This document shows positions 1 through 64,000 of a stretch of 64,000 nucleotides of DNA, piece by piece. How positions within the stretch are numbered: position 1 is the first letter of the stretch; every line of letters starts with the position of its first letter. Below the pieces are notes generated by a model. The model was not told the origin of the DNA, ran no database searches, and was given only the letters and a program-made list of their open reading frames with translations. This DNA comes from Deltaproteobacteria bacterium (GTDB taxonomy: Bacteria; Desulfobacterota; Desulfomonilia; UBA1062), in assembly GCA_018434685.1 (NCBI GenBank), contig JAHDOV010000006.1, positions 1 to 64,000 of the forward strand. The letters run 5' to 3'. The position numbers were made by a program, and so were the translations under genes.

Positions 1-405
1 CTCCCTGGCAAACGTTATGTCACGTCTGAAGGCACTCCTACAGAGTGTCATGATATTATTGAGGCCTGTCGCTGAAGATGTGATTGGGCCTTGCACCGTG
101 TGCTGTGTGTCAAGCAGCTCGCCTTGCTCGCAGCATGACCTACGGCGCTCATTGGCACAGAGGGTCCTTGTTGCGATTGCTTAGTTGTAGGGCAGGCTGC
201 GAGCGTAGCGAGGTGCCTGCCGATGGCGAGGAGTAAGCTCGTGCCATGGTCAGGGAACTGCCTTTGGCAATACCATGACCTACATTCCAAGGCTTGTGGC
301 CCTGGTGGTGGAATTATCGCATCGGGAGGTTGATTCTACTTGGTATGCTTCGTATAGTTATCGCTACGACAGCCGGAACAAAGCCTTAATGGGTGGGGGT
401 GACGT
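1..405. other. Intergenic region with one REP palindrome
   Basis: No gene could be supported here. A GTAG-type palindrome lies at 187-221: it opens with GTAGGGCAGGC and closes with GTGCCTGCC, matching other copies in the window. Several open frames cross the region but carry no recognisable domain. Confidence 0.6.
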
Positions 406-591
406 ATGAGCGAAGAGAGATTTGCCAATCTGGAAACCATGGTTGCTTTCCACGAAGACACCATCCAGAAACTCAATGATATCGTGTATGAACAACAGAT
501 GAAGATCGATATGCTGGAGGAAAAGGTCCGCGTGCTTACCCAGATTCTCCAGGTGCCGGAGCAGACGCCGGCAGATGCTTCTGAAGAATGA
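406..591 (+). CDS. slyX: SlyX family protein
   Basis: A 61-residue protein that matches the SlyX family in size and character. It begins MSEERFANLETMVAFHEDTI and continues as a heptad-patterned, charged helix up to about residue 50 (LNDIVYEQQMKIDMLEEKV), so it should form a short coiled coil. SlyX proteins are small cytoplasmic proteins of unknown molecular role, named from linkage to slyD in enterics. The start is an ATG behind a G-rich stretch (GGGTGGGGGTGACGT). It stands alone; no slyD-like gene is visible within the window. Confidence 0.85.
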   Translation: MSEERFANLETMVAFHEDTIQKLNDIVYEQQMKIDMLEEKVRVLTQILQVPEQTPADASEE

Positions 592-748
592 GCATTCCAT
601 CTCCACGTCGGTGCCCATTCGTCGTTCCTGTGTAAACAGAATCCAGCCCGATTATAGTAATGGATAATCCAATGGGGAGAGAGCGTTTTGATACAACCAC
701 CTGGTAAGCCAGGTTTGTATTGAGACGCGCTATATTTTCAAGGAGATT

Positions 749-783
749 GTAGGTCAGGTTGGGAGCGTAGCGAGCTACCTGAC
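749..783. repeat. GTAG-type REP palindrome (GTCAGGT arms)
   Basis: Starts GTAGGTCAGGTTGGGAGCGT and ends GAGCTACCTGAC, so GTCAGGT and ACCTGAC can pair around a variable centre. The same element occurs many times in the window in both orientations, for example 7796-7830, 8358-8392 and 17576-17610. Confidence 0.8.
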
Positions 784-835
784 GTAGGCACCCAACTCTT
801 GTATTTCGAAATGGTCAGAGCAGGAGATAACTTTG

Positions 836-1275
836 CCTTGTTCTTCAGAAGCGACCAGTCGCACTCCAACCACTGTAGGAGCCGCTTCAGCGGCGACCAC
901 GATTACCTCCACTGCAACGCCCTTGCCATGGTCGAGCCTGAAGGCTCTCCTACAGTTCTCGAGAAGCATGATCGTGCCATTGTCAGGGAGATGCCTTCGG
1001 CATGATCCAGACCTGCATTCGGGGTTCAGGCCGGATACCAAAGGGGGAGTATGCACCATAGCCTTGTTCTGCCGGAGCGACCAGTCGCATTCAATCCTTG
1101 TAGGAGCCGCTTCAGCGGCGACCACGATCACCTCCACTGCAACGCCCTTGCCCGGGTCGAGCCTGAAGGCTCTCCTACAGTTGTCGAGAAGCATGATCGT
1201 GCCGTTGTCAGGGAGATGCCTTCGGCATGACCCAGACCTGCATTCGGGATTCAGGCCGGTTACCAAAGGGGGTGC
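836..1275. repeat. 226-bp tandem duplication carrying REP pairs
   Basis: Two direct copies offset by 226 bp (from about 836 and about 1062) with high identity. Each holds an inverted pair of GTAG REP sequences: GTAGGAGCCGCTTCAGCGGC at 875 and 1100, and the complementary form ending GGCTCTCCTAC at 953 and 1178. Each copy also has a GGGAGATGCCTTCGGCATGA hairpin. Open frames of up to 163 codons on both strands are produced by the duplication and contain internal repeats of themselves; they are not taken as genes. The region between slyX and the next gene (592-1291) holds nothing else. Confidence 0.85.
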
Positions 1276-1291
1276 TCGGTAAGCAATACCT

Positions 1292-2446
1292 CTACAGCGC
1301 TCTCTTGAGGATTTCTGCCAGTTCAGTGCTGGTCAGTTCGACCGGGTTTCCCTTCATGCTGCTGGCGCGGCTGGCCTTTTCTACAATTGAGGGGATGTCA
1401 GCCAGAGACAGGCCAACACTCGAGAGCCCCGGCACCTGCAGGTGTTCGCACAGTTCATGCACCCAGGATACACCATCGCGGGCTGTTGCACCTGCCTCTC
1501 CGGTGAGAAGCCGTGCGATCTCGTTGTAGCGGGACAGCGCCACAGCGTGTGGATCGCGTTTGTTGAGAGCGGCAACATTCGTTTCCATGACAAGGGGCAG
1601 GAGCCGTGCGCAGATGATACCGTGCGGGGCATCGAACTGGCCGCCCAGAGGAGCGGCAAAGCCATGAACAGCGCCGAGCCCGGCATTTGCCAGGGCAAGC
1701 CCGGAGAACAGGCTTGCCAGTGCCATGTCGGTGCGGGCGTTCATGTTGCTGCCGTCTTCACAGGCAATCTTCAGTGAATGTGCAGCGCGCATGAGACCTT
1801 CTCTGCAGATGCCGTCGGTGAGGGGGTTTGCCTTTATCGAAACGAATGCCTCCATGAGCTGGGTGAGGGCATCCAGACCGGTGCTTGCCGTAACTGAGGG
1901 CGGCATGGACACGGTCAGTTCCGGGTCTACCACGACGAGTTTCGGCAGCATCATGGGTGAGCGCATGCTCACCTTGACCTTGTGTTCGGGAGAGATGAGC
2001 ACGGCGTTCTTGGTGACCTCGGTTCCGGTGCCGGCAGTGGTCGGGATTGCAATGTACGGGGCAGGGGGGATGATGATAGGCTGCGCGCGGCCGATTACCT
2101 CAAGATAATCGAAGAGATCTCCCGGATTGGTTGCCATGGCTGCAATTGCCTTGCCGGCGTCGATAACGCTGCCCCCTCCGATGCCGATCACGAGGTCGCA
2201 CTCTTCGATCCGTGCAAGGGTTGCCCCTTCGATGACAATATCCGTTGTCGGTTCCGATGGCACCTGGAAGATGATGATGTGCAGCCCATGGCTCTCCAGC
2301 TGCGTCATGAGTGCTGCTGCCCTCGTGAGCGATTTTCCCGTGATGATGAGGGCGCGCCTGCCCATGCGGGCTGCCTGCGGGGCTACCTCTTTGAGCGCAC
2401 CTTGCCCGAATACGATACGGTCTGCCGTGGCAAACTCAAAATACAT
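1292..2446 (-). CDS. Iron-containing alcohol dehydrogenase
   Basis: A 384-residue group III (iron-dependent) alcohol dehydrogenase. The N-terminal nucleotide-binding half has the GGGSVIDAGKAIA signature near residue 95, followed by the PTTAGTGTEVT segment near 140. The C-terminal helical half has the metal-site histidine region GAVHGFAAPLGG and a further histidine in DAPHGIICA. Such enzymes interconvert primary alcohols or related compounds and aldehydes with NAD(P)H; the substrate cannot be read from sequence. The ATG is preceded by GAGGTGCATTC, a good ribosome site. It follows a small monooxygenase-like gene on the same strand (gap about 37 bp), so the two may form an operon. Confidence 0.9.
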   Translation of the reverse strand: MYFEFATADRIVFGQGALKEVAPQAARMGRRALIITGKSLTRAAALMTQLESHGLHIIIFQVPSEPTTDIVIEGATLARIEECDLVIGIGGGSVIDAGKAIAAMATNPGDLFDYLEVIGRAQPIIIPPAPYIAIPTTAGTGTEVTKNAVLISPEHKVKVSMRSPMMLPKLVVVDPELTVSMPPSVTASTGLDALTQLMEAFVSIKANPLTDGICREGLMRAAHSLKIACEDGSNMNARTDMALASLFSGLALANAGLGAVHGFAAPLGGQFDAPHGIICARLLPLVMETNVAALNKRDPHAVALSRYNEIARLLTGEAGATARDGVSWVHELCEHLQVPGLSSVGLSLADIPSIVEKASRASSMKGNPVELTSTELAEILKRAL

Positions 2447-2483
2447 GAATGCACCTCACAAAAAACCAAACCTCCCGGGGGTG

Positions 2484-2789
2484 TTACCAATTTGCTTCTT
2501 CGGGGTAAACGGTTTCATACCTGATGCTGTACCTGGGCTCTGCCATCATGCCTTCAACCGCATCGCGCCACTTCTTGTAGTGAGCGGTTTCCTTGTGCCT
2601 GGCAGGGGCATCGCTGGTGCGGTATACCTCCACGAGCACAAAACGAGTGGGGTCATCGATCTGCCGGATAAGGTCGAAGCGGGCGATCCCCGGTTCCTGG
2701 ATGCTGTTGCGGGCATTCTCGATTGAGGCCTCCCGGAATGCCTCGACCTGATCGGGCTTTACGTGAATAAAGACATGGACAGCCAGCAT
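2484..2789 (-). CDS. Antibiotic biosynthesis monooxygenase (ABM) domain protein
   Basis: A 101-residue single-domain protein of the dimeric alpha/beta-barrel ABM/YgiN type. It begins [20 protein letters not shown], with the family pattern of a first strand, then a helix with E/A-rich residues, then [12 protein letters not shown] and FVLVEVYR, and a late KETAHYKKW helix. Family members include quinol monooxygenases and autoinducer-2 degrading LsrG-like enzymes. The ATG follows AAGGAGGGTATC. It is the first gene of a likely two-gene unit with the downstream iron alcohol dehydrogenase. The substrate is unknown. Confidence 0.85.
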
Positions 2790-2970
2790 GATACCCTCCT
2801 TGCGTACATCTTATCTCTCATATTGGGTGAGATATGATAAAATACAAGCCCCATTTACGTGGGTCCCCAGGCATGATCTTGTCTGTTGGCGCAAGTTGTT
2901 TTTCTCTTTGGAAAAGTGGGGGTAGCCGGGAAATTTATGGTATCCCCTGTGTTTACCTGATGCGGGATTA

Positions 2971-4446
2971 TTATCCGCCCCAGCCGGCAAGCCTTGCCCA
3001 CAGCCACCATGCGGCATATGCCTTGAGGTTGGCATTGAGCGGCTGAGAGTGTGCAGAAGAACAGTTATACCAGTCCACCCCAAGGGTATGAGAATTCTGC
3101 CAGTCAATAGCCCAGTTTCTGTCACCGTTCAGGGGCAGAGCAGGGTCTCCTGACTGGCTGGTCGTCCCGTCATTATTATAATCGTAGTTGCACCCATCGG
3201 TAGGGAGCTTGTCTCCATAGTAGGTACCGTCCGGATCATATGTCTCGATATCAGCAAAGTCATAGAGGGTCTTGTTGTTTTCGCGGCAGAAAGCCCTGAT
3301 CTGCTCGTTCCTCTGGTGGAGGTTCCCATCGAGCCCGTTGCCATCCAGATGGCCTGTCATGTAAACAAAGTCTACATCAGGGTAGTCGTATTCAAGATCG
3401 TCCATGAGGTTCAGGTAGGTGTCGATATCCTCCTCGGTTGCGGAGGAAACCTGGCCGCACCAGGACCAGATAATCACGTTGACATCGCTGTGAGTATCGA
3501 GATAGTTCCTCGTTGCGGTTGCCCAGGCTGTCCTGTCCGGGTTTCCCAAATCATAGGCACCAAGAAAAGGCGTGTCTCTCAGGTCCAGGGCACCACCTGT
3601 GCCCCCGGTATTGTATGCGTAGAGTTCTCCTTTGAAGGAGACAATGCCGGTCATGCCGGTCGTGAGTTGGCTCCCATGAGAGGTATGCCCGTAGGCGATA
3701 TGCAGGTTTGCCTTTGCCTCGAGGATCCACTCCTCGGGGATGGTATTCAGCTCTGTACATTCATGATCAATAATCATGGCTGAGGTTGTAGGAGGTGTGT
3801 CAGGGGTGGTCACGTTCAGTAAGGTGTATCCGGAGATATTCTCTGTGGTAGCCGTGATTGTTGCTATACCCGCAGCAATTGCTGTAGCAAGCCCTGTGGA
3901 GCTTATCTTTGCTACTGCTTCATTAGATGATCCCCATGTCACAGTAGTGGAAATGTCCTCTGTTGTTCCATCTGAAGTATTCTTTATGGCCGCGAACTGT
4001 TGTTGTGTGCCGGATGAAACGCTCAAGTTCTCAGGCGTCACCGCTATGGAAACAATGGTTGAAGGAGTGGTGCTGGTTACCGTTAATAGGGTGGAACCGG
4101 AGATGATCCCTGATGTCGCAGTAATTGTTGTCGAGCCTTCGGCAGCTGCTGTTGCGAGACCGGAATTACTGATGGTTGCTACTAATGTATTTGATGATGT
4201 CCACGCAACAGAATTGGTCAGATCTGTTGTTGCACTGTCTGAGTATATTCCCTCTGCTGCAAACTGATGAGTACTATCCGATGAGATGCTCTGGTTTGCC
4301 GGCGTTACGTTGATAGAGGTTAATGTTTTTTCTTCTCCTGGGATAGAATCATTATCATCGCTTTCACCTTTGCATCCAAAAACGAGTAACATCAAAGCAA
4401 AAAGACCAATTATCGTAACAAAATGTACTCTTGAGAATATGCTCAT
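2971..4446 (-). CDS. Big_2-domain lipoprotein with SGNH-like C-terminal domain
   Basis: A 491-residue predicted lipoprotein. The N-terminus has a hydrophobic stretch ending LMLLVFGC, a lipobox with Cys near residue 25. Two bacterial Ig-like (Big_2) domains follow at about 40-125 and 130-212, with the usual pattern of ATATAAGIATITAT-like strands. The C-terminal 270 residues form an unassigned domain with YGHTSHGSQL near 250, YMTGHLDG, and QRNEQIRAFCRENN; the histidines and layout recall SGNH-type hydrolases, but a catalytic triad is not certain. The start follows GGGAGGTTTTCAG. It stands alone, and 4447-4887 upstream is AT-rich without a recognisable element. It is probably at the cell surface. 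Confidence 0.7.
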   Translation of the reverse strand: MSIFSRVHFVTIIGLFALMLLVFGCKGESDDNDSIPGEEKTLTSINVTPANQSISSDSTHQFAAEGIYSDSATTDLTNSVAWTSSNTLVATISNSGLATAAAEGSTTITATSGIISGSTLLTVTSTTPSTIVSIAVTPENLSVSSGTQQQFAAIKNTSDGTTEDISTTVTWGSSNEAVAKISSTGLATAIAAGIATITATTENISGYTLLNVTTPDTPPTTSAMIIDHECTELNTIPEEWILEAKANLHIAYGHTSHGSQLTTGMTGIVSFKGELYAYNTGGTGGALDLRDTPFLGAYDLGNPDRTAWATATRNYLDTHSDVNVIIWSWCGQVSSATEEDIDTYLNLMDDLEYDYPDVDFVYMTGHLDGNGLDGNLHQRNEQIRAFCRENNKTLYDFADIETYDPDGTYYGDKLPTDGCNYDYNNDGTTSQSGDPALPLNGDRNWAIDWQNSHTLGVDWYNCSSAHSQPLNANLKAYAAWWLWARLAGWGG

Positions 4447-4887
4447 CTGAAAACCTCCCGGGGGTTTAAGTTGTTGTATCGTAAATGGTATTTATCATCC
4501 ATGCAGTATAGGACATACATGGTATTAATAAATAACAAACTGATAAATAAGGCATTATATTAGAATTATAATTATATTAACACAATAATGGAAATCAAGA
4601 AACATTGTCATAATCATTTATTTTATGATTTGATATGGAGCAGGAGCGGGTTATTATTCATCTCTTAAGGAATATGGCAGTGGTTTTTTTCTGCCGGATC
4701 GGTGATGATGGGGAGAACTATGATATCACCTCGTCTTGCGGTATGGCGGGGTTGCGGGTTATCTGGCCTGTTTGAAAAAAGAATAACAGGAAGCTAAGGT
4801 CGCCGGGAACCGTGGTAAGCCCGAAGCGCCTGTGATGTCGGATCGAAAGGATCCTATGCTTGCCGAGGTCGTGAAGGAGAATCAGGT
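4447..4887. other. Intergenic region between divergent genes
   Basis: An AT-rich stretch that must hold promoters for the lipoprotein (minus) and the AsmA-family gene (plus). No riboswitch, repeat or small gene was recognised. Confidence 0.5.
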
Positions 4888-7509
4888 ATGAAAAAGGTCA
4901 TTATCATTATTCTTGTTGTCGTTGCGCTGTGCGTTCTCGCAGTACTGCTTGCCCCGTATTTCATCGATTTGAACGCGTACAAGGGAACCATTGTCTCGAA
5001 GGTCAGTGAGCAGATTCACCGTGACGTGGAGCTGGACAGCATCGACCTGACGATCCTGGGCGGCATCGGTGCCGAGATCAATGGGCTGCGCATTGCCGAC
5101 AACCCGGCATTCTCACAGGAAGATTTTCTGAGCCTCGACTCTCTCCAGGTGCGCGTTGAATTCTGGCCGCTTCTGAGGAAACAGGTGAAGGTGAAAAAGG
5201 TGATTTTGAAAAAACCCTTTGTCCGGGTGCAGAGAAATGCGAAGGGGCAGTTCAATTTTGACGACCTTGTTACACCGCCACAGACAGAGCCTGTTGCCTC
5301 CGGACAGAAGCAGTCGCCGGGAACACAAGAAAAAGCCCCACAGGATGCCCCCTCGCCACTGCTGGCGGTCTTTGTGGTGCAGGAACTGGCAATCAGGGAC
5401 GGCAAGGTCGTCTTTGACGACAAGTCCCTTTTCCTGGAGAAATCCCCTGTGGTTATCGATGCCCTCGACCTGGATATGAAGGATATATCCCTGAGTGACC
5501 CCATAGTCATTGACCTGAAAGCACGGCTGCTCGGCGCTCAAGACCCCAATTTCCGGCTTTCGGGCACCGTCGGCCCTGTCAGCAGTATCGAGAAACCGGA
5601 AAACACGCCCTTTGACATGAAGGTGCGCGCCGATGCCCTGCCTCTCGGGAACCTCCCCATAGCCCTGCCCCTGCCCATGGAGGTGCTCTCCGGCAACCTC
5701 ATGCTCGATATAACCGCCTCAGGATCGCTTGCGGAAAAGATCAGGTCGGAGACAAAGGTGACACTGAGCAACCTGGTGCTGCGTGAGAAGGCAGAGGCAT
5801 CGCCCGGTAAGGAGACAAAACCCATCACCTGTAATCTTGCAAGCACCTCTACATACAATCATGCCGGGCAGAAGATCGATATCGATTTCGGTTTTCTGGA
5901 TATCAACAACAACAGTGTTTCCTTCAAGGGAAGCATAGAGCAGCTCCTGGCTGAGCCGACATGGAACATGACTGTCACGAGCGAACGCCTTGACCCGGCC
6001 GCGCTTATCAGTCTGTTCCCCATGTATGAGGGGCTGGTTCCCAAAGAGGTCGCTTTCGAAGGCCCTGCTCGTATCACGCTTGCATCCACCGGAAGCGTCG
6101 CGGTCATGGACTTTGATGCGGAGATTGATATGAAGGCTATGCATCTGCGCTACAGTGATCTGTTCGATAAGCCAAAGGATATACCGCTGGCTCTTGCCTG
6201 TACCGGGAACAGGCAGGGGGGGCTCATCAGCGCCAAGTCGATCCGGTTCGACCTGCACCATCTTTCCCTGAGCGGGTCAGGGCAGGTCGATGCCTCGCAG
6301 AAGGTTCCGAGTGTTGCCGTGCAGTTGAAGACCCAGCCGGTCAACCTGAAGGGATGGGATCTGATCACCCCCCTGGTGAAACCCTATGATGCGGATGGAA
6401 CGGCCGGCCTGCAGGCGAATGCGAAAGGCCCGCTCGATGATCTTTCACTAGACCTCACGGTCATATCGGACTCGATCAGCTTTATCCTGCCCGATTCCGG
6501 CGGACCACAGCCAGGAGCACAGAATGCGAGATCGACTCTGAAGGGAACCCGTGTCGAAGTCCAGGCACGCAGGCAGAAAGACGCAATAAACGGTACGGGT
6601 ACGTTCGAGGTACAGAAAGGATCTCTCTTAAATGTTGCCTTCGACAATCTGACCGGCCGCGTGAAGCTTTCGCCGGACCAGGTCAGCATGGAGAATCTCG
6701 CGCTCAATGTCTTCAAGGGATCAGTCAAGGCCACGGGCTCATATGCCATGAAAAGCGGCAAATGGTCGGCCTCTCCCGTATTCACCGGCATTGCGGCAGA
6801 CACCGTCATGGACAGCCTGACCCAGTTCAAGGGCATCTTCTCCGGGACACTGTCGGGCCGTCTCCAGGCGAGCGGCTCGACAACCGCTCCGATAATGGAT
6901 ACGGTCGCTGCCAAGGGTTCGTTCGCCATCGACAAGGGGGAGCTGAAAAATTTTGACCTGGCCGGTTCGCTCTTCGATGATTTCTCCAGGATCGAAGGCA
7001 TGACAGAGTTGCTCGGGATACCCAAGGAGAATGTCCAGCGGCATGATACGACCAGTTTCGACTCCCTGGACACGAGCATCGACATGGCAGGTGCCCTGGT
7101 CAAGGTCTCTTCGTTCAATCTGAAAAATATCCGCACGAGCATGGATACCGACTCGCTTGCCGCGATGAAGGGGACCGTAGACCTGAATTCCCAGGCCCTC
7201 GACCTGCGAGGCGCAGTGACCCTGTCGCAGAAACAGTCACAGAAGATGGTGCAGAGGACCCCGGCCCTGAGTGCCTTGCTGAACGAGGCGCAGAGGATTG
7301 TTTTGCCGCTGAGGATAACAGGCACCATACAGAAGCCGCTGCCAAACCTCGACGCAAAAGCGGTGAACGAGGCACTGGCCCGCTACTATGCAAAGAAGGG
7401 CCTTGAAAAGGGGGTCAAGAAGCTGCAGGAGAAACTCGGCATACCGGGCGGCGAGAACGGGAGCCAGGAGGCACTGGATCAGCTGCTCAAGGGGATTCTG
7501 GGGAAGTGA
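4888..7509 (+). CDS. AsmA family protein
   Basis: An 873-residue envelope protein. It has one N-terminal membrane anchor (MKKVIIIILVVVALCVLAVL) followed by the AsmA N-terminal domain (FIDLNAYKGTIVSKVSEQI) and long beta-rich repeats of the bridge-like lipid-transfer type. The AsmA C-terminal region is near 640-840 (FSGTLSGRLQASGS, KGSFAIDKGELKNFDLAG, then a GIPKEN region). AsmA-like proteins are thought to carry phospholipids between inner and outer membrane. The ATG is preceded by AAGGAGAATCAGGT. A proline/glutamine-rich linker lies near 130-155. It is a monocistronic gene with repeat-rich DNA downstream. Confidence 0.88.
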   Translation: MKKVIIIILVVVALCVLAVLLAPYFIDLNAYKGTIVSKVSEQIHRDVELDSIDLTILGGIGAEINGLRIADNPAFSQEDFLSLDSLQVRVEFWPLLRKQVKVKKVILKKPFVRVQRNAKGQFNFDDLVTPPQTEPVASGQKQSPGTQEKAPQDAPSPLLAVFVVQELAIRDGKVVFDDKSLFLEKSPVVIDALDLDMKDISLSDPIVIDLKARLLGAQDPNFRLSGTVGPVSSIEKPENTPFDMKVRADALPLGNLPIALPLPMEVLSGNLMLDITASGSLAEKIRSETKVTLSNLVLREKAEASPGKETKPITCNLASTSTYNHAGQKIDIDFGFLDINNNSVSFKGSIEQLLAEPTWNMTVTSERLDPAALISLFPMYEGLVPKEVAFEGPARITLASTGSVAVMDFDAEIDMKAMHLRYSDLFDKPKDIPLALACTGNRQGGLISAKSIRFDLHHLSLSGSGQVDASQKVPSVAVQLKTQPVNLKGWDLITPLVKPYDADGTAGLQANAKGPLDDLSLDLTVISDSISFILPDSGGPQPGAQNARSTLKGTRVEVQARRQKDAINGTGTFEVQKGSLLNVAFDNLTGRVKLSPDQVSMENLALNVFKGSVKATGSYAMKSGKWSASPVFTGIAADTVMDSLTQFKGIFSGTLSGRLQASGSTTAPIMDTVAAKGSFAIDKGELKNFDLAGSLFDDFSRIEGMTELLGIPKENVQRHDTTSFDSLDTSIDMAGALVKVSSFNLKNIRTSMDTDSLAAMKGTVDLNSQALDLRGAVTLSQKQSQKMVQRTPALSALLNEAQRIVLPLRITGTIQKPLPNLDAKAVNEALARYYAKKGLEKGVKKLQEKLGIPGGENGSQEALDQLLKGILGK

Positions 7510-8392
7510 AGGTGGGGAATCAGGCAGGACGGGACTTGGGGAACATGAACTCAGGCAGAAGGGAGAACGAGCCGGTTGGCCCATGAACTCAGGCAGAGCA
7601 AGACTTGAGGCTCAAGATCTCAGGCAGAAGGCAGATCGAGCAGGTTAGCTTAAGATCCCAGGCAGAAGGGAAAAAACAGAAAAAGATATTCACCGCAGGG
7701 ACGCGGCGGACGCAGAGAAAAGATCTTATTATTTGTCGGGAGACGGCGACAAATAATATAATCTTCCTTAGAGACAGTGTTTCATTTCCCGAGTTGTAGG
7801 TCAGGTTGGGAGCGTAGCGAGCTACCTGACAATGGAAGTCGGGATAGAACGAGTTGTAGGGCAGGCTGAAAGCGGAGCGAACTGCCTGCCATTGTCTGGC
7901 AGAATAATCTTGGGGACGGGGGATTTGAGGATATTCTCGTGTAGGAGCGCCTTCAGGCGCGACAAAAGCTGGAAGCACGGCCTAAGCCCGGTCGCGGCTG
8001 TAACCCGCTCCTACAGAACACGGACCAGAAGTCAGGATAGAACGAGAACCGAGGTTGGGTTGGCAGGCTAGTTGGAGAAGCCAGGCATCCGTCTTCGCTT
8101 TCAGCTACACCGGACAATTCGGCAGGATAGCCGAATTGGATGTACCGTAGGATACACCCGCAGGGTGAGCTACATGGATGTAGCGAATCACACGGAAGGC
8201 TGAAGTGATTTCGAATTAAAGACTAAACTGGTAAACCCTTTAAAAACTTCACCGCAGTGACGCAGAGAACGCAGAGAAAAGATCTTATTATTTGTCGGGA
8301 GACGGCGACAAATAATATAATCTCCGTTGGAAACGGTATCGTGATTTTAGAGTGGTTGTAGGTCAGGTTGGGAGCGCAGCGAGCTACCTGAC
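7510..8392. repeat. Composite repeat block (two consecutive copies)
   Basis: Order within the block: AGGCAGAAGG-type filler (7540-7670); a CACCGCAGGGACGC tract (about 7690-7725); a palindrome with TTTGTCG and CGACAAA arms (about 7730-7757); a GTAG palindrome with GTCAGGT arms (7796-7830); a second GTAG palindrome with GGCAGGC arms (7856-7890); and an inverted REP pair (7941-8014). A shorter second copy follows: CACCGCAGTGACGCAGAG at about 8251, the TTTGTCG palindrome at about 8290-8312 and the GTCAGGT palindrome at 8358-8392. No gene is supported from 7510 to 8719. Confidence 0.8.
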
Positions 8393-8719
8393 AATAGAAG
8401 CTAAAAGCTGCTGATCATCACGAGGCAAAAGCAGATATAATCGTCGCCCAGATTCTGTGTGAAAAGATAACCTATTAAAATTGAAATACTAAATCAGTTG
8501 AGCATGAATATGCCATATCATGGCAGATCGATATAACCTTCCATAACCAAAAAGGAAATCCAAACCACCACCTTATTCAGCACCAAACTTATGCAAACAG
8601 GGTAAAACATCCATGACCGTCTCTTGTTTTCAGCCAACTGGCGCTTATTCTTATAAGGCATAAACCATAAACCACCTCTTGTAATGTAATGTAAATCATA
8701 TTGTACAGGAGGAATTCTT

Positions 8720-10669
8720 ATGAAAAAGTCTATGAATTCGTTAGGGATAGCTTTGGCATTTTTTGGGGTCTTTGTCTTCGCTTTCAGCAGCACAGGAGAC
8801 GCTGCCCCATACGTGGGTGATCTCGCCCTGACCGTGCACTCAGGGGGGATCATGTGTGATTATACGCTCGGCGAAGACCCGGAAACCGGCGACAACCTGA
8901 CCGCGGCAACTGCCTGGTATAAAGACGGTGCACCGCTGATGGTTTTGTACCTGCCGTTTGAAGGCGGGTCCATAAATTCCCTTTTGGATTACTCGGGGAA
9001 TGCTAACCCCGTAGAGATCTACGGGGAATGGAGTGACCCTGAATGGAAATCAAACGGAGGGCCTGACGGTTCCGGCGCCTATGAATTTGACGGGAATGAC
9101 GCCTTCGATGCGGGCGACATCTTTCCGATAAAATCCTCGTATACGAAAACAGCCTGGATCTACAAAGAAATACTATATCCGGAGTATCAGTGGAACAACA
9201 TCATCTCGGGCCATTCCCATGACGCGAACAATCATTGCTTCAAGGTGAATCCCGACGGATGCCTGGGCGCCGGCCATAATGCCGGGGTGGTCATGGTATC
9301 CGATCCCGATCCTATCTTGGAAAAAACCTGGTATTTCGTTGCCGTGACCTTTGACTACAGTACAGGTGCCATGCGGCTGTACAAGAATGGCGAACTGGTG
9401 AATTCGGACACGCTCCCGGTGGAGTACTGGGATGTCACCGACCCGGGGGTATACATCGGCAGGATGGAGACATTCTGGATGTGGCAGGGAAAGCTCGACG
9501 ATATCCGCATCTATGATTTTGTGCTCTCTGCCGGACAGATACAGTCCATGTATGAAAACGGCGCGAACGCGATAGCCCCCTCGGAAGTACAGGAGGGAGA
9601 AGAATGGCAGGCAGCGGTGACGCCGTTCTCGACTACCGAGGCAGGCGATACCGTCTTGTCAGCCATTGTTACCATGGGCGATGATGACGCGGATGGCGTG
9701 CCGAACGCCGACGACCTGTGCCCCGATACACCAGCGGGAACAGAAGTGGATGTCAACGGCTGCCCGCGCTCTGAGGATGATCTGGACGGAGATGGCGTAA
9801 GCAACGATGTGGACCTCTGCCCCGATACCCCTATAGGAGAAGAGGCAGATGCCGATGGCTGTTCCGCATCGCAGCGTGACACAGACGGCGACGGTGTGAC
9901 CGACGACCTGGATCTCTGTCCTGGTACGCCCGATGGAGCAGAGGTGGATGCCGATGGGTGTTCCGGGTTGGAGATCGATTCGGATAGTGATGGCGTTCCG
10001 GACTACATGGAACAGGGTCCTGACCCCGAGAACCCTGACCCGGAGTACGATGGAGACGGGGATGGTGTGGCAGACAGCCAGCAGGGCAACGTGGTCTCCT
10101 GCTTCTCCTATGACGATTTGTGCTACATGACGCTTGTCGTAACAGCCCCTGCAGGAGCAACCCTGGCCGGTGTCGAATTCCTGGAACCCCCTGATGCATT
10201 GCCGGACGGGATGACACTCCCTTATGGCAATATCGCCTTTACGATCGAAAACGTAGCCGTAGGCGGGGAAGCAACCGTGGAGGTGCGCCTGCATGATGGC
10301 AAGAACTGTGAAACGTATTACAAATACGGGTTTACCCCGGATAACCAGACCGCTCACTGGTATGAGTTTCTCTACGACGATACCACAAAGATCGGGGCGG
10401 AGGTCGACGGGAATGTGATCACCCTGCACTTTGTCGACGGTGAGATGGGCGACGACGACCTGACGGCTGACGGGGTCATCATGGACGACGGGGCGCCGGC
10501 CAACAAGACCCCGGACATAACCCCTGAGGATACAGGCGGCGGTGGCAGCAGTGGAGGATGCTTCATCTCAACGGTTGCATCCGGTTCTGTCGCCGGCCTG
10601 CAGGTGATGCTGCTCATATCCCTGCTTGGCTCTGTCATCCGTTTCGGGATAAGGCGCGGCAGGAAGTAA
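8720..10669 (+). CDS. Secreted LamG / thrombospondin-3 / choice-of-anchor-U protein
   Basis: A 649-residue exported protein. A signal peptide covers about residues 1-29. A LamG-like concanavalin-type domain spans about 70-280 (FEGGSINSLLDYSGNANPV, GAMRLYKNGELV, GKLDDIRIYD). Four calcium-binding thrombospondin type 3-like repeats follow at about 315-450 (DADGVPNADDLCPDTPAG and variants). The next region, about 455-600, matches the choice-of-anchor-U domain (YYKYGFTPDN, FVDGEMGDDDLTADG). The C-terminus has GGGGSSGGCFIS, a hydrophobic segment and the basic tail RRGRK, which resembles a surface-sorting tail. It is likely a cell-surface adhesion or binding protein. AGGAGGAATTCTT precedes the ATG, and a strong terminator follows. 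Confidence 0.85.
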   Translation: MKKSMNSLGIALAFFGVFVFAFSSTGDAAPYVGDLALTVHSGGIMCDYTLGEDPETGDNLTAATAWYKDGAPLMVLYLPFEGGSINSLLDYSGNANPVEIYGEWSDPEWKSNGGPDGSGAYEFDGNDAFDAGDIFPIKSSYTKTAWIYKEILYPEYQWNNIISGHSHDANNHCFKVNPDGCLGAGHNAGVVMVSDPDPILEKTWYFVAVTFDYSTGAMRLYKNGELVNSDTLPVEYWDVTDPGVYIGRMETFWMWQGKLDDIRIYDFVLSAGQIQSMYENGANAIAPSEVQEGEEWQAAVTPFSTTEAGDTVLSAIVTMGDDDADGVPNADDLCPDTPAGTEVDVNGCPRSEDDLDGDGVSNDVDLCPDTPIGEEADADGCSASQRDTDGDGVTDDLDLCPGTPDGAEVDADGCSGLEIDSDSDGVPDYMEQGPDPENPDPEYDGDGDGVADSQQGNVVSCFSYDDLCYMTLVVTAPAGATLAGVEFLEPPDALPDGMTLPYGNIAFTIENVAVGGEATVEVRLHDGKNCETYYKYGFTPDNQTAHWYEFLYDDTTKIGAEVDGNVITLHFVDGEMGDDDLTADGVIMDDGAPANKTPDITPEDTGGGGSSGGCFISTVASGSVAGLQVMLLISLLGSVIRFGIRRGRK

Positions 10670-10700
10670 GCAGCAAGTGGTGGTAAATGGTCAATGATGA

Positions 10701-10730
10701 AGGCAGGGCCGGCTGGCCCTGCCTTTTTTA
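10701..10730 (+). terminator. Rho-independent terminator
   Basis: GGCAGGGCC and GGCCCTGCC form a perfect 9-bp GC-rich stem with loop GGCT, followed by TTTTTT. It ends the surface-protein gene at 10669. Confidence 0.93.
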
Positions 10731-10739
10731 TGTCTGGAA

Positions 10740-11268
10740 GGCAGAGCGGAACTTGGGGAACATGATTCTAGGCAGGGCGAGCAAGAATACTCGAGATGTC
10801 AGGCAGAAGGGAGAGCGGGACTTGGGGAACAAGATCTCAGGCAGGACGAGCAAGAATACTCGAGATGTCAGGCAGAAGGCAGAACGAGCCGGTTAGCTTA
10901 AGATCTTAGGCAGAAGGGGAAAGATTTCGAACGTCGAATTTCGAATTGCGAAAAGAGAAGACCAGAGCATTGAGGCAACTGAAAGAAAATATTCACCGCA
11001 GTGACGCAGAGAACGCAGAGGAAAAGACTTATTATTTGTCGGGAGACAGCGACAAATAATAGGATCTTCCTTAGAGACAGTGTCTCGTTTCCCGAGTTGT
11101 AGGTCAGTTGTAGGGCAGGCTGTGAGCGAAGCGAGCTGCCTGCCATTATCGGACACCATGACCTTGAGGACGGGTTACTTTGATCCCTCGCCCTGTAGGA
11201 GCGCCTTCAGGCGCGAAAAGAGCTGGATGCACGGCCTAAGCCCGGTCGCGGATGTAACCCGCTCCTAC
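10740..11268. repeat. Composite repeat block
   Basis: Same order as at 7510: AGGCAGAAGG-type filler in which a unit of about 90 bp (GGGACTTGGGGAACA to TACTCGAGATGTC) occurs twice; an AATTTCGAATTGCG tract; a CACCGCAGTGACGCAGAG tract at about 10995; a TTTGTCGGGAGACAGCGACA palindrome; a GTAG palindrome with GGCAGGC arms (11110-11144) placed directly behind a truncated GTAGGTCA copy; and an inverted REP pair at 11195-11268. Confidence 0.8.
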
Positions 11269-11360
11269 AGAGTAAGGCTATGAAAGGTTATCACCTGCAA
11301 TAGACTTTTTCTGATATCATGTTTGGATTAATGGCTGTGGAAAAATTGCAAATGTGTAGC

Positions 11361-11401
11361 GATAACCCGCACGGGGGGATCGTCCCGGCGTGCGGGTTAT
11401 C
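11361..11401 (-). terminator. Stem-loop at the end of the microprotein operon
   Basis: GATAACCCGCACG at 11361-11373 pairs perfectly with CGTGCGGGTTATC at 11389-11401. The stem begins at the stop codon of the 36-residue gene on the minus strand. There is no strong T-run on that side, so it may end or protect the transcript rather than act as a classic terminator. Confidence 0.55.
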
Positions 11402-11511
11402 TAATTTAGAGAGACAGGGGAGGTCTCTTTATGGGCGTTGCGGTTGAGGTAGCGCAGTGCGATGCCGACCACGCTGTGGGTTCCGATGGCGATGAAGGTG
11501 ATAAGCGTCAT
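11401..11511 (-). CDS. 36-residue membrane microprotein
   Basis: A short frame found below the usual length cutoff. It starts MTLITFIAIGTHSVVGIALR and ends with the stop that overlaps the stem-loop. It would have one membrane segment (about residues 2-20) and a basic, polar tail. GGAGG lies 9 bases before the ATG, and the gene follows the AtpZ-like gene with only 3 bases between stop and start, which suggests coupled translation. I recognise no family. Support is from the ribosome site, spacing, hydrophobicity and the stem-loop directly behind it; it remains possible that it is not translated. Confidence 0.5.
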   Translation of the reverse strand: MTLITFIAIGTHSVVGIALRYLNRNAHKETSPVSLN

Positions 11512-11514
11512 GAT

Positions 11515-11739
11515 CTAGCCCCTCCGCTCGATGATGGCTTCCTGGATGAAGCCCTTGAAGCCGAGCACGATGCCGAGGATGAGGAAGAGCAGGGTGAAGT
11601 TGGGGGCCATGTTGAAGAGGCGGTCGAGGTAGAGGCCTGCGTAGAGACCGAGGAAGGTCATGGTGACGAGCACGACGCTGTAGGCGCTGATCCTGGTCAG
11701 CCTGTTTGCCAGCTTGCGTGGGATTCTTTCCTTTTTCAT
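11515..11739 (-). CDS. AtpZ/AtpI family membrane protein
   Basis: A 74-residue protein with two membrane segments (about 14-36 and 45-66). It carries the AtpZ/AtpI pattern GLYAGLYLDRLF followed by a glycine-rich second helix (LILGIVLGFKGF). AtpI/AtpZ proteins are normally coded beside F-type ATP synthase genes and aid assembly of the c-ring or magnesium/calcium entry. No ATP synthase gene is present in this window, so this is an orphan copy. The start MKKERIPRK is preceded by AAGGAGAGAGCC. It lies between two other tiny membrane proteins in a unit with a sigma-54 type promoter. Confidence 0.8.
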   Translation of the reverse strand: MKKERIPRKLANRLTRISAYSVVLVTMTFLGLYAGLYLDRLFNMAPNFTLLFLILGIVLGFKGFIQEAIIERRG

Positions 11740-11771
11740 GGCTCTCTCCTTAGAGTGTCTTCTATCCTGTG

Positions 11772-11948
11772 CTAGAAGAGCTGCATGAGGATCTCTCTGG
11801 CCGGGGCGGTGTTGATGCCCACCAGGGTGACCACGAGGACGAAAACCGCAGTGGCTTCGGCCGGGGTGAGACCGAGAACCCTGTAGGTGAACCTGATGCC
11901 GATGCCGGTCATGAACATGCAACCAAGAACGATCCAAAGTGTTATCAT
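11772..11948 (-). CDS. 58-residue two-helix membrane microprotein
   Basis: The first gene of the three-gene microprotein unit. The chosen start, MITLWIVLGCMFMTG, follows AAGGAGGGCACTCAG, a strong ribosome site; an upstream in-frame ATG has no such site. Two hydrophobic segments are visible, about residues 2-25 and 30-48, separated by LGLTPAEA. The end is short (REILMQLF). No family is recognised. The sigma-54 type promoter lies about 40 bases upstream. Because it precedes an AtpZ-like gene, a role in an ion-translocating membrane complex is possible, but that is only inference. Confidence 0.65.
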   Translation of the reverse strand: MITLWIVLGCMFMTGIGIRFTYRVLGLTPAEATAVFVLVVTLVGINTAPAREILMQLF

Positions 11949-11989
11949 CTGAGTGCCCTCCTTTTTTATCGTGTATCTGTATACCAATA

Positions 11990-12006
11990 GGCAATGAGCG
12001 TGCCAG
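11990..12006 (-). promoter_or_regulatory. Sigma-54 (RpoN) type promoter
   Basis: On the minus strand the sequence is CTGGCACGCTCATTGCC. It matches the sigma-54 consensus TGGCACG-N4-TTGC closely, and the GG and GC doublets are 10 bases apart as required. It lies 41 bases upstream of the ATG of the first microprotein gene, so transcription would start near 11980. This predicts control by an RpoN-dependent activator. Confidence 0.8.
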
Positions 12007-12251
12007 GTTTGATAAATACATAACCTATTGAAATAAGACAGATAAAAAGCAAGCCCTCTTTCACGTTATGACAGGATGGCACGCGGGGGAGGAAAGCGGA
12101 ATTTTCATCCGGTCAAATTGTCAAAGTCAGTGGTTTATCGGCCTCCGGGTCGTGACATTCTGTCAAACTGGCTGATATCCCGGGAAATGCCGGAGCCCTG
12201 CGCCTTGGGTAAGGTCCTGCTGGAATGCCGGAAGAGGCGGCTGGATGCTGG

Positions 12252-13634
12252 CTAGCCCGATATCTCGACGCCCATGTCCCGGTATGCACCAAGGCGGGAG
12301 GTGAAGCTGCTCCTGAGCATGCCGTTGTCATCCACATAGTCGTAGATGAGGGCCTCCTGTTTCCCTTCGGTCACCCTGAGGATTCGCCCGATGTACTGCT
12401 TTACCCGGCCGGTGAACTTCACGGGCGTGGCGAGAAAGATGGAAGAGAGGTGCTTCAGGTCAAACCCTTCACCGATGAGCTGGGCAGTGGCAACGATGAC
12501 ACCGGTGCTTGTGGTGTTGAGGAGCTCGATAATCTCCGAGCGTTTCTGCATGGGCACCGAACCGGTGAGCAGATGCGATTGTATTCCCCTCGACAGGATT
12601 GCCCTATGGAGCTCTTCGCAGTGCGCCACCCTGTCCGAGATGACCAGCGCGATACCGTCGCCGGCAGCGCTGTTTCTTTTCACGACATCGTCCACGATGA
12701 CCCTGTTTCTCTTTCCGTCAGCCACCAGGGCCGAGATCAGATACTGGTATTCATCAGAGTCAAAGTGGTAGGCGCAGCCGGTCTGGCGCAGAACAAGCTG
12801 TGCCTTCATGATCCGGCCCTTTGCCTGGAGCTCCTGGGGCGTTATCCTGTGGACCTGATCGCCGAGGTAGAGATAGATGAGCCTGGTAAGCTTGTCTCTG
12901 CGGTACGGCGTGGCAGAAAGCCCCAGCATGTATGCACTGTCGAGGTTGCCGACAACATCGGTAAAGGTCCGTGCAGGGATATGGTGGCACTCGTCGACGA
13001 TCACGTGCCCTACGAGGGGTTTCACCTCGTCCATGATCCTGTAGAGCGAATTGATGATGGCAATGGTCAAGGGTTTGCCCAGGACAGTATGTCCGTCACC
13101 GATCAGCCCGATATCGTCCTGGCTCATCCCGAGAAATTCAACAGACCGCTTCATCCACTGGTACATGAGCTCCTTGGTATGGACAACGACGAGAGCGGGC
13201 TGTTGCCGTTGGGCGATGATCTTCAGTGCGATAACCGTCTTGCCGGCCCCGGGAGGGGCTTCGAGCACCCCGAACCTGCGGGCTGTCAGATCGTGCACGG
13301 CACCGGCCTGGTACGGGTGAAGCACGGCGGCAAAGGAGAACTCCTGTGGGGCACAGGTGCGCGTGTTGTCCTTGATGGTATGGGGAACGCTCTTCAACAA
13401 GCCTTGGAGGTGATTGATATAACCCCTGGGCAGGAAGAGCACCCCGTTTTTTCTGCTGTAGTAGGTGAGCATCTCGGGCTGGAAGTTTCTGCGTCTGCTC
13501 CTGCCGTAGAGCTCCACCTGCTCCCACTTCGGGTTCGGCAGGGTGAGATCGCTTTCTACGCGCTTGACGATCTCACGGGGAAGATCGGCCTCGAATATCC
13601 GTATGAGGTTGTCTATATGAATGATTGCGGTCAT
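12252..13634 (-). CDS. SF2 DEAD/DEAH-box helicase (XPB/Rad25-like)
   Basis: A 460-residue superfamily 2 helicase. An N-terminal region of about 100 residues precedes the motor. Motif I is APPGAGKT at 126-133, motif II is DECHH from 214, motif III is SATPYR from 240, and the C-terminal lobe has motif V-like ATAQLIGEGFD and motif VI QYIGRILR near 425. The arrangement is that of bacterial XPB/type III restriction-like DEAD/DEAH helicases that act on DNA, but no nuclease domain is present. The start has no clear ribosome site (GGAATCCCCCGGGC). The VOC gene lies 52 bp upstream on the same strand, so co-transcription is possible. A 496-codon frame on the opposite strand is a shadow. Confidence 0.88.
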   Translation of the reverse strand: MTAIIHIDNLIRIFEADLPREIVKRVESDLTLPNPKWEQVELYGRSRRRNFQPEMLTYYSRKNGVLFLPRGYINHLQGLLKSVPHTIKDNTRTCAPQEFSFAAVLHPYQAGAVHDLTARRFGVLEAPPGAGKTVIALKIIAQRQQPALVVVHTKELMYQWMKRSVEFLGMSQDDIGLIGDGHTVLGKPLTIAIINSLYRIMDEVKPLVGHVIVDECHHIPARTFTDVVGNLDSAYMLGLSATPYRRDKLTRLIYLYLGDQVHRITPQELQAKGRIMKAQLVLRQTGCAYHFDSDEYQYLISALVADGKRNRVIVDDVVKRNSAAGDGIALVISDRVAHCEELHRAILSRGIQSHLLTGSVPMQKRSEIIELLNTTSTGVIVATAQLIGEGFDLKHLSSIFLATPVKFTGRVKQYIGRILRVTEGKQEALIYDYVDDNGMLRSSFTSRLGAYRDMGVEISG

Positions 13635-13686
13635 GCCCGGGGGATTCCTTTATCCGGAAACTCAGAGTTGCCCGATTACCCTAACA

Positions 13687-14262
13687 TCAGGAAACTACCT
13701 CCTGGAGGTCTTTGATCAGCTGGGTGATTTCCTGTTTGTCGAGCTCCATCCTCACCTTTCCGCCACCCGGGTGAGCCAGCACCAGCGAACAGCCTGCAGC
13801 GCTGCGCTCCACAAGCCACCTGGTATTGTGGGGCATCTTCACTGCAGGCGTTATCCAGTCGTCGGCATCGAACTGGGCAATCTGGATGAGCACGCCGAAG
13901 GCGTCTTGAGGATGGATGAAGAGCTCTTTCCAGACAGGCCCGTAGTCGTTGAATTCGAAAAACGGGATCCCGTTCTCCTCCAGCAGGTGTCGTGTCTCAT
14001 AGATGTCGGATGTCTGGAGGGTGATGTGATGGACCCCACCGTCTCTGCTCTTGAGAAAGTTCTCCAGGAAACTCCCGGGGCCTGTCGGGGTGAGGAGTTC
14101 GAGCCTGCTCAGATCCCCAAGTGCGAGATTCTGCCAGAGATACTGCATGGGCGCCTCTTTGGCATAGGTGCCGGGCAGGGCACCGAGGATCCGGGTGAAA
14201 AACCTGAAAGCCCCCTCATAATCCTTCACTGCAATGGCAACGTGATCAATCCGTAATATCAT
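13687..14262 (-). CDS. VOC family protein (methylmalonyl-CoA epimerase-like)
   Basis: A 191-residue vicinal oxygen chelate protein. It begins MILRIDHVAIAVKDYEGAF, the first beta-alpha motif with a metal-binding histidine, and has GGVHHITLQTSDI with the second motif and histidine near 95; an acidic ligand is likely in FFEFNDYG or DPFGVLIQ-like positions. The layout resembles methylmalonyl-CoA epimerases and lyase-type VOC proteins, with an additional C-terminal tail of about 50 residues. The ATG at 14262 was chosen because AAAGGAG lies 8 bases away; a GTG two codons upstream is too close to it. The tail looks unusual for an epimerase. Confidence 0.78.
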   Translation of the reverse strand: MILRIDHVAIAVKDYEGAFRFFTRILGALPGTYAKEAPMQYLWQNLALGDLSRLELLTPTGPGSFLENFLKSRDGGVHHITLQTSDIYETRHLLEENGIPFFEFNDYGPVWKELFIHPQDAFGVLIQIAQFDADDWITPAVKMPHNTRWLVERSAAGCSLVLAHPGGGKVRMELDKQEITQLIKDLQEVVS

Positions 14263-14299
14263 GGGCACCGCTCCTTTGGCATGGGTTGGTTATCTCTGT

Positions 14300-14326
14300 G
14301 GTATAAGAAGCGTACGCCGACGTCAA
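14300..14326 (-). promoter_or_regulatory. Candidate sigma-70 type promoter
   Basis: Minus strand TTGACG then 15 bases then TATACC, about 40 bases upstream of the VOC gene. The spacer is short, so support is weak. Confidence 0.3.
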
Positions 14327-14377
14327 ATAGTAAAACAGGAATTAGCCCCCGGGCTTAAGGCCCCAGGTAAACTGAGG

Positions 14378-15661
14378 CTACTTCATCTCGGACAGGATGT
14401 GATTTATCTCCTTGTCGCTGTGGATAATCTCGACGGCCATGCCCGATTCGGTCTTCCTCAGCACGCGTCCCCGCACGTAGAAATACCTGCCGGGTTGATC
14501 TCCGAACAGGTTGGCGCTTACATACTTCCCCTTGCCGGACGGCAGGTCTGTGTCGATGAGCATGCCTCCTTCGCTGATGTTGCTGAGGTGGGCCTTTATC
14601 TCATGATCCTGGCCCTGGGCCTGGTACAACACGTTCAGGTCCACCTGGTGCCGCTCGGACCTTCTCCTGTCGTAGAGCTTTTCTGTCATCCGCAGGTAGT
14701 CGATCTCTTCTGCAAGGGCGTCTTTGATGGGTGTGTAGGTGATGCCGAGCTCCTGTTGTGCCCTGGTGCCCTCGGCAATCATTCCCTCGCGGGCCGTCCG
14801 TGCATAGTCTGCAGCCATGCCAAGAACAGGGGGTTTCCCGGTCAGACCAGCAAACACGGTGAAGAAATGGGCACAGAGCATGGCTACAGAATCCGGCAGG
14901 GTGATCCTCGGGATATACGCTCCGGAGACCGAACTGACCAGCCGGAGAAAATCCCTGGTCTGGAGTCGATGATCCCCGATAAAATAGCGCTGCCCGATGT
15001 TGTCTTGTTTTTCGGCCGCCCGTATGAGTGCCTCGGTAACATCGTTTATATGTGTATAGGTGTGGATGGAGTTCATGAAGGCCTTGGCCGGCATACGGTG
15101 CTGGATGAATCTGCGAATGATGCCGGAGAGGTGATTGGTGCCCACCGCTCCGAGCACTACCGCGGGGTAGCATACCACCAGGGGCAGCATCTTTTTGTGA
15201 TGGAGCCCCCAGGCGACGAGGTCTCCCTCGTATTTCGTACGGGCATACATGCTGAAGCGCTGTGGTCCGATGGTGCTGTCCTCGTTGAACGGACTGTCCG
15301 CCGGTTTGCCGTACACCGCCATGGTGCTGACATGGACAACCTTGGATACGGATGCCTCGAGGGCGCATTCCATCACGTTCCGGGTTCCCTGAACGTTTGT
15401 CTGTGTATAGAGCTGTTTGTCAGGTTCCCAGAATGAGGAGATGCCTGCCAGGTGTATGACCCAGTCACACCCTGCCATTGGCGCGCGCAGGGTGCCCTTG
15501 TCCCTGATGTCTCCGAGAGCAAGCTCCACGCCGAGTTTTTCCAGTTCCCTGATGTTGCTCTGCCTCCTGACGAGGCAGATCGGTTCGTGCTTTGTTTCAA
15601 CCAGACGCCTGAGAAGGTGTGTTCCGATAAAGCCTGTAGCACCGGTAATGAATACCTTCAT
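14378..15661 (-). CDS. SDR-type epimerase fused to a PilZ domain
   Basis: A 427-residue two-domain protein. The N-terminal 300 residues are an extended short-chain dehydrogenase/epimerase with the NAD site ITGATGFIGTHLL at 5-17, DWVIHLAG near 75 and the catalytic YARTK near 150. The C-terminal 96 residues (332-427) are a PilZ domain with RRRSER and NISEGG, the two c-di-GMP contacts (RxxxR and D/NxSxxG). Such a fusion suggests that nucleotide-sugar or polyketide-like modification is controlled by c-di-GMP. The start at 15661 is preferred over an ATG two codons upstream, because AAGGGGGG lies 6 bases before it. A longer frame reaching 15886 has no ribosome site. It is a single gene. Confidence 0.87.
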   Translation of the reverse strand: MKVFITGATGFIGTHLLRRLVETKHEPICLVRRQSNIRELEKLGVELALGDIRDKGTLRAPMAGCDWVIHLAGISSFWEPDKQLYTQTNVQGTRNVMECALEASVSKVVHVSTMAVYGKPADSPFNEDSTIGPQRFSMYARTKYEGDLVAWGLHHKKMLPLVVCYPAVVLGAVGTNHLSGIIRRFIQHRMPAKAFMNSIHTYTHINDVTEALIRAAEKQDNIGQRYFIGDHRLQTRDFLRLVSSVSGAYIPRITLPDSVAMLCAHFFTVFAGLTGKPPVLGMAADYARTAREGMIAEGTRAQQELGITYTPIKDALAEEIDYLRMTEKLYDRRRSERHQVDLNVLYQAQGQDHEIKAHLSNISEGGMLIDTDLPSGKGKYVSANLFGDQPGRYFYVRGRVLRKTESGMAVEIIHSDKEINHILSEMK

Positions 15662-15889
15662 CTTCATCCCCCCTTTTCCGTCTTTCCGACCTGTGCCTGC
15701 ACTTGATCTGTTAAGTCTGCAACTGGCTAGGAATCCATAAGATAACAGGATAAAGAACATGAGTTCACTGTATGGCGATGTCATTGTACAAGAAACAGCT
15801 GTGCTGATGGTACAAGTAATAGCTCCGGGCTGTGAAAAGTCAATGTGCGCACGGGTGATTGCTGTTAGGAGGGCGGGTTTGTACAAGGG

Positions 15890-16225
15890 TAGGGCATTAG
15901 GCGCTGGGCACTAGGCGCTAGGGAAAAACGTTGTACATGGATTCCTATACCTGGAAGAATGACCGCAAAAGCGGGAATAGCAGGAGAAAACTACTGTAGG
16001 AGCGGCTTCAGCCGCGACCGGGCATAAGGTACGCTTCCAGTCAGAAGGAAAAAGGCATAGGAAAAGAAACAACAGAAAAGATATTCACTGCAGTGACGCA
16101 GAGGCCGCAGAGAAAAAGACCTATGATTTGTCGGGAGACGGCGACAAATTATAGGATATCCGTTGTGAATAAGGTTGTTATTTCAGAGTCGTAGGGCAGG
16201 TTGCGAGCGCAGCGAGCTACCTGAC
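15890..16225. repeat. Composite repeat block
   Basis: Contains GGGCACTAGGCGCTAGGG filler (about 15900), a single GTAG REP at 15996-16018, a CACTGCAGTGACGCAGAG tract (about 16087), a TTTGTCGGGAGACGGCGACA palindrome (about 16127) and a GTAG palindrome at 16191-16225. Together with 15662-15889, where nothing is recognised, it fills the gap before the MBL gene. Confidence 0.75.
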
Positions 16226-16248
16226 GAATAAGACTGTCTTCATGGAAA

Positions 16249-16992
16249 TCACAGGGTGATGGTCATCCCGTCTTCTGCACACTCGAGATCGACCTGCGAG
16301 CGGTTCTCGAGCATGCTGTCGTTCATGTGGGTCAAAACGATCCTGCGGCAGTCCAGGAGGTTTTTGTTGGCTGCCAGGGTCTGGTAATCGATGTGATTTT
16401 TGATGGTGCGGCCGAACTCGAACGACTCACAGATAAAGAGATCGGCACCGCGGGCAGCCTCGATGAGCGCTTCTGTCCACTCGGTGTCACCCGAGTACGA
16501 GATCACCCTGCCGGCACATTCGATCCGCAGGGAGAGGGGATTGGTTCCCGGTGTATGGAGGGCGGGCCAGGCGGTGACGGCAAGCGATCTCACCTGCACG
16601 GGTTGCCGTGCCGGCAGCTCGATGAAATCAAGGGGGAACCGGGTCTTCAGGTCCGTGGAACCGGGAAAGAAGACCTTCATGGCCTGCCGGATCCGTTCTT
16701 CCAGGCCGGGTGGGCCCACGATGGTGAGAGGTGAGGTCCTTTCGGCAATGATCTGGGTCTCGCGTATGATAAAGGGAATCCCCCCGAAATGGTCTCCATG
16801 CAGGTGGCTGAGCACGATAACATCTATGCCCGATGGATCTATCCCGAAGCGTTTCATCCCGATGAGGGCTGTGGCCCCGCAGTCGATGAGGAATTTTGTC
16901 GTCCCGGCATCGACGTATATGCACGTCTGAAGCCTCCCCCCGCTGCCGAAGGCATCGCCGGTCCCGAGAAACCGCACTACAGTCTTTCCCAT
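16249..16992 (-). CDS. MBL-fold metallo-hydrolase (RNase Z-like)
   Basis: A 247-residue metallo-beta-lactamase-fold hydrolase. It begins MGKTVVRFLGTGDAFGSGG, close to the ribonuclease Z/ElaC group start, and has LSHLHGDHFGG near residue 60 (the HxHxDH metal site), SGDTEWTEALI near 170 and LTHMND near 225. The family includes tRNA 3-prime-end nucleases and various phosphodiesterases; the short helical arm typical of true RNase Z is not visible, so it is more likely an RNase Z-related phosphodiesterase. The ATG start is placed behind AAGGGTGATTCCT; an in-frame GTG three codons earlier is possible. It is monocistronic. Confidence 0.85.
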   Translation of the reverse strand: MGKTVVRFLGTGDAFGSGGRLQTCIYVDAGTTKFLIDCGATALIGMKRFGIDPSGIDVIVLSHLHGDHFGGIPFIIRETQIIAERTSPLTIVGPPGLEERIRQAMKVFFPGSTDLKTRFPLDFIELPARQPVQVRSLAVTAWPALHTPGTNPLSLRIECAGRVISYSGDTEWTEALIEAARGADLFICESFEFGRTIKNHIDYQTLAANKNLLDCRRIVLTHMNDSMLENRSQVDLECAEDGMTITL

Positions 16993-17089
16993 AGGAATCA
17001 CCCTTATGTACTGATTACAGAAGATACCTATAACAAAAACAAATCAATATGGCCAGTTCCCTGAAGGGGGCGTCCGGCCTTAGATTTCA

Positions 17090-17802
17090 GGCAGAAGGCA
17101 GGGCGAGACTTGGGGAGCAAGAGCCTAGGCAGGACGGGCAGGTGGGATCGGGATCTGAGGCAGAAGCCAGTTTGTCAAGATAGACCGCGATTCCAGGCAT
17201 AAGGGGGAATATAATTCGAATTGCGAATTTCGGATTGCGAATTTGAAAGACAAAATTCAGAAGTCAGAATTCAGAAGACAGAATAAAAACCTTAAAACAT
17301 TCAAGCAGGTATATCAAGTAAACCGGACACTTTATCATACTTCGTTGTGGCCAACTGGCCATGCTTGTTAGGCAGAAGGCAGATCGAGCATGTTAGCTTG
17401 AGATCCTGGGCATCCGTCTTCGCTTTCAGCTACACCGAACAAGGAAGGGAAAGAAACCAAAGAAGATGTTCACCGCAGTGACGCAGGGGACGCAAAGGAA
17501 ACACGTTATTGTTTGTCGGGAGACGGCGACAACCAATAGAATATCCATGAGAAACGAACTTTATGCCTCGTAAATGTAGGTCGGGTTGGGAGCGCAGCGA
17601 GCTACCCGACATCCTGGATTCTTGGATTTCTAAAATAAGATTTTGCCAAGCAGCTCTCCGCCGCGGCGGATCGCAGCATGACCTACCGTCTCCAGCGCTC
17701 TGACATCGGCCAGACTTTGATTCCTGACTGCGCTGGAATGATGGAATAAGGTAAACGGAAATATCAAGAGAGAACCACTGTAGGAGCGGCTTCAGCCGCG
17801 AC
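17090..17802. repeat. Composite repeat block
   Basis: Holds AGGCAGAAGG-type filler (17085-17200), an AATTCGAATTGCGAATTTCG tract with ACAAAATTCAGAAGTCAG (17203-17267), another filler segment (17368-17430), CACCGCAGTGACGCAG (about 17470), a TTTGTCGGGAGACGGCGACA palindrome (about 17512), a GTAG palindrome with GTCGGGT arms (17576-17610), a CTCCGCCGCGGCGGATCGCA hairpin (about 17658) and a GTAG REP at 17780-17802. No gene is supported between 16993 and 17890. Confidence 0.75.
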
Positions 17803-17890
17803 CGGGCGTGAGGCCTGTTTCCGGCTATTGTCGCATCTACTATGATCCTGTCTGCCTTCAAAACCAGGCTTGCCGGCAGGCAACACGAAC

Positions 17891-19159
17891 TCACCTGGAA
17901 TCTTCCCGAGGCTTTTCAGCAGGATTCTTTGCCAGGTACAGGGGAGTGGTCAGGATCATCACTGCCGAGACGATCACCAGGGCATTGCCCACTCCGAAAC
18001 GGTCGGCCAGGAAGCCGATCGCTACGGCGCCAAGCGCGGTGATGAGCGTCGAGAGCTGGGACTCTACAGAAAGGGCTGTTGCAAGGATATCGTGCTGCAG
18101 CATCTCGCTCACGTAGGAGACGCCCATGGGCCTGCGCAGGTTCTGGATCATGTAGATGGCAATGTAGAGCACGATCGAGAGCACCACGAGATGCAGGCTG
18201 AAGAAGACCCCGCTCAATATACCGAGGCCGAATCCGGCCAGCATGGTGAGGTTGAGCGCAGGCGCGATGTTCGGAAATCTCTCGGCAACGCTGCCGGAGC
18301 GCCGCGCCGAAAATGAGGTGAGGGCAAAGATGATACAGTAGACAATGCCGATCACCAGGGCCGAGCGCTGGCGCTCGTGGAGGGAGAGAAAGACCGGGAG
18401 CGACAGGGCTAGGGCCTGCAGCACCGGCTGCAGGTAGTCTTTTATGGCGTTGTAGAATCCGCTGTGGACCGAGAGATTGGCAATGGCCTTGAGCGTTGCC
18501 CTGTCCCTGAGCGAATACATGAAGTCGCGGGTGACATTTTTAAGGTTCCTTACGATGTCCTTACCCTGCACCTGCATTCTCCTGCCGTCGAGCTCCCTGG
18601 GGTAAGTCAGCATGAGCAGCAGATCCAGAACATACGGCAGGGTAGAGCAGATGAAGATATACTTGTAGCTGCCGCTGTAAAAGACGATGCCGGCAGCGAT
18701 GAGCGCTGAGACTGCCGAGCCTGTCTGCGACCACGAGCGCGTGTGACCGTAGTAGTACACCTTCTGGTCTTTCCAGTTCATGATGTTGAGGTATTCGAAG
18801 ATCATGGCCTTGTGCGTCCCGGTCCTGAAGGCCTCGCCAAAGGAGAAGAGCACCATGGCCATGCTGAAGAAGAGAAAGCCCGGGGCGTAGTAGAATATGA
18901 CAAACGAGATGATGTACGAGAGAAATGAGCTGATCATGGTTCTGCGGCGGCCGAGCGCATCGGCGATGATGCCGGTGGGAATCTCGAGGATGTTGGTGGA
19001 TATCTCCCGGATGGCATAGAGCGTCCCGATCTGCAGAAAGCTCAGTCCCTGTTCCAGGAAGAACAGGAGCAGGAAGGGTTCGAAAAACCGAAGGTTCTTC
19101 AGGAATCCGTACATGCAGAACTTGTAGTACTGCAGGTTCTTCGCAAATTTCTGTGCCAT
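17891..19159 (-). CDS. MFS transporter
   Basis: A 422-residue major facilitator superfamily permease with about 12 hydrophobic segments. Motif A between helices 2 and 3 reads GIIADALGRRRTM near 60. The N-terminal half has the small-residue helices usual for the family. Substrate is unknown; proteins with this N-terminus (KNLRFFEPFLLLFFL) are grouped with drug or nutrient MFS carriers. The start at 19159 (MAQKFAKNLQYYKF) follows GGAG at 12 bases; a GTG at 19216 preceded by CCAGGTGG is an alternative that would add 19 residues. It stands alone between repeat regions. Confidence 0.85.
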   Translation of the reverse strand: MAQKFAKNLQYYKFCMYGFLKNLRFFEPFLLLFFLEQGLSFLQIGTLYAIREISTNILEIPTGIIADALGRRRTMISSFLSYIISFVIFYYAPGFLFFSMAMVLFSFGEAFRTGTHKAMIFEYLNIMNWKDQKVYYYGHTRSWSQTGSAVSALIAAGIVFYSGSYKYIFICSTLPYVLDLLLMLTYPRELDGRRMQVQGKDIVRNLKNVTRDFMYSLRDRATLKAIANLSVHSGFYNAIKDYLQPVLQALALSLPVFLSLHERQRSALVIGIVYCIIFALTSFSARRSGSVAERFPNIAPALNLTMLAGFGLGILSGVFFSLHLVVLSIVLYIAIYMIQNLRRPMGVSYVSEMLQHDILATALSVESQLSTLITALGAVAIGFLADRFGVGNALVIVSAVMILTTPLYLAKNPAEKPREDSR

Positions 19160-19555
19160 GGTTCCGGAGCACTCCTGCCAATATTGGCCACTCTGGCCGG
19201 ATATACTGTACGCCACTAAACCACCTGGAACAGGGGAATGTCTACAGGAGATATTGCAACAAGAAGCTCTCGCTTCGTCCAGTGTAGCCTGCTGCCTCCT
19301 TCATGAAAAAAACGCCTTGAGGCAGCGGGGGCTATGCCAGGTCTCCGGTTCTGTGGGATAACAGTTCGGGATTGCGGGCTCTTCTTGCTTTTTCAACCTG
19401 AGATATTATTATTCAGATTATCTGATTTTATAGTATAATAATTGATATCCAATATTTTCATCCGGATTTTTTGTTTTGGAGGGGGTAATCCTGATGGTTT
19501 TTCCAGGGGCTGTGGGCATTCGCCCGCGAACTAGTGCATATTATGGAGGTCTTGT

Positions 19556-20821
19556 ATGAAAAGATTCAGTATCAGGTACACGTGTGTCTTCATGCTCGTT
19601 GTTGCTGCACTGTGCGCAGGCACGACAAGCACCTATGCGGCAACCGGGCGTCAACTGGCTGAACAGGCGATAGCGGATCTGAAGGACACTGCTTTCACCA
19701 CCATTGAGAACAAGGTGACAACCTTGAGCTGGACATGGTTCCAGGTGAATCTTTACGATGAACAGTATCCGCTCACCGTGGATTTTGTCGGCAGCAACTT
19801 CTTCCGTGCAAAAAAGGTGATCTATCTGCTCCCGGGCGGGGGCGTCAACTTCAGGTCGAGCTTCTTCACCCCCATGTACGACAACCTTGCCCAGTTTTTC
19901 CGCAGTGCAGGGTTCCTGGTGGTGGGCATCACCCCCAGGGAAGACAAGGTACCTTCCGGGGCTTCCCTGGGCTGTATGGAAGACTGGGGTATGGCCAGGC
20001 ACCGGGATGACATCCGCAAGATCGTGGAGGTCATCCAGGGTGGCGCAGCCCTGCCGTACTGGCTCCTGGGGCATTCGTTCGGGGCGGCTTATGCCCTCGA
20101 TTATGCAGGCACGTATCCGGACGGTGCGGAAAAGACCATCGCGCTCGATATCTACAGTTTCGATGAGGGAGATACGGTTGCCACAGCAAACGCGCTGGAC
20201 TCCTACGATGCCTTTGTTGCACTCATGGATGGCGGCCAGTATGCAGACCCCACCTATGCGGATTTCAAGTCGCTCATGTTTATCTCCCTGCTGCTGCCGA
20301 ACCTGGATTCCGGTTACTCCCGCCAGGAGCTCGGCCTCGTATGCGACGGCAATTTCACCTTCGAGGGGATGCTCTACTACTCTCTGATCCACAGCGCCCG
20401 GCTGCCGGGGATCCACACCCCCCTCACAGGCCTGAAAGGCGACTGGCCGCTTGTCCAGGGCTACGCTGCAGGGGAATATAAATGTGATGATAACCCCAGA
20501 AACGATGAGTACAGTTTGAGCTATACAGACATGGCAGGCCTCATGAATGCCCTGTTCAAGATCGGCAGCGGCCTGGTGCCCTGCGCGGTGTACCGTGATT
20601 ATTTTGCGGTGAATGCCAATAACGGTGCCTATGAGATCGACTGGGAAGACATAGATGAACCGGTCTTGTGGATAAACACCGAGCTCGGCTACGGGGAAAA
20701 TACCTTCGGGGCAGACCTCATTGATGATGCCACGGTGCATGTCATACCGGGGTACGGGCACCTGGATGTCCTGTCGAGTTCCACAGCGCGGGAAGATGTC
20801 TGGCACCTGTTCCTCGAGTGA
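19556..20821 (+). CDS. Secreted alpha/beta hydrolase
   Basis: A 421-residue exported protein. A signal peptide runs to about residue 29 (MLVVAALCAGTTSTYA). The mature part is an alpha/beta hydrolase: the oxyanion-loop region is YLLPGGGVNFRS near 90, the nucleophile elbow is GHSFG with Ser near 173, and a late histidine is in VIPGYGHLDVLSS. Substrate is unknown; a lipase or esterase activity is expected. The ATG is preceded by GGAGGTCTTGT. The region upstream (19160-19555) has no recognised gene or repeat, and the strand changes there. An opposite-strand frame of 421 codons is a shadow. Confidence 0.82.
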   Translation: MKRFSIRYTCVFMLVVAALCAGTTSTYAATGRQLAEQAIADLKDTAFTTIENKVTTLSWTWFQVNLYDEQYPLTVDFVGSNFFRAKKVIYLLPGGGVNFRSSFFTPMYDNLAQFFRSAGFLVVGITPREDKVPSGASLGCMEDWGMARHRDDIRKIVEVIQGGAALPYWLLGHSFGAAYALDYAGTYPDGAEKTIALDIYSFDEGDTVATANALDSYDAFVALMDGGQYADPTYADFKSLMFISLLLPNLDSGYSRQELGLVCDGNFTFEGMLYYSLIHSARLPGIHTPLTGLKGDWPLVQGYAAGEYKCDDNPRNDEYSLSYTDMAGLMNALFKIGSGLVPCAVYRDYFAVNANNGAYEIDWEDIDEPVLWINTELGYGENTFGADLIDDATVHVIPGYGHLDVLSSSTAREDVWHLFLE

Positions 20822-20989
20822 CCAGCCGGGCAGTTGATGCCCTCATTCATCCCGGACCCGGATCTCGATGAGCTGATTCATCTTGAAAAACTGATGCCTT
20901 AAGCGCAGGGGTGGAATGCAGGGATGATCCGGATGTATGGAACGTCCCTGTTCACTCCTGCTCTCACCCATGTACGCCGATTTAATAAC

Positions 20990-21015
20990 TTGACACCGGG
21001 TTGTTTTTTCACGAT
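20990..21015 (+). promoter_or_regulatory. Candidate sigma-70 type promoter for the efflux operon
   Basis: TTGACA at 20990-20995 is a perfect -35 element, followed after 19 bases by TACACT. The spacer is slightly long. It lies about 175 bases before the HlyD-family gene. Nothing else is recognised in 20822-21186. Confidence 0.35.
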
Positions 21016-21186
21016 ACACTGGTGGCGCTTATCTCGGCATAAAAACTATGATACGCTTCCTGGAGGGGATAGTGAGTTTACCCCGGCATCTGAGAGGTTC
21101 CCGGCCGTGGCACACCCATCAGTTTCCCGGACAGCACCGATAACGAACCCCAACTCTATTCACATCAGGCAGAGGAAGAAGACAGC

Positions 21187-22284
21187 ATGGAAGAGACAAC
21201 AGCGACAAGGCCAGGCAGCAACAGGAGGATAATCGCCTTCACGGTATGTTGTGCCCTCGTGTTTGCGGGGGTCGTGAGCGTGTATCTGTACCGGGGATAC
21301 ATGAAAACCCACATCAAGACCGAGGATGCCTTCATAACGGGCCGTATCCACGTGGTCGCCGCAAAGATACCGGGCACGGTGCAGCGATTACTCGTGCGTG
21401 ATAACCAGTTTGTCCAGGCAGGGGATCTGCTGCTCGAGATCGACGAGAGTGACTATGCCCTCACGGTGAGCCAGGCCCGGGCCGCGGTCGAGGCGGAACA
21501 GGCAAAGATCGCCGAGATTATGACACGGCAGGACGTAGCCCGGAAGCACCTGGTGGAGCTGCAATTCAACATGGAATCAACACGGGCAGACCTGAAACTT
21601 CAGGAGGCGCAGTTCAGGCAGGCGAGCAAGGACCTGCAGCGTGCCCAGAATCTCTTCGCCAGGAATGTCTTGCCTGAAGAGCAGTACGAAAAAGCCGGCA
21701 CCACGCATGATATCGCCGCTGCCAGGCTTGATGCTGCCGCCAAGCAGGTCAAGCGTTCGGAAGGGGTTGTTGAAACCCAGAAAGCCGTGATTCTCCAGAG
21801 TGAATCTGCCCTCCAGGCCCAAAAATCCGTGCTCATGGAAAAGCAGGAGTTTCTCAAGGCACAGGAACTCAAGGCGAGCTACACGAAACTGTATGCACCG
21901 GTAAGCGGCTACGTATCCAAACGGTCTGTTGAGGCCGGCAATCAGATTCAGGCCGGACAGTCCCTCATGGCAGTGGTGCCCCTGGATGATATCTGGATCA
22001 CGGCCAATTACAAGGAAACGCAGCTTGAACGGGTAAAACCCGGGCAGACCGTCCGGATACTGGTTGACACCTTTCCCGGCAAGGTCTTTACCGGCAGGGT
22101 CGAAAGCATCATGGCAGGCACCGGCTCGGTCTTTTCGCTCTTTCCCCCGGAAAATGCCACGGGCAACTATGTGAAGGTTGTGCAGCGCATCCCGGTAAAG
22201 ATCGTTCTCGACAAGGAGACAGATCCGGAACACACCCTCAGGATCGGCATGTCCGTGGTGCCGACGATCCTGGTTGAAAGCTGA
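21187..22284 (+). CDS. HlyD-family membrane fusion protein (EmrA-like)
   Basis: A 365-residue periplasmic adaptor. A membrane anchor lies at about 18-40, and the mature part starts with a barrel-sandwich half (VAAKIPGTVQRLLVRDNQFV), has a long coiled-coil hairpin at about 95-215 (rich in A, E, Q, K) and returns to the second lipoyl half (LYAPVSGYVSKRSVEAGNQ) and a beta-barrel domain (DIWITANYKETQLERV). It would bridge an inner-membrane efflux pump to an outer-membrane channel. The ATG follows GAGGAAGAAGACAGC. The next gene, a DHA2 pump, begins 17 bases after the stop, so they form an operon; no TolC-like gene is nearby. Confidence 0.9.
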   Translation: MEETTATRPGSNRRIIAFTVCCALVFAGVVSVYLYRGYMKTHIKTEDAFITGRIHVVAAKIPGTVQRLLVRDNQFVQAGDLLLEIDESDYALTVSQARAAVEAEQAKIAEIMTRQDVARKHLVELQFNMESTRADLKLQEAQFRQASKDLQRAQNLFARNVLPEEQYEKAGTTHDIAAARLDAAAKQVKRSEGVVETQKAVILQSESALQAQKSVLMEKQEFLKAQELKASYTKLYAPVSGYVSKRSVEAGNQIQAGQSLMAVVPLDDIWITANYKETQLERVKPGQTVRILVDTFPGKVFTGRVESIMAGTGSVFSLFPPENATGNYVKVVQRIPVKIVLDKETDPEHTLRIGMSVVPTILVES

Positions 22285-22301
22285 GATCGCGCCACACATC
22301 C

Positions 22302-23840
22302 ATGGCTGAGCCGGCAAACAAGTGGATCATCGCGCTGAGTGTCATGCTGCCCACACTCATGGTCATCGTGGACACCTCTGTGGTGAATGTGTCCCTCGAT
22401 CACATCCGCGGCAGTCTCTCCGCAGGAATTGACGAAGCCACCTGGTCGATCAGCGCCTACCTTTCCGCCAATGCCGTCATCATCCCCATGAGCGGGTGGC
22501 TGAGCAGGCTGTTCGGCAGGAAACGCTACCTTGTCTTTTCCATCAGTCTCTTCACCCTGAGCTCGCTGCTGTGCGGCATGGCATGGAATATCCAGAGTCT
22601 GGTCTTCTTCAGAATCCTCCAGGGAATAGCCGGCGGCGGCATGCAGCCGTTGTCACAGTCGATACTGCTGGAGTCGTTTCCGCCCAGCCAGCACGGCATG
22701 GCCAATGCCATTTTCGGGGTCGGCATGATGTTCGGGCCCATCATGGGGCCGGTCATGGGGGGCTGGATTACCGACAACTGGTCATGGCACTGGGTGTTCT
22801 ATGTCAATGTTCCCATCGGCATTGTCTCGCTGTTCATGGTGCTGTTGTTTATCTCCGATCCGCCCTATCTCGAGCGAATCAGGATGAAGATCGACTACTG
22901 GGGGCTTGTCTTCCTGGGCGTAGGCATCGGCTGCCTCCAGATGGTGCTTGACCGCGGCCGCGGAAAAGACTGGTTTTCATCAGAACTCATTGTCTGGCTG
23001 AGTGTTGTGGCTGTGAGCGCCCTGATCTTTTTCGTCCTCGTGGAGCGCTTCGCAAAGCACCCGATCGTCAACCTGCGGGCCTTCAAAGACGGCACATTCA
23101 CGCTCGGCAACGTGGTGATGTTCTTCATCATGTTCAACCTTTACGGCAGCATCGTTATCCTGCCCATCTATCTCCAGAAACTCATGGGCTACACGGCGCT
23201 CCATTCAGGGCTGGTCCTGGCCCCTGGCGGTATTGGCAGTCTTATCATCCTGCCCGTTGCCGGCATTCTGGTCACCAGGCTCAATCCCAAGCTGCTTCTT
23301 GCCGTCGGTATCATACTCACCGGCTATTCCACGTACCTCATGTCTCTCTTCAGTCAGCAGGCCGACTTTGCCACGGTTCTCTGGCCCCGGGTGGTCATGG
23401 GCATCGGTATGGGAATGACCATGGTGCCGCACATGACGCTGAGCCTGTCGCACATCCCGAAGCAGCACATGGGCAATGCCACATCCATCTTCAACCTGCT
23501 GCGCAATCTGGGCGGCAGTTTCGGGGTTGCCATCTCCACGACAATCCTGGCTCAAAGGACCCAGTTTCACCAGGTCCGTCTCACCGAGCACCTCACGCAG
23601 TTCGACCCGCAGTTGCGCGAGGCTCTGCACAGCGCCATGCAGGGCCTGCAGTACCGGGGTGTCGACCCGTCCCTGGCCCAACAGGGCGGGCTCGGGCTCA
23701 TTTATGAAAGGGTGCTGAAAGAGGCATACATGATGGCGTTCAACGATGTTTTTTTCATGCTTGCCTGCACGACGTTCCTGATGCTGGCCCTGATCGTGTT
23801 CATGAAAAACATCGATCACAGGAAAGATGAGCATGCCTGA
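22302..23840 (+). CDS. DHA2-family MFS multidrug exporter (EmrB-like)
   Basis: A 512-residue pump of the 14-helix DHA2 family. It starts MAEPANKWIIALSVMLPTLM with DTSVVNVSL in the first helix, as is typical. Motif A is GWLSRLFGRKRYL near 65, and a motif C-like GVGMMFGPIMGPVMGG lies near 150. It most likely exports drugs or toxic organic compounds by proton antiport together with the upstream adaptor. No ribosome site is evident before its ATG, so translation may be coupled to the preceding gene. A regulator is not visible next to the pair. Confidence 0.9.
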   Translation: MAEPANKWIIALSVMLPTLMVIVDTSVVNVSLDHIRGSLSAGIDEATWSISAYLSANAVIIPMSGWLSRLFGRKRYLVFSISLFTLSSLLCGMAWNIQSLVFFRILQGIAGGGMQPLSQSILLESFPPSQHGMANAIFGVGMMFGPIMGPVMGGWITDNWSWHWVFYVNVPIGIVSLFMVLLFISDPPYLERIRMKIDYWGLVFLGVGIGCLQMVLDRGRGKDWFSSELIVWLSVVAVSALIFFVLVERFAKHPIVNLRAFKDGTFTLGNVVMFFIMFNLYGSIVILPIYLQKLMGYTALHSGLVLAPGGIGSLIILPVAGILVTRLNPKLLLAVGIILTGYSTYLMSLFSQQADFATVLWPRVVMGIGMGMTMVPHMTLSLSHIPKQHMGNATSIFNLLRNLGGSFGVAISTTILAQRTQFHQVRLTEHLTQFDPQLREALHSAMQGLQYRGVDPSLAQQGGLGLIYERVLKEAYMMAFNDVFFMLACTTFLMLALIVFMKNIDHRKDEHA

Positions 23841-23878
23841 TCCCTTCCAGGCTCAATCTTCCCTGGCCCTCGATGAGA

Positions 23879-23906
23879 TTGTTTTCTCCCAGGGGATGAT
23901 TATTAT
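23879..23906 (+). promoter_or_regulatory. Candidate sigma-70 type promoter
   Basis: TTGTTT at 23879-23884, 16-base spacer, TATTAT at 23901-23906, then AGGAGG before the gldA-like start at 23933. Moderate match only. Confidence 0.4.
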
Positions 23907-23932
23907 AACTGCTAAAAGAGGAGGACTATCCC

Positions 23933-25039
23933 ATGATTACCACGACATTATTCCCCGGCAGGTATGTGCAGGGTTATGAGGCAATAGACCGTCTTCAGAA
24001 GCTGATACCGCGCTATGGCAAGAAGGGCTTTCTCATCTGCAGCCCGTCGGTGTTCGAAAAGATCCTGCCCGAGATCCAGCCTTCGCTGGAAGAAGCGGTG
24101 CCGGTTGCTGTTGAGAAATTCGGACGGGAGTGCTCGGATGAGGAGATCACCCGTCTGATTGCGGCAGCCAGTCTGCATGCCTGTGATGTGGTTGCAGGCC
24201 TCGGCGGGGGAAAGACCCTGGACACGGCCAAGGCCGTGGCCCACGAGATGAATGTCCCGGTCATCATTGCGCCCACGGTGGCATCAACGGATGCCCCGTG
24301 CAGTGCGCTCTCCGTCATCTATCGGCAGGAGACAGGGAGGATCAAGCGTGTGCTCCTGCTGAGACGAAATCCCGATGTCGTGCTGGTGGACACAAAGATC
24401 ATCGCGAACTCCCCGGTGAGGCTCCTGGTAGCCGGCATGGGCGATGCGCTGGGGACCTGGTTCGAGGCGGAGTCGTGCAGGGTGAAGTATGCGAAGAACA
24501 TAGCCAGGGACTACAGTTCCATGACCGCCCAGGCCCTGGCCCGTCTCTGTTACGAGACACTGCTGGAGTATGGCGTTGCCGCGAAGATGTCGTGTGAGCA
24601 CCATGTCGTCATTCCGGCCCTCGAGCACGTTATCGAGGCCAATACGCTCCTGAGCGGTGTCGGTTTTGAGAGCGGCGGCCTTGCCGCAGCCCACGCCCTG
24701 CAGGATGGGCTCAATGCCCTTGACACCAACCACGAGTATTACCACGGAGAGAAAGTGGCCTTCGGTACGCTGGTCTCGCTCTTCCTCACCGGCAAGCCCT
24801 CAGACCTGATCGACGAGGTTTATACCTTCTGCGAGTCGGTGGGCCTGCCCACGACCCTGGCCGACCTCGGGCTGGGGGAGGTGTCTGACGAAGGCCTGGA
24901 GAAGATCGCATCGATCTCCTGTGCCGAGAAGGAAACCATCCACAACGAACTGCTTCCCGTAACCCCGGAAATGGTCGTTGCCGCAATCAGGGTCGCCGAC
25001 GAAGAGGGCAGGAGGAGAATGCTTCTGCAGGCAGGTTAG
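23933..25039 (+). CDS. gldA: Glycerol dehydrogenase-like enzyme
   Basis: A 368-residue member of the GldA branch of iron/zinc alcohol dehydrogenases. The NAD site is GLGGGKTLDTAKAVA near 88, followed by APTVASTDAPCSALSVIY. Metal ligands expected in GldA are visible: Asp in GMGDALGTWFEA near 170, His in GGLAAAHALQDGL near 250 and His in YYHGEKVAFGT near 270. It should oxidise glycerol to dihydroxyacetone or reduce related dicarbonyls. The ATG is preceded by AGAGGAGGACTATCCC. It follows the efflux pair by 92 bases and may have its own promoter. Confidence 0.88.
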   Translation: MITTTLFPGRYVQGYEAIDRLQKLIPRYGKKGFLICSPSVFEKILPEIQPSLEEAVPVAVEKFGRECSDEEITRLIAAASLHACDVVAGLGGGKTLDTAKAVAHEMNVPVIIAPTVASTDAPCSALSVIYRQETGRIKRVLLLRRNPDVVLVDTKIIANSPVRLLVAGMGDALGTWFEAESCRVKYAKNIARDYSSMTAQALARLCYETLLEYGVAAKMSCEHHVVIPALEHVIEANTLLSGVGFESGGLAAAHALQDGLNALDTNHEYYHGEKVAFGTLVSLFLTGKPSDLIDEVYTFCESVGLPTTLADLGLGEVSDEGLEKIASISCAEKETIHNELLPVTPEMVVAAIRVADEEGRRRMLLQAG

Positions 25040-25074
25040 CCCGGAAACTGAGGCAGTACAGGACATGGGGAACA

Positions 25075-25510
25075 TGATCTAAGAGGCACTGGGCGCGAGG
25101 CACCAGGCGCTGGGCAAAGACTTAGAAAACCAGGCAGAGCGGGACCTGTGGAACATGATCCGAGGCAGAAGGCAGAACGAGCAGGGGAGTCCGGGAACCG
25201 AGGCAGAAGGGGGAAAAGTAAAGAAAAGAAACAACTGGAAATAACGCACCGCAGTGGCGCTTATTTCCCGGGCATGGGTGAGTCAGATCCCAGGCAGAAA
25301 TGTATTGAAAACCAGGCAGGGATTGTAGGGCAGGCTGCGAACGCAGTGAACTGCCTGCCGTTGACTGACATCCTCATTAAACCACTGGGGCACTTTGAAA
25401 TATTGTTCTGTATCAACGGCTTCAGCCGCGACCGTTCGGGTCGTGTGCTTGCCTTTGCCGGTGGAAGGTCAAGCAACTCTCCGCCGCGGCGGATCGCAGC
25501 ATGACCTTCA
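25075..25510. repeat. Composite repeat block
   Basis: Filler units of the type GAGGCACTGGGCGCGAGGCA and AGGCAGAAGGCAGAACGAGC (25080-25225), a CACCGCAGTGGCGC remnant (25248), a GTAG palindrome with GGCAGGC arms (25324-25358) and a CTCCGCCGCGGCGGATCGCA hairpin (about 25479). The rest of 25040-25656 is similar filler on the other strand; no gene is supported. Confidence 0.7.
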
Positions 25511-25656
25511 GACTTCGTCACCGCGGTGAACTCTTTCTTTGCTTTACTTCTGCCTGAGGTCTGGAGCTATCCTGCTCGTTCTGCCTTCTGCCTAGGTTCC
25601 CGAGCTTACTCGCTCGACCTGCCTGAGTTCACGAACCCACCTGAGATCTTTCTGTC

Positions 25657-27729
25657 TCAGCTCTCGAACTCACCGGCCGGTTCCGGCTCCTTGCGCATGC
25701 GCTGGAAGGCGTAGACTGCAAAGAAGCACGAAAGGCCGATGACATACGACACCATGGGCTGGTTCTCGAAGCCGAGCTTGCCTGCAAACAGGTAGGGCCG
25801 CATGATCAGCATGAAGCTTACCAGCATGAGCACGCCTTCATACCAGCGGTTCTTCACCATGAAGAAATTCTGCACAAAGGAAACAAAGGCGAACATGGCG
25901 ATAACCGTGGCGAAGAATATCCATGCGGCATACCAGAGACTGTTTATGCCGATGAGCAGCAGGTCGGTGTTGAAGATGAACATGAAGGGCAGAATGGCGG
26001 TGCGGATGTCGTAGCGGAAGCCCTGGATGCCGGTCTTGATGGGATCGGACTTGGCAATGGCCGATGCGGCAAAGGCAGCCAGGCCCACCGGCGGGGTGTC
26101 GTCGGCAAGGATTCCGAAGAAGAATACGAACAGGTGGGCGGCCAGCAGCGGGAAGACCACGCCGGCATCAGCCCCCAGGGTTACGATAACCGGTGCGGTG
26201 AGTGATGCCATGACGATGTAGTTGGCCGTGGTTGGCAGCCCCATACCCAGCAGCAGGCTGGTGAACGCGGTGATCAGGAGGATGAGGATGAAATTGCCGC
26301 CGGAGATGACCTCGATCACCTCGGTGATGATGCCGCCCAGGCCCAGGGTGACGATCCCCACGATGATCCCGGCTGCCGCAACGGCGACCCCGATTCCCAT
26401 CATGTTCTTGCCGCCGGCCACCAGCGCCTCCCAGATCTGCACGACACTGCGCTTCAGTGCATTATCAAGGGGTTTGCCGCGGTATATGTTCGTAATGATA
26501 TTCTGCACCGGTATGAGGATCGCCAGGGCGATGATGGCCCGGAAGGCTGCAAGCTGGGGTGAATGGCGGAATACCACCAGTTCGACGATCAGCACCACGA
26601 GCGGGATCAGGAAATGCAGACCATTGACGAAGGTTTTCACGAAAGGCGGCACCAGTTCCTTGGGCATGCCCTTGAGGCCTAGTTTGCCGGCCTCGATATG
26701 GGTGATGAACATGAGTGCGAAGTAGGAAGCCACGGCCGGAATGAAGGCGGCCCTGATCACCTCCACATATTCGACATTGCAGTATTCGGCGATGATGAAT
26801 GCCGCCGCACCCATGATGGGCGGCATGAGCTGGCCGTTGGTGCTGCAGGCCACCTCTACGGCGCCTGCCTTGTATGCCGGGTACCCGACACTCTTCATCA
26901 TGGGAATGGTGAAGGTGCCCGTGGTGACTGTATTGGCAATGCTGGAACCTGAAACCATCCCGGTCAGTCCGCTTGCCAGGACCGCTGCCTTGGCCGGGCC
27001 TCCCTTGAAACGCCCCAGCAGGCTGAAGGCGATATCCACGAAATACTTGCCGGCGCCGGCCTTGTCCAGCATGGCTCCAAAGAGCACGAACAGGAAGACG
27101 ATGGTTGCCGACACGTCCAGCGGCACGCCATAGATACCCTCGGTCGAGAGTGTGAGCTGACCGATGAGGCGGTTGAAGGAGACCCCTTTGAAGGCCAGCG
27201 GGCCAGGCATGTACGGCCCGTAAAAGCCGTAGAAGATAAATGCCGTGGCCACGATTGTCAGGGCAGGCCCCACAACGCGCCGGGCGGCCTCCAGCAGCAG
27301 GATCACCAGTGCAAATCCGATGAACAGGTCTCGCGTTAACGGGGAGCCCTGGCGCTGGCTGATTCCCACGTAGTCGAGCACGATATAGAGGGCCAGCACA
27401 GCGGCAACGATTGCCAGGGCAAAATCCAGCAGGGTGATTCTCTCCCTGATGCTGAGATATTTCAGCACCTGATTCTTGCGCGGCTTCTTGAACATGGGGT
27501 GGGCCAGGAAGACCAGGGACAGGGCAAAGGCCAGATGGACAGCCCGGATGACCGTGGCTTCCAGCAGCACGAACGACGAGATGGAGAGCTGGAAAAGAGA
27601 CCAGGCTGCCGCGATCAGCGGTATGAGCCAGCTCTGCCAGCCGCCAAGCGTCTTGGTAATGCCTTCGGCCTCTTCAAATATTCTTTGCGCTTCCTCGAGA
27701 TCTTTCTGATCGACCTTGTGTTCCAGCAA
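25657..27729 (-). CDS. TRAP transporter fused permease (4TM/12TM, DctQM type)
   Basis: A 690-residue membrane protein in which the small (DctQ-like, 4 helices) and large (DctM-like, 12 helices) TRAP subunits are joined, the form usually paired with TAXI binding proteins. It has an N-terminal helical start (QKDLEEAQRIFEEAEG) and many membrane segments; GLTGMVSGSSIANTVTTGTF near 260 and LGMGLPTTANYIVMASL near 500 are the conserved loops of the large subunit. It imports a carboxylate-type solute using an ion gradient. The start is a TTG behind CCGGAGGG; another start is possible. The binding-protein gene lies immediately upstream, with a stem-loop between. Confidence 0.92.
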   Translation of the reverse strand: MLEHKVDQKDLEEAQRIFEEAEGITKTLGGWQSWLIPLIAAAWSLFQLSISSFVLLEATVIRAVHLAFALSLVFLAHPMFKKPRKNQVLKYLSIRERITLLDFALAIVAAVLALYIVLDYVGISQRQGSPLTRDLFIGFALVILLLEAARRVVGPALTIVATAFIFYGFYGPYMPGPLAFKGVSFNRLIGQLTLSTEGIYGVPLDVSATIVFLFVLFGAMLDKAGAGKYFVDIAFSLLGRFKGGPAKAAVLASGLTGMVSGSSIANTVTTGTFTIPMMKSVGYPAYKAGAVEVACSTNGQLMPPIMGAAAFIIAEYCNVEYVEVIRAAFIPAVASYFALMFITHIEAGKLGLKGMPKELVPPFVKTFVNGLHFLIPLVVLIVELVVFRHSPQLAAFRAIIALAILIPVQNIITNIYRGKPLDNALKRSVVQIWEALVAGGKNMMGIGVAVAAAGIIVGIVTLGLGGIITEVIEVISGGNFILILLITAFTSLLLGMGLPTTANYIVMASLTAPVIVTLGADAGVVFPLLAAHLFVFFFGILADDTPPVGLAAFAASAIAKSDPIKTGIQGFRYDIRTAILPFMFIFNTDLLLIGINSLWYAAWIFFATVIAMFAFVSFVQNFFMVKNRWYEGVLMLVSFMLIMRPYLFAGKLGFENQPMVSYVIGLSCFFAVYAFQRMRKEPEPAGEFES

Positions 27730-27765
27730 AACAACCCTCCGGATCTTTGATAAACGGGTGAAGAA

Positions 27766-27787
27766 GGCGGGCCGGAGAGGGCCCGCC
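27766..27787 (-). promoter_or_regulatory. Stem-loop between TRAP genes
   Basis: GGCGGGCC and GGCCCGCC form a perfect 8-bp GC stem with a 6-base loop, located just after the stop of the binding-protein gene and before the permease gene. It has no U-tract; it could slow 3-prime decay or partly end transcription, giving more binding protein than permease. Confidence 0.6.
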
Positions 27788-27798
27788 GAGTTGGCTTG

Positions 27799-28800
27799 TT
27801 ATTTCAAACCGGCTTCTTTGTAGTATTTCAGGGCACCCGGGTGAATCGGAGCACTCAGACCTTCGAGCATGTTCTCTTTGGTGAGCGTGGCAAATGCCGG
27901 ATGAAGTTCTTTGAACTCGTCGAGATTCTCAAAAACCTCTTTGGCAACTGCATAGACAACGTCATCAGGCACATCGGCAGAGGTGCACAGGGTAGCCTTC
28001 ACGCCGTAGGTGGGTACATCGGCCGTATTGGTGACATTGGGATACTGGCTGATGGGTATGTAGGCCTTGGCATAGTAGGGATGATCGACAATCATCTTGT
28101 CGATGCCGGGGCCTTCGATGGGCACGAAATGGACCTTCCTGGTACCTGCCGAGGCCTCCATGAAGGAACCATTGGGGTGTCCCACGGTGTAGAAATAGGC
28201 ATCGATGCGGTCGTCCTGCAGCATCTTGGCGCTCTCTGCCGGTTTCAGACCCTCTGCTACCACGTCGGTCTCCCAGTTCATGCCGGCTGCTGCAATGGTG
28301 TCGAGCGCATTGCCGCGGTTTCCGCTGCCCGGCTGGCCGACGTTGACCTTCTTGCCCTTCAGGTCGGCTATGGTATTGATACCCGCATCATCGGCAGCGA
28401 TGAGGTTTACCGGTTCAGCATGCATGGCGAATACTGCGCGCAGTTTCTCCTGCTTGCCAACGGGTTCCCATTCTGCGACACCGTTGAGTGCCTGGAACTG
28501 ACGGTCGGACTGTACCATGCCGAACTCCAGGTCGCCGGCAAGGATAGCATTCACGTTGAAAACCGACCCGCCGGTGGATTCCACGGTCACCTTGATGTTG
28601 TACTGGTCGTTCTTCTTGTTGACGATCTTGCTGATTGCACCGCCGGCAGGATAATACACGCCGGTGACGCCGCCCGTTCCTATGGTTGCGAAACGCTTCT
28701 GGGATACTGGAGAAGCAGATGCCTCTTCACCCTTCTGCGAACAACCGGTAAATGCGAAAACCATCAGGATACATAACAAAAGACAGCAAATACGTTTCAT
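27799..28800 (-). CDS. TAXI family TRAP solute-binding lipoprotein
   Basis: A 333-residue periplasmic binding protein of the TAXI (TRAP-associated extracytoplasmic immunogenic) family. The N-terminus is a lipoprotein signal (LMVFAFTGC, Cys near 20). The mature part has the family signature IGTGGVTGVYYPAGGAISKI near 47 and KKVNVGQPGSGNRGNALD near 145. It captures a solute for the fused permease coded downstream. The start at 28800 is chosen because AAGGAGAATATGT precedes it; a longer frame to 28842 has no ribosome site. Gene order binding protein then permease is the usual one. Confidence 0.93.
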   Translation of the reverse strand: MKRICCLLLCILMVFAFTGCSQKGEEASASPVSQKRFATIGTGGVTGVYYPAGGAISKIVNKKNDQYNIKVTVESTGGSVFNVNAILAGDLEFGMVQSDRQFQALNGVAEWEPVGKQEKLRAVFAMHAEPVNLIAADDAGINTIADLKGKKVNVGQPGSGNRGNALDTIAAAGMNWETDVVAEGLKPAESAKMLQDDRIDAYFYTVGHPNGSFMEASAGTRKVHFVPIEGPGIDKMIVDHPYYAKAYIPISQYPNVTNTADVPTYGVKATLCTSADVPDDVVYAVAKEVFENLDEFKELHPAFATLTKENMLEGLSAPIHPGALKYYKEAGLK

Positions 28801-28849
28801 ACATATTCTCCTTTGTGGTATTCTTTGCCGCTGAACAAACAACCGCTAC

Positions 28850-28878
28850 ACCATAAAGCATCATGGGGATAAGCTCAA
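28850..28878 (-). promoter_or_regulatory. Candidate sigma-70 type promoter of the TRAP operon
   Basis: On the minus strand TTGAGC, a 17-base spacer and TATGGT, ending about 50 bases before the TAXI start. Spacing is ideal and each box has at least four matches. Confidence 0.5.
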
Positions 28879-28944
28879 GAAATTTTTGCAGACCGGCTCT
28901 ATCACACTGATAAGAGGCAGCCTGCACATACGTTCTCGGAACTC

Positions 28945-28982
28945 TGTAGGGCAGGGTGATGCCGAAGGCATCTCCCTGCCAG
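28945..28982. repeat. GTAG palindrome with GATGCC core
   Basis: GTAGGGCAGGGTGATGCCGAAGGCATCTCCCTGCC: nested arms GGCAGGG/CCCTGCC and GATGCC/GGCATC. The core resembles the GAGATGCCTTCGGCAT hairpins at about 980 and 1210. Confidence 0.7.
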
Positions 28983-29035
28983 TCCTGATTCCCTCTCGGA
29001 CAGGGATCTTTTGTTTGGATGGCATTAAATGCCGT

Positions 29036-29410
29036 CTACTGGACCGTGATCTTGGCTTCTCCCGAGCCGAATATTTTGCATGTGGCCTTTACTTCGAGCT
29101 CGTCGCCGGCTTCGGCAGGGATCTGGTAGGTGTAGATAAATGGTTTCTCCTTGGGCTGGTTTGTATATTCTTCAGTGGCCACCACGGTTCCGTTTTTCAT
29201 GATCTCCACGGTCTTGATGTAGTGAGTGGAGGTAAACGTTGTCTTGTGGGAAATGGTCACAGAGAGGGTCTGCTGTGCAAGATCATAGCCGATGATAACC
29301 TCCTTCGGGGGGTGTGCGCTTGCCATGGTACTGTTCGCAAGTGAGAATATCCCCACTGCAACTGCAATCCAACATGCCTTTGCTGCCTTGGTTTTCAATG
29401 CTGACGACAT
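29036..29410 (-). CDS. Periplasmic superoxide-reductase-like domain protein
   Basis: A 124-residue exported protein. A signal peptide ends near residue 32 (LANSTMASA). The mature domain begins HPPKEVIIGYD, followed by SHKTTFTSTHYIKTVEIMKN and a late EVKATCKIFGSGEA. The layout of two histidines before an HYI strand and a cysteine near the C-terminus resembles the iron site of desulfoferrodoxin/superoxide reductase, but the final histidine after the cysteine (CNxH) is absent and the spacing between histidines is longer. It may have lost or changed metal function. The start at 29410 has GGGAG 8 bases before it. It is a single gene; its promoter is not clear. Confidence 0.65.
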   Translation of the reverse strand: MSSALKTKAAKACWIAVAVGIFSLANSTMASAHPPKEVIIGYDLAQQTLSVTISHKTTFTSTHYIKTVEIMKNGTVVATEEYTNQPKEKPFIYTYQIPAEAGDELEVKATCKIFGSGEAKITVQ

Positions 29411-29620
29411 AAATAGAGCTCCCTTCATTCTTGGTAAAGTTTGTGCTGCCTGAAACGGGTATTGCACCAGCTTGTGCATATCAGCCGGGAGGAGATGCTG
29501 CCCGGCAATAAACAGTGTCAGCCTGGAGGAAAATCGCACAAAATCCTTTCCCTGGAAAGAAGATAATCATTTGGAAGGAAAGAATCAAGATTAAAAACCT
29601 TTATTTGTTGAATAGTTATA

Positions 29621-29777
29621 TTAGTCTTTTAGACTGTAGGCGTTTAGACTGTTAGAAAAAGATGATGAGACAGAAAAAAGTAGCCGGAATCCGGAGATCA
29701 GGGGAGAAGGCAGGGAGTTGGAATGGATCATAGACCTAACAGCCTTCTGCACCCCAGGGGCATTTCTTTCAGGGCAT
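29621..29777 (-). repeat. CCTGAAAGAAATGCCC repeat family, copy 1
   Basis: About 155 bp, in reverse orientation here, running from CCTGAAAGAAATGCCCCTGG through TAGGTCTATGATCCATTCCA to AACAGTCTAAACGCCTACAG. Close copies are at 54680-54835, and degraded ones at 49737-49880 and 51290-51445. Confidence 0.8.
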
Positions 29778-29819
29778 CTATCCATCTGAGTAGTTATGAA
29801 GTGCATACAGGGGGATATC

Positions 29820-29965
29820 ACACCACGAAGAGCACGAAGGGAGTTCATCCGTAAGGATTTCATAAAACGCTAACGCGTACATTCCGTGGCGATGTGTTTA
29901 GGATGGGCATTAAGCGTTTTGTCCTATGATTTTGTTCGTGCTTCTCGTGTCCTTCGTGGTGAGAA
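29820..29965. repeat. CACCACGAAG inverted repeat
   Basis: CACCACGAAGAGCACGAAGG at about 29821 and its inverse (CGTGTCCTTCGTGGTG) at about 29946, about 110 bp apart. It is a common type of intergenic repeat in this group of bacteria. The remainder of 29411-30179 is unassigned. Confidence 0.7.
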
Positions 29966-30179
29966 CAATGGGCTGTGAAAAAAATGCAACCTATAGAAGT
30001 ATGCTTCACTGAGAAGAACCAGATGAAGAGGGAGTCTCCTGAGGAGCCTGAAGGTGCAGAGCGAAGCGGGACGTGTCCGGCACAGCAAAGGGCGGAGACG
30101 GATGGAACAAGCACTGCCGGAACCGTTGCCGCAGGGGGGAGAGACACCGCTGAGAGAATTCCGGGGAAGTTCCCTGTGC

Positions 30180-30716
30180 CTAGAATTCCGGGGCGTCTTG
30201 TTCCGGCTGCGGCGCTATTCTGCGGTAGAACCTTTCGCTGGCATCGATGGTGGGCCATGCAAGATAGCCGGAGACATATTTGACCAGCGCCTGACCCCAG
30301 ATGGCCGGCCAGTTGAAACCGAATGCGATCGTCACGAACAGCAGGCTGTCGAGCGGGCAGGAAAAGGTGTTGGAAACAGCAAGCCTGGCCTTCATGGACC
30401 GGTTCTTCATCAGGGTGAATATGAGCCAGTCCACAGCCTCGGATCCCAGGAATGCAACGGCAGATGCCAGGGCCACCTGCCAGCTCAGCAGAACTGTGAT
30501 CGCGGTACAGCCGAGCATGAAGTACCACACCTTGTGGCCCCAGAAGCGCTGAACAAAATCGCGTGCCGAAAACGTCAGCCCGATCCAGACGGCCCCGGCC
30601 GGAAAGGTGATGCCGAAGAAGGTGACGATGCCGAACCAGATCACAAAGAGATTTCCCAGGAGAATACTTGCCGTATATATCAGTGCGGTGAGCCACTTGG
30701 CCTGATTGATCGTCAT
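30180..30716 (-). CDS. VUT family membrane protein (queuosine-precursor-transporter-like)
   Basis: A 178-residue integral membrane protein with about six hydrophobic segments. It shows VUT/YhhQ signatures: FSARDFVQRFWGHK near 50, ASAVAFLGSEAVDWLIFTLM near 85 and NTFSCPLDSLLFVTIAFG near 118. YhhQ-type members take up queuosine precursors such as 7-cyano-7-deazaguanine; which ligand this one moves is not known. The start MTINQAKW at 30716 is chosen because GAGG lies 7 bases upstream. It is a single gene; two direct CCCCGGAATTCT repeats follow at the 3-prime end. Confidence 0.82.
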   Translation of the reverse strand: MTINQAKWLTALIYTASILLGNLFVIWFGIVTFFGITFPAGAVWIGLTFSARDFVQRFWGHKVWYFMLGCTAITVLLSWQVALASAVAFLGSEAVDWLIFTLMKNRSMKARLAVSNTFSCPLDSLLFVTIAFGFNWPAIWGQALVKYVSGYLAWPTIDASERFYRRIAPQPEQDAPEF

Positions 30717-30939
30717 AGCTGTCCTCAATAATCCCCTCAGGGGTTACTATCCTGTCCCGATGCCTTCGCTTCAGTGCCGTACCGGCGCAAAACCTCATCC
30801 GGCATTCATAACCTGCTGCTTGTCACCGGGCAGTTTATCGGCGCACCTTAGCAGAAAATTCGCCAGGAGGACATAATTTTAACCCGCAGTCTTTTCAGGG
30901 TTTTATCCCCCAGACAGGGGGTGTGGAGCTCATAACACT

Positions 30940-31317
30940 GTAGGAGCGGCTTCAGCCGCGACCACGGGCACGAGCGGTATGCTCGGGAACAGCGTCAGTA
31001 CAGGAGTCGGGAAACAGGATCTAAGAGGCGCTGGGCGCGAGGCACTAGGCGCTGGGCAAAAACTTGGAAAACCAGGCAGGGCAAGACATGTGGAACATGA
31101 TCCGAGTCAGAAGGCAGAACGAGCAGGTGAGTCCGGGAACCGAGGCAGAAGGGGAAAAGCAAAACAGAAACAACTGAAAAGAACGCACGGCAGAGGCGCT
31201 GGGCGCGAGGCATCCGGCTTTGTTATGGCTATGCCGGACAAGCCAGGCGCTGAGCAAAGACGTGGAAAACCTGGCAGAGATTGTAGGGCAGGCTGCGAAC
31301 AGAGTGAGCTGCCTGCC
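30940..31317. repeat. Composite repeat block
   Basis: A single GTAG REP (30940-30962), filler of GCGCTGGGCGCGAGGCACTA and AGGCAGAAGG type (31020-31260, nearly the same as that at 25080-25220), and a GTAG palindrome with GGCAGGC arms (31283-31317). No gene is supported in 30717-31346. Confidence 0.75.
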
Positions 31318-31346
31318 GTTACCGGGAAGCAAGACCGGTGGGCTTA

Positions 31347-33584
31347 TCAGAAGCGCGCGGCAACGCCGACGCCGCCATGATAGTCAGAGTCGTAGTTGCA
31401 GACAATCGACAATTGTTTCGACAGGACGTATTCCAGGGTGAAGCGCCAGCCGGCCTTTGTGTTGGCAAACCACTTAAAGTCGAGCCGTTCCATCAGGGAA
31501 ATGCTGCTTCCCACCTCGATGCGCACATCGGCATCCGTATCGATGCGGATCTCGCCCTGGAGATACAGGGGCAGCAGGTAGCGCATGCCGGCTATACCGA
31601 GAGACTCTGTATCGCTGAACGATCCGCCGGCAAACACGCCGAAAAGGCGGGTCAGGTGCCTCTCATAGTCTGCATCGACCTCGTATTCGCCCTCCCACGA
31701 GGCATCCCACTTGGCATTGACGCTGTTGCGGGTGTTGGACACGACCAGAGAGCCTTCGTTCATGTGGGTCATTGCCGAGGCCTCTGCCCATGCGAACAGG
31801 TCATCGTCCATCATCTCCCCGCGATCTTTGCGTGCCTCGAGAAGCACAGGGTCGATCAGCGAGCCTTCGTAGTGCACAACCCGCATCATCCCGGAAACCA
31901 TGTGGTAGAGGAGGTGGCAGTGAAACAGCCAGTCCTTGTCTTCTGAGGCCAGAAACTCGATTTCCGTTGTTTTCAGCGGTGCCGCATCTACCGTGTGCTT
32001 CAGGGGTGCGTAGTCGCCCTGGCCGTTCAGCACCCGGAAAAAGTGCCCGTGCAGGTGCATGGGGTGGTGCATCATGGTTGTGTTCACCAGGACAAAGCGC
32101 ACATTCTCTCCTTGCCGGATGAGGATCGAGTCGGCCTCGGTCATGGTTTTGCCGTTGAACGACCACACGAAGCGGTCCATATCGCCGGTGAGTTCGAGCC
32201 GGATCACGCGGGTGGGATTTTCTGCCGGCAGCGCTGTGGGCACTTTTGAGCGCAGCATGGAGTAGTCGAAGATGCGGGGGCTCTTTTCCCCAGTCGCCTG
32301 GCTGCCATTGTTCATCTCCGTCGCGGCACCCTGGTGGCCCGGGGGATGCTCGGCCATAGCGGCTTCGTGACCGGACATCGGGGTATCGCTGCTGCCCTGA
32401 GCATCCATATCCATTGTGCCGTGCATCCTGAAGAGATTCGGCTTTGGCACATCCGGTGCCGATACGATATCGCCCCTGCCCAGATAGGCCGAGGCATGTC
32501 CGGAGCGATCCTGGGCAGTGGCCCTGAATTCATAGGCCCCGTCCCCGGGAATCTCGATGAGGAAGTCATAGGTCTCCGCGGTGGCGATGAGCACGCGATC
32601 GACCTCTACCGGCTCAACCGGGAGACCGTCAGCGCTGATGAGTTTCATGGGCCCGCCCGCGAACTGCACGTGAAAGTACGTGGAGGCAGCAGCATTGATC
32701 ACCCGGAGACGTATCGTCTGCCCGGGGTAGGTATTGGGCATGGCAAATTCTCTCTGTGAGTTGATGAGGAAATGGTCGTAGTAGACATCCGAAACATCCA
32801 TGGGCGGCATGAGCATGAAAGACTGCATGAGCCTGTTTTTTACTGCCCTGTTCTCGATCACGCGGTCCCAGCTCTGCGTGGTGCCCTTCCTGATGGAATA
32901 CCAGTCGCTCCCGCGTTTCAGGGTGCGCAGTACCTCGTAGGGGGTCTCATTGGTCCAGTCGGAGAGAACCAGCACCACGTCATGATCGGCATTGATGGTT
33001 TCTTCTTTCGGGAAAATGACGATAGCGCCGTACACCCCGCTCTGCTCCTGGAGATTGGTGTGCGAGTGGTACCAGTAGGTGCCGGACTGCACCACAGGGA
33101 ACTCAAAGGTGTGGGTCGTAGCCGGCTGGATGGGCATGGTGGTGATATAGGGCACCCCATCCATCTCATTGGGCAGGAGGATGCCGTGCCAGTGAATGGA
33201 GGTTTCCTCCTTGAGCAGGTTGTGAATGCGGATAACGGCATGGTCACCTTCGGTAAAGGTGAGGGTTGGGCCGGGAATCCGGCCGTTTATCGCCAGGGCC
33301 TTTACCGGTGTGCCGCCGAGGTCGATAGTGGCGGGATGGATCTTCAGGTCATATTTCACGGTTTCGCACTGTGCCGGAACAGGCAGTGTCATGATTGCAA
33401 TGGCTGACATGCACAGGCATACCAGCACGACGAGAAAGTGCCTGATACTCCGTGCCTGTTTATCAACGGCTGACGCACAGGCGGCTTGGCTCATGTCCGC
33501 GATGCCCGGATTCTTTCGTGAAGGGGCGACAGCAGGTGTGTTCAACGGGCAGATGCGGTGCTCATATGCCCTTTCCATTCTCAT
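31347..33584 (-). CDS. Multicopper oxidase (CopA-like) fused to a CopB-like outer-membrane domain
   Basis: A 745-residue protein. A hydrophobic export segment lies near residues 48-72. The multicopper oxidase part (about 75-570) has the copper motifs HWHG near 132, WYHSHTNLQEQSG near 170, HPMHLHGHFF near 500 and WLFHCHLLYHMVSGMM near 550. A Met/His-rich insert (MHGTMDMD, MSGHEAAMAEHPPGHQG) near 390-420 is typical of CopA. After residue 572 come 173 residues that resemble CopB: acidic FAWAEASAMTH, YEVDADYERHLTRLFGVFAG, GMRYLLPLYLQGEIRI and a final phenylalanine, as for outer-membrane beta-barrels. CopA oxidises Cu(I) in the periplasm. The start is uncertain; the ATG at 33494 is an alternative and neither has a good ribosome site. 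Confidence 0.85.
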   Translation of the reverse strand: MRMERAYEHRICPLNTPAVAPSRKNPGIADMSQAACASAVDKQARSIRHFLVVLVCLCMSAIAIMTLPVPAQCETVKYDLKIHPATIDLGGTPVKALAINGRIPGPTLTFTEGDHAVIRIHNLLKEETSIHWHGILLPNEMDGVPYITTMPIQPATTHTFEFPVVQSGTYWYHSHTNLQEQSGVYGAIVIFPKEETINADHDVVLVLSDWTNETPYEVLRTLKRGSDWYSIRKGTTQSWDRVIENRAVKNRLMQSFMLMPPMDVSDVYYDHFLINSQREFAMPNTYPGQTIRLRVINAAASTYFHVQFAGGPMKLISADGLPVEPVEVDRVLIATAETYDFLIEIPGDGAYEFRATAQDRSGHASAYLGRGDIVSAPDVPKPNLFRMHGTMDMDAQGSSDTPMSGHEAAMAEHPPGHQGAATEMNNGSQATGEKSPRIFDYSMLRSKVPTALPAENPTRVIRLELTGDMDRFVWSFNGKTMTEADSILIRQGENVRFVLVNTTMMHHPMHLHGHFFRVLNGQGDYAPLKHTVDAAPLKTTEIEFLASEDKDWLFHCHLLYHMVSGMMRVVHYEGSLIDPVLLEARKDRGEMMDDDLFAWAEASAMTHMNEGSLVVSNTRNSVNAKWDASWEGEYEVDADYERHLTRLFGVFAGGSFSDTESLGIAGMRYLLPLYLQGEIRIDTDADVRIEVGSSISLMERLDFKWFANTKAGWRFTLEYVLSKQLSIVCNYDSDYHGGVGVAARF

Positions 33585-33667
33585 TATAATAGGCCCGGCA
33601 CGTTCAAAGGCAATGGGCAGACGCTCTGTCGTGCCTCACCGGGTCTGCAGTCTCTCCCCCGGTTCCT

Positions 33668-34600
33668 CTACTGCTGCTTTTTCAGGAACGACACATAGTA
33701 TCCCGCTGTCTCTTTGGGCCTCTCGAGCATGGGCAGGTGACCGCAGTCCTTCATGATGATGGTTTGAGAATCGGGCAGCAGCCGGGTGAGGATCTCGGTG
33801 GTGGAGACGTGGAGAATCCGGTCCCTGTCTCCCCAGATGACGAGCACCGGCAGATCGATGCCGGACAGCAGCGATGAGACATCAGCCGGTTCGGCATTGA
33901 GGTCGTTCCACATCTTCTGGTTGAAGGCGTTCGATGCAATCGCCTGCCTGGCGAGCACCGACGTGATGGGCCAGGGGATAAAGGGCTTTTTGTAGAAGGC
34001 ATATTCCAGCAGCGTGGAGTATTCTTCCTCGCTGGCAGGGGTGAGAGGGTTCTGCCCCCTCATGATCGCCAGCTGGAGATCGCTCGGCCGGGGAGACAGC
34101 GCTGTGAGGCCGGCATTGTCGAGCAGGCACATGGTGATGACGCGCTGCGGGTTCCGGGCAGCATAGACGATGGAGATGTACCCGCCCATGGAGTTGCCCG
34201 CAATGTGGAACCTGGAGAGCCCCAGGGCATCGGCCGCACCGGCAAGGCTGTCGGCGAAATAATCGATGGAGTAGGTTCTGTCTTCGAGTTTGCTGTTGTC
34301 TCCGTGGCCGGGCATGTCGAAGGCCACCACGCGGTATTCGGCAGGTATATCCCTCACGAAACGCATCCAGTTATCCTTGTTGGCCCCGAAGCCATGGATG
34401 AGCACGATGGTCTCACCCTTCCCGGCACGCTCCAGGTACGACATGGTCAACCCGCCGATTTCCACCGAGCCGGGTTTGAGGTCGGCCCTGCCGCGTTCAG
34501 CCGTGATGCCAAAATCATACATGTGCTGCTGAAAGGATGTACACCCGCTTACCAGCCAGAAAGGTACAAGCATTGCCAGAATAAACCAGATCTTTCTCAT
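33668..34600 (-). CDS. Alpha/beta hydrolase lipoprotein
   Basis: A 310-residue hydrolase with a lipoprotein signal (MLVPFWLVSGC, Cys near 20). The fold markers are VLIHGFGANKDNW near 72 (oxyanion region), AFDMPGHGDN near 100, the nucleophile elbow IAGNSMGGYIS near 138, a late Asp in VIWGDRDRI and His in MKDCGHLPMLE. These give a complete Ser-Asp-His triad of the 2-hydroxymuconic-hydrolase/lipase type. The substrate is unknown. GATGGGGGTGGCTGC precedes the ATG. The multicopper oxidase gene follows 83 bases downstream on the same strand, so they might be co-transcribed. Confidence 0.87.
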   Translation of the reverse strand: MRKIWFILAMLVPFWLVSGCTSFQQHMYDFGITAERGRADLKPGSVEIGGLTMSYLERAGKGETIVLIHGFGANKDNWMRFVRDIPAEYRVVAFDMPGHGDNSKLEDRTYSIDYFADSLAGAADALGLSRFHIAGNSMGGYISIVYAARNPQRVITMCLLDNAGLTALSPRPSDLQLAIMRGQNPLTPASEEEYSTLLEYAFYKKPFIPWPITSVLARQAIASNAFNQKMWNDLNAEPADVSSLLSGIDLPVLVIWGDRDRILHVSTTEILTRLLPDSQTIIMKDCGHLPMLERPKETAGYYVSFLKKQQ

Positions 34601-34785
34601 GCAGCCACCCCCATCACGATTACTAACGATAATTTCAAGATTTGTTTCATGGTATCTTCCAAATGGTTATGCCGTCAATGCATAAAATCTGTTTTTATCC
34701 ACAAATAGCCCCCATCGGAGGTGCATGAAGAAAATAAGGCAAAGGCGCATGTCCCGGCCAGGGACAGAGGGCCATGCTTCACCGG

Positions 34786-35571
34786 TCAAGGCTGGGCGTT
34801 GTGCACCATGCCCGGGTCCACCTTCACCATGCGTACGCCATGGGCAAAGACCCTCCGGTCGCCTCCCTCAGCCACAAAGCGCCATGCCCGTTCCCCGTCC
34901 ATGACAACGGTGCCGGCGAGCGCTGAAGCACCGTACTCGAAGAGCAGTGGTGTCAGCGGGGTAGAGGGGCCCACAACCACGCTTATCCTCCCTGACGAAA
35001 GTTCGAGGAGCCTCGGGAGAGTCTTGTTGATGAGCGTGGTGCCGGTGATGAACACCGCATCCTGCTGCGGAAAGATATACTCGCAGGCCGGATCGGGAAA
35101 ATCGTTATCCCGAGGACGTCTCTCCAGGATCGAGAGCTCACAGGCGGCCGCCAGGTCCTCCAGACCGGGGAAGTGTCCGACCACAGCCACCTTCTTGCCT
35201 GTCAGCCGGTCCTTGTAGTGTTCGAAGGCATTGGCTTCGGGCTGGTCGTTGAGGTCGGTATCCCAGGATCTGGCAAAGACGCCGGGGGCATTGTAATAAG
35301 AGTTGACAGCAGCCACACCGATTGCCGCCTCCATGGTGTTCCAGGATTTGATCAGGGTGGCGAGCTCGCGCGTCTTTCGACCCCTGAACGTGCCTGAACC
35401 ATCCAGGCGCTGTTTTCCATCAGGACTGGTCAGGGACATGCCGACCCCGTTGTCTGAACGGACCAGGATCCATCGCATTCCGACAAGGCAGTCTTGTACC
35501 TCGCTGTCCTGCGGTATGCCATCAATCAGCCGGTCATAGAGTTGCCACTTCGATGCTTCCGGTTTTATCAT
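34786..35571 (-). CDS. DUF4213/DUF364 protein (putative heavy-metal chelation)
   Basis: A 261-residue protein with the two-part DUF4213-DUF364 architecture. The N-terminal part has LVGMRWILVRSDNGVGMSLT and an AAIGVAAVNSYYN segment; the C-terminal Rossmann-like part has KKVAVVGHFPGL near 145, DAVFITGTTLINKTLPRLLE near 195 and VVVGPSTPLTPLLFEYGA near 218. Family members are thought to chelate metals or act in nitrogenase-related or cofactor chemistry; a firm activity is not established. The ATG follows GAGGAGAACACCT. It is a single gene; no nif or cofactor genes lie nearby. Confidence 0.88.
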   Translation of the reverse strand: MIKPEASKWQLYDRLIDGIPQDSEVQDCLVGMRWILVRSDNGVGMSLTSPDGKQRLDGSGTFRGRKTRELATLIKSWNTMEAAIGVAAVNSYYNAPGVFARSWDTDLNDQPEANAFEHYKDRLTGKKVAVVGHFPGLEDLAAACELSILERRPRDNDFPDPACEYIFPQQDAVFITGTTLINKTLPRLLELSSGRISVVVGPSTPLTPLLFEYGASALAGTVVMDGERAWRFVAEGGDRRVFAHGVRMVKVDPGMVHNAQP

Positions 35572-35782
35572 AGGTGTTCTCCTCTTGTTTGCTAATTATG
35601 CTCAATACAACCTAATCAAGGGTACATATACCAGGCGTGTGGGGATGTCTACAGGTTTTGCCAGAGGAGAAACAGGTGGAGGAAACAGGGACAGAGCCCG
35701 TATCTGCCGGTTTATAGGGCGCTGTCCCTTGTATTTTTCAGGGATCGATCTGTCCAGCTTGAGTCTTACACCCTGGAGCTTG

Positions 35783-36337
35783 TCAGAATGCAGGCCCCTG
35801 CATGTCGGTAGGCTGTCCAAGTCCGCCAAAAAGCCAGAACAGCACCATGATGAACAGCATCTGGATGAGCCACCCGATAACGCAGACCCCCACGGCGCGC
35901 AGGGTGCTCGAATAGTCCAGGGCCTGCCGTACCGCTATGACCATGGCTACCAGCATCCAGACCTGGGCTGCTATCTGGACCAGCGAGTTCAGCCCGGGGA
36001 TAATCCCCAACACCCTGATCAGGCCCGGAGAACTCGAGAAACCTATGGTGCGCAGCAGCTCGCCGACATCGGAGCGGGTCTGGGGTTCCGGGAGAAGTTT
36101 CGTCCCGATCAGATAGGTCATCCATGCCCAGATATACCAGCTCGCCAGCGACATGACCGTCCCGATCAACATGCCGGCAAATCCGACCTGCGCGATGCTT
36201 CCAATGCCGGCCGCCACGCTGGAGAGCACGACAACAGTCATTGCCTGGCCCATCGCCCCCTTGTCGGCCTCGACCTCTTCATAGAGGCTGACATCCAGCC
36301 TGGCAGCACGAATGATACGATCCTTTAAGCTCGTCAT
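35783..36337 (-). CDS. YIP1 family membrane protein
   Basis: A 184-residue membrane protein with five or so hydrophobic segments. The N-terminal amphipathic start (LKDRIIRAARLDVSLYEEVE) and the glycine/small-residue helices with TYLIGTKLLPEPQTRSDVGE and GFSSSPGLIRVLGIIPGLN are typical of bacterial YIP1 proteins. Their role is unknown. GGAGGTTTCA precedes the ATG. It stands alone between the DUF364 gene and the MntA gene. Confidence 0.88.
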   Translation of the reverse strand: MTSLKDRIIRAARLDVSLYEEVEADKGAMGQAMTVVVLSSVAAGIGSIAQVGFAGMLIGTVMSLASWYIWAWMTYLIGTKLLPEPQTRSDVGELLRTIGFSSSPGLIRVLGIIPGLNSLVQIAAQVWMLVAMVIAVRQALDYSSTLRAVGVCVIGWLIQMLFIMVLFWLFGGLGQPTDMQGPAF

Positions 36338-36540
36338 TGAAACCTCCCGGTTATGTTAATGCATCAGCTCACTTGAAGTACACGAATAAAAGTAACCGGA
36401 ATTGCCCTGGCTGTCAAACCCCTGAAAAATAAACATTCGAACCGTGCATGAATATCTCTATGGTTTGTTCCTGCCCTTTAGCCTGGGATCTCGAACTCCA
36501 AGTCTTGTCTTTCCTGATCCATTAATTTATTCCATGGAAA

Positions 36541-36572
36541 TTGACGAACAATTGAATTATTATAATACTATA
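36541..36572 (+). promoter_or_regulatory. Candidate promoter of the MntA/HepT module
   Basis: TTGACG at 36541 is followed by an AT-rich run with TATAAT at 36561 and TACTAT at 36567. Neither spacing is ideal (14 or 20), but it is the most promoter-like stretch before 36609. Confidence 0.35.
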
Positions 36573-36608
36573 AAATAGTGATGGCATTTATTGCCAACGG
36601 GATATTTT

Positions 36609-36899
36609 ATGATAACCAAGAAGGCTATTTTGAGAATCATTCAGGATCACCGTGAAGAAATAGCTGAGAAATACGGTGTGATGAAAATCGGTCTTTTTGG
36701 GTCACACGTCCGTAACGAAGCCGGCTCCAAAAGCGATATCGATATCCTGGTGGAATTTAAGACTCCGAACTTTGATAATTATATGGATTTGAAATTTTTC
36801 CTCGAGGATCTTCTCAAAGCACCTGTTGATCTGGTTCTGGCTGATAATCTGAAACCGAGAATCAAACCGTACATCAACAAAGAAGTTGTTTATGCCTAG
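36609..36899 (+). CDS. mntA: MntA-type minimal nucleotidyltransferase (antitoxin)
   Basis: A 96-residue nucleotidyltransferase. It has the fold signature GLFGSHVRNEAG near 32-43 with GSX10DXD (SDIDILVEF), the form that in MntA/HepT systems AMPylates the toxin. The C-terminal part (FFLEDLLKAPVDLVLADNL) is also typical. The ATG at 36609 is chosen as it begins the conserved MITKKAILRII; the ribosome site is weak (ACGGG). The hepT-like gene overlaps its 3-prime end by 8 bases, the usual arrangement. The partner is broken, so this antitoxin may have nothing left to act on. Confidence 0.9.
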   Translation: MITKKAILRIIQDHREEIAEKYGVMKIGLFGSHVRNEAGSKSDIDILVEFKTPNFDNYMDLKFFLEDLLKAPVDLVLADNLKPRIKPYINKEVVYA

Positions 36900-37229
36900 A
36901 GATTATAGACTGTATCTGGATGATATCCTGGAATCAGTTGATAGAATTACAGAATATGTATCAGATATGGACTTTTCCATGTTTGTCTCAGATCAGAAAA
37001 CGATCGATGCAGTCGTAAGAAACCTTGAAATCATTGGTGAGGCAGCGAAGAATCTACCGGATCATATACATCAACAATACCTGAAATTGAATGGAGAAAA
37101 ATCGCCGGGCTGTGAAATATCCTGGCGCATGAATATTTTGGAATCAACAAGGAGATCATCTGGGACATCGTCCAGAACAAGATCCCTGTGCTGAAATCTG
37201 CCTGTGAAGGAATGATCAAAGAGGTGTAG
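36892..37229 (+). pseudogene. hepT: Inactivated HepT (HEPN/DUF86) toxin gene
   Basis: The frame starts MPRDYRLYLDDILESVD and is a clear DUF86/HepT N-terminus through EIIGEAAKNLPD-like residues to about residue 63 (37081). There the frame is lost: a single base deletion in QQYPEIEWRKI (one C missing after CAATAC). In the restored frame (GAA at 37083 on) the sequence reads EIEWRKIAGL, then a TGA at 37113, then NILAHEYFGI and a normal C-terminus to TAG at 37227-37229. In intact HepT the position of the TGA is the catalytic Arg of RX4HXY; CGA to TGA is a single change. So both a frameshift and a nonsense mutation in the active-site codon remove the RNase. Confidence 0.9.
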
Positions 37230-37234
37230 TCGGA

Positions 37235-37390
37235 TCATTCCCGTCTGTATGCCTGAGTTGTAGGTCATTGTTGCGATTCTGCCGAAGGCAGGTGCGCTCA
37301 CTTCTTCCTGGGATCATGTTCCCCAAGTCATGCGCTGCCTTCTGCCTGGGATCTTGAGCTCTATGTCTTGATCTGTCTGGGTTCCCGGGC
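37235..37390. repeat. Repeat filler with GTAG palindrome
   Basis: GTAGGTCATTGTTGCGATTC with CTGCCGAAGGCAG (about 37260-37300), then CTGCCTGGGATCTTGAG-type filler in reverse orientation. Confidence 0.6.
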
Positions 37391-37447
37391 TTACATGCTC
37401 GCTCTCTCCCATTTCATTTCATAATGATTTCGTGTACATAATAAACC

Positions 37448-38908
37448 ATGACTACGCATCCGCTCAAACCCATCGATAATTCCTACTGGGTGATCCCCGG
37501 AAGATTCCTTGCCGGTGAATATCCAAGGAACAAGGACCTGGAAAGCTCCATACTGAAGATCCGAAACTTCCTGCAGTGCGGGGTCACCTGTTTCATAGAC
37601 CTGACCGAATCGTCTGACGGGCTCGAGCCGTACACCGAACTCCTGGCCGATTCCTTGGGAAGGAAGATTTCCTACAGCAGGTTCCCTGTCCGGGATGTGT
37701 CGGTGCCGGCCACCACGCAGCACATGTCAGACATCCTCGATGCAATCGATGTGGCTCTTGCTCAAGGAGAAACCGTCTATGTTCATTGCTGGGGCGGCAT
37801 AGGGAGAACCGGCATCGTTGTCGGCTGCTGGTTGTCCCGCCATGGGTTCGAAGGGAAACCGGCACTGAAAAAGCTCTGGGATCTCTGGAAAGAATGCCCG
37901 AAATCCATGACCAGGAAATCCCCGGAGACACGTGAGCAGGAACAGTACATCGTGAGCTGGAAAGAGGACCGGCCAGATAAAGAAGTCGACCGGTACAAGG
38001 GATGCCTGCTCGGGCTTGCAGCAGGCGATGCACTGGGCACGACCCTGGAATTCAAGTCGCCGGGAACCTTCACGCCCCTGAGCGACATGGCGGGAGGAGG
38101 CCCGTTCCGGCTCGAACCCGGCCAGTGGACCGATGACACCTCCATGGCACTGTGCCTGGCTGAAAGCCTGATCGAGAAGAATGGTTGTGATGCTGCCGAC
38201 CAGATGGACAGGTACCTCCTGTGGAGGGAAGAGGGCCATCTCAGCAGCAACGGCAAGTGCTTCGACATCGGCGGCACTGTCCGGTCCGCACTTCTGAGCT
38301 ATAAAAGCACCGGGAACCCCTTTAGCGGGTCCACCGACCAACACTCTGCGGGTAACGGCTCCATCATGCGGCTTGCACCGGTTCCCATGTTCTTTGCCCA
38401 CGACCCGAAAACCGCTATCTCTTCCTGCGCCGAGAGCTCAAAGACCACGCATGGCGCAACAACCTGCATCGATGCCTGCCGGTATCTCGGCGGGCTCATC
38501 ATCGGTGCACTCTCTGGTGAAACAAAGGAAACTATCCTTGCAGATCATTATTCCCCGGTCCCGGGTGCATTAAACGATGATCCCCTCTGCCCGCTGGTAG
38601 CCGGGATCGCAGCAGGATCTTTCAAACACAACAACCCCCCTGAGATCGTCGGGACCGGGTATGTCGTCAAATCCCTCGAGGCAGCGCTGTGGGCCTTTTA
38701 TCATTCCGAGACATTCGAGCAGGGCTGCCTGTTGGCGGTCAACCTCGGCGATGATGCCGACACGACCGGGGCAGTATACGGACAGATTGCAGGGGCATAT
38801 TACGGCAGGGCCAACATCCCTTCCCGCTGGCTGGACCTGCTCACCCTGGGAAAACAGATAGAGCTGTTTGCAGCAGAGCTTTACTTGAAGAGTCTGGTCT
38901 CGGTGTAA
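37448..38908 (+). CDS. Dual-specificity-type phosphatase fused to ADP-ribosylglycohydrolase
   Basis: A 486-residue two-domain enzyme. The N-terminal 170 residues are a cysteine phosphatase: general acid Asp in FPVRDVSVP near 82 and P-loop HCWGGIGRTG near 116 (CX5R). The C-terminal 310 residues are a DraG/ARH-type ADP-ribosylglycohydrolase: YKGCLLGLAAGDALG near 183, WTDDTSMAL near 228 and LGDDADTTGAVYG near 436 supply the two magnesium-binding sets. The fusion joins removal of phosphate and of ADP-ribose, which may be used on ADP-ribose-1-phosphate-like or phosphorylated ADP-ribosyl substrates. The start (GTACATAATAAACC) has no ribosome site. It is a single gene after repeats. Confidence 0.88.
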   Translation: MTTHPLKPIDNSYWVIPGRFLAGEYPRNKDLESSILKIRNFLQCGVTCFIDLTESSDGLEPYTELLADSLGRKISYSRFPVRDVSVPATTQHMSDILDAIDVALAQGETVYVHCWGGIGRTGIVVGCWLSRHGFEGKPALKKLWDLWKECPKSMTRKSPETREQEQYIVSWKEDRPDKEVDRYKGCLLGLAAGDALGTTLEFKSPGTFTPLSDMAGGGPFRLEPGQWTDDTSMALCLAESLIEKNGCDAADQMDRYLLWREEGHLSSNGKCFDIGGTVRSALLSYKSTGNPFSGSTDQHSAGNGSIMRLAPVPMFFAHDPKTAISSCAESSKTTHGATTCIDACRYLGGLIIGALSGETKETILADHYSPVPGALNDDPLCPLVAGIAAGSFKHNNPPEIVGTGYVVKSLEAALWAFYHSETFEQGCLLAVNLGDDADTTGAVYGQIAGAYYGRANIPSRWLDLLTLGKQIELFAAELYLKSLVSV

Positions 38909-39043
38909 GGTCATAATGTCGCGAATCAGTACCTGATGACCCTCGCTTCCTGCTCTGTGTTTTCTCAGATCGAATATAATCTTCTTGACATGAGAAGCGT
39001 GTTTGCCGAATGTTGATTAACTGCTGAAATAAAGGAGGTAATC

Positions 39044-40954
39044 TTGAGACGTAAGCCTTTCAACCTGAGCTGGGTTCCTGTATTGGTATTCCTTTTCCTG
39101 GGATGGTGTCCGGTGTCTGCAGCCCCGCCGCCCGGTATGGCGCCTTCTGCTGCGGCTGTGACGGTTGCGGTGCCTCCTGTCCTGAAGAACTCGCCTGAAC
39201 TGGCATTGCTGATGAAGAATTGGGACAACCAGTCGGCACTTGCCATCGAGGTGGAGCGTCAGGCGCCCCGTCAGGTGTTGAACCGGTCGGCGATGCGCCG
39301 TATCCAGGTTGATACAGGCACCGGAAAACAGGTGGATCTGGGCAGCCTCTTCGATCAGACCTTCACGGCCCAGCGTGCGCTGGGGCAGCAGCTGAACCGC
39401 ATCCCGGCCACGGCCCTGGTAGGGCGGCCGCAGCTGAACGAGGCAGTGGTTGAATTTCCGGACCGGCTGCTCATGGTGCGCCAGGTACGAATGGTTGTGC
39501 GCGATCCAAAACAGGCAGCCGCGGCCGCGCCAGACTTTGCGTCCTTCCTGGCACCGGTGGATCAGGCAGCGGTGGCGCAGGCGCGTGTGGCAGCACTGCC
39601 TCCCGATCAGAAGGCTGATTTCCGGCGCTTTCTGAGCGAAGAACTGCCGCTGCTCGACGCCGATGACCCGTTGCGTCTGGCTATGGCCAGCGGAGGCGAG
39701 GACGCGGTGCTGCGTGCCGCATTGAGCGGTGCCGGCGTGTTCGAAGTGACCGATCAGGTGGTTGTTCAGCGGAACCTGTTCAACAACGGCGGCATGCGTC
39801 TGTCGACTGAATTACGCCCGGTGACGCAGCAGAAGCAGACGCCTGCCATGAAGCAGCTGCGTCCGCTGGCGAAGAAACAGCAGCCCGGAGCTTCTCCCTA
39901 TCTCGGCGTCTCCGGCCCGTTGCAGAGCAGCCATCACTATCAGTATGACGGCGGCGAGCATGTCGATGGGCGTCTTGAGATCAACGAGCCGTTCCTGGCC
40001 GGGTTTACCCTGGGCCAGGAACTGGTGTGGGAACGCAAGTGGAAATTCAGTTGCGGCTTCCTTCGCCTTACCTACGGGATCGGGTATGGTTTCGGCCTGC
40101 GCATCCCGCTGAGGGTTGAAGGGAGTCTGACGCCGACGAGCATCGTGCGCAGCGCCGTGGAGGATCCGGGCCGTGATCTGACCCTGCGGCTGCGCGCCGT
40201 GGCCTTCGACGCCCCGGCAAGTCACTACAGCAGTGTCGGCCTGCCGGCCCAGCAGGTCTTCGATGGCCAGGAATTCGTGCTGACCGCCGGTTCCTGGTTC
40301 AGCTACAAGCTCTATGCACTGGGCAGGAACTGGGCCGTGGGAACACCGGCCAATTCACCGCTGCACCAGAGTCGCGATTTTGTGCCGCCGCTGGGCGGCG
40401 CGGCCAGGGAAATCTTTTCACTGGACATACCTCCGGAGCTGACCAACACCACCCTGTCGGCAGGCGCGCTCAAGGGCTATCTGCAGTTGGGCTTTGTCTT
40501 GCGCGGCAGTGGAACGGCCGTGAGCCAGCTCACCCTGCTGGCAGACGATGCCACGCTTACGCAGCGTTCACTGGCGCTGCGCGATTCCGGCGTGCTCACC
40601 GAGGTCCTGCGGTTGCAGCCCCTTGCAGCCGGCGCCCCGGGCACGGTACAGCAGCAGCACTATGGCCTGCGTATCGATGCCCCGAGGTATGTATTGGGCC
40701 TCAACACGGCAGCGCGCGTGAGGGTAGGCATGGCCGTGGAGGCCGGAAGCTTCAAGCGCTCGGTCAACACCGACTGGATCCAGGTCCTTTCATTCGACCT
40801 GGGCCAGATCAATCTGCCGCCCCATGCAGGCACCACCAGTTCCTACCAGTGGAACGAAGGCGTGCGCATCTTCGAGGCGCGGGATCCGTCCGACCCGGTC
40901 GTTATACAGAAGCCTGGCAGCAATATTCCGCACACTAAGCCGCAAATACAGTGA
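39044..40954 (+). CDS. Large secreted protein of unknown family
   Basis: A 636-residue protein without a recognised domain. The start is a TTG preceded by AAAGGAGGTAATC, a near-perfect ribosome site. A signal peptide of about 27 residues ends PVSA, followed by a Pro/Ala-rich region. The N-terminal third is rich in Q, A and V, with charged helices; a middle part has YGIGYGFGLRIPLRVEG and strands typical of beta-rich proteins, with AGSWFSYKLYALGR near 410. The base composition and use of GCG, CTG and CGC codons look more GC-rich than the neighbours, so transfer is possible. It is flanked by repeats at neither side; the upstream neighbour ends 135 bp away. Confidence 0.7.
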   Translation: MRRKPFNLSWVPVLVFLFLGWCPVSAAPPPGMAPSAAAVTVAVPPVLKNSPELALLMKNWDNQSALAIEVERQAPRQVLNRSAMRRIQVDTGTGKQVDLGSLFDQTFTAQRALGQQLNRIPATALVGRPQLNEAVVEFPDRLLMVRQVRMVVRDPKQAAAAAPDFASFLAPVDQAAVAQARVAALPPDQKADFRRFLSEELPLLDADDPLRLAMASGGEDAVLRAALSGAGVFEVTDQVVVQRNLFNNGGMRLSTELRPVTQQKQTPAMKQLRPLAKKQQPGASPYLGVSGPLQSSHHYQYDGGEHVDGRLEINEPFLAGFTLGQELVWERKWKFSCGFLRLTYGIGYGFGLRIPLRVEGSLTPTSIVRSAVEDPGRDLTLRLRAVAFDAPASHYSSVGLPAQQVFDGQEFVLTAGSWFSYKLYALGRNWAVGTPANSPLHQSRDFVPPLGGAAREIFSLDIPPELTNTTLSAGALKGYLQLGFVLRGSGTAVSQLTLLADDATLTQRSLALRDSGVLTEVLRLQPLAAGAPGTVQQQHYGLRIDAPRYVLGLNTAARVRVGMAVEAGSFKRSVNTDWIQVLSFDLGQINLPPHAGTTSSYQWNEGVRIFEARDPSDPVVIQKPGSNIPHTKPQIQ

Positions 40955-40990
40955 TAAACCCTTTGGGTAAGATAGGGGGAACAAGATAAA

Positions 40991-41035
40991 GGGGGCGTTT
41001 TATGTTTTCAAGATAAAACAAATGGGAACGCCCCC
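40991..41035 (-). terminator. Stem-loop between convergent genes
   Basis: GGGGGCGTT at 40991-40999 pairs with AACGCCCCC at 41027-41035 with a long loop that can also fold (TTTTATG and ATAAAA). On the minus strand it is followed by TTTATCTTGTT, which favours the ATP-grasp gene as its client; it may work in both directions. Confidence 0.7.
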
Positions 41036-41068
41036 ACCAGCATACTGTGGGAAACCCGGGACCCTGCT

Positions 41069-42244
41069 TCACATCTTGCAGCTGATATATTCTTTCAGGT
41101 CCGAGGTGAGGATTGCCTGTATTTCCGAAAAGCGTTCTTTCCTGGTTTCCGTAAACAAAAAGCCGAATACCGGGTACTGCCTGTAGTCTATCTTCCTCAG
41201 ATCCAGGGGGGAATCAAAATTCGCAAGCAGGGTATCGTAGTCGAAGGCCGTGATCTCATCTCCTGCAACACCGGTGGAATTGTCCAGCACGATGATCGCG
41301 TAGAGCTTGCCCCCCTTGTCCTTCAAGACAGCCGGCCAGTCCGGGCGCTTCTGCGAGAAATAATATTCATACGAATTGAATCCGTATGCAAAAGAGGTCA
41401 TATCTGCGGTTGTGCACCACCCGCCGAACCTCATGGGGTTGATCTCGATCGGCAGGATTATTCCGCCTCCATCCCGCCGGATCTCCACGTGGACCGGAAA
41501 GTTCTTCACACCGGAGAGTTCCCCGATTCTGCTGAGAAAATCAGTGAACTGATCGATGTTTTCTTCTATGATCTCTTTTGACGATAGGTACACCCGGTCG
41601 CTCACATCCGTGTCGCTCGAAAAGATATGGCTGTATATGTTGAGAATGACCGGCTTGCCTGCTGCATCATAGTAGGCGTCGATCGCGAATTCGTCACCCT
41701 CGATGCACTGCTCGATAATGAACGAGGATGTGTTCATCACCTCAGGTGGATACAGGTTCTGCACGCGCTGTATCTCAGCCTTGATGGATCCTTTTATGCT
41801 TTCCCACTGGTCGGCGTGAGTGACCTTGTAGACAGCCATGCTGAAGAAACCGACAGCAGGTTTGATGACAAAGGGCAGGGGGATGTCTTCGATGTGAAGG
41901 GTGTCGAGATCGCTCAGCACTACTTCCTGAAAAAAGAAGTCCGGGTACAGGGGTTGTATCAGATCCCGGAACTTTGCCTTGTTTTTGAACAGGTCGATCT
42001 TTTCAGGCAGATCGGTGAACGACAAGTGCTGCGCTATCCAGCCGATGGAGTTTTCCGATGTGGTATATATCCGGATATCTTGACAAGACCGCACCAGCTC
42101 GATTGCCTGGTCTTCATCGAGGAAATACGGCTTGTCATGAAAACCGAGTTCTCTGGCCATCGGGGTCTTTACGACGGGAAACCTGTTTTCCGTTATTGTC
42201 TGTCTGAAAAAATCAGAGATATACGGCTTGTCTACAAAGATCAT
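41069..42244 (-). CDS. ATP-grasp domain protein
   Basis: A 391-residue ATP-grasp ligase-like protein. The N-terminal part is a pre-ATP-grasp domain (MIFVDKPYISDFFRQTI); the ATP-grasp core follows with KAKFRDLIQPLYPDFFFQEV near 115, PLPFVIKPAVGFFSMAVYKV near 145, IIEQCIEGDEFAIDAYYDA near 200 and the metal/ATP-binding end PIEINPMRFGG near 270. It likely joins a carboxylate to an amine or peptide. The start at 42244 is chosen for the GGAGGCACC behind it; the longer frame to 42370 lacks such a site. The carbohydrate, peptide or lipid substrate is unknown and no partner gene is adjacent. Confidence 0.86.
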   Translation of the reverse strand: MIFVDKPYISDFFRQTITENRFPVVKTPMARELGFHDKPYFLDEDQAIELVRSCQDIRIYTTSENSIGWIAQHLSFTDLPEKIDLFKNKAKFRDLIQPLYPDFFFQEVVLSDLDTLHIEDIPLPFVIKPAVGFFSMAVYKVTHADQWESIKGSIKAEIQRVQNLYPPEVMNTSSFIIEQCIEGDEFAIDAYYDAAGKPVILNIYSHIFSSDTDVSDRVYLSSKEIIEENIDQFTDFLSRIGELSGVKNFPVHVEIRRDGGGIILPIEINPMRFGGWCTTADMTSFAYGFNSYEYYFSQKRPDWPAVLKDKGGKLYAIIVLDNSTGVAGDEITAFDYDTLLANFDSPLDLRKIDYRQYPVFGFLFTETRKERFSEIQAILTSDLKEYISCKM

Positions 42245-42459
42245 GGTGCCTCCGTACGTGATACATGGTGCTGTTATTGAAAAGACACGGTCACAGTTGT
42301 CGCTGCCTTTATGCAGGGCATTACGAACTCCGTGAGGGTATACATCATATTGGCCGTCTGTGCGCAACAATTAAAAAGAGAGAACCGAGAGTGAAACAGG
42401 TTGAACACAAGCTGTGATTGTTCCTGCTCATGGGCGATTGCTGTGCGACCCCTGCGTTC

Positions 42460-42960
42460 CTGCGGTGAAGTTCTTCAAGGGTTTACCAGGTGAGTTTTTA
42501 AATTCGAAATCAATTCATCCTTCCTTGTGACTCGGTCAACCCATGGACCTTGCCCTACGGGCGCATCCTTCGGTGCGTCCAATTCTGCCATCCTGCAGAA
42601 TTGTATCTGCGTCGTGTCCTGAGTAGTTGTAGGTCATGGTTGCGAATCTGCCGAAGGCAGGTGAGCTACCTGACAGCCTCTCAGCCAGATGTCGGGTAGC
42701 TCGCTGCGCTCCCAACCCGACCTACATTTGAGACCACGAGCATGTTTCTCATGGAGCTCCTATGATTTGTCGCCGTCTCCCGACAAATCATAGGCCTTTT
42801 TTCTCTGCGACCTCTGCGGCTCGGCGGTGAAGTTTTTCAAGGGTTTACCAGTTTACTTTTTTAATTCGAAATTCGCATTTCGCAACTCGAAATAACTTCA
42901 GCCTTCCTAGTTCTGCGAAGCCAATGGCGAAGCAGGACGTGTTGGGCGTCTTGGCAGGCG
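42460..42960. repeat. Composite repeat block, mostly reverse orientation
   Basis: Contains GAAGTTCTTCAAGGGTTTAC twice (about 42466 and 42831), a GTAG element with CTGCCGAAGGCAG (42628-42673), an inverse GTAG palindrome (about 42692-42726), a TTTGTCGCCGTCTCCCGACA palindrome (about 42767-42790), the CGCAGAG tract reversed (CTCTGCGACCTCTGCGGC) and AATTCGAAATTCGC tracts (about 42862-42890). So the order seen elsewhere is preserved but inverted. 42245-43255 contains no supported gene. Confidence 0.75.
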
Positions 42961-43255
42961 TAGTTAAGAACGAAGCCTGATGCCTGGTATCAGGCTTCCC
43001 GTCTCGGGATACATTCTTCTGCTCATCATCACTTGACTTTCTTCGAGCCCGGTTTATTCTTACCCATTGTCAGGATACAGGCTTTTACTCGTACCATTCG
43101 TTCAGGAAAAGGCACATCTTCCAGGCACAGCTTTTCTTCACCAGACACATGGAGGGAAGGACGACTTCTCCAAACCGGATCAGCGGGTTCCGGTCTTCCG
43201 GAGAAAGGCCACAGTTAAAAATGGATTAGCAGGAAGAAAAAGGAGGAATGGTATT

Positions 43256-43681
43256 ATGCCAAGGGTTCATAAAGCTATCGATATCAAGGCGCCGGTGGGG
43301 ATGGTGTTCTCCTACGTGGAAGATCCAAGGAATGCCACGGAATGGATAAAAAGCATGGTCGATGTCAAGGACATTCGAGGAGCCCATTACAACTGGACCT
43401 GGGATATGGCCGGGCTGGAACTTGAGGGTGAATCGGACATGGTAGCGGAGATCCCGGACCAAAAGATGGTTGTTAAATCAAAGGGAAGTATAGAAAGCAC
43501 CTGGACGTTCACATTCGAACCGCACGGAAACATGACCCATCTGGACCTGGATATCGACTATGAAATGCCTGCCTCTCTTGCAGGAAAAGAGGCTGAAGAT
43601 TTAGTGCGCAAACAAAATGAGCGCGAGACTGAAATAGATCTGCAGAATATCAAGGAGAGGCTGGAAAGACCTGAGGAATGA
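43256..43681 (+). CDS. SRPBCC (START/PYR/Bet v1-like) protein
   Basis: A 141-residue protein with an SRPBCC-type hydrophobic-cavity fold. It begins MPRVHKAIDIKAPVGMVFSY, the typical first strand followed by helix (VEDPRNATEWIKSMVDVK), and runs through STWTFTFEPHGNMTHLDLDI to a long C-terminal helix (EDLVRKQNERETEIDLQNIK). Such proteins bind lipids, polyketides or hydrophobic cofactors. The start was chosen because GGAGG lies 9 bases before the ATG; a longer upstream frame has no signal. Nothing suggests a partner gene. Confidence 0.86.
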   Translation: MPRVHKAIDIKAPVGMVFSYVEDPRNATEWIKSMVDVKDIRGAHYNWTWDMAGLELEGESDMVAEIPDQKMVVKSKGSIESTWTFTFEPHGNMTHLDLDIDYEMPASLAGKEAEDLVRKQNERETEIDLQNIKERLERPEE

Positions 43682-43719
43682 TGAGCGACACCGGATTCCC
43701 GGCGCCCATCAGTCTGTCC

Positions 43720-44385
43720 TGCATCGCTTCGGGCGTAGCCGAAGGCAATGCCTGCAGGCGGGCTTGTCCTCGGAGGAGGGCTTGTCCTCGGCGCGTCCTG
43801 CATCTTGTTGGGCGTAGTCGAAAACGAAGCCTGATGCCTCGGCTCTTGCTCCCAAGGTTCCGCCCTGCCTGGTTTTCTAAGTTCTTCCCCAGCGCCTAGT
43901 GCCCAGCGCCTAAAACATCTTGCTCCCCAAGTCCTGCTATTAGTTGTAGGTCATGGTTGCGAACCAGCCGAAGGCAGGTGAGCTACCTGACGATCTTTCT
44001 GTAAAACCATGTGTCGGGTAGCTCGTTGCGCTCGCAACCCGACCTACATTTGTGCGAGCAGGGGGGATGTTTCTCCTGGAGATTCTATTAGTTGTCGCCA
44101 TTTCCCGGCGGTGTGATCTCTCCACTGACCTGTTCAAAAGCCGCTCCTACACCTTATACCTTGAACCTTGGACCTTATACCTCATACCCAGGTTTTATCT
44201 TTTTTCACCGCGCCTAGCGCCCAGTGCCCAGCGCCTCTGACATCTTGCTCCCCAAGTCATGCTATTAGTTATTCTGGCTGCTGGATTCTGACTTCTGAAT
44301 TTTATCTTTCAAATTCGAAATCCGAAATTCGCAATTCGAATTATATTTCCCCCCTGCCTGAGATCTGAAACTATCCGGCTCGCTT
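43720..44385. repeat. Composite repeat block, mostly reverse orientation
   Basis: GGGCTTGTCCTCGG direct repeats (about 43760-43790), GCGCCTAGTGCCCAGCGCCT filler (about 43890), a GTAG palindrome with CTGCCGAAGGCAG (43946-43991), an inverse palindrome (44012-44045), more GCGCCTAGCGCCCAGTGCCC filler (about 44210), and an AATTCGAA tract with GACTTCTGAATTTT (44289-44355) nearly the same as the one inside the epoxide hydrolase gene end. No gene is supported. Confidence 0.75.
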
Positions 44386-44389
44386 CATA

Positions 44390-44884
44390 CTATTCCAACA
44401 ACGCCTCGAATCGCTGTTCGCAAACCTCGGTACCCCACCTGGCCCCTGTCAGTTGCTCAGTAAGCCTGAAGCCGGCCTTCTCGTAGAGATGCCTCGCAGC
44501 ATGAAGCCCTTCAAAGGTCCACAAATATACCTTCTTGTGCCCGATTTCTCTGCAGAAGTTCATGGCCGTATTGATGAGATTATTGCCGATGCCTTTCCCG
44601 CGCACGGCTTCTGATACGATAAAGTATCGAAGATGTGCGCCGGCATCGTCGGCGTGAAGTCCGTCAATGCTGATATGGCCTTCAATGCGGCCATTGAACG
44701 TGGCTGTCCAGAAACCGTCTCTTGCCTCGTCATACCGCAGGAGAAATGCCGAAAGGTCGGTGGCAACCTTTGCTTCGAAAAAAAGGCCGAACCCCCAATT
44801 GTAGTGGTAGTAGGCACCATTGAGCTCAGCAACCCGGCCTATAGAGCCGGGGACATACCCTTTCACAATCTCGACATCGGCCAT
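44390..44884 (-). CDS. GNAT family N-acetyltransferase
   Basis: A 164-residue acetyltransferase of the GNAT fold. It contains the acetyl-CoA-binding motif A RYFIVSEAVRGKGIGNNLI near 90-108 (R/QxxGxG/A as RGKGIG), followed by the motif B helix VYLWTFEGLHAARHLYEKAG with the usual ARHLYEKAGF. The start MADVEIVKGYVPGS at 44884 follows GGGAGGTTTGAT; the longer frame to 44977 lacks a site. The acceptor substrate is unknown. It is a single gene next to repeats. Confidence 0.92.
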   Translation of the reverse strand: MADVEIVKGYVPGSIGRVAELNGAYYHYNWGFGLFFEAKVATDLSAFLLRYDEARDGFWTATFNGRIEGHISIDGLHADDAGAHLRYFIVSEAVRGKGIGNNLINTAMNFCREIGHKKVYLWTFEGLHAARHLYEKAGFRLTEQLTGARWGTEVCEQRFEALLE

Positions 44885-45291
44885 ATCAAACCTCCCACAG
44901 GATATTTCCGGCGTGCTTTTAGCGCTAAGCCCAAATTGATCGGATTTCTTATACATGCACAAGCAATCTTTAGCCATCTATACTCTCTGTGATGCACATT
45001 ACGGAAGAGAGATGTATTTATAGCATCGGGGGAAACCCTTGCCAATGCCCTATAGCTATGGGTAATCTTAAAGAATGGAACCGCTCACTTTATTGCTGTA
45101 TCTGGGCCGAACTTCCTCTGCCTTCAAACTGCTGCAGCGAATAAAAACAACCCCGGGATCACCTTTGTCAACTTTTCACCAGCATCCTGTCCTTGCCCGA
45201 TTCGTATAACAAGGAGCATTGCGATTCCCCCTTGACTGAACTGATCCTGGTGAGTAGCTTTAATTATCAGCGAATCCCACTGGAGGTAGAG

Positions 45292-45411
45292 ATGAAAAAG
45301 CTTTTCATGCGAATTATTGTTGTCGGTATTCTGGCTGGCATTGGATACCTTGCTTGTAAGAAGTTTTGCAATAAGGACAATTGCTGTTGCAGTGGCAAAA
45401 AAGAGGCATAA
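45292..45411 (+). CDS. Membrane-anchored cysteine-rich microprotein
   Basis: A 39-residue protein beginning MKKLFMRIIVVGILAGIGYL. One membrane segment (about 4-20) is followed by a short outside or inside tail with the cysteine cluster CKKFCNKDNCCCSGKK, six or so cysteines, a possible metal or redox site. GGAGGTAGAG precedes the ATG. The next gene starts 2 bases after its stop, so they are co-translated or at least in one operon. It is not a family I can name. Confidence 0.7.
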   Translation: MKKLFMRIIVVGILAGIGYLACKKFCNKDNCCCSGKKEA

Positions 45412-45413
45412 CC

Positions 45414-45596
45414 ATGGCCATGAAGGTGGAGATCAAAGATAACAAGCTGTTCATTGAGATTGACCTGGAAAAACCAACCCGCTCATCGTCCGGCAAAACC
45501 CTGGTCGTTGCAAGTACGCATGGGAACATGGTTACCACTGCTCAGGTAGACGGTAAGCCTGTTACTGTCGGGTTGAACGCCTATATTAAACCATGA
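45414..45596 (+). CDS. Conserved 60-residue protein of unknown function
   Basis: A 60-residue protein beginning MAMKVEIKDNKLFIEIDLEK and continuing with SSSGKTLVVASTHGNMVT and a final VGLNAYIKP. This pattern (K/R-rich start, PTxSSSGKTLVVASTHGN) I have seen in other bacterial proteins of the same size, but no function is known to me. The alternating hydrophobic residues suggest a small beta-sheet fold. An AAGAGGCATAACC sequence precedes the start. It is in an operon with the cysteine-rich microprotein. Confidence 0.82.
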   Translation: MAMKVEIKDNKLFIEIDLEKPTRSSSGKTLVVASTHGNMVTTAQVDGKPVTVGLNAYIKP

Positions 45597-45767
45597 CAGG
45601 AAGCCGTGGCGGCCTCTGGCAGCGCTCATTCCGGGTTGGCTTTGATTTAGTTCATCCGGCTGATGCGCACTTCCTGAAAGCCGAATTTGCAGACCTCTGA
45701 CACTATGAAAGTTTACAATTTATTATGATGGGTATACTCTGGTTGTATTAGAAAAAGGAGAGACACA

Positions 45768-45881
45768 ATGGGAGACAAGGGAGGCAAGAAAGATAAGGAA
45801 AAGGGTCAGAAACAGAACGCCGAAAAACAGAAACAAAAGTCAAAAGACAAGTTTGATAAGCAGCCAAAGAGAAAGCCTTGA
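45768..45881 (+). CDS. Highly basic 37-residue protein
   Basis: A short frame below the usual length cutoff: MGDKGGKKDKEKGQKQNAEK followed by more K/Q residues and a stop after PKRKP. AAGGAG lies 7 bases before the ATG. It is almost entirely charged and polar, expected to be disordered, and could bind nucleic acid or ribosomes. No family can be named with certainty. Because of low complexity, translation should be considered likely rather than proven. Confidence 0.65.
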   Translation: MGDKGGKKDKEKGQKQNAEKQKQKSKDKFDKQPKRKP

Positions 45882-45899
45882 TAGAAATGACCTGACGCC

Positions 45900-46160
45900 G
45901 ATATTCTTGTCTCTGGTTTTTTTTCTGCCTGAGATCTCGGACCGCCCTGTCTGGTCGCAGCTGGAAGCCGCTCCTACAGCATTATCACCCATAGCCTCTG
46001 TAGGAGCCGGTTCAGCGGCGACCTGACCTCCTCACAAACTCCGGCCTGTGCCTGGTCGGGGCTGAAGCCGCTCCTACACCTTATACCTCATACCCAGGTT
46101 TTATCTTTTTCCCCAGCGCCTGGTGCCCAGCGCCCAGCGCCTCAAACATCTTGCACCCAA
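45900..46160. repeat. REP array and GCGCC filler
   Basis: GTAGGAGCCGGTTCAGCGGC at about 46001, flanked by inverse copies ending GCCGCTCCTAC at about 45977 and 46077, then GCGCCTGGTGCCCAGCGCCC filler at 46117-46142. This continues up to the carboxylase stop. Confidence 0.75.
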
Positions 46161-46167
46161 GATCGCC

Positions 46168-49100
46168 TTACCACGCATCGATGAACGGGCGCTTTCTGCC
46201 CGGTGCCTTCTCCTGTTTGGGCACCGACTTCAGTCCCTGCATGAGCCATCGTCTTGTGTCGCTGGGGTCGATCACGCCGTCGATCTCCAGGTAGGATGCC
46301 ATGTTGATGCCCTTGCCGTGCTCGTAGGCCATGGCCACTGCCGCCTGGAAGGTCTCTTCCCTCTTGGTCGGGTCCTCTATGGCTGCCAGTTCCCTGCGCA
46401 TGGCCAGGCGCACCGCGCCCTCAAGCCCCATTCCGCCGAATTCGCCGGTGGGCCAAGACACGGTGAAAAACGGCGCGTGGAAGTAGCCGCCCGCAATGCT
46501 CATGGCGCCCAGGCCGTAGCCCTTGCGCAGCACCACGGTGAACAGGGGTACGCTCAGGGCGGCCGTCACGACGAAGAGGCGGGAGATATGACGCACGAGC
46601 GCGGTCTTTTCCGCCTCGGGGCCAACCATGAAGCCGGGTGTGTCGCACAGGGAAACGATGGGCAGGTCGTATGCATCGCACAGCTGCATAAAGCGTGCGG
46701 CCTTGTCAGCTGCGTCGGCGTCGATGGCGCCTCCCAGGTGCCACGGATTGTTGGCCACGAGCCCCAGGGGCCGGCCCTCGATGCGTATGAGTGCCGTGAT
46801 GAATCCCACGCCGAATTCTTTTCGCAGCTCGAGCACGCTGCCGGTATCTGCCATGGCCTCGATGACCGTGCGGACGTCGTAGGCGCGCTTGCGGTTTTCC
46901 GGGATGAGCGAGCGGAGCCTGCGCTGGTCATCGCAGGTCCAGTTCTTTAATGTGCCCTGGAAGTAGGAGAGATACTTCCTGGCAGCCAAGACTGCCTCGG
47001 CCTCGTCAAAGACCCGGATGTCCACCACCCCGTTCGGTGACTGCACGTCGATGGGCCCGATCTCGTCCGGTGAGCAGACACCGAGTCCTCCGCCTTCTAT
47101 CATGGCGGGGCCGCCCATGCCGATATTGGAATATTCCGTGGCTATGATCACGTCGCTGCACCCGAGCAGGGCTGCGTTGCCCGCAAAGCAGCGGCCCGAA
47201 ACAATGCCCACCAGCGGTGCAACGCCGCTCATGGCCGCATAGGAATGGAAGCTTGCCAGATCGAGCCCGGCAACCCAGGGGATATCCGTGTCGCTGGGTC
47301 TTCCCCCGCCGCCCTCGGCAAAGAGCACGATGGGCATGCTCCACTGCCTGGCCAGGTGCAGCATCCGGTCGATCTTCTTGTGGTTCATGCCCCCCTGGGT
47401 GCCGGCAAAGACCGTGAAATCGTAGGCGAGCACCATGGCCCGGGCCTTCTCCTCGTCGAACAGAGAGCCGTTCACCGAGCCGACACCGGCGATAAGGCCG
47501 TCGGCAGGGCTCACCCTGATGAGGTCCGGCACCGAGAGCTTCCGGCGCTGGGCGGCCAGGGCCAGGGCCCCGTATTCGATGAAGCTGCCGGGGTCGAGGA
47601 GGTCGTCGATGTTCTCCCGGGCGGTGCGCTGCCCTGTCTTGCGGCGCTTCTCCACCGCATCGGGCCGTGCCGCATCCAGGGTTGCCTCGTGGCGTGCGCG
47701 CACCTCGGCCAGGTCGGCCCTGATCGCATCGAGGTCAAGGGTCTCCTCGGCCTCGGCGGCGAGTGTCTCGATGTCCTGAGGTTCCAGGTACACAAGGGCC
47801 TGTCCTTTTGCCACGGTATCGCCTGGGCTGACTGCCACCAGCCGGACAAGGCCTCCTGTCTGGGCCGTTACCTGGTGCTCCATCTTCATGGCCTCGAGAT
47901 AGACGAGCGCCTGACCGGCCTGCACGATATCGCCTTGAGCCACCTCGATGCCTATCACGCTGCCCGCCATCATTGAGGTAACCGCAACAACCCCCGGCAG
48001 GGCCATGGCCGCTGATGCGGCTGCATCGCAAGGGTCTGCCAGGGAAGGCTGCTCAAAGAAGAGCCTCTGATGGGTGCCGCCCGGTGCGGCAGCGAGGCTG
48101 GCCATGTTGTCTTCGATGAACCGGGTATATACCGTGTTCGCCGCAACATCGGGCATCTTGAGCAGATTCTGGAGCAGGCCGATATTGGTCTCCACTCCGT
48201 CCACTCGAAACTCGCACAGCCCGCGGTAGGCCTTTCGCACCACAGCAGCGTAGTCGGGCGAGGCGGAATAGGCGATGAGCTTGGCGAGCAGCGAGTCGAA
48301 ACCCGGGCTGGCCGCATAGCCGGCATACCCGAAGGTATCCACCCTCAGGCCGGGTCCTGACGGCGGCTCGAAGGTTGCAAGCCTCCCGCTCGAGGGAATG
48401 ACCTCTCCGCCTGCACCGAGGGATTCCATATTGATCCTGAGCTGGAGTGCATAGCCGCCCGGTTCGGGGATATCTTGCTGTGACAGGCCCAGCGATTCCA
48501 GGGAGCCACCCGCGGCAAGGCACAGCTGGATCTTCACGAGGTCGAGCCCTGTTACCTCCTTGGTGACCGTGTGCTCGACCTGCAGGCGCGGGTTGACCTC
48601 CATGAAGGCGAAGCGGGTGTGATTGCCGGGCACGGATGCATCCACCAGGAATTCGAAGGTGCCCAGGCCCTGGTAGTTCACGGCCTTGGCAAGCCGAACG
48701 GCCGCATCGAGGAGCTCTGACCTCAGGCCAGGGGCGAGCGAGGGGCTCGGAGCTGCCTCCACGAGCTTCTGATGGCGCCGCTGGAGCGAGCACTCGCGTT
48801 CCCACAGGTGGCTCACGCCTCCGCTGCCGTCACCAACGATCTGCACCTCGATATGCCGTGCCCTGTGCAGCAGCTCTTCGGCATAGACATCGGCAGTGCC
48901 GAAGGCGGCTCGTGCCTCTGAGGCACAGCGGGCATATTCCTTTTCGATGTCTTCCCTGTGGTGGACACTGCGCATCCCGCGGCCTCCGCCGCCTGAGACT
49001 GCCTTGATCATGATGTGCGCATCGCTGCCGAGCGAAGCGTAAAATTCCTTTACCTCGCCAAGGGAGGCTGCCGTGCGTGTACCCGGCAGCACTGCTATGC

Positions 49101-49479
49101 CGTGCTGCTCGGCAAGGGCCCGTGCCCGTGCCTTGTCTCCGAAGAGCTCCAGCACATGAGCGTCCGGACCGATGAAGCAGAGGCCTTCCTTGGCGCACCG
49201 GCGGGCAAATGCCGCATTCTCGCTCAGGAATCCATAGCCCGGGTGCACGGCATCACACTCGGAGGTCTTTGCCGCGGCAACGATCCGGTCGATGTCCAGG
49301 TAGGCGGCAGCACCCCGGCCGCTGATCGGCACGCTATGATCTGCCCTGCGGGTATGGAGCGAGGTGTCGTCATCCTCGGAGTATATCGAGACGGTTTCGA
49401 TGCCCAGTTCGGCTGCTGCCCGCGCAATGCGCACAGCGATCTCGCCCCGGTTTGCAATAAGCAGTTTCCTGATGTTCAT
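46168..49479 (-). CDS. Single-chain biotin-dependent acyl-CoA carboxylase
   Basis: A 1103-residue enzyme with all functions in one chain. The biotin carboxylase domain (1-450) starts MNIRKLLIANRGEIAVRIAR and has the ATP-grasp glycine loop KAVSGGGGRGMRSV near 160 and FMEVNPRLQVEHTVTKEVTG near 285. A biotinyl domain follows, with the biotinylated Lys532 in YLEAMKMEHQV. The rest (about 600-1103) is a carboxyltransferase pair with GGGRPSDTDIPWVAG near 725 and a FGGMGLEGAVRLAMRRELA segment near 1025. The order BC-BCCP-CT in one chain is that of long-chain acyl-CoA carboxylases. The carboxylated acyl-CoA is unknown. The ATG follows GGGAGGGCACTGCAT. It appears to be monocistronic. Confidence 0.93.
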   Translation of the reverse strand: MNIRKLLIANRGEIAVRIARAAAELGIETVSIYSEDDDTSLHTRRADHSVPISGRGAAAYLDIDRIVAAAKTSECDAVHPGYGFLSENAAFARRCAKEGLCFIGPDAHVLELFGDKARARALAEQHGIAVLPGTRTAASLGEVKEFYASLGSDAHIMIKAVSGGGGRGMRSVHHREDIEKEYARCASEARAAFGTADVYAEELLHRARHIEVQIVGDGSGGVSHLWERECSLQRRHQKLVEAAPSPSLAPGLRSELLDAAVRLAKAVNYQGLGTFEFLVDASVPGNHTRFAFMEVNPRLQVEHTVTKEVTGLDLVKIQLCLAAGGSLESLGLSQQDIPEPGGYALQLRINMESLGAGGEVIPSSGRLATFEPPSGPGLRVDTFGYAGYAASPGFDSLLAKLIAYSASPDYAAVVRKAYRGLCEFRVDGVETNIGLLQNLLKMPDVAANTVYTRFIEDNMASLAAAPGGTHQRLFFEQPSLADPCDAAASAAMALPGVVAVTSMMAGSVIGIEVAQGDIVQAGQALVYLEAMKMEHQVTAQTGGLVRLVAVSPGDTVAKGQALVYLEPQDIETLAAEAEETLDLDAIRADLAEVRARHEATLDAARPDAVEKRRKTGQRTARENIDDLLDPGSFIEYGALALAAQRRKLSVPDLIRVSPADGLIAGVGSVNGSLFDEEKARAMVLAYDFTVFAGTQGGMNHKKIDRMLHLARQWSMPIVLFAEGGGGRPSDTDIPWVAGLDLASFHSYAAMSGVAPLVGIVSGRCFAGNAALLGCSDVIIATEYSNIGMGGPAMIEGGGLGVCSPDEIGPIDVQSPNGVVDIRVFDEAEAVLAARKYLSYFQGTLKNWTCDDQRRLRSLIPENRKRAYDVRTVIEAMADTGSVLELRKEFGVGFITALIRIEGRPLGLVANNPWHLGGAIDADAADKAARFMQLCDAYDLPIVSLCDTPGFMVGPEAEKTALVRHISRLFVVTAALSVPLFTVVLRKGYGLGAMSIAGGYFHAPFFTVSWPTGEFGGMGLEGAVRLAMRRELAAIEDPTKREETFQAAVAMAYEHGKGINMASYLEIDGVIDPSDTRRWLMQGLKSVPKQEKAPGRKRPFIDAW

Positions 49480-49736
49480 ATGCAGTGCCCTCCCAGAATG
49501 ATCTGTGTGCGGAACAGGAGCCCGGTCTGTCGGTGCTCACACGCTTTCATTGATGCCCCCCACCAAAAATCCAAGTCATAATGCAAGCCCTTGCCTGTCT
49601 CTTAAGCGACTGAAAACAGAGCACTGCTTTTTTACCAGAGAACTCGATCTATTGAAAGGATTTGTCTGGAATCAGGGATACCATTATTGGGATAAAAAGG
49701 TGCTTTCAGGCTTTAAAGATGGATAGGCTAAAGGTG

Positions 49737-49880
49737 ACCTGAAAGAAATGCCCTTGGGGTGTTGTTGTATCAGGCTGTCAGGCTGTAGACTGTTAGGTCT
49801 ATGATCACTGCCAGGCCCCTTTATTCTATCTCACTCTTTTTCTTATCCTTTACTGACATTCTAAAAGCCTTCAGCCCATC
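49737..49880 (+). repeat. CCTGAAAGAAATGCCC repeat family, degraded copy
   Basis: Begins GACCTGAAAGAAATGCCCTT, then CTGTTAGGTCTATGATCACT and TCTAAAAGCCTTCAGCCC. Similar to 29621-29777 and 54680-54835. The rest of 49480-49937 has no recognised gene. Confidence 0.7.
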
Positions 49881-49937
49881 CACCTGGTTAGGTGCAAAGG
49901 AACTTCCGAAGAAGTTCCTTTTTGATTGTTTTGATGG

Positions 49938-51176
49938 TTACGCCTGCAGCGATTTGATAACCGCCATGCAATCTTTTTTGCTCATGAGCTTCGGAACGGG
50001 GTACAGGGGGTGGCATTCACTCAGTGCATGTTCCGCAATGGTCGGGATGTCTTCATCCTTGATGCAGTCAAACCCTCTCGGAATGTTCAACCTGCTGTTG
50101 AGGGCCTTGAGGGCCTCGATAAAAGCTCTGGCCTTTTCAGCCTGGCTCATGCCGAACCTGGCAACGCCTGCAACCTCCGCAAGCTCAGCCAGGGGTTTGT
50201 GCGCTGCTTTGCCGTACCACTCGAGGATATACGGCATGATAACCGACATTGCCAGACCGTGAGGAACACCGTACATGGCGCCGAGTTTATGGCCGATCCC
50301 GTGAACATACCCGACGCAGCCGCGGGTGAATGAGAATCCCGCATAATACGATGCAAGGAGCATCTGCCCGCGGGTCTCGAGGTCTATGCCGTCGTTGTAG
50401 ACCTTCTCGATGTTCCTGAAGATCATCTCAACTGCCATAACAGCCTTCATTCGTGTATCTGCATTGTTATAGTTGAATTTCCCGATATAGGACTCAACCG
50501 CATGGGTCAGGGCGTCGATACCGGTCGTTGCGGTTATGTGAGGCGGAAGGCCGACGGTCAGTGACGGGTCAAGAACCGCGTATCTCGGACGGAGAACCGG
50601 GTCGTTGATCGGAAACTTTTCATGCGTGTGCGGGTTCGAAACCACTGCTGTCACGGTGGTTTCGGAACCTGTACCCGCGGTTGTCGGAACTGCGAAAAGA
50701 GGGGGCGGCAGAAGCGACCCCATTTTCAGCGAGGGCATCATCACCTTGAACAACCCCTTCATCCGGGAAATCGGACGGTTTGGCCTGGCAACCCGTGCGC
50801 CGGTGGCTTTTGCGCAATCCATGGGTGAACCCCCGCCGAAACCTATGATGGCCTGGCACTTGTTTTCTTTGTAGATCTTGTATGATGCATCGATGTTTTC
50901 GATGGTAGGGTTGGGTTGAACCTGGTCATAGAGTGAATACCTGATGCCTGCTGAACCGAGCGCCTCAAAGAGAGGATCGAGCAGGCGAAGACCCATGAGA
51001 CCGGGGTCGGTGACGACCAGGACGTTTGTGAATCCTTTTTTCTTAATAACCGCTGCAAGTTTTTTTATGCTGTCCGTGCCGTCGATGATCTCGGGCTCAA
51101 TCCAGGGAAGAAAATTCATTCCCAAACCCATACCAAACTGATACGTACGATAATACGCTTTCTTTAATGCCCACAT
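49938..51176 (-). CDS. Iron-containing alcohol dehydrogenase
   Basis: A 412-residue iron-dependent alcohol dehydrogenase. NAD site GFGGGSPMDCAKATGARVAR near 113; PTTAGTGSETTVTAVVSN near 165; the metal-site histidines in YVHGIGHKLGAMYGVPHGLA near 285-300 (HxxxH plus H). It is longer than the enzyme at 1292-2446, with an extension at its N-terminus (KAYYRTYQFGMGLGMNFL). It probably acts on a short alcohol or diol with NAD(P)H; the substrate is not visible. The start has GGAGGGTATTAT in front of it. It lies downstream of the carboxylase on the opposite side of repeat DNA, without operon partners. Confidence 0.9.
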   Translation of the reverse strand: MWALKKAYYRTYQFGMGLGMNFLPWIEPEIIDGTDSIKKLAAVIKKKGFTNVLVVTDPGLMGLRLLDPLFEALGSAGIRYSLYDQVQPNPTIENIDASYKIYKENKCQAIIGFGGGSPMDCAKATGARVARPNRPISRMKGLFKVMMPSLKMGSLLPPPLFAVPTTAGTGSETTVTAVVSNPHTHEKFPINDPVLRPRYAVLDPSLTVGLPPHITATTGIDALTHAVESYIGKFNYNNADTRMKAVMAVEMIFRNIEKVYNDGIDLETRGQMLLASYYAGFSFTRGCVGYVHGIGHKLGAMYGVPHGLAMSVIMPYILEWYGKAAHKPLAELAEVAGVARFGMSQAEKARAFIEALKALNSRLNIPRGFDCIKDEDIPTIAEHALSECHPLYPVPKLMSKKDCMAVIKSLQA

Positions 51177-51289
51177 AATAATACCCTCCGATATGTAATT
51201 TCATGTATGTTTTTAACACAATACAACGTTTATGATCATTACGCAATGCCCATATCTCAATGTATAGTAATTCAGGATATAGGTGCCTG

Positions 51290-51525
51290 GAAAACGCCCT
51301 TGGGTGATGTAGGCTGTTAGACTATAGACTGTAATCTGTTGGGTTGTTAGGTCTCTGATCATTACCAAATCCCCACCTTCTGTCTCCCGGCTTTTAGTTT
51401 TTCCTAAAAGCCTGAATCCCTACAGTCTAATAGCCTGTCTTCATAATGGCCTAGGCAACGGTCCAGCGCCCGGCTGTAGGTCATGGTTGTGAATCTGCCG
51501 AAGGCAGGTGAACTGCCTGACAAGA
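51290..51525. repeat. Degraded repeat copies and GTAG palindrome
   Basis: ACGCCCTTGGGTGATGTAGG with TGTTAGGTCTCTGATCATTA (a diverged copy of the CCTGAAAGAAATGCCC family) at 51295-51440, then a GTAG element with CTGCCGAAGGCAG at 51476-51522. No gene between 51177 and 51686. Confidence 0.65.
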
Positions 51526-51604
51526 TCTGCAGTGATCTCTGGCTTGTTAAAGAATAAAGATTCGACCTCAGGACCCTACGCAGCATTCATCAGTTGTTTG
51601 GAAC

Positions 51605-51637
51605 AAAAGAGGGAGGGCCGTTTGGGACCCTCCCTCC
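51605..51637 (-). terminator. Rho-independent terminator
   Basis: On the minus strand GAGGGAGGG pairs with CCCTCCCTC (9 bp perfect) with an 10-base loop, followed by TTTT. It serves the pectinacetylesterase-like gene. Confidence 0.85.
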
Positions 51638-51686
51638 GTTATCACTGCTTTTGACAATTTTCACCGTGACAATTTTAACGCATCAT

Positions 51687-52814
51687 TCAGGGAAGACAGT
51701 CTTCGCACTCCAGGTTTTCCCATTTGTTGGGGGTGTTAATCATTGCCTTGATCCAATCGGTGAAAAGCACGCTTCCTGCTGACTCCTCTGTATAAAATTC
51801 AGGGGACATCATAATCGTATGCTCTGTTCCTGCAGCGATGTAATAACGGTAGTTGGGTGCTGCCGCTGCTGTACCATAGGCATAGTCTAACATAGTAAAA
51901 TGCCACAATCCCATCAATTCAGGCGTAATAATGTTCCATACATACGGATTGTTTATGTTTATCATTACATTTAAGAAGAAGGTCTGTGTTCCATCATAGG
52001 CGGTTGTGTACTGGGCCAGACGGCTCCATGGATATTCTGCGGCAATAGCTGTGTATACCACAGGCATGGTCATGGATGGATTATAACCTCCCGGGAAAAT
52101 CCAGTCCGGGATCTGAACATTCCAGTTAGAGATGCCTTCAGTTGGGAACGTTCCTCCCAGGACACCATTGCCGGCGTCACCCAGAAGATAGACACTGGAC
52201 CATTTGAAAGCCTCTTTGATATATGGAAAAGCAATGGTTGCGCCATAGCTTCCGGCACTGGAACCTGTAACGAATATTTTCCCCGGGTAATTGGTGTTAT
52301 TTTCTAAATATTCTAATACGGCCTGAAAATTGACAAAACCTCGGTGTTTAATTTCATAACCAGAGTAGTTCGCATCATTGGCTCCCCAGAACAGGTCGCC
52401 GGTGCAGTAGGGAATATACACGAACCCCCAGTCTTTAAATGGGTTCTCCTTCTCTGTCTGGTCGAATAGTCCATACCCTGCCATGTTGTCGGAAAACATC
52501 CATAATTCTTCAGACTGGTACCGGGTATATGTGGGAGCAGCCACACAGTTCATAAAATCCCAGCATGCGCCGCCGCCCTGGAAAAAAACGACAATGTTGT
52601 TTCTTTTTCCGCCTTTTACAAAGAAAGTAAATTCGCTATCCGGAGTGCCGGGAGCACACGAGCACGAAGGTTCTAAGTTGTTATATGTAAATCCATAATC
52701 TGCGGGATTTATCTCCGTCCATTCATCGGGCAGGCCACTTGCCACGGTGGTAAAGGCGATGAACAGCGAAGATAAGGTTAAAATACCAATCTTTAACAAT
52801 CTTAATTTACTCAT
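51687..52814 (-). CDS. Secreted pectinacetylesterase-like hydrolase
   Basis: A 375-residue exported protein with a signal peptide of about 26 residues (SLFIAFTTVASG). The mature part is of the pectinacetylesterase/Notum fold: FFQGGGACWDFMNCVAAPTY near 78 (oxyanion region), YIPYCTGDLFWG near 130, the nucleophile elbow VTGSSAGSYGATIAFP near 180, then DAGNGVLGG near 215 and a late His in AAGTEHTIMMS near 335. Members deacetylate polysaccharides or act on other esters, such as depolymerase-like activity; substrate unknown. CGAGGAGGTGAAAA precedes the ATG. It is a single gene with its own terminator. Confidence 0.85.
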   Translation of the reverse strand: MSKLRLLKIGILTLSSLFIAFTTVASGLPDEWTEINPADYGFTYNNLEPSCSCAPGTPDSEFTFFVKGGKRNNIVVFFQGGGACWDFMNCVAAPTYTRYQSEELWMFSDNMAGYGLFDQTEKENPFKDWGFVYIPYCTGDLFWGANDANYSGYEIKHRGFVNFQAVLEYLENNTNYPGKIFVTGSSAGSYGATIAFPYIKEAFKWSSVYLLGDAGNGVLGGTFPTEGISNWNVQIPDWIFPGGYNPSMTMPVVYTAIAAEYPWSRLAQYTTAYDGTQTFFLNVMININNPYVWNIITPELMGLWHFTMLDYAYGTAAAAPNYRYYIAAGTEHTIMMSPEFYTEESAGSVLFTDWIKAMINTPNKWENLECEDCLP

Positions 52815-53273
52815 TTTTCACCTCCTCGGGTTCTTATACTATTTGGAATTACCCTTAAGAAACAAAGACGGATTTTACAGGCTCAACCCCCTCCAACGAC
52901 ATAATATATTACCTCTGACTCGCGAGGATCATCGTGGTGTACGGTCAATCAAAAATAACAAGTTAATCAAGTAACATTCAATGGCATCTTCATAAACTAC
53001 TGTGCACGATAATTTGATGTAAGAAAAAAATATTGTTGCGGATACAAAAGTCAATAGATCTTACTAAAATGATTAGTTTTTATAGATTTCAGAGCATAAC
53101 TTGCATGCCATGATCGCTATTCTGTGATTGAGGCCTGGTTCGCATAGATCTCATTTTATAATGTTCATAATTACGATTTTAAGTGAAGTCTCCTGGCACC
53201 TTTTTCTCGATCTCTGCAATTCGAAATTCGAAAATTTTTCTCGTCCTATCTCCGGTCGTCAGACATTCTTCAT

Positions 53274-53376
53274 AGAGCCTTCATTTTGGGGTCAGAATGG
53301 GCACTCTAAGCCTGTAAAAAGGGCTGTTTTTGATCAATTAACCAGATATCTTATATGGTTGTCTTGGTTCGACCCG
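53274..53376. mobile_element. GGGGTC/GACCC element, copy 1 (MITE-like)
   Basis: 89 bp from GGGGTCAGAATGGGCACTC (53288) to TTGGTTCGACCCG (53376). The ends are short inverted repeats, GGGGTC and GACCC; a TCATTTT flank precedes both copies. The inside has a palindrome around ACCAGATATCTTATATGGT. A second copy lies at 55958-56060. There is no coding capacity, so it would depend on a transposase in trans, possibly of REP-associated (Y1/RAYT) type. Confidence 0.75.
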
Positions 53377-53466
53377 GATAACTCTGGAAAAACGGTGAAC
53401 TTGACTTCTCTGATAAGGTATGCCTTGATTTCACATGATACTATGCAATCAAGTAAGGAGGGTGCC

Positions 53467-54459
53467 ATGGAAAACCTGGTCAATGAAAAAGGACAGATTC
53501 AGTGGGGGATCTACGAAGAGCCGGTACACCGGGTGAACTACCAGGATTACCGCCTGGAAACGCCCATGGGGCTGAAGGTCCCGGCCGCTCTCAGAAAGGT
53601 GCTTGTCAACCAGTTCCATTTCATGGGGGTCATCGGGCCTGACATCATCGCCGGCATCGGCGTGGTGGACCTCAAATATCTCTCGAACGGGTTTTTCTAT
53701 GTCTTCGACAGGACAACAGGCACGATAACGGAATCAAAGAAGCTGGTGCCGTTCGGCACATCCACCCTCATCGACCCGTTCCCGGAAAACCCCCGGAGTA
53801 TCTTCAGGGGCTCAGGTCTCACCATCGAGATCACCGGGGATTCCCTCAAGGCAGCAGGCCAGGGCATGACCCTGGACATCACCATGGACCGCAGCGCCAC
53901 AAAACCGCTGAGGATCTGTACCCGGGCCGGGTATCGGAGGTGGGTATATACGCAAAAGACGAGCCCCCTGGGCATACAGGGAAGCCTCACAACACCGAGC
54001 GGCACGAAAGACCTGTCATCACCCGGCTACCGGGCACTCTCAGACTGGACCTGCGGCTTCATGCGCAGGGAGACCTGCTGGAACTGGGCCTCCACCGCCT
54101 TCACCCTCCACGACGGGAGATCCCTGGGTATGAATCTCTCCTGCGGGGTCAATGAGACGAGCTTTACGGAAAACGCTTTCTGGATCAACGGGGTCATGAG
54201 CAAGGTCGATACCGTGGACTTCAGGTTTGACAATGACAATCTTTCTTCGCCATGGCATATCCTCTCTGCCGATAAAAAGGTGGACCTGGTGTTCACCCCG
54301 GAAGCGACGAGAAGGGAAAACGTCAATGCCCTGCTGATCAAATCGAAGTTCACCCAGCTGTTCGGGGTCTTTGAGGGAAAACTCGTCACGGACGAAGGCG
54401 AGGTCATTGCCGTGAACGCCTGCCCGGGCTTTGCCGAGGACCACTTCGCCCGGTGGTGA
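53467..54459 (+). CDS. DUF2804 family protein
   Basis: A 330-residue protein of the DUF2804 family, unknown function. It begins MENLVNEKGQIQWGIYEEPV and has the family segments NQFHFMGVIGPDIIAGIGVV near 50, SDWTCGFMRRETCWNWAS near 200, and ACPGFAEDHFARW at the end. The pattern SxxxLxRPLSL-like beta strands and a final acidic/aromatic tail are typical. The start at 53467 follows AAGGAGGGTGCC; the frame extends upstream to 53128 through a repeat element but with no site. The region 52815-53466 has an AATTCGAAAATT tract and copy 1 of the GGGGTC element. Confidence 0.88.
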   Translation: MENLVNEKGQIQWGIYEEPVHRVNYQDYRLETPMGLKVPAALRKVLVNQFHFMGVIGPDIIAGIGVVDLKYLSNGFFYVFDRTTGTITESKKLVPFGTSTLIDPFPENPRSIFRGSGLTIEITGDSLKAAGQGMTLDITMDRSATKPLRICTRAGYRRWVYTQKTSPLGIQGSLTTPSGTKDLSSPGYRALSDWTCGFMRRETCWNWASTAFTLHDGRSLGMNLSCGVNETSFTENAFWINGVMSKVDTVDFRFDNDNLSSPWHILSADKKVDLVFTPEATRRENVNALLIKSKFTQLFGVFEGKLVTDEGEVIAVNACPGFAEDHFARW

Positions 54460-54679
54460 TTACCGGGGAAGGGGAAGAGAAAATAGAAACTACTCCCCTT
54501 GGACTGCGTAGTTGAGAACGAGCAGGAAGCCAGGCCTGCCTGAAGACGAAGGATCATTTCCGCTCCACCTTCGTCATTTTTTTATTTATCCTCGTCATTC
54601 CCGCGGAGGCGGGAATCCAGGGTATTATAGGTTCAGGTTTTTCTTCTGTCTTCTGTATATAGGGATTCAGGCTGTAGAT

Positions 54680-54835
54680 GCCCTGAAAGAAATGCCCTTG
54701 GGGTGCTGAAGTCTGTCAGGTCTATGATCCAATCCAACTCCCTGCCTTCTATCCCCTGATCTTTGGATTCCGGCTTTTTTTTCTGTCTCATAATCTTTTT
54801 CTAACAGTCTAAACGCCTACAGTCTAAAAGACTAA
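54680..54835 (+). repeat. CCTGAAAGAAATGCCC repeat family, copy 2
   Basis: Best preserved partner of 29621-29777: CCTGAAAGAAATGCCCTTGG, AGGTCTATGATCCAATCCAA, AACAGTCTAAACGCCTACAG. About 155 bp. It is followed by an AATTCGAA tract (54861-54927). 54460-54679 also has ATTCCCGCGGAGGCGGGAAT, a palindrome of a common type. Confidence 0.8.
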
Positions 54836-54879
54836 GACATCAGTTTGTCTACTGTCTGCTGACTTCTGAATTTTGTCTT

Positions 54880-55767
54880 TCAAATTCGAAATCCGAAATT
54901 CGCAATTCGAATTATATTACCCCCCCCATGCCCGAAGTATTCCACCAGCAGCTCATTGAGCCTCTTCGGAGCATCCAGCGGAATCCAGTGGCTCGACCCC
55001 TCGATTTTTTCATAACGCCAGGGAGCATCAACATAATGGGCACTGTCCTTCATCTGCTTTTCCGTAAGGTATCTATCGCCGGTGCTCCAGATGCCCATGA
55101 CCGGCACGCTCACCTTCGGGAAGTCACCGAAGAGCATCCGGAAAAGGTTTGCCCGGTACCAGTTCATTCCTGCTGTCAGCCTGCCGGGACGCGACAGATC
55201 TTTAATCCATCGCTCCACCTCCGGATGATTGTTGGTAAGCCTGCGCATGACGAACCAGTCGTGTGCTTTTGTAGCTATCTCGGCAATGCCGGGAAACTGG
55301 AATGAGACGGCATACCAGGCACGAAGCTTCTGCTTCAATCCTGCTCTGCTGTAGGCCCTGGGATGGCCGACCGAAAGTGCAACGTATCTCTCCACGCGTT
55401 CAGGATGGCTGATGGCAAACGCCCATCCGACAATCGCCCCCCAGTCATGGCCAACCACACAGCATCGGTCTGTACCCGTATGGTCCAGAACATCTACTAT
55501 ATCCTGTACAATCGTATCGATCGTGTAGTGTTTCTTGCCAACCGGGGCATCGGAATCTCCAAATCCCCTCAGGTCCGGCGCGATCACCCTGTATCCTGCC
55601 TCCACAAGCACGGGTATCTGATTCCGCCAGAGATAGGACGAATCAGGGAAGCCGTGCAGCAGTATCACTTCCGGGCCTTTCCCCTCGATCACAACACTGA
55701 GCTTCACATCACACCTGCCACGATAGGTTGACCTGTGAGCCTCATTGCAGATTTCCCTTTTTCGCAA
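54880..55767 (-). CDS. Alpha/beta hydrolase (epoxide hydrolase/dehalogenase type)
   Basis: A 295-residue hydrolase. Markers: oxyanion HGFPDSSYLW near 35, DLRGFGDSDAP near 65, the nucleophile elbow VVGHDWGAIVGWAF near 103, with Asp as the nucleophile (HDWG), and a late His in EGSSHWIPLDAP. The Asp nucleophile and the two-tyrosine cap suggest an epoxide hydrolase or a fluoroacetate/haloalkane dehalogenase. The start is a TTG; homologous sequence begins nearby (HRSTYRG), so the frame start is acceptable. The last 10 or so residues (NIIRIANFGFRI) are encoded by the AATTCGAA repeat, so the original end of the gene is lost or replaced. Confidence 0.88.
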   Translation of the reverse strand: MRKREICNEAHRSTYRGRCDVKLSVVIEGKGPEVILLHGFPDSSYLWRNQIPVLVEAGYRVIAPDLRGFGDSDAPVGKKHYTIDTIVQDIVDVLDHTGTDRCCVVGHDWGAIVGWAFAISHPERVERYVALSVGHPRAYSRAGLKQKLRAWYAVSFQFPGIAEIATKAHDWFVMRRLTNNHPEVERWIKDLSRPGRLTAGMNWYRANLFRMLFGDFPKVSVPVMGIWSTGDRYLTEKQMKDSAHYVDAPWRYEKIEGSSHWIPLDAPKRLNELLVEYFGHGGGNIIRIANFGFRI

Positions 55768-55957
55768 TGAACAAGCTCGAATACATTTTGATAACTGTAG
55801 TATCAGATTATTTTCCTGCTCTCTTAATGATAAACTACCCGTGGATGTGCTCTTGTCAAGGCAGAGAAATACTTATCGAATGCACGTTCAGGTAGTTCGC
55901 AAATCGAGAGTTTGAAATGTTCTTTCACCTCATACCAGATTACTGGACAATTTTCTT

Positions 55958-56060
55958 AGAACCTTCATTTTGGGGTCAAAAAGGTGCTTCTAAGCCTTAA
56001 AAAGGGGCTGTTTTCGATCATATAATAAAATATATCGTTGAGTTATCTTGGTCCGACCCC
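55958..56060. mobile_element. GGGGTC/GACCCC element, copy 2 (MITE-like)
   Basis: 89 bp from GGGGTCAAAAAGGTGCTTC (55972) to GGTCCGACCCC (56060), with perfect GGGGTC/GACCCC ends and the same length as copy 1. One end lies inside the TrlF-like frame (codons for MGSDQDNS), so it forms that gene's 3-prime end. Confidence 0.8.
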
Positions 56061-57364
56061 ATTTTCGCCCCGGTTTCGAGGAGGTCGCGTAAGTTCGTAT
56101 GGCGGTCCAAGAACTCCTGAAATAAGTCTGGACGTTTCAGTGGGTCCTCAGCGACTCTGGCAAGCTCACCCTGTCCGAAATACTCGATGCGGAATGCATC
56201 GATCGGTACGTCGATGACCGACCGATCCTCCTTGGCTTTTACCTCGATGTCACCGCCACGCGCGCGAACATAGCGGTACAGGATGCCATTTGCGTCCTCG
56301 CAGAACACAGTGACGGAATCGGGACAGTTGTCATAATCCCCGAATTCCTCATTCAGGCCGAATGCATATGCAATTGCCCTGATTGCTGTAGATTTGCCAG
56401 TTCCACGCCCACCGATAAGACAATTAAGATTATCGCTGAAGTGAATCCTTTCTTCGTGGAGGAAACCTCCGGTGATCGCCACGCCGCGTACGCGTGGGAT
56501 GGAGCGGGGCACTGAAGCGCAGGCACGCACTCGGGCCGTTGGATCGACCAGTGCTACGCGCAAGGCATTGAAGCTGAGTTCAGCGAGCTTGATGCGTGTC
56601 CACGGTTTACTCGGATCTTGGTGTTCAAACCACTTCATCGAATGTGCGTCGGAACCCTGGACGTGGGCAAGGTGGCCTCGTGCGGAGAGATCATGCACCA
56701 ACTGGCGGGCAGCAAGCATTTTCTTTCGCTCGACTCCGGCTGATCCAGACTCATCGTGTTCGGAATACCAAATCAGGGCATCCACTGCATCGCATTCTAA
56801 GCCATACAGACCGGGGCTGGTAATGATGTCCTTCTTCCAATTCTGGAAGCCGGGGGCGAACGCATCGAAGCCAGTCTTTTCGCGGTCGATGTGAGCGGCG
56901 ATGCAGATACCACCAAGTTTCTCGGCCTCGGCAATCGTGTCAGCCATCGACTTGGCGGTGCGGGTGTTGTCGGCACCCATCTCTCCGATCAGGTCGAGCC
57001 GCGACAGGAACTTCGTAAGGTCGGCAGTGCGGTCGGGTGCAAAGTAGGCAAGGAGGTGGCCGTGGGCCGTAGTGACCTCAACGCCCGGCAAGACGAGAAT
57101 TTGGCCGGCGTAATGCTCCCCGGCGTGATCAATTGCCCGTTGCACATTCATGTTTGAGTTGTGGTCCGTGATCGCAATGACGCTCAGGCCCTGCCTCTCC
57201 GCCGAATCGACGATGGCCTCAGGGGTCATTGCTGAGTCCGTAACCTCGTGCGAGGCGCCGTAGGAATGAATATGTAGGTCGACGCTGTGAAATCGCGCTC
57301 CATTATCGATGACGTGAATGTCCTTGAATAACACCACCCTCACCTCATGTTCTCTTCGGGGCAC
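56018..57364 (-). pseudogene. Truncated TrlF-like PHP-ATPase
   Basis: 448 residues left of a larger protein. The N-terminal PHP domain has metal motifs DLHIHSYGASHE near 27 and ITDHNSNMN near 60, with further His/Asp in AHIDREKTGF and QGSDAHSMKW. The ATPase part begins with FSDNLNCLIGGRGTGKST (Walker A) near 325, but after DLLETGAK (about 432) the sequence runs into the GGGGTC element and stops (MGSDQDNSTIYFII). The Walker B part and C-terminal domains are missing. TrlF-type proteins are usually about twice this length and are often found among phage-defence genes. The start is a GTG, uncertain. Confidence 0.85.
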
Positions 57365-58448
57365 GGCGCTGTCGCTCTTCTATCGCGTGACCCGTTTCAC
57401 CTGTTAACTCTACGGTGCGCTTCTGTCTGCTAACTTAACTTCGCCGTTGTGCTGCTGTCTGGGCCGTTGTCAAGACAGCCTTCTCTGCTCCTACCAACAA
57501 TTACTATGTAGAAAAAGAGGTTGCATATGGTCTATTAGCCGAGCAAATCTAGAAATATAAAAGATATCTTATATTCTAATTTTCCCTCATTACCAATGAC
57601 CCAAAAATCTTATCTCCTGACTTCTGGCTTCCAAGAACTCCTTTTCAGTTCTTTCATCCAAAACCTTAAACCTTACACCTCATGCCCTGATTTTATTATC
57701 TTTTCCCTCAAAGCCTATAGCCTACAGACTAAAGCCTTCCTTCCTGATTTTACAGCGCTTGATTTTCTGCCCGCCCATTATAAAAACACCCTGCTTCATG
57801 AATTCATTTCAAAAGTTGCCTGATTTGCGTATGGAAGCAAACGCATCCTACGCTCAACACCATGGATTGTCAAAGGATTATGAGCAACCGGGGGGCGATG
57901 GTGAAAAATGAAGGGTGAATCGTTAATGGTAAAAGGTAAGCAGTAAATTGTACGCTGTTCCTGAACGGTCGCTTTTTTCTCCAATCGTCGTCTCCCGAAT
58001 CAATTGCATGAACCCCATAGCAATGTCATAGCTCTATTGTGTAAGACGGTTACGAGAATCAAACTTTAGGGTCTCGTCCGGCGTAGCAGGCGCGAAGACG
58101 GATTGGAGAAAAGGTATTAAACTCTGCGTCCTCGGCGCCTTGGCGGTGATATAGTTTCAGGGTTTTTTTGGTTTTTGATTTCCTTAAAGTCTTTGCCAAG
58201 GAGCCGACTCTGTCGACACCATGGCCTACAATCTGTTCATTGATCACGGAGTGATGGGTGTTTTTAACATGCAGCCGTCTCCCTGCACGTTAAAAGAAAA
58301 AATCTTTTCTCTGCGTGCTCGGCGCCTCGGCGGTGAGTCTTTGCTAGGACAGGAGCCAGATTAATCTCACAAGCCTCTACGTTAATAAGTCAGGGGCGTT
58401 CCTTCCGGTCCTCTCTCTGTCCAATTGAAAAAACTTGATCATCGAGTT
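57365..58448. repeat. Long intergenic region with reversed CGCAGAG tracts
   Basis: No gene is supported over about 1.1 kb. Two reversed copies of the CACCGCC-type tract occur: CTGCGTCCTCGGCGCCTTGG (about 58123) and CTGCGTGCTCGGCGCCTCGG (about 58310). AT-rich stretches 57480-57800 have short frames that show no ribosome site and no domain. Confidence 0.55.
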
Positions 58449-59198
58449 TCAGCAAGACGATGTATCTTTTATCTTCTTCCTGAATCCGGCAAGACCCAAA
58501 AGCCCTGAGCCGAAAAGGAGCAGAGTGGCAGGTTCGGGGACCGGGCTCGTGTTAATATCCGCAGTCAACACACCCGATTCGAAGATCAGGTCGCCATCGA
58601 CTTCCAGTATGTACCTGATCATTCCATCATCAGCCAAATCAGCCAACGCCAAGTCACCAAGGCTCAGTACAAGTGTAATTTCGCCTCGATAACCAAACCG
58701 ATCGGTATAATACTCGGTATAATAATAGTTGAACATGCAAGGAGTTATACTCTCAGTCCTGTCCAGGGCCCTGCTTTGAAAAGTTCTCTCTGCATAGTAG
58801 TCTGTGTAGTCATATGTACTTTGATCGGCCATGGAAAGCGTCACCTTCTCACACTGATCCTGATAATAATAATACAAATTTCTGGTGTATTCCGTATAAC
58901 TAGAGCCATTATCAACATAATAATCAGTGTACTGGTAGTTAGATAAATAAGAACCGAAATATTCCGAGTCATTGTCATCGGTGAATGTGAAAGTGACATA
59001 CGCTGAGTTAACATCATATGGCAGGTTATTACCTGAAAGTTGCTGGCTTATGTCAAATGTTCCGATTATGGTGCGTGTATCCATGTAAGTGCTGCCGTAA
59101 ATATTGTCGTCTGTAGAGATAACCAAAGCATTTGCTTGAGTTATTAGAATAAAGACAAGCCCCAGGGCCAGAAAAGGTATTATATTATATCGTCGCAT
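58449..59198 (-). CDS. Tyrosine-rich PEP-CTERM protein
   Basis: A 249-residue exported protein. A signal peptide ends near ANALVIS. The C-terminus is a PEP-CTERM sorting signal: PVPEPATLLLFGSGLL, then basic RKKIK. The middle has repeated tyrosine-acid motifs such as YTDYYVD, YTEYTRNLYYYYQD, YTDYYAE and YYYTEYYTDRF, and ends with a domain LVLSLGDLALADLADDG. PEP-CTERM proteins are cut by exosortase/EpsH and attached or released during exopolysaccharide export; none of those genes lie in this window. The start at 59198 follows AGGAGATAAGC. A sigma-54 type promoter is 43 bases upstream. Confidence 0.9.
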   Translation of the reverse strand: MRRYNIIPFLALGLVFILITQANALVISTDDNIYGSTYMDTRTIIGTFDISQQLSGNNLPYDVNSAYVTFTFTDDNDSEYFGSYLSNYQYTDYYVDNGSSYTEYTRNLYYYYQDQCEKVTLSMADQSTYDYTDYYAERTFQSRALDRTESITPCMFNYYYTEYYTDRFGYRGEITLVLSLGDLALADLADDGMIRYILEVDGDLIFESGVLTADINTSPVPEPATLLLFGSGLLGLAGFRKKIKDTSSC

Positions 59199-59240
59199 GC
59201 TTATCTCCTGATGTAGAATATGATCCTTCCACCTACACAA

Positions 59241-59256
59241 AGCAATTAGCTTGCCA
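59241..59256 (-). promoter_or_regulatory. Sigma-54 (RpoN) type promoter
   Basis: On the minus strand TGGCAAGCTAATTGCT, with GG and GC 10 bases apart and a perfect TTGCT. It lies 43 bases before the ATG of the PEP-CTERM gene. PEP-CTERM genes in related bacteria are known to be under sigma-54 control through PrsK/PrsR. Confidence 0.82.
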
Positions 59257-59599
59257 TGCTGAGCCCAGATCATATGTAATTGTATTTATTGATTATTAAA
59301 ATTGATTTCCATGCTTTCAGATAATACGTGCATCTTGATGCATAAAGATTCTCGACAATTTTTAAACAATATTTAATAAAAAAATAGGGTACTTAGCAAA
59401 AAAAGAATATCTATTACAGATTGTTAGGAGCAATAATAAAGATGTACAATTTATCGACACTACATAGGATTTCCAAGTATTTGAAATCCGGGGTCACCTT
59501 GCGTAATTCACATGATCAGAGGTGGCTCCGGTTGTATGGGAAAGGCGAGGGGTCAAGCCTGCCGTTGACTCCTGGCAAAATGGAGGTGCGGGATTAATC

Positions 59600-59900
59600 T
59601 CGAATATCGAAATGCGAACTCCGAAGTGAAAAGACTAAACTGGCAACCCTGTGAAGAATTTTCACCGCCGAGCCGCAAAGGCCGCAGAGGGAAAGACTGT
59701 TTATTTGTCGGGAGACGGCGACAAATAACAGGATCTCCATCTGAAAAATGCCCGTTGTCTCAAATATGGGTCGGGCTGGGAGTGCAGCGAGCTACCCGAC
59801 ATCTGTAAATCTTCAAGGGCAAGTCAGAGGCGCTTATTCGCCGGGCATGGAGGAGCGAGATCCCGGGCAGTGCGAGCGTTATGGCTTGGGATCTCGGGTA
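59600..59900. repeat. Composite repeat block
   Basis: AATATCGAAATGCGAAC, then CACCGCCGAGCCGCAAAGGC (about 59663), a TTTGTCGGGAGACGGCGACA palindrome (about 59703), and a palindrome with GTCGGGC/GCTACCCGAC ends (about 59765-59800), then CCGGGCATGGAGGAGCGAGA filler. The same order as elsewhere. 59257-59599 has nothing recognised. Confidence 0.7.
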
Positions 59901-59948
59901 GATCAAGATATCGGGTTCAATACCTGAGACCCCTATGGATTTCTGTTC

Positions 59949-59977
59949 TTGACACAACACTGCCAACCTTCTAAAAA
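59949..59977 (+). promoter_or_regulatory. Candidate promoter, possibly leaderless transcript
   Basis: TTGACA at 59949-59954 (perfect), a 17-base spacer and TAAAAA at 59972-59977. A start about 7 bases on would fall at the ATG at 59984, so the mRNA may have little or no leader. Confidence 0.5.
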
Positions 59978-59983
59978 TATATC

Positions 59984-60880
59984 ATGTCTCAAGAAGACCT
60001 GAGTCTTGCGATCCTGTTCGCTGATATATCCGGCAGCACAAGTCTGTACGAGAACCTGGGAGATGAAAGTGCACACAAGCTGGTGAGCACCTTGATCTCG
60101 GTGCTCTCGGAAGCAATCGTGAGGCACAAGGGCACTATCATCAAGACCATTGGTGATGAGGTGATGAGCACGTTCCCTCAGGCCGACATGGCGATAAGTG
60201 CAGCAATAGCGATGCAGAAGGCCATCGATTTCATGCCACCGATCATCCCTGGGCAGAGCATAAAACCGAACATTCGTATCGGGCTGCATATGGGCCCGGT
60301 TATCCGGCACGGCAGCGATGTATTCGGTGATGCGGTGAATGTGGCTGCACGGATGGTATCCCTGGCAAAGCCGAGGCAGATTGTCACCACCCAGCAGACC
60401 ATCTATGCACTGCCCAAAGACGCCGGAGTAGATATCAGGTGTGTAGATCGGACAACGATCAAGGGCAGGGGTGGCGAGTTCATCATCTACGAGGTTATCT
60501 GGGAGGAGGAGACCCTGACCATCATGCTTTCTGACCCCGCCCTCAAGGTCTCTGACAGCCGCCTGTATCTGAAGCTCGGGGAAAAAGAGATCTGTGTGGA
60601 CAGCGATAATCCCAGTGTTACCCTGGGCCGGCAGGAGCAGAATGACCTGGTGATCAACGATAAAGCCACCTCCCGCCTCCATGCCCGTATCGAATATCAC
60701 CGGGGCAGGTTTATCCTGATCGACCAGAGCACAAACGGCACCTTTGTCTCCCCGGAAGGGGAGAAGCCTGTCCTCGTCCATAATGATGAGTATGTGCTGA
60801 GCACGCGCGGTACCATCAGCACGGGACGTGAGACAGATGACGGATCATCGGAGGCAATTCAGTTCAGCTTTAAGCAATAA
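59984..60880 (+). CDS. Class III adenylate/guanylate cyclase with FHA domain
   Basis: A 298-residue signalling protein. The N-terminal class III cyclase domain has LAILFADISGSTSLYENLGD near 9-28, with the metal Asp, then KTIGDEVMSTFP near 50 (second Asp) and VFGDAVNVAARMVSLAKPRQ near 105, so all catalytic blocks are present. A phosphopeptide-binding FHA domain follows at about 200-290: VTLGRQEQNDLVI, SRLHARIEY, NGTFVSPEGE. It makes cAMP or cGMP under the control of a phosphothreonine partner. There is no ribosome site before the start. A frame on the opposite strand is a shadow. Confidence 0.92.
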   Translation: MSQEDLSLAILFADISGSTSLYENLGDESAHKLVSTLISVLSEAIVRHKGTIIKTIGDEVMSTFPQADMAISAAIAMQKAIDFMPPIIPGQSIKPNIRIGLHMGPVIRHGSDVFGDAVNVAARMVSLAKPRQIVTTQQTIYALPKDAGVDIRCVDRTTIKGRGGEFIIYEVIWEEETLTIMLSDPALKVSDSRLYLKLGEKEICVDSDNPSVTLGRQEQNDLVINDKATSRLHARIEYHRGRFILIDQSTNGTFVSPEGEKPVLVHNDEYVLSTRGTISTGRETDDGSSEAIQFSFKQ

Positions 60881-61022
60881 CACGACAGGTTTTGTTTTAG
60901 CGGCACTTTTTTTACCTTAATATTTACAGGGGCTCAGCCGGAATGTGTAACTCGGTTGAGAATGAACCTGGATGTCCCCGAGTTCTCTCCTTCGCCAGTC
61001 TTCAACTCTACCCGGTATGATC

Positions 61023-61904
61023 CTAGAGCAGGGCTTCCTCCCTCAGCCGGTTGACGACTTCGATGATGGTGTTGCTGCGGTCCATGGTATAGAAGTGCAG
61101 GCCGTCGACGCCGTGCTTGAGCAGCTCCCGGCATTGGCTGGTGGCAAAATCGATACCATAGCGCACGACAGCCTTGGGGTCATCCTGCGGAAGCTGTGCG
61201 AGTCCGTCACGCACCGCATCCGGGATTGTCGCTCCGCAGACTTTGGCGAGGCCTTCCATGAGCTTCACACCGTAAATCGGCATGACCCCGGGTATGATCG
61301 GGACCGTGATGCCGATGGAGCGTGCGCGTTGAACGAAATCAAAAAAGCACTCATTGTCGTAGCAGTATTGCGCGATGATGAATTCGGCACCGTTGTTAAC
61401 CTTGAGCCTGCAGTATTCAAGATCTTTCTCCCTGCTTGGGGCTTCCGGATGCCCCTCGGGATATCCGGCTGCGCCGAGGCAGAAATCGTAGCGCGGTCTG
61501 ATAAAATCCAGCAGTTCGGACGCATGCTGGAAGCTCTCCGGATGGGGGATAAATCCGTCGGTGTCGCGCGGTTTATCTCCGCGCACGACAAAGAGCGTCT
61601 CCACTCCGAGTTCTGCATATCTGTCAAGAACAGAGGTGATATCGTCAGGACTCAGGCCGTACCCGGCAAAATAGGTGACAACATCCAGGCCTTTTTCTTG
61701 GATAAGCTTGCGGGCAAGTTGGTAGGACCCCTCCCGGGTAGAACCGCCGGCACCAAAGGTTACCGAGACAAAATCAGGGTGAAGGGCTGCAAGCCTGTCG
61801 ATCACGCCGTCGAGTTTGTCTGCGGCGAGTTCATCGCGCGGGGGGAAAAACTCAAAAGACACAACAGGTCTCTCTTTTCTTTCAATCAAATCAGTCATTC
61901 GCAT
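61023..61904 (-). CDS. metF: Methylenetetrahydrofolate reductase
   Basis: A 293-residue TIM-barrel flavoprotein, the length typical of bacterial MetF. It begins MRMTDLIERKERPVVSFEFF, has FPPRDELAADKLDGVIDRL, VSVTFGAGGSTREGSYQLAR near 50, RGDKPRDTDGF near 110 and a late GVDGLHFYTMDRSN. It reduces 5,10-methylenetetrahydrofolate to 5-methyltetrahydrofolate, for methionine synthesis or, in acetogens and related anaerobes, the Wood-Ljungdahl pathway. The ATG follows AGGAGGAGGTTTCGTAA. It is monocistronic here; there is no riboswitch visible before it. Confidence 0.93.
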   Translation of the reverse strand: MRMTDLIERKERPVVSFEFFPPRDELAADKLDGVIDRLAALHPDFVSVTFGAGGSTREGSYQLARKLIQEKGLDVVTYFAGYGLSPDDITSVLDRYAELGVETLFVVRGDKPRDTDGFIPHPESFQHASELLDFIRPRYDFCLGAAGYPEGHPEAPSREKDLEYCRLKVNNGAEFIIAQYCYDNECFFDFVQRARSIGITVPIIPGVMPIYGVKLMEGLAKVCGATIPDAVRDGLAQLPQDDPKAVVRYGIDFATSQCRELLKHGVDGLHFYTMDRSNTIIEVVNRLREEALL

Positions 61905-62079
61905 TTACGAAACCTCCTCCTGGTTGTGATGCGTTTGAATCCGATACAGGATAAACCGACATCCAGCAACAGAAGAGAGAAGAAAGGCCTCACCTATTCG
62001 CCTGTCATGCCGGGTTGAGTATAGATCCAGCTGTTTAATGTAACAGATATCACGGCTTGTGATCAACGGTAAGTCCTTT

Positions 62080-62677
62080 GGAGGATAAAATTGAAAAAAT
62101 GGCTCGGAAAAAAACCGGGGTCCGAGCAAGACAATTCTGGCGGGAATAGAAACAATCCTCGAGGCAGGACGAGCCTGGTGGCCCAGTATTCCAGGCAGGC
62201 CAGGACATTGGGTTCAAGATCCAAGGCGAAAGGGAGGACGAAGAAAAGAAACAAAAGAGGATATTCACTGCTGAAGGCGCGGGGGTCACAGAGGAAAGAC
62301 ATATTATTTGTCGGGAGTCAGAGAAGAATAACAGGATCACCATGAGAAACATGCCCGTGGTCTCGCAAATGTAGGTGGGGGTGCGGCGAGCTCCCCGACA
62401 CGTGGCGTAAAGAAACACCTTGTCAGGAACTATTCACAGGTTGCTTTTCTGTAGGAGCGGCTTCAGCCGCAATCTGGCAGGGCCGTTGTTTTGGAGGGGG
62501 TCGTGGTCGCCGCTGAACCGGCTCCTACAGGGGTATATAGCCGATAATGCTGTAGGAGCGGCTTCTAGCCGCGACCTGGCGGTGCCGTATTCAGGAGGAG
62601 ATGTGGTCGCCGCTGAACCGGCTCCTACAGGGGGTGTAGCCGATAACGCTGTAGGAGCGGCTTCCAGCCGCGACCAT
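62080..62677. repeat. Composite block and alternating REP (BIME) array
   Basis: First filler and CACTGCTGAAGGCGCGGGGG (about 62265), a diverged TTTGTCGGGAGTCAGAG (about 62307), then an array from 62451: GTAGGAGCGGCTTCAGCCGC, inverse GGTCGCCGCTGAACCGGCTC, forward GTAGGAGCGGCTTCTAGCCG, inverse, and forward again near 62651, at about 90-100-bp period. Between are short GATAATGC/GATAACGC spacers. No gene is supported in 61905-63025. Confidence 0.8.
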
Positions 62678-63025
62678 TTTTTTGGCGCTGCCGCATTCTT
62701 GGAGACCCTGCTTCAAACTCTTGAGAAATAGCCCCCCTGCTTGCCTGTCTTGACTTGCCCCGGGGCAAACGTATTATTCACCATTCGTTGGCGTATATTC
62801 TTTTTTCCCACTGACATCGATGTGACGTGCATTGATTCATGTGTATTTATATTTACCAACTCCCTGGCCCGGGGTGTGCCGTGCAGGGGAGTGCCTGAAA
62901 ATCCGGCATGAGGGGGTGATGTGCAGGAAGCGGTGCTGTCGAGAGAGAAAACCCGGCACGGTCTGCCGGGATAGTCGTGGTGAAGGAGTCGAGAGGAATA
63001 CTACGAAAAAGAAAAGGAGGGAACC

Positions 63026-63334
63026 ATGAGAAGGATTGTCGTCGGACTGGTGAGTGTCGTCCTTTTTGTCACAGCCATGGTGGGGATATCTTCGCAGGGA
63101 TATGGATTTGAGGCAAAAAGGCAGCTGGATATCAACACGGCAACCGTAGAGGAGATCAATGAGGTTCAGGGTATGGACATGGAACTGGCCCAGAATATCG
63201 TGGCGTACAGGCAGGTGAATGGCCCGTTTTCGACCGTGGATGACCTGTTGAAGGTAAAGGGTATGGATGAGACAAAGCTCGAGGAGGTGAGGATGTACCT
63301 GACCATCGGCCAGCAGGAACAGCTGGGATGGTAG
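63026..63334 (+). CDS. Helix-hairpin-helix (ComEA-like) secreted protein
   Basis: A 102-residue protein with a signal peptide of about 28 residues (VVLFVTAMVGISSQGYG). The mature part is a pair of helix-hairpin-helix motifs of ComEA type: LDINTATVEEINEVQGMD near 37, IVAYRQVNGPFSTVDDLLKV near 62 and GMDETKLEEVRMYLTI near 82. ComEA binds DNA for uptake during transformation; related single-domain proteins are also seen in bacteria without competence. AAGGAGGGAACC precedes the ATG, and there is a strong terminator downstream. No other competence genes are in the window. Confidence 0.9.
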   Translation: MRRIVVGLVSVVLFVTAMVGISSQGYGFEAKRQLDINTATVEEINEVQGMDMELAQNIVAYRQVNGPFSTVDDLLKVKGMDETKLEEVRMYLTIGQQEQLGW

Positions 63335-63405
63335 TGAAGGAGGCACCCTTTGTTTTCGACAAGGGTGTGCAACCGGTAAAGAATTAACCGGACAAAAGCG
63401 GGGGG

Positions 63406-63449
63406 CAGCGCCCTTTTTCTCCCTGTGGAGAAGAGGGCGCTGTTTTTTT
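63406..63449 (+). terminator. Rho-independent terminator
   Basis: CAGCGCCC and GGGCGCTG form a perfect 8-bp stem, extended by TTCTCC/GGAGAA, followed by TTTTTTT. It ends the ComEA-like gene. Confidence 0.95.
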
Positions 63450-63489
63450 GTGTATGGGGGGGAGCAAGAATTGGGGGACATGATGTTTG

Positions 63490-63960
63490 AGGCGTTAGGC
63501 CCTGGGCGCTAGGCGCTGGGAGAAAAAATAAAAAACCTGGGCATGAGGTGTAGGGTTCAGGGTCCAAGGTGTAGGAGCGGCTTTCAGCCGCGACCGGGCA
63601 CAGGCCGGAGTTTATGAGGAGGTCAGGTCGCCGCTGAACCGGCTCCTACAGTGGCTATGGGTGATAATGCTGTAGGAGCGGCTTTCAGCCGCGACCTTCC
63701 GGACCGTGTGCTTGCCTCAGTGAAATGTCAAGCAGCTCTCCGCCGAGGCGGATCGCAGCATGACCTACAGTCTAAGAGAATTCACCGCCGAGGCGCGGAT
63801 TTCCATGAGGAACATGCTCGTGGTCTGAAATGTAGGTCGGGTTGGGAGCGCAGCGAGCTACCCGACACCAAAACATTGAAACCGAATCAGGGCTGGGAGT
63901 TGAGAAACATGATATAAGAGCCTCTGGGCATTAGGTAACGGGCGTTTTGGGAAAGAAAAA
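63490..63960. repeat. Composite repeat block with REP array
   Basis: GGCGTTAGGCCCTGGGCGCT filler (about 63492), then REP copies forward (63571), inverse (about 63629-63650) and forward (about 63672), a CTCCGCCGAGGCGGATCGCA hairpin (about 63738) and a GTAG palindrome with GTCGGGT arms (63832-63866). It continues to the window end; a gene could not be supported. Confidence 0.75.
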
Positions 63961-64000
63961 GTAGGTTCAAGGTGAAGGAGCGGTTGACCGTGATGAGGAT

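Follow-up and report, generated by a model that had tools for sequence, protein, structure and literature searches.

The window, the whole 64,000-nt stretch of DNA analysed, carries a compact operon of three microprotein genes, A, B and C, read on the minus strand from 11948 to 11401 and preceded by an elaborate candidate sigma-54 promoter. Judged from sequence, this is a sigma-54 regulon that would consist solely of a duplicated microprotein operon, with B an AtpZ-type protein and with A and C belonging to no known family. One family of uncultured anaerobes, whose genomes also encode several rotary ATPases, maintains the operon in multiple copies. The operon's products may form an inducible unit acting on the rotor (c-ring) or F0 sector of one of these enzymes, a tentative reading whose chances fall somewhat short of even.

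Much of the anatomy given in the preliminary description stands. Open reading frames of 58, 74 and 36 residues, tightly packed on the minus strand, were confirmed at 11401-11948 (Table 1). The ribosome sites proposed for them are present, clear and purine-rich before A and B and in the form of GGAGG just before C, whose start codon lies 3 nt past the stop codon of B. The 13-bp stem-loop behind the operon is real; it begins inside the stop codon of C, and a T-run does not immediately follow it. All three proteins are predicted to reside in the membrane, A with helices at residues 2-25, 29-46 and 48-57. A is the best conserved of the three, with 18 positions invariant across an alignment of 22 sequences, and C the least. 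B was rightly called AtpZ/AtpI-like, scoring 46.5 bits against PF09527, above the Pfam gathering score of 26.6. The outer proteins were said to match no family, and searches of A and C against Pfam and NCBIfam indeed returned none; DUF7454 was considered as the family of A and dropped, its match lying under the cut-off, and the best match in a structure search with a model of A was no better than E 5. Separately, a dispersed repeat (TGTAGGAGCGGGTTACA...CTCCTACA) occupies window positions 11100-11283, and parts of it occur at several other sites in the window, such as 7852-8017.

Table 1. Features of the operon and its control region (window coordinates).
Feature	Position	Strand	Remarks
Enhancer dyad 1, TGACAGAATGTCA	12153-12165	(-)	Centre -154
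Enhancer dyad 2, TGACAATTTGACC	12111-12123	(-)	One mismatch; centre -112
Enhancer dyad 3, TGCCATCCTGTCA	12069-12081	(-)	Centre -70 from box
IHF-like site, TTTCAATAGGTTA	12021-12033	(-)	8/9 specified bases of WATCAANNNNTTR; same place in most copies
Putative sigma-54 -24/-12 box, TGGCACGCTCATTGC	11991-12005	(-)	Fits TGGCAYR-N4-TTGC with zero mismatch; ~42 bp before A
Gene A	11772-11948	(-)	ORF, 58 aa; predicted membrane protein
Gene B	11515-11739	(-)	ORF, 74 aa; AtpZ/ATPase_gene1 family (PF09527); optional operon member
Gene C	11401-11511	(-)	ORF, 36 aa; predicted one-helix membrane protein
Stem-loop at operon end, 13-bp, GC-rich	11361-11401	(-)	-30.8 kcal/mol, z = -6.0
813-bp unit, enhancer dyad 1 to stem-loop	11353-12165	(-)	Second copy at G000:C56 ~40.1-40.9 kb, 97% identity

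The sigma-54 promoter, first proposed from GG and GC at a fixed spacing, is borne out as a candidate by an exact and conserved box, by the accompanying dyads and IHF-like site and by a genome that encodes one rpoN and 31 activators (PF00158 matches). Zero-mismatch TGGCACGNNNNTTGC sites number only three in the 4.29-Mb genome, and two of them precede copies of the A-B-C operon. Upstream lie three dyads per promoter with the consensus TGNCA-N3-TGNCA, set 41-42 bp apart and centred near -152, -111 and -70. Upstream sequences were compared among 34 copies picked for a good TTGC-type box; the invariance of the box in this set is partly circular because the copies were selected by it. The dyads played no part in the choice, and dyad 3 is found at all 34 promoters (0.14 expected by shuffling), dyad 1 at 31 and dyad 2 at 24. 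The IHF-like site, in its fixed place, scores 8-9 of 9 in 23/34 copies versus 7% of shuffles. Six further copies, at first thought boxless, bring the set to 40: they have TGGCAYR, read TTGA at -12 where the other 34 read TTGC, and retain all three dyads. This TTGA-type subgroup comprises L056, L058, L059:8711, L060, L069:5797 and L095.

The promoter pattern is as restricted as it is regular. The strict combination of box and dyads matches only at the three operons of this genome, with zero matches in the control, and a whole-genome search for the dyad pair alone (42-bp spacing, up to two mismatches) found, besides these operons, a single further site, with two mismatches, on contig C24; its reversed control, also run over the whole genome, gave no match. 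Box and dyads together occur in 23/24 genomes of the family and in 1/36 outside it (G036, scored on the promoter pattern). The confinement of the dyad pair to three operons and one imperfect site argues for a dedicated enhancer-binding-protein regulon, and expression of the operon would be regulated. A candidate activator was sought among orthologues shared with G194, a genome outside the family that holds the operon; the best conserved of these, a probable general regulator, adjoins nitrogen genes of the glutamine-synthetase type, and it was set aside. The promoter signature is sharp and searchable, and the fixed triple dyad offers a handle for finding the activator.

Three copies of the operon are present in this genome. 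Besides the copy in the window, B recurs at C56:40489, where it is identical, and at C56:192526, at 67% identity; both further copies come with A, C and a sigma-54 box. The first of these lies in an 813-bp duplicate that extends from enhancer dyad 1 to just beyond the stem-loop, so that it was the regulated unit that became duplicated. Between the duplicates, changes in A and B are silent only, leaving the proteins identical, and C has several amino-acid changes as well. Such a repeat, at 97% identity, would be expected of a small cassette, bounded by promoter and stem-loop, that propagates with little benefit to its host, as would the way in which relatives' copies break at contig ends, typical of near-identical repeats. 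Against this very improbable explanation, dN/dS has a median of 0.17 in A and 0.22 in B, the promoter is retained in all copies, and several old clades stand side by side in one genome: in the tree of B, copies from one genome fall in different clades and recent duplicates are few. Moreover, the unit has no transposition gene, and no phage, plasmid or viral relatives were matched, so that such an origin was rejected; an anti-phage role was likewise dropped when PADLOC returned no match.

The three-gene order and its sigma-54 sites, which the preliminary description proposed to look for in related genomes, do recur there. The unit is held by 23/24 genomes of the family, this one counted, in about 40 copies; the sole exception, G003, has a completeness of 78%, and in G004 only the promoter and the first part of A are seen, at a contig end. 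A is under strong purifying selection, and the conservation of order, frames and promoter together with low dN/dS is more than chance. Behind B, C went unrecognised in four of the complete copies. Five genomes (G011, G014, G016, G017 and G018) also hold A-C units that have the same promoter and lack B; A and C therefore form the core, and the AtpZ-like B, cast earlier as the heart of the unit, is an optional member. In a profile search of 395 genomes of the phylum, A was found in this family, in G194 (family f67) and in three weak matches (E 5e-4 to 0.01). G194 has the full operon with box and dyads; contamination was considered as its origin and rejected, since its identity to the family copies is only 67-78%, too low for it to have strayed from any of the genomes tested. 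Recurring neighbours (a VOC/helicase/epimerase cluster, an amino-acid ABC transporter, PAS kinases) were judged incidental because they vary from copy to copy, and no rotary-ATPase genes were among the recurring neighbours of other copies.

The operon had also been described as centred on an orphan AtpZ/AtpI protein. It is correct that the window lacks F-type ATP synthase genes, and in fact its 64,000 nt encode no ATPase subunit; the orphan status does not extend to the genome, which has a separate atpZ within an atpZ-I-B-E (F0) cluster on contig C40. Three other rotary ATPases are encoded elsewhere: an F-type enzyme on C47 whose c subunit is a chain of six hairpins, an N-ATPase-like cluster on C1 and a V/A-type enzyme on C42. 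Given this complement, B is an extra AtpZ paralogue, a protein additional to the one in the F0 cluster and not a displaced ATP-synthase gene. The C47 enzyme lies in an F-type operon (L207:9199-10662, G000:C47) in which the 487-aa c subunit spans six PF00137 stretches. In all, c-domain matches number 13 in this genome versus 0-2 in a sister family. At L209:9731-11608 (G000:C55), a lone F-type c-subunit gene with a signal peptide and, behind it, the gene of a dCache membrane protein lie upstream of an Rnf cluster. Nine related genomes and family f32 have the same pair of lone c and dCache genes.

Relatives of A broaden the picture. C aligns to the first helix of A with a probability of 95%, and the two are homologous. 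A second relative, A', is 91 aa long, bears a signal peptide and has the hairpin of A; aligned over 51 columns, the two profiles score 30.9, the best of 150 shuffles reaching 19.2, and the A' profile retrieves A in two genomes. A and A' are likewise homologous. This genome lacks A'; in most of the family genomes inspected, the A' gene precedes one for another AtpZ-like protein. Families f32, f67, f94 and f105 have A' as well, at one to seven matches in each genome. Several A' genes have a sigma-54-like box, and their conserved upstream block differs from that of A; in this second related operon, A'-B' (L142, L062, L267-L285), the block reads TTTCATTCAA...TTGAAC. In family f32, the lone c-subunit gene and the dCache membrane protein are followed by genes for an A-like hairpin of 64 aa and an AtpZ-like protein (L319:979-3440, L322 and L323) in three genomes, G071, G168 and G375; the cluster also occurs at L317 and in G107, where its AtpZ-like member was not recognised. 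Two protein families, A/A' and C, are thereby defined, with a clear AtpZ-type partner.

Whether A itself derives from subunit c is a separate matter. No PF00137 match was found in A or C. Against a PDB profile, helix 2 of A weakly resembles subunit c around its carboxylate (E = 0.067), and in the model of A the residue Glu31 lies at the start of that helix. Profile against profile, A and c score 18.6, a small margin over a null maximum of 17.0 in 100, whereas A' and c score 15.9, below a null maximum of 17.7 in 150; a search with the A' profile found no c chain. With scores near the null and no such match for A', subunit-c homology of A was rejected as an established fact. It is a long shot that the A and A' hairpins stem from the ATP-synthase rotor, or are made to be part of it, and that, with AtpZ-like partners and lone c genes, they provide these anaerobes with an inducible alternative membrane ring, perhaps one that lacks F1.

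The most likely role is one of attending to the rotor, which draws on the precedent of AtpI as a c-ring assembly factor (PMC4154653, PMC8904574), on the pairing of A-like with AtpZ-like proteins across families and on the c gene that adjoins such a pair in f32. In the proposed sequence of events, an enhancer-binding protein active in one specific condition, perhaps low ion-motive force, would bind the three TGNCA-N3-TGNCA dyads, whose spacing is about four helical turns; IHF would bend the DNA, and sigma-54 RNA polymerase would initiate just before A. A, C and usually B would then insert into the inner membrane, A as the core partner, C as a shortened relative of A and B as an AtpZ-type protein beyond the one in the F0 cluster. 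There, on induction, they may help to assemble, exchange or protect the c-ring or F0 of one rotary ATPase. Against a rotor role, no rotary-ATPase gene lies beside the operon here, five genomes have A-C units without B, A only weakly resembles c and A' does not rise above the null. AtpZ has, furthermore, been tied to magnesium supply: atpZ helps magnesium acquisition in Bacillus pseudofirmus (PMC4453477), a finding that counts against the rotor role and for a unit, induced on cation shortage, that takes up divalent cations (Mg2+ or Ca2+) and in which B would act like the B. pseudofirmus protein with A and C as partner subunits. The Pfam label of PF09527, a putative Ca2+/Mg2+ transporter, agrees with such a unit; on the other side, some A-C units lack B and a recurring cation-transport neighbour is absent, leaving cation uptake improbable. 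An ion-transport or membrane-remodelling unit, as put forward in the preliminary description, is a possible role as well. The preferred rotor role offers a testable link to the management of rotor assembly in energy-limited anaerobes.

By control logic, the closest analogue is the phage shock protein (Psp) system (PMC3068692, PMC2763126), in which the PspF regulon and PspG likewise feature tiny inner-membrane proteins driven by sigma-54 and an activator. This analogy suggests the main rival to the rotor role, a membrane-stress response in which small sigma-54-driven inner-membrane proteins curb the leakage of ions across a damaged membrane, B having been recruited as a hairpin and the ATP synthase not being the target. 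That A and C are tiny and membrane-predicted, that A-C exists without B and that neighbours vary among copies would all suit such a response. However, A and C have no Psp-family match in Pfam, the operon contains neither a PspA-like (PF04012) gene nor one for PspF, and the repeated pairing with AtpZ-like proteins across families would go unexplained; a Psp-like role is thus rather unlikely, if less so than cation uptake.

Set beside other known systems, the operon resembles sigma-54 promoters that use upstream activator sites and IHF, having a putative -24/-12 box, an IHF-like site and three helically spaced dyads, although the dyad TGNCA-N3-TGNCA was matched here to none of the known activators. 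Like F-type subunit c (PF00137), A is a small membrane hairpin with a second helix weakly like the c carboxylate region, and a lone c gene adjoins the A-like pair in f32; A differs in having no Pfam match and in the position of Glu31 at the start of helix 2. B shares with the AtpZ/ATPase_gene1 family (PF09527, which includes the N-ATPase AtpQ) the same size, the same hairpin and the pattern GLYxGxxLD ... PxFT ... G; its score against NCBIfam TIGR02230, 18.8 bits, is under the 46.7-bit cut-off. Unlike its relatives in F-type and N-type ATPase operons, B sits outside such operons, is apparently under sigma-54 control, occurs in multiple copies and is partnered with A and C.
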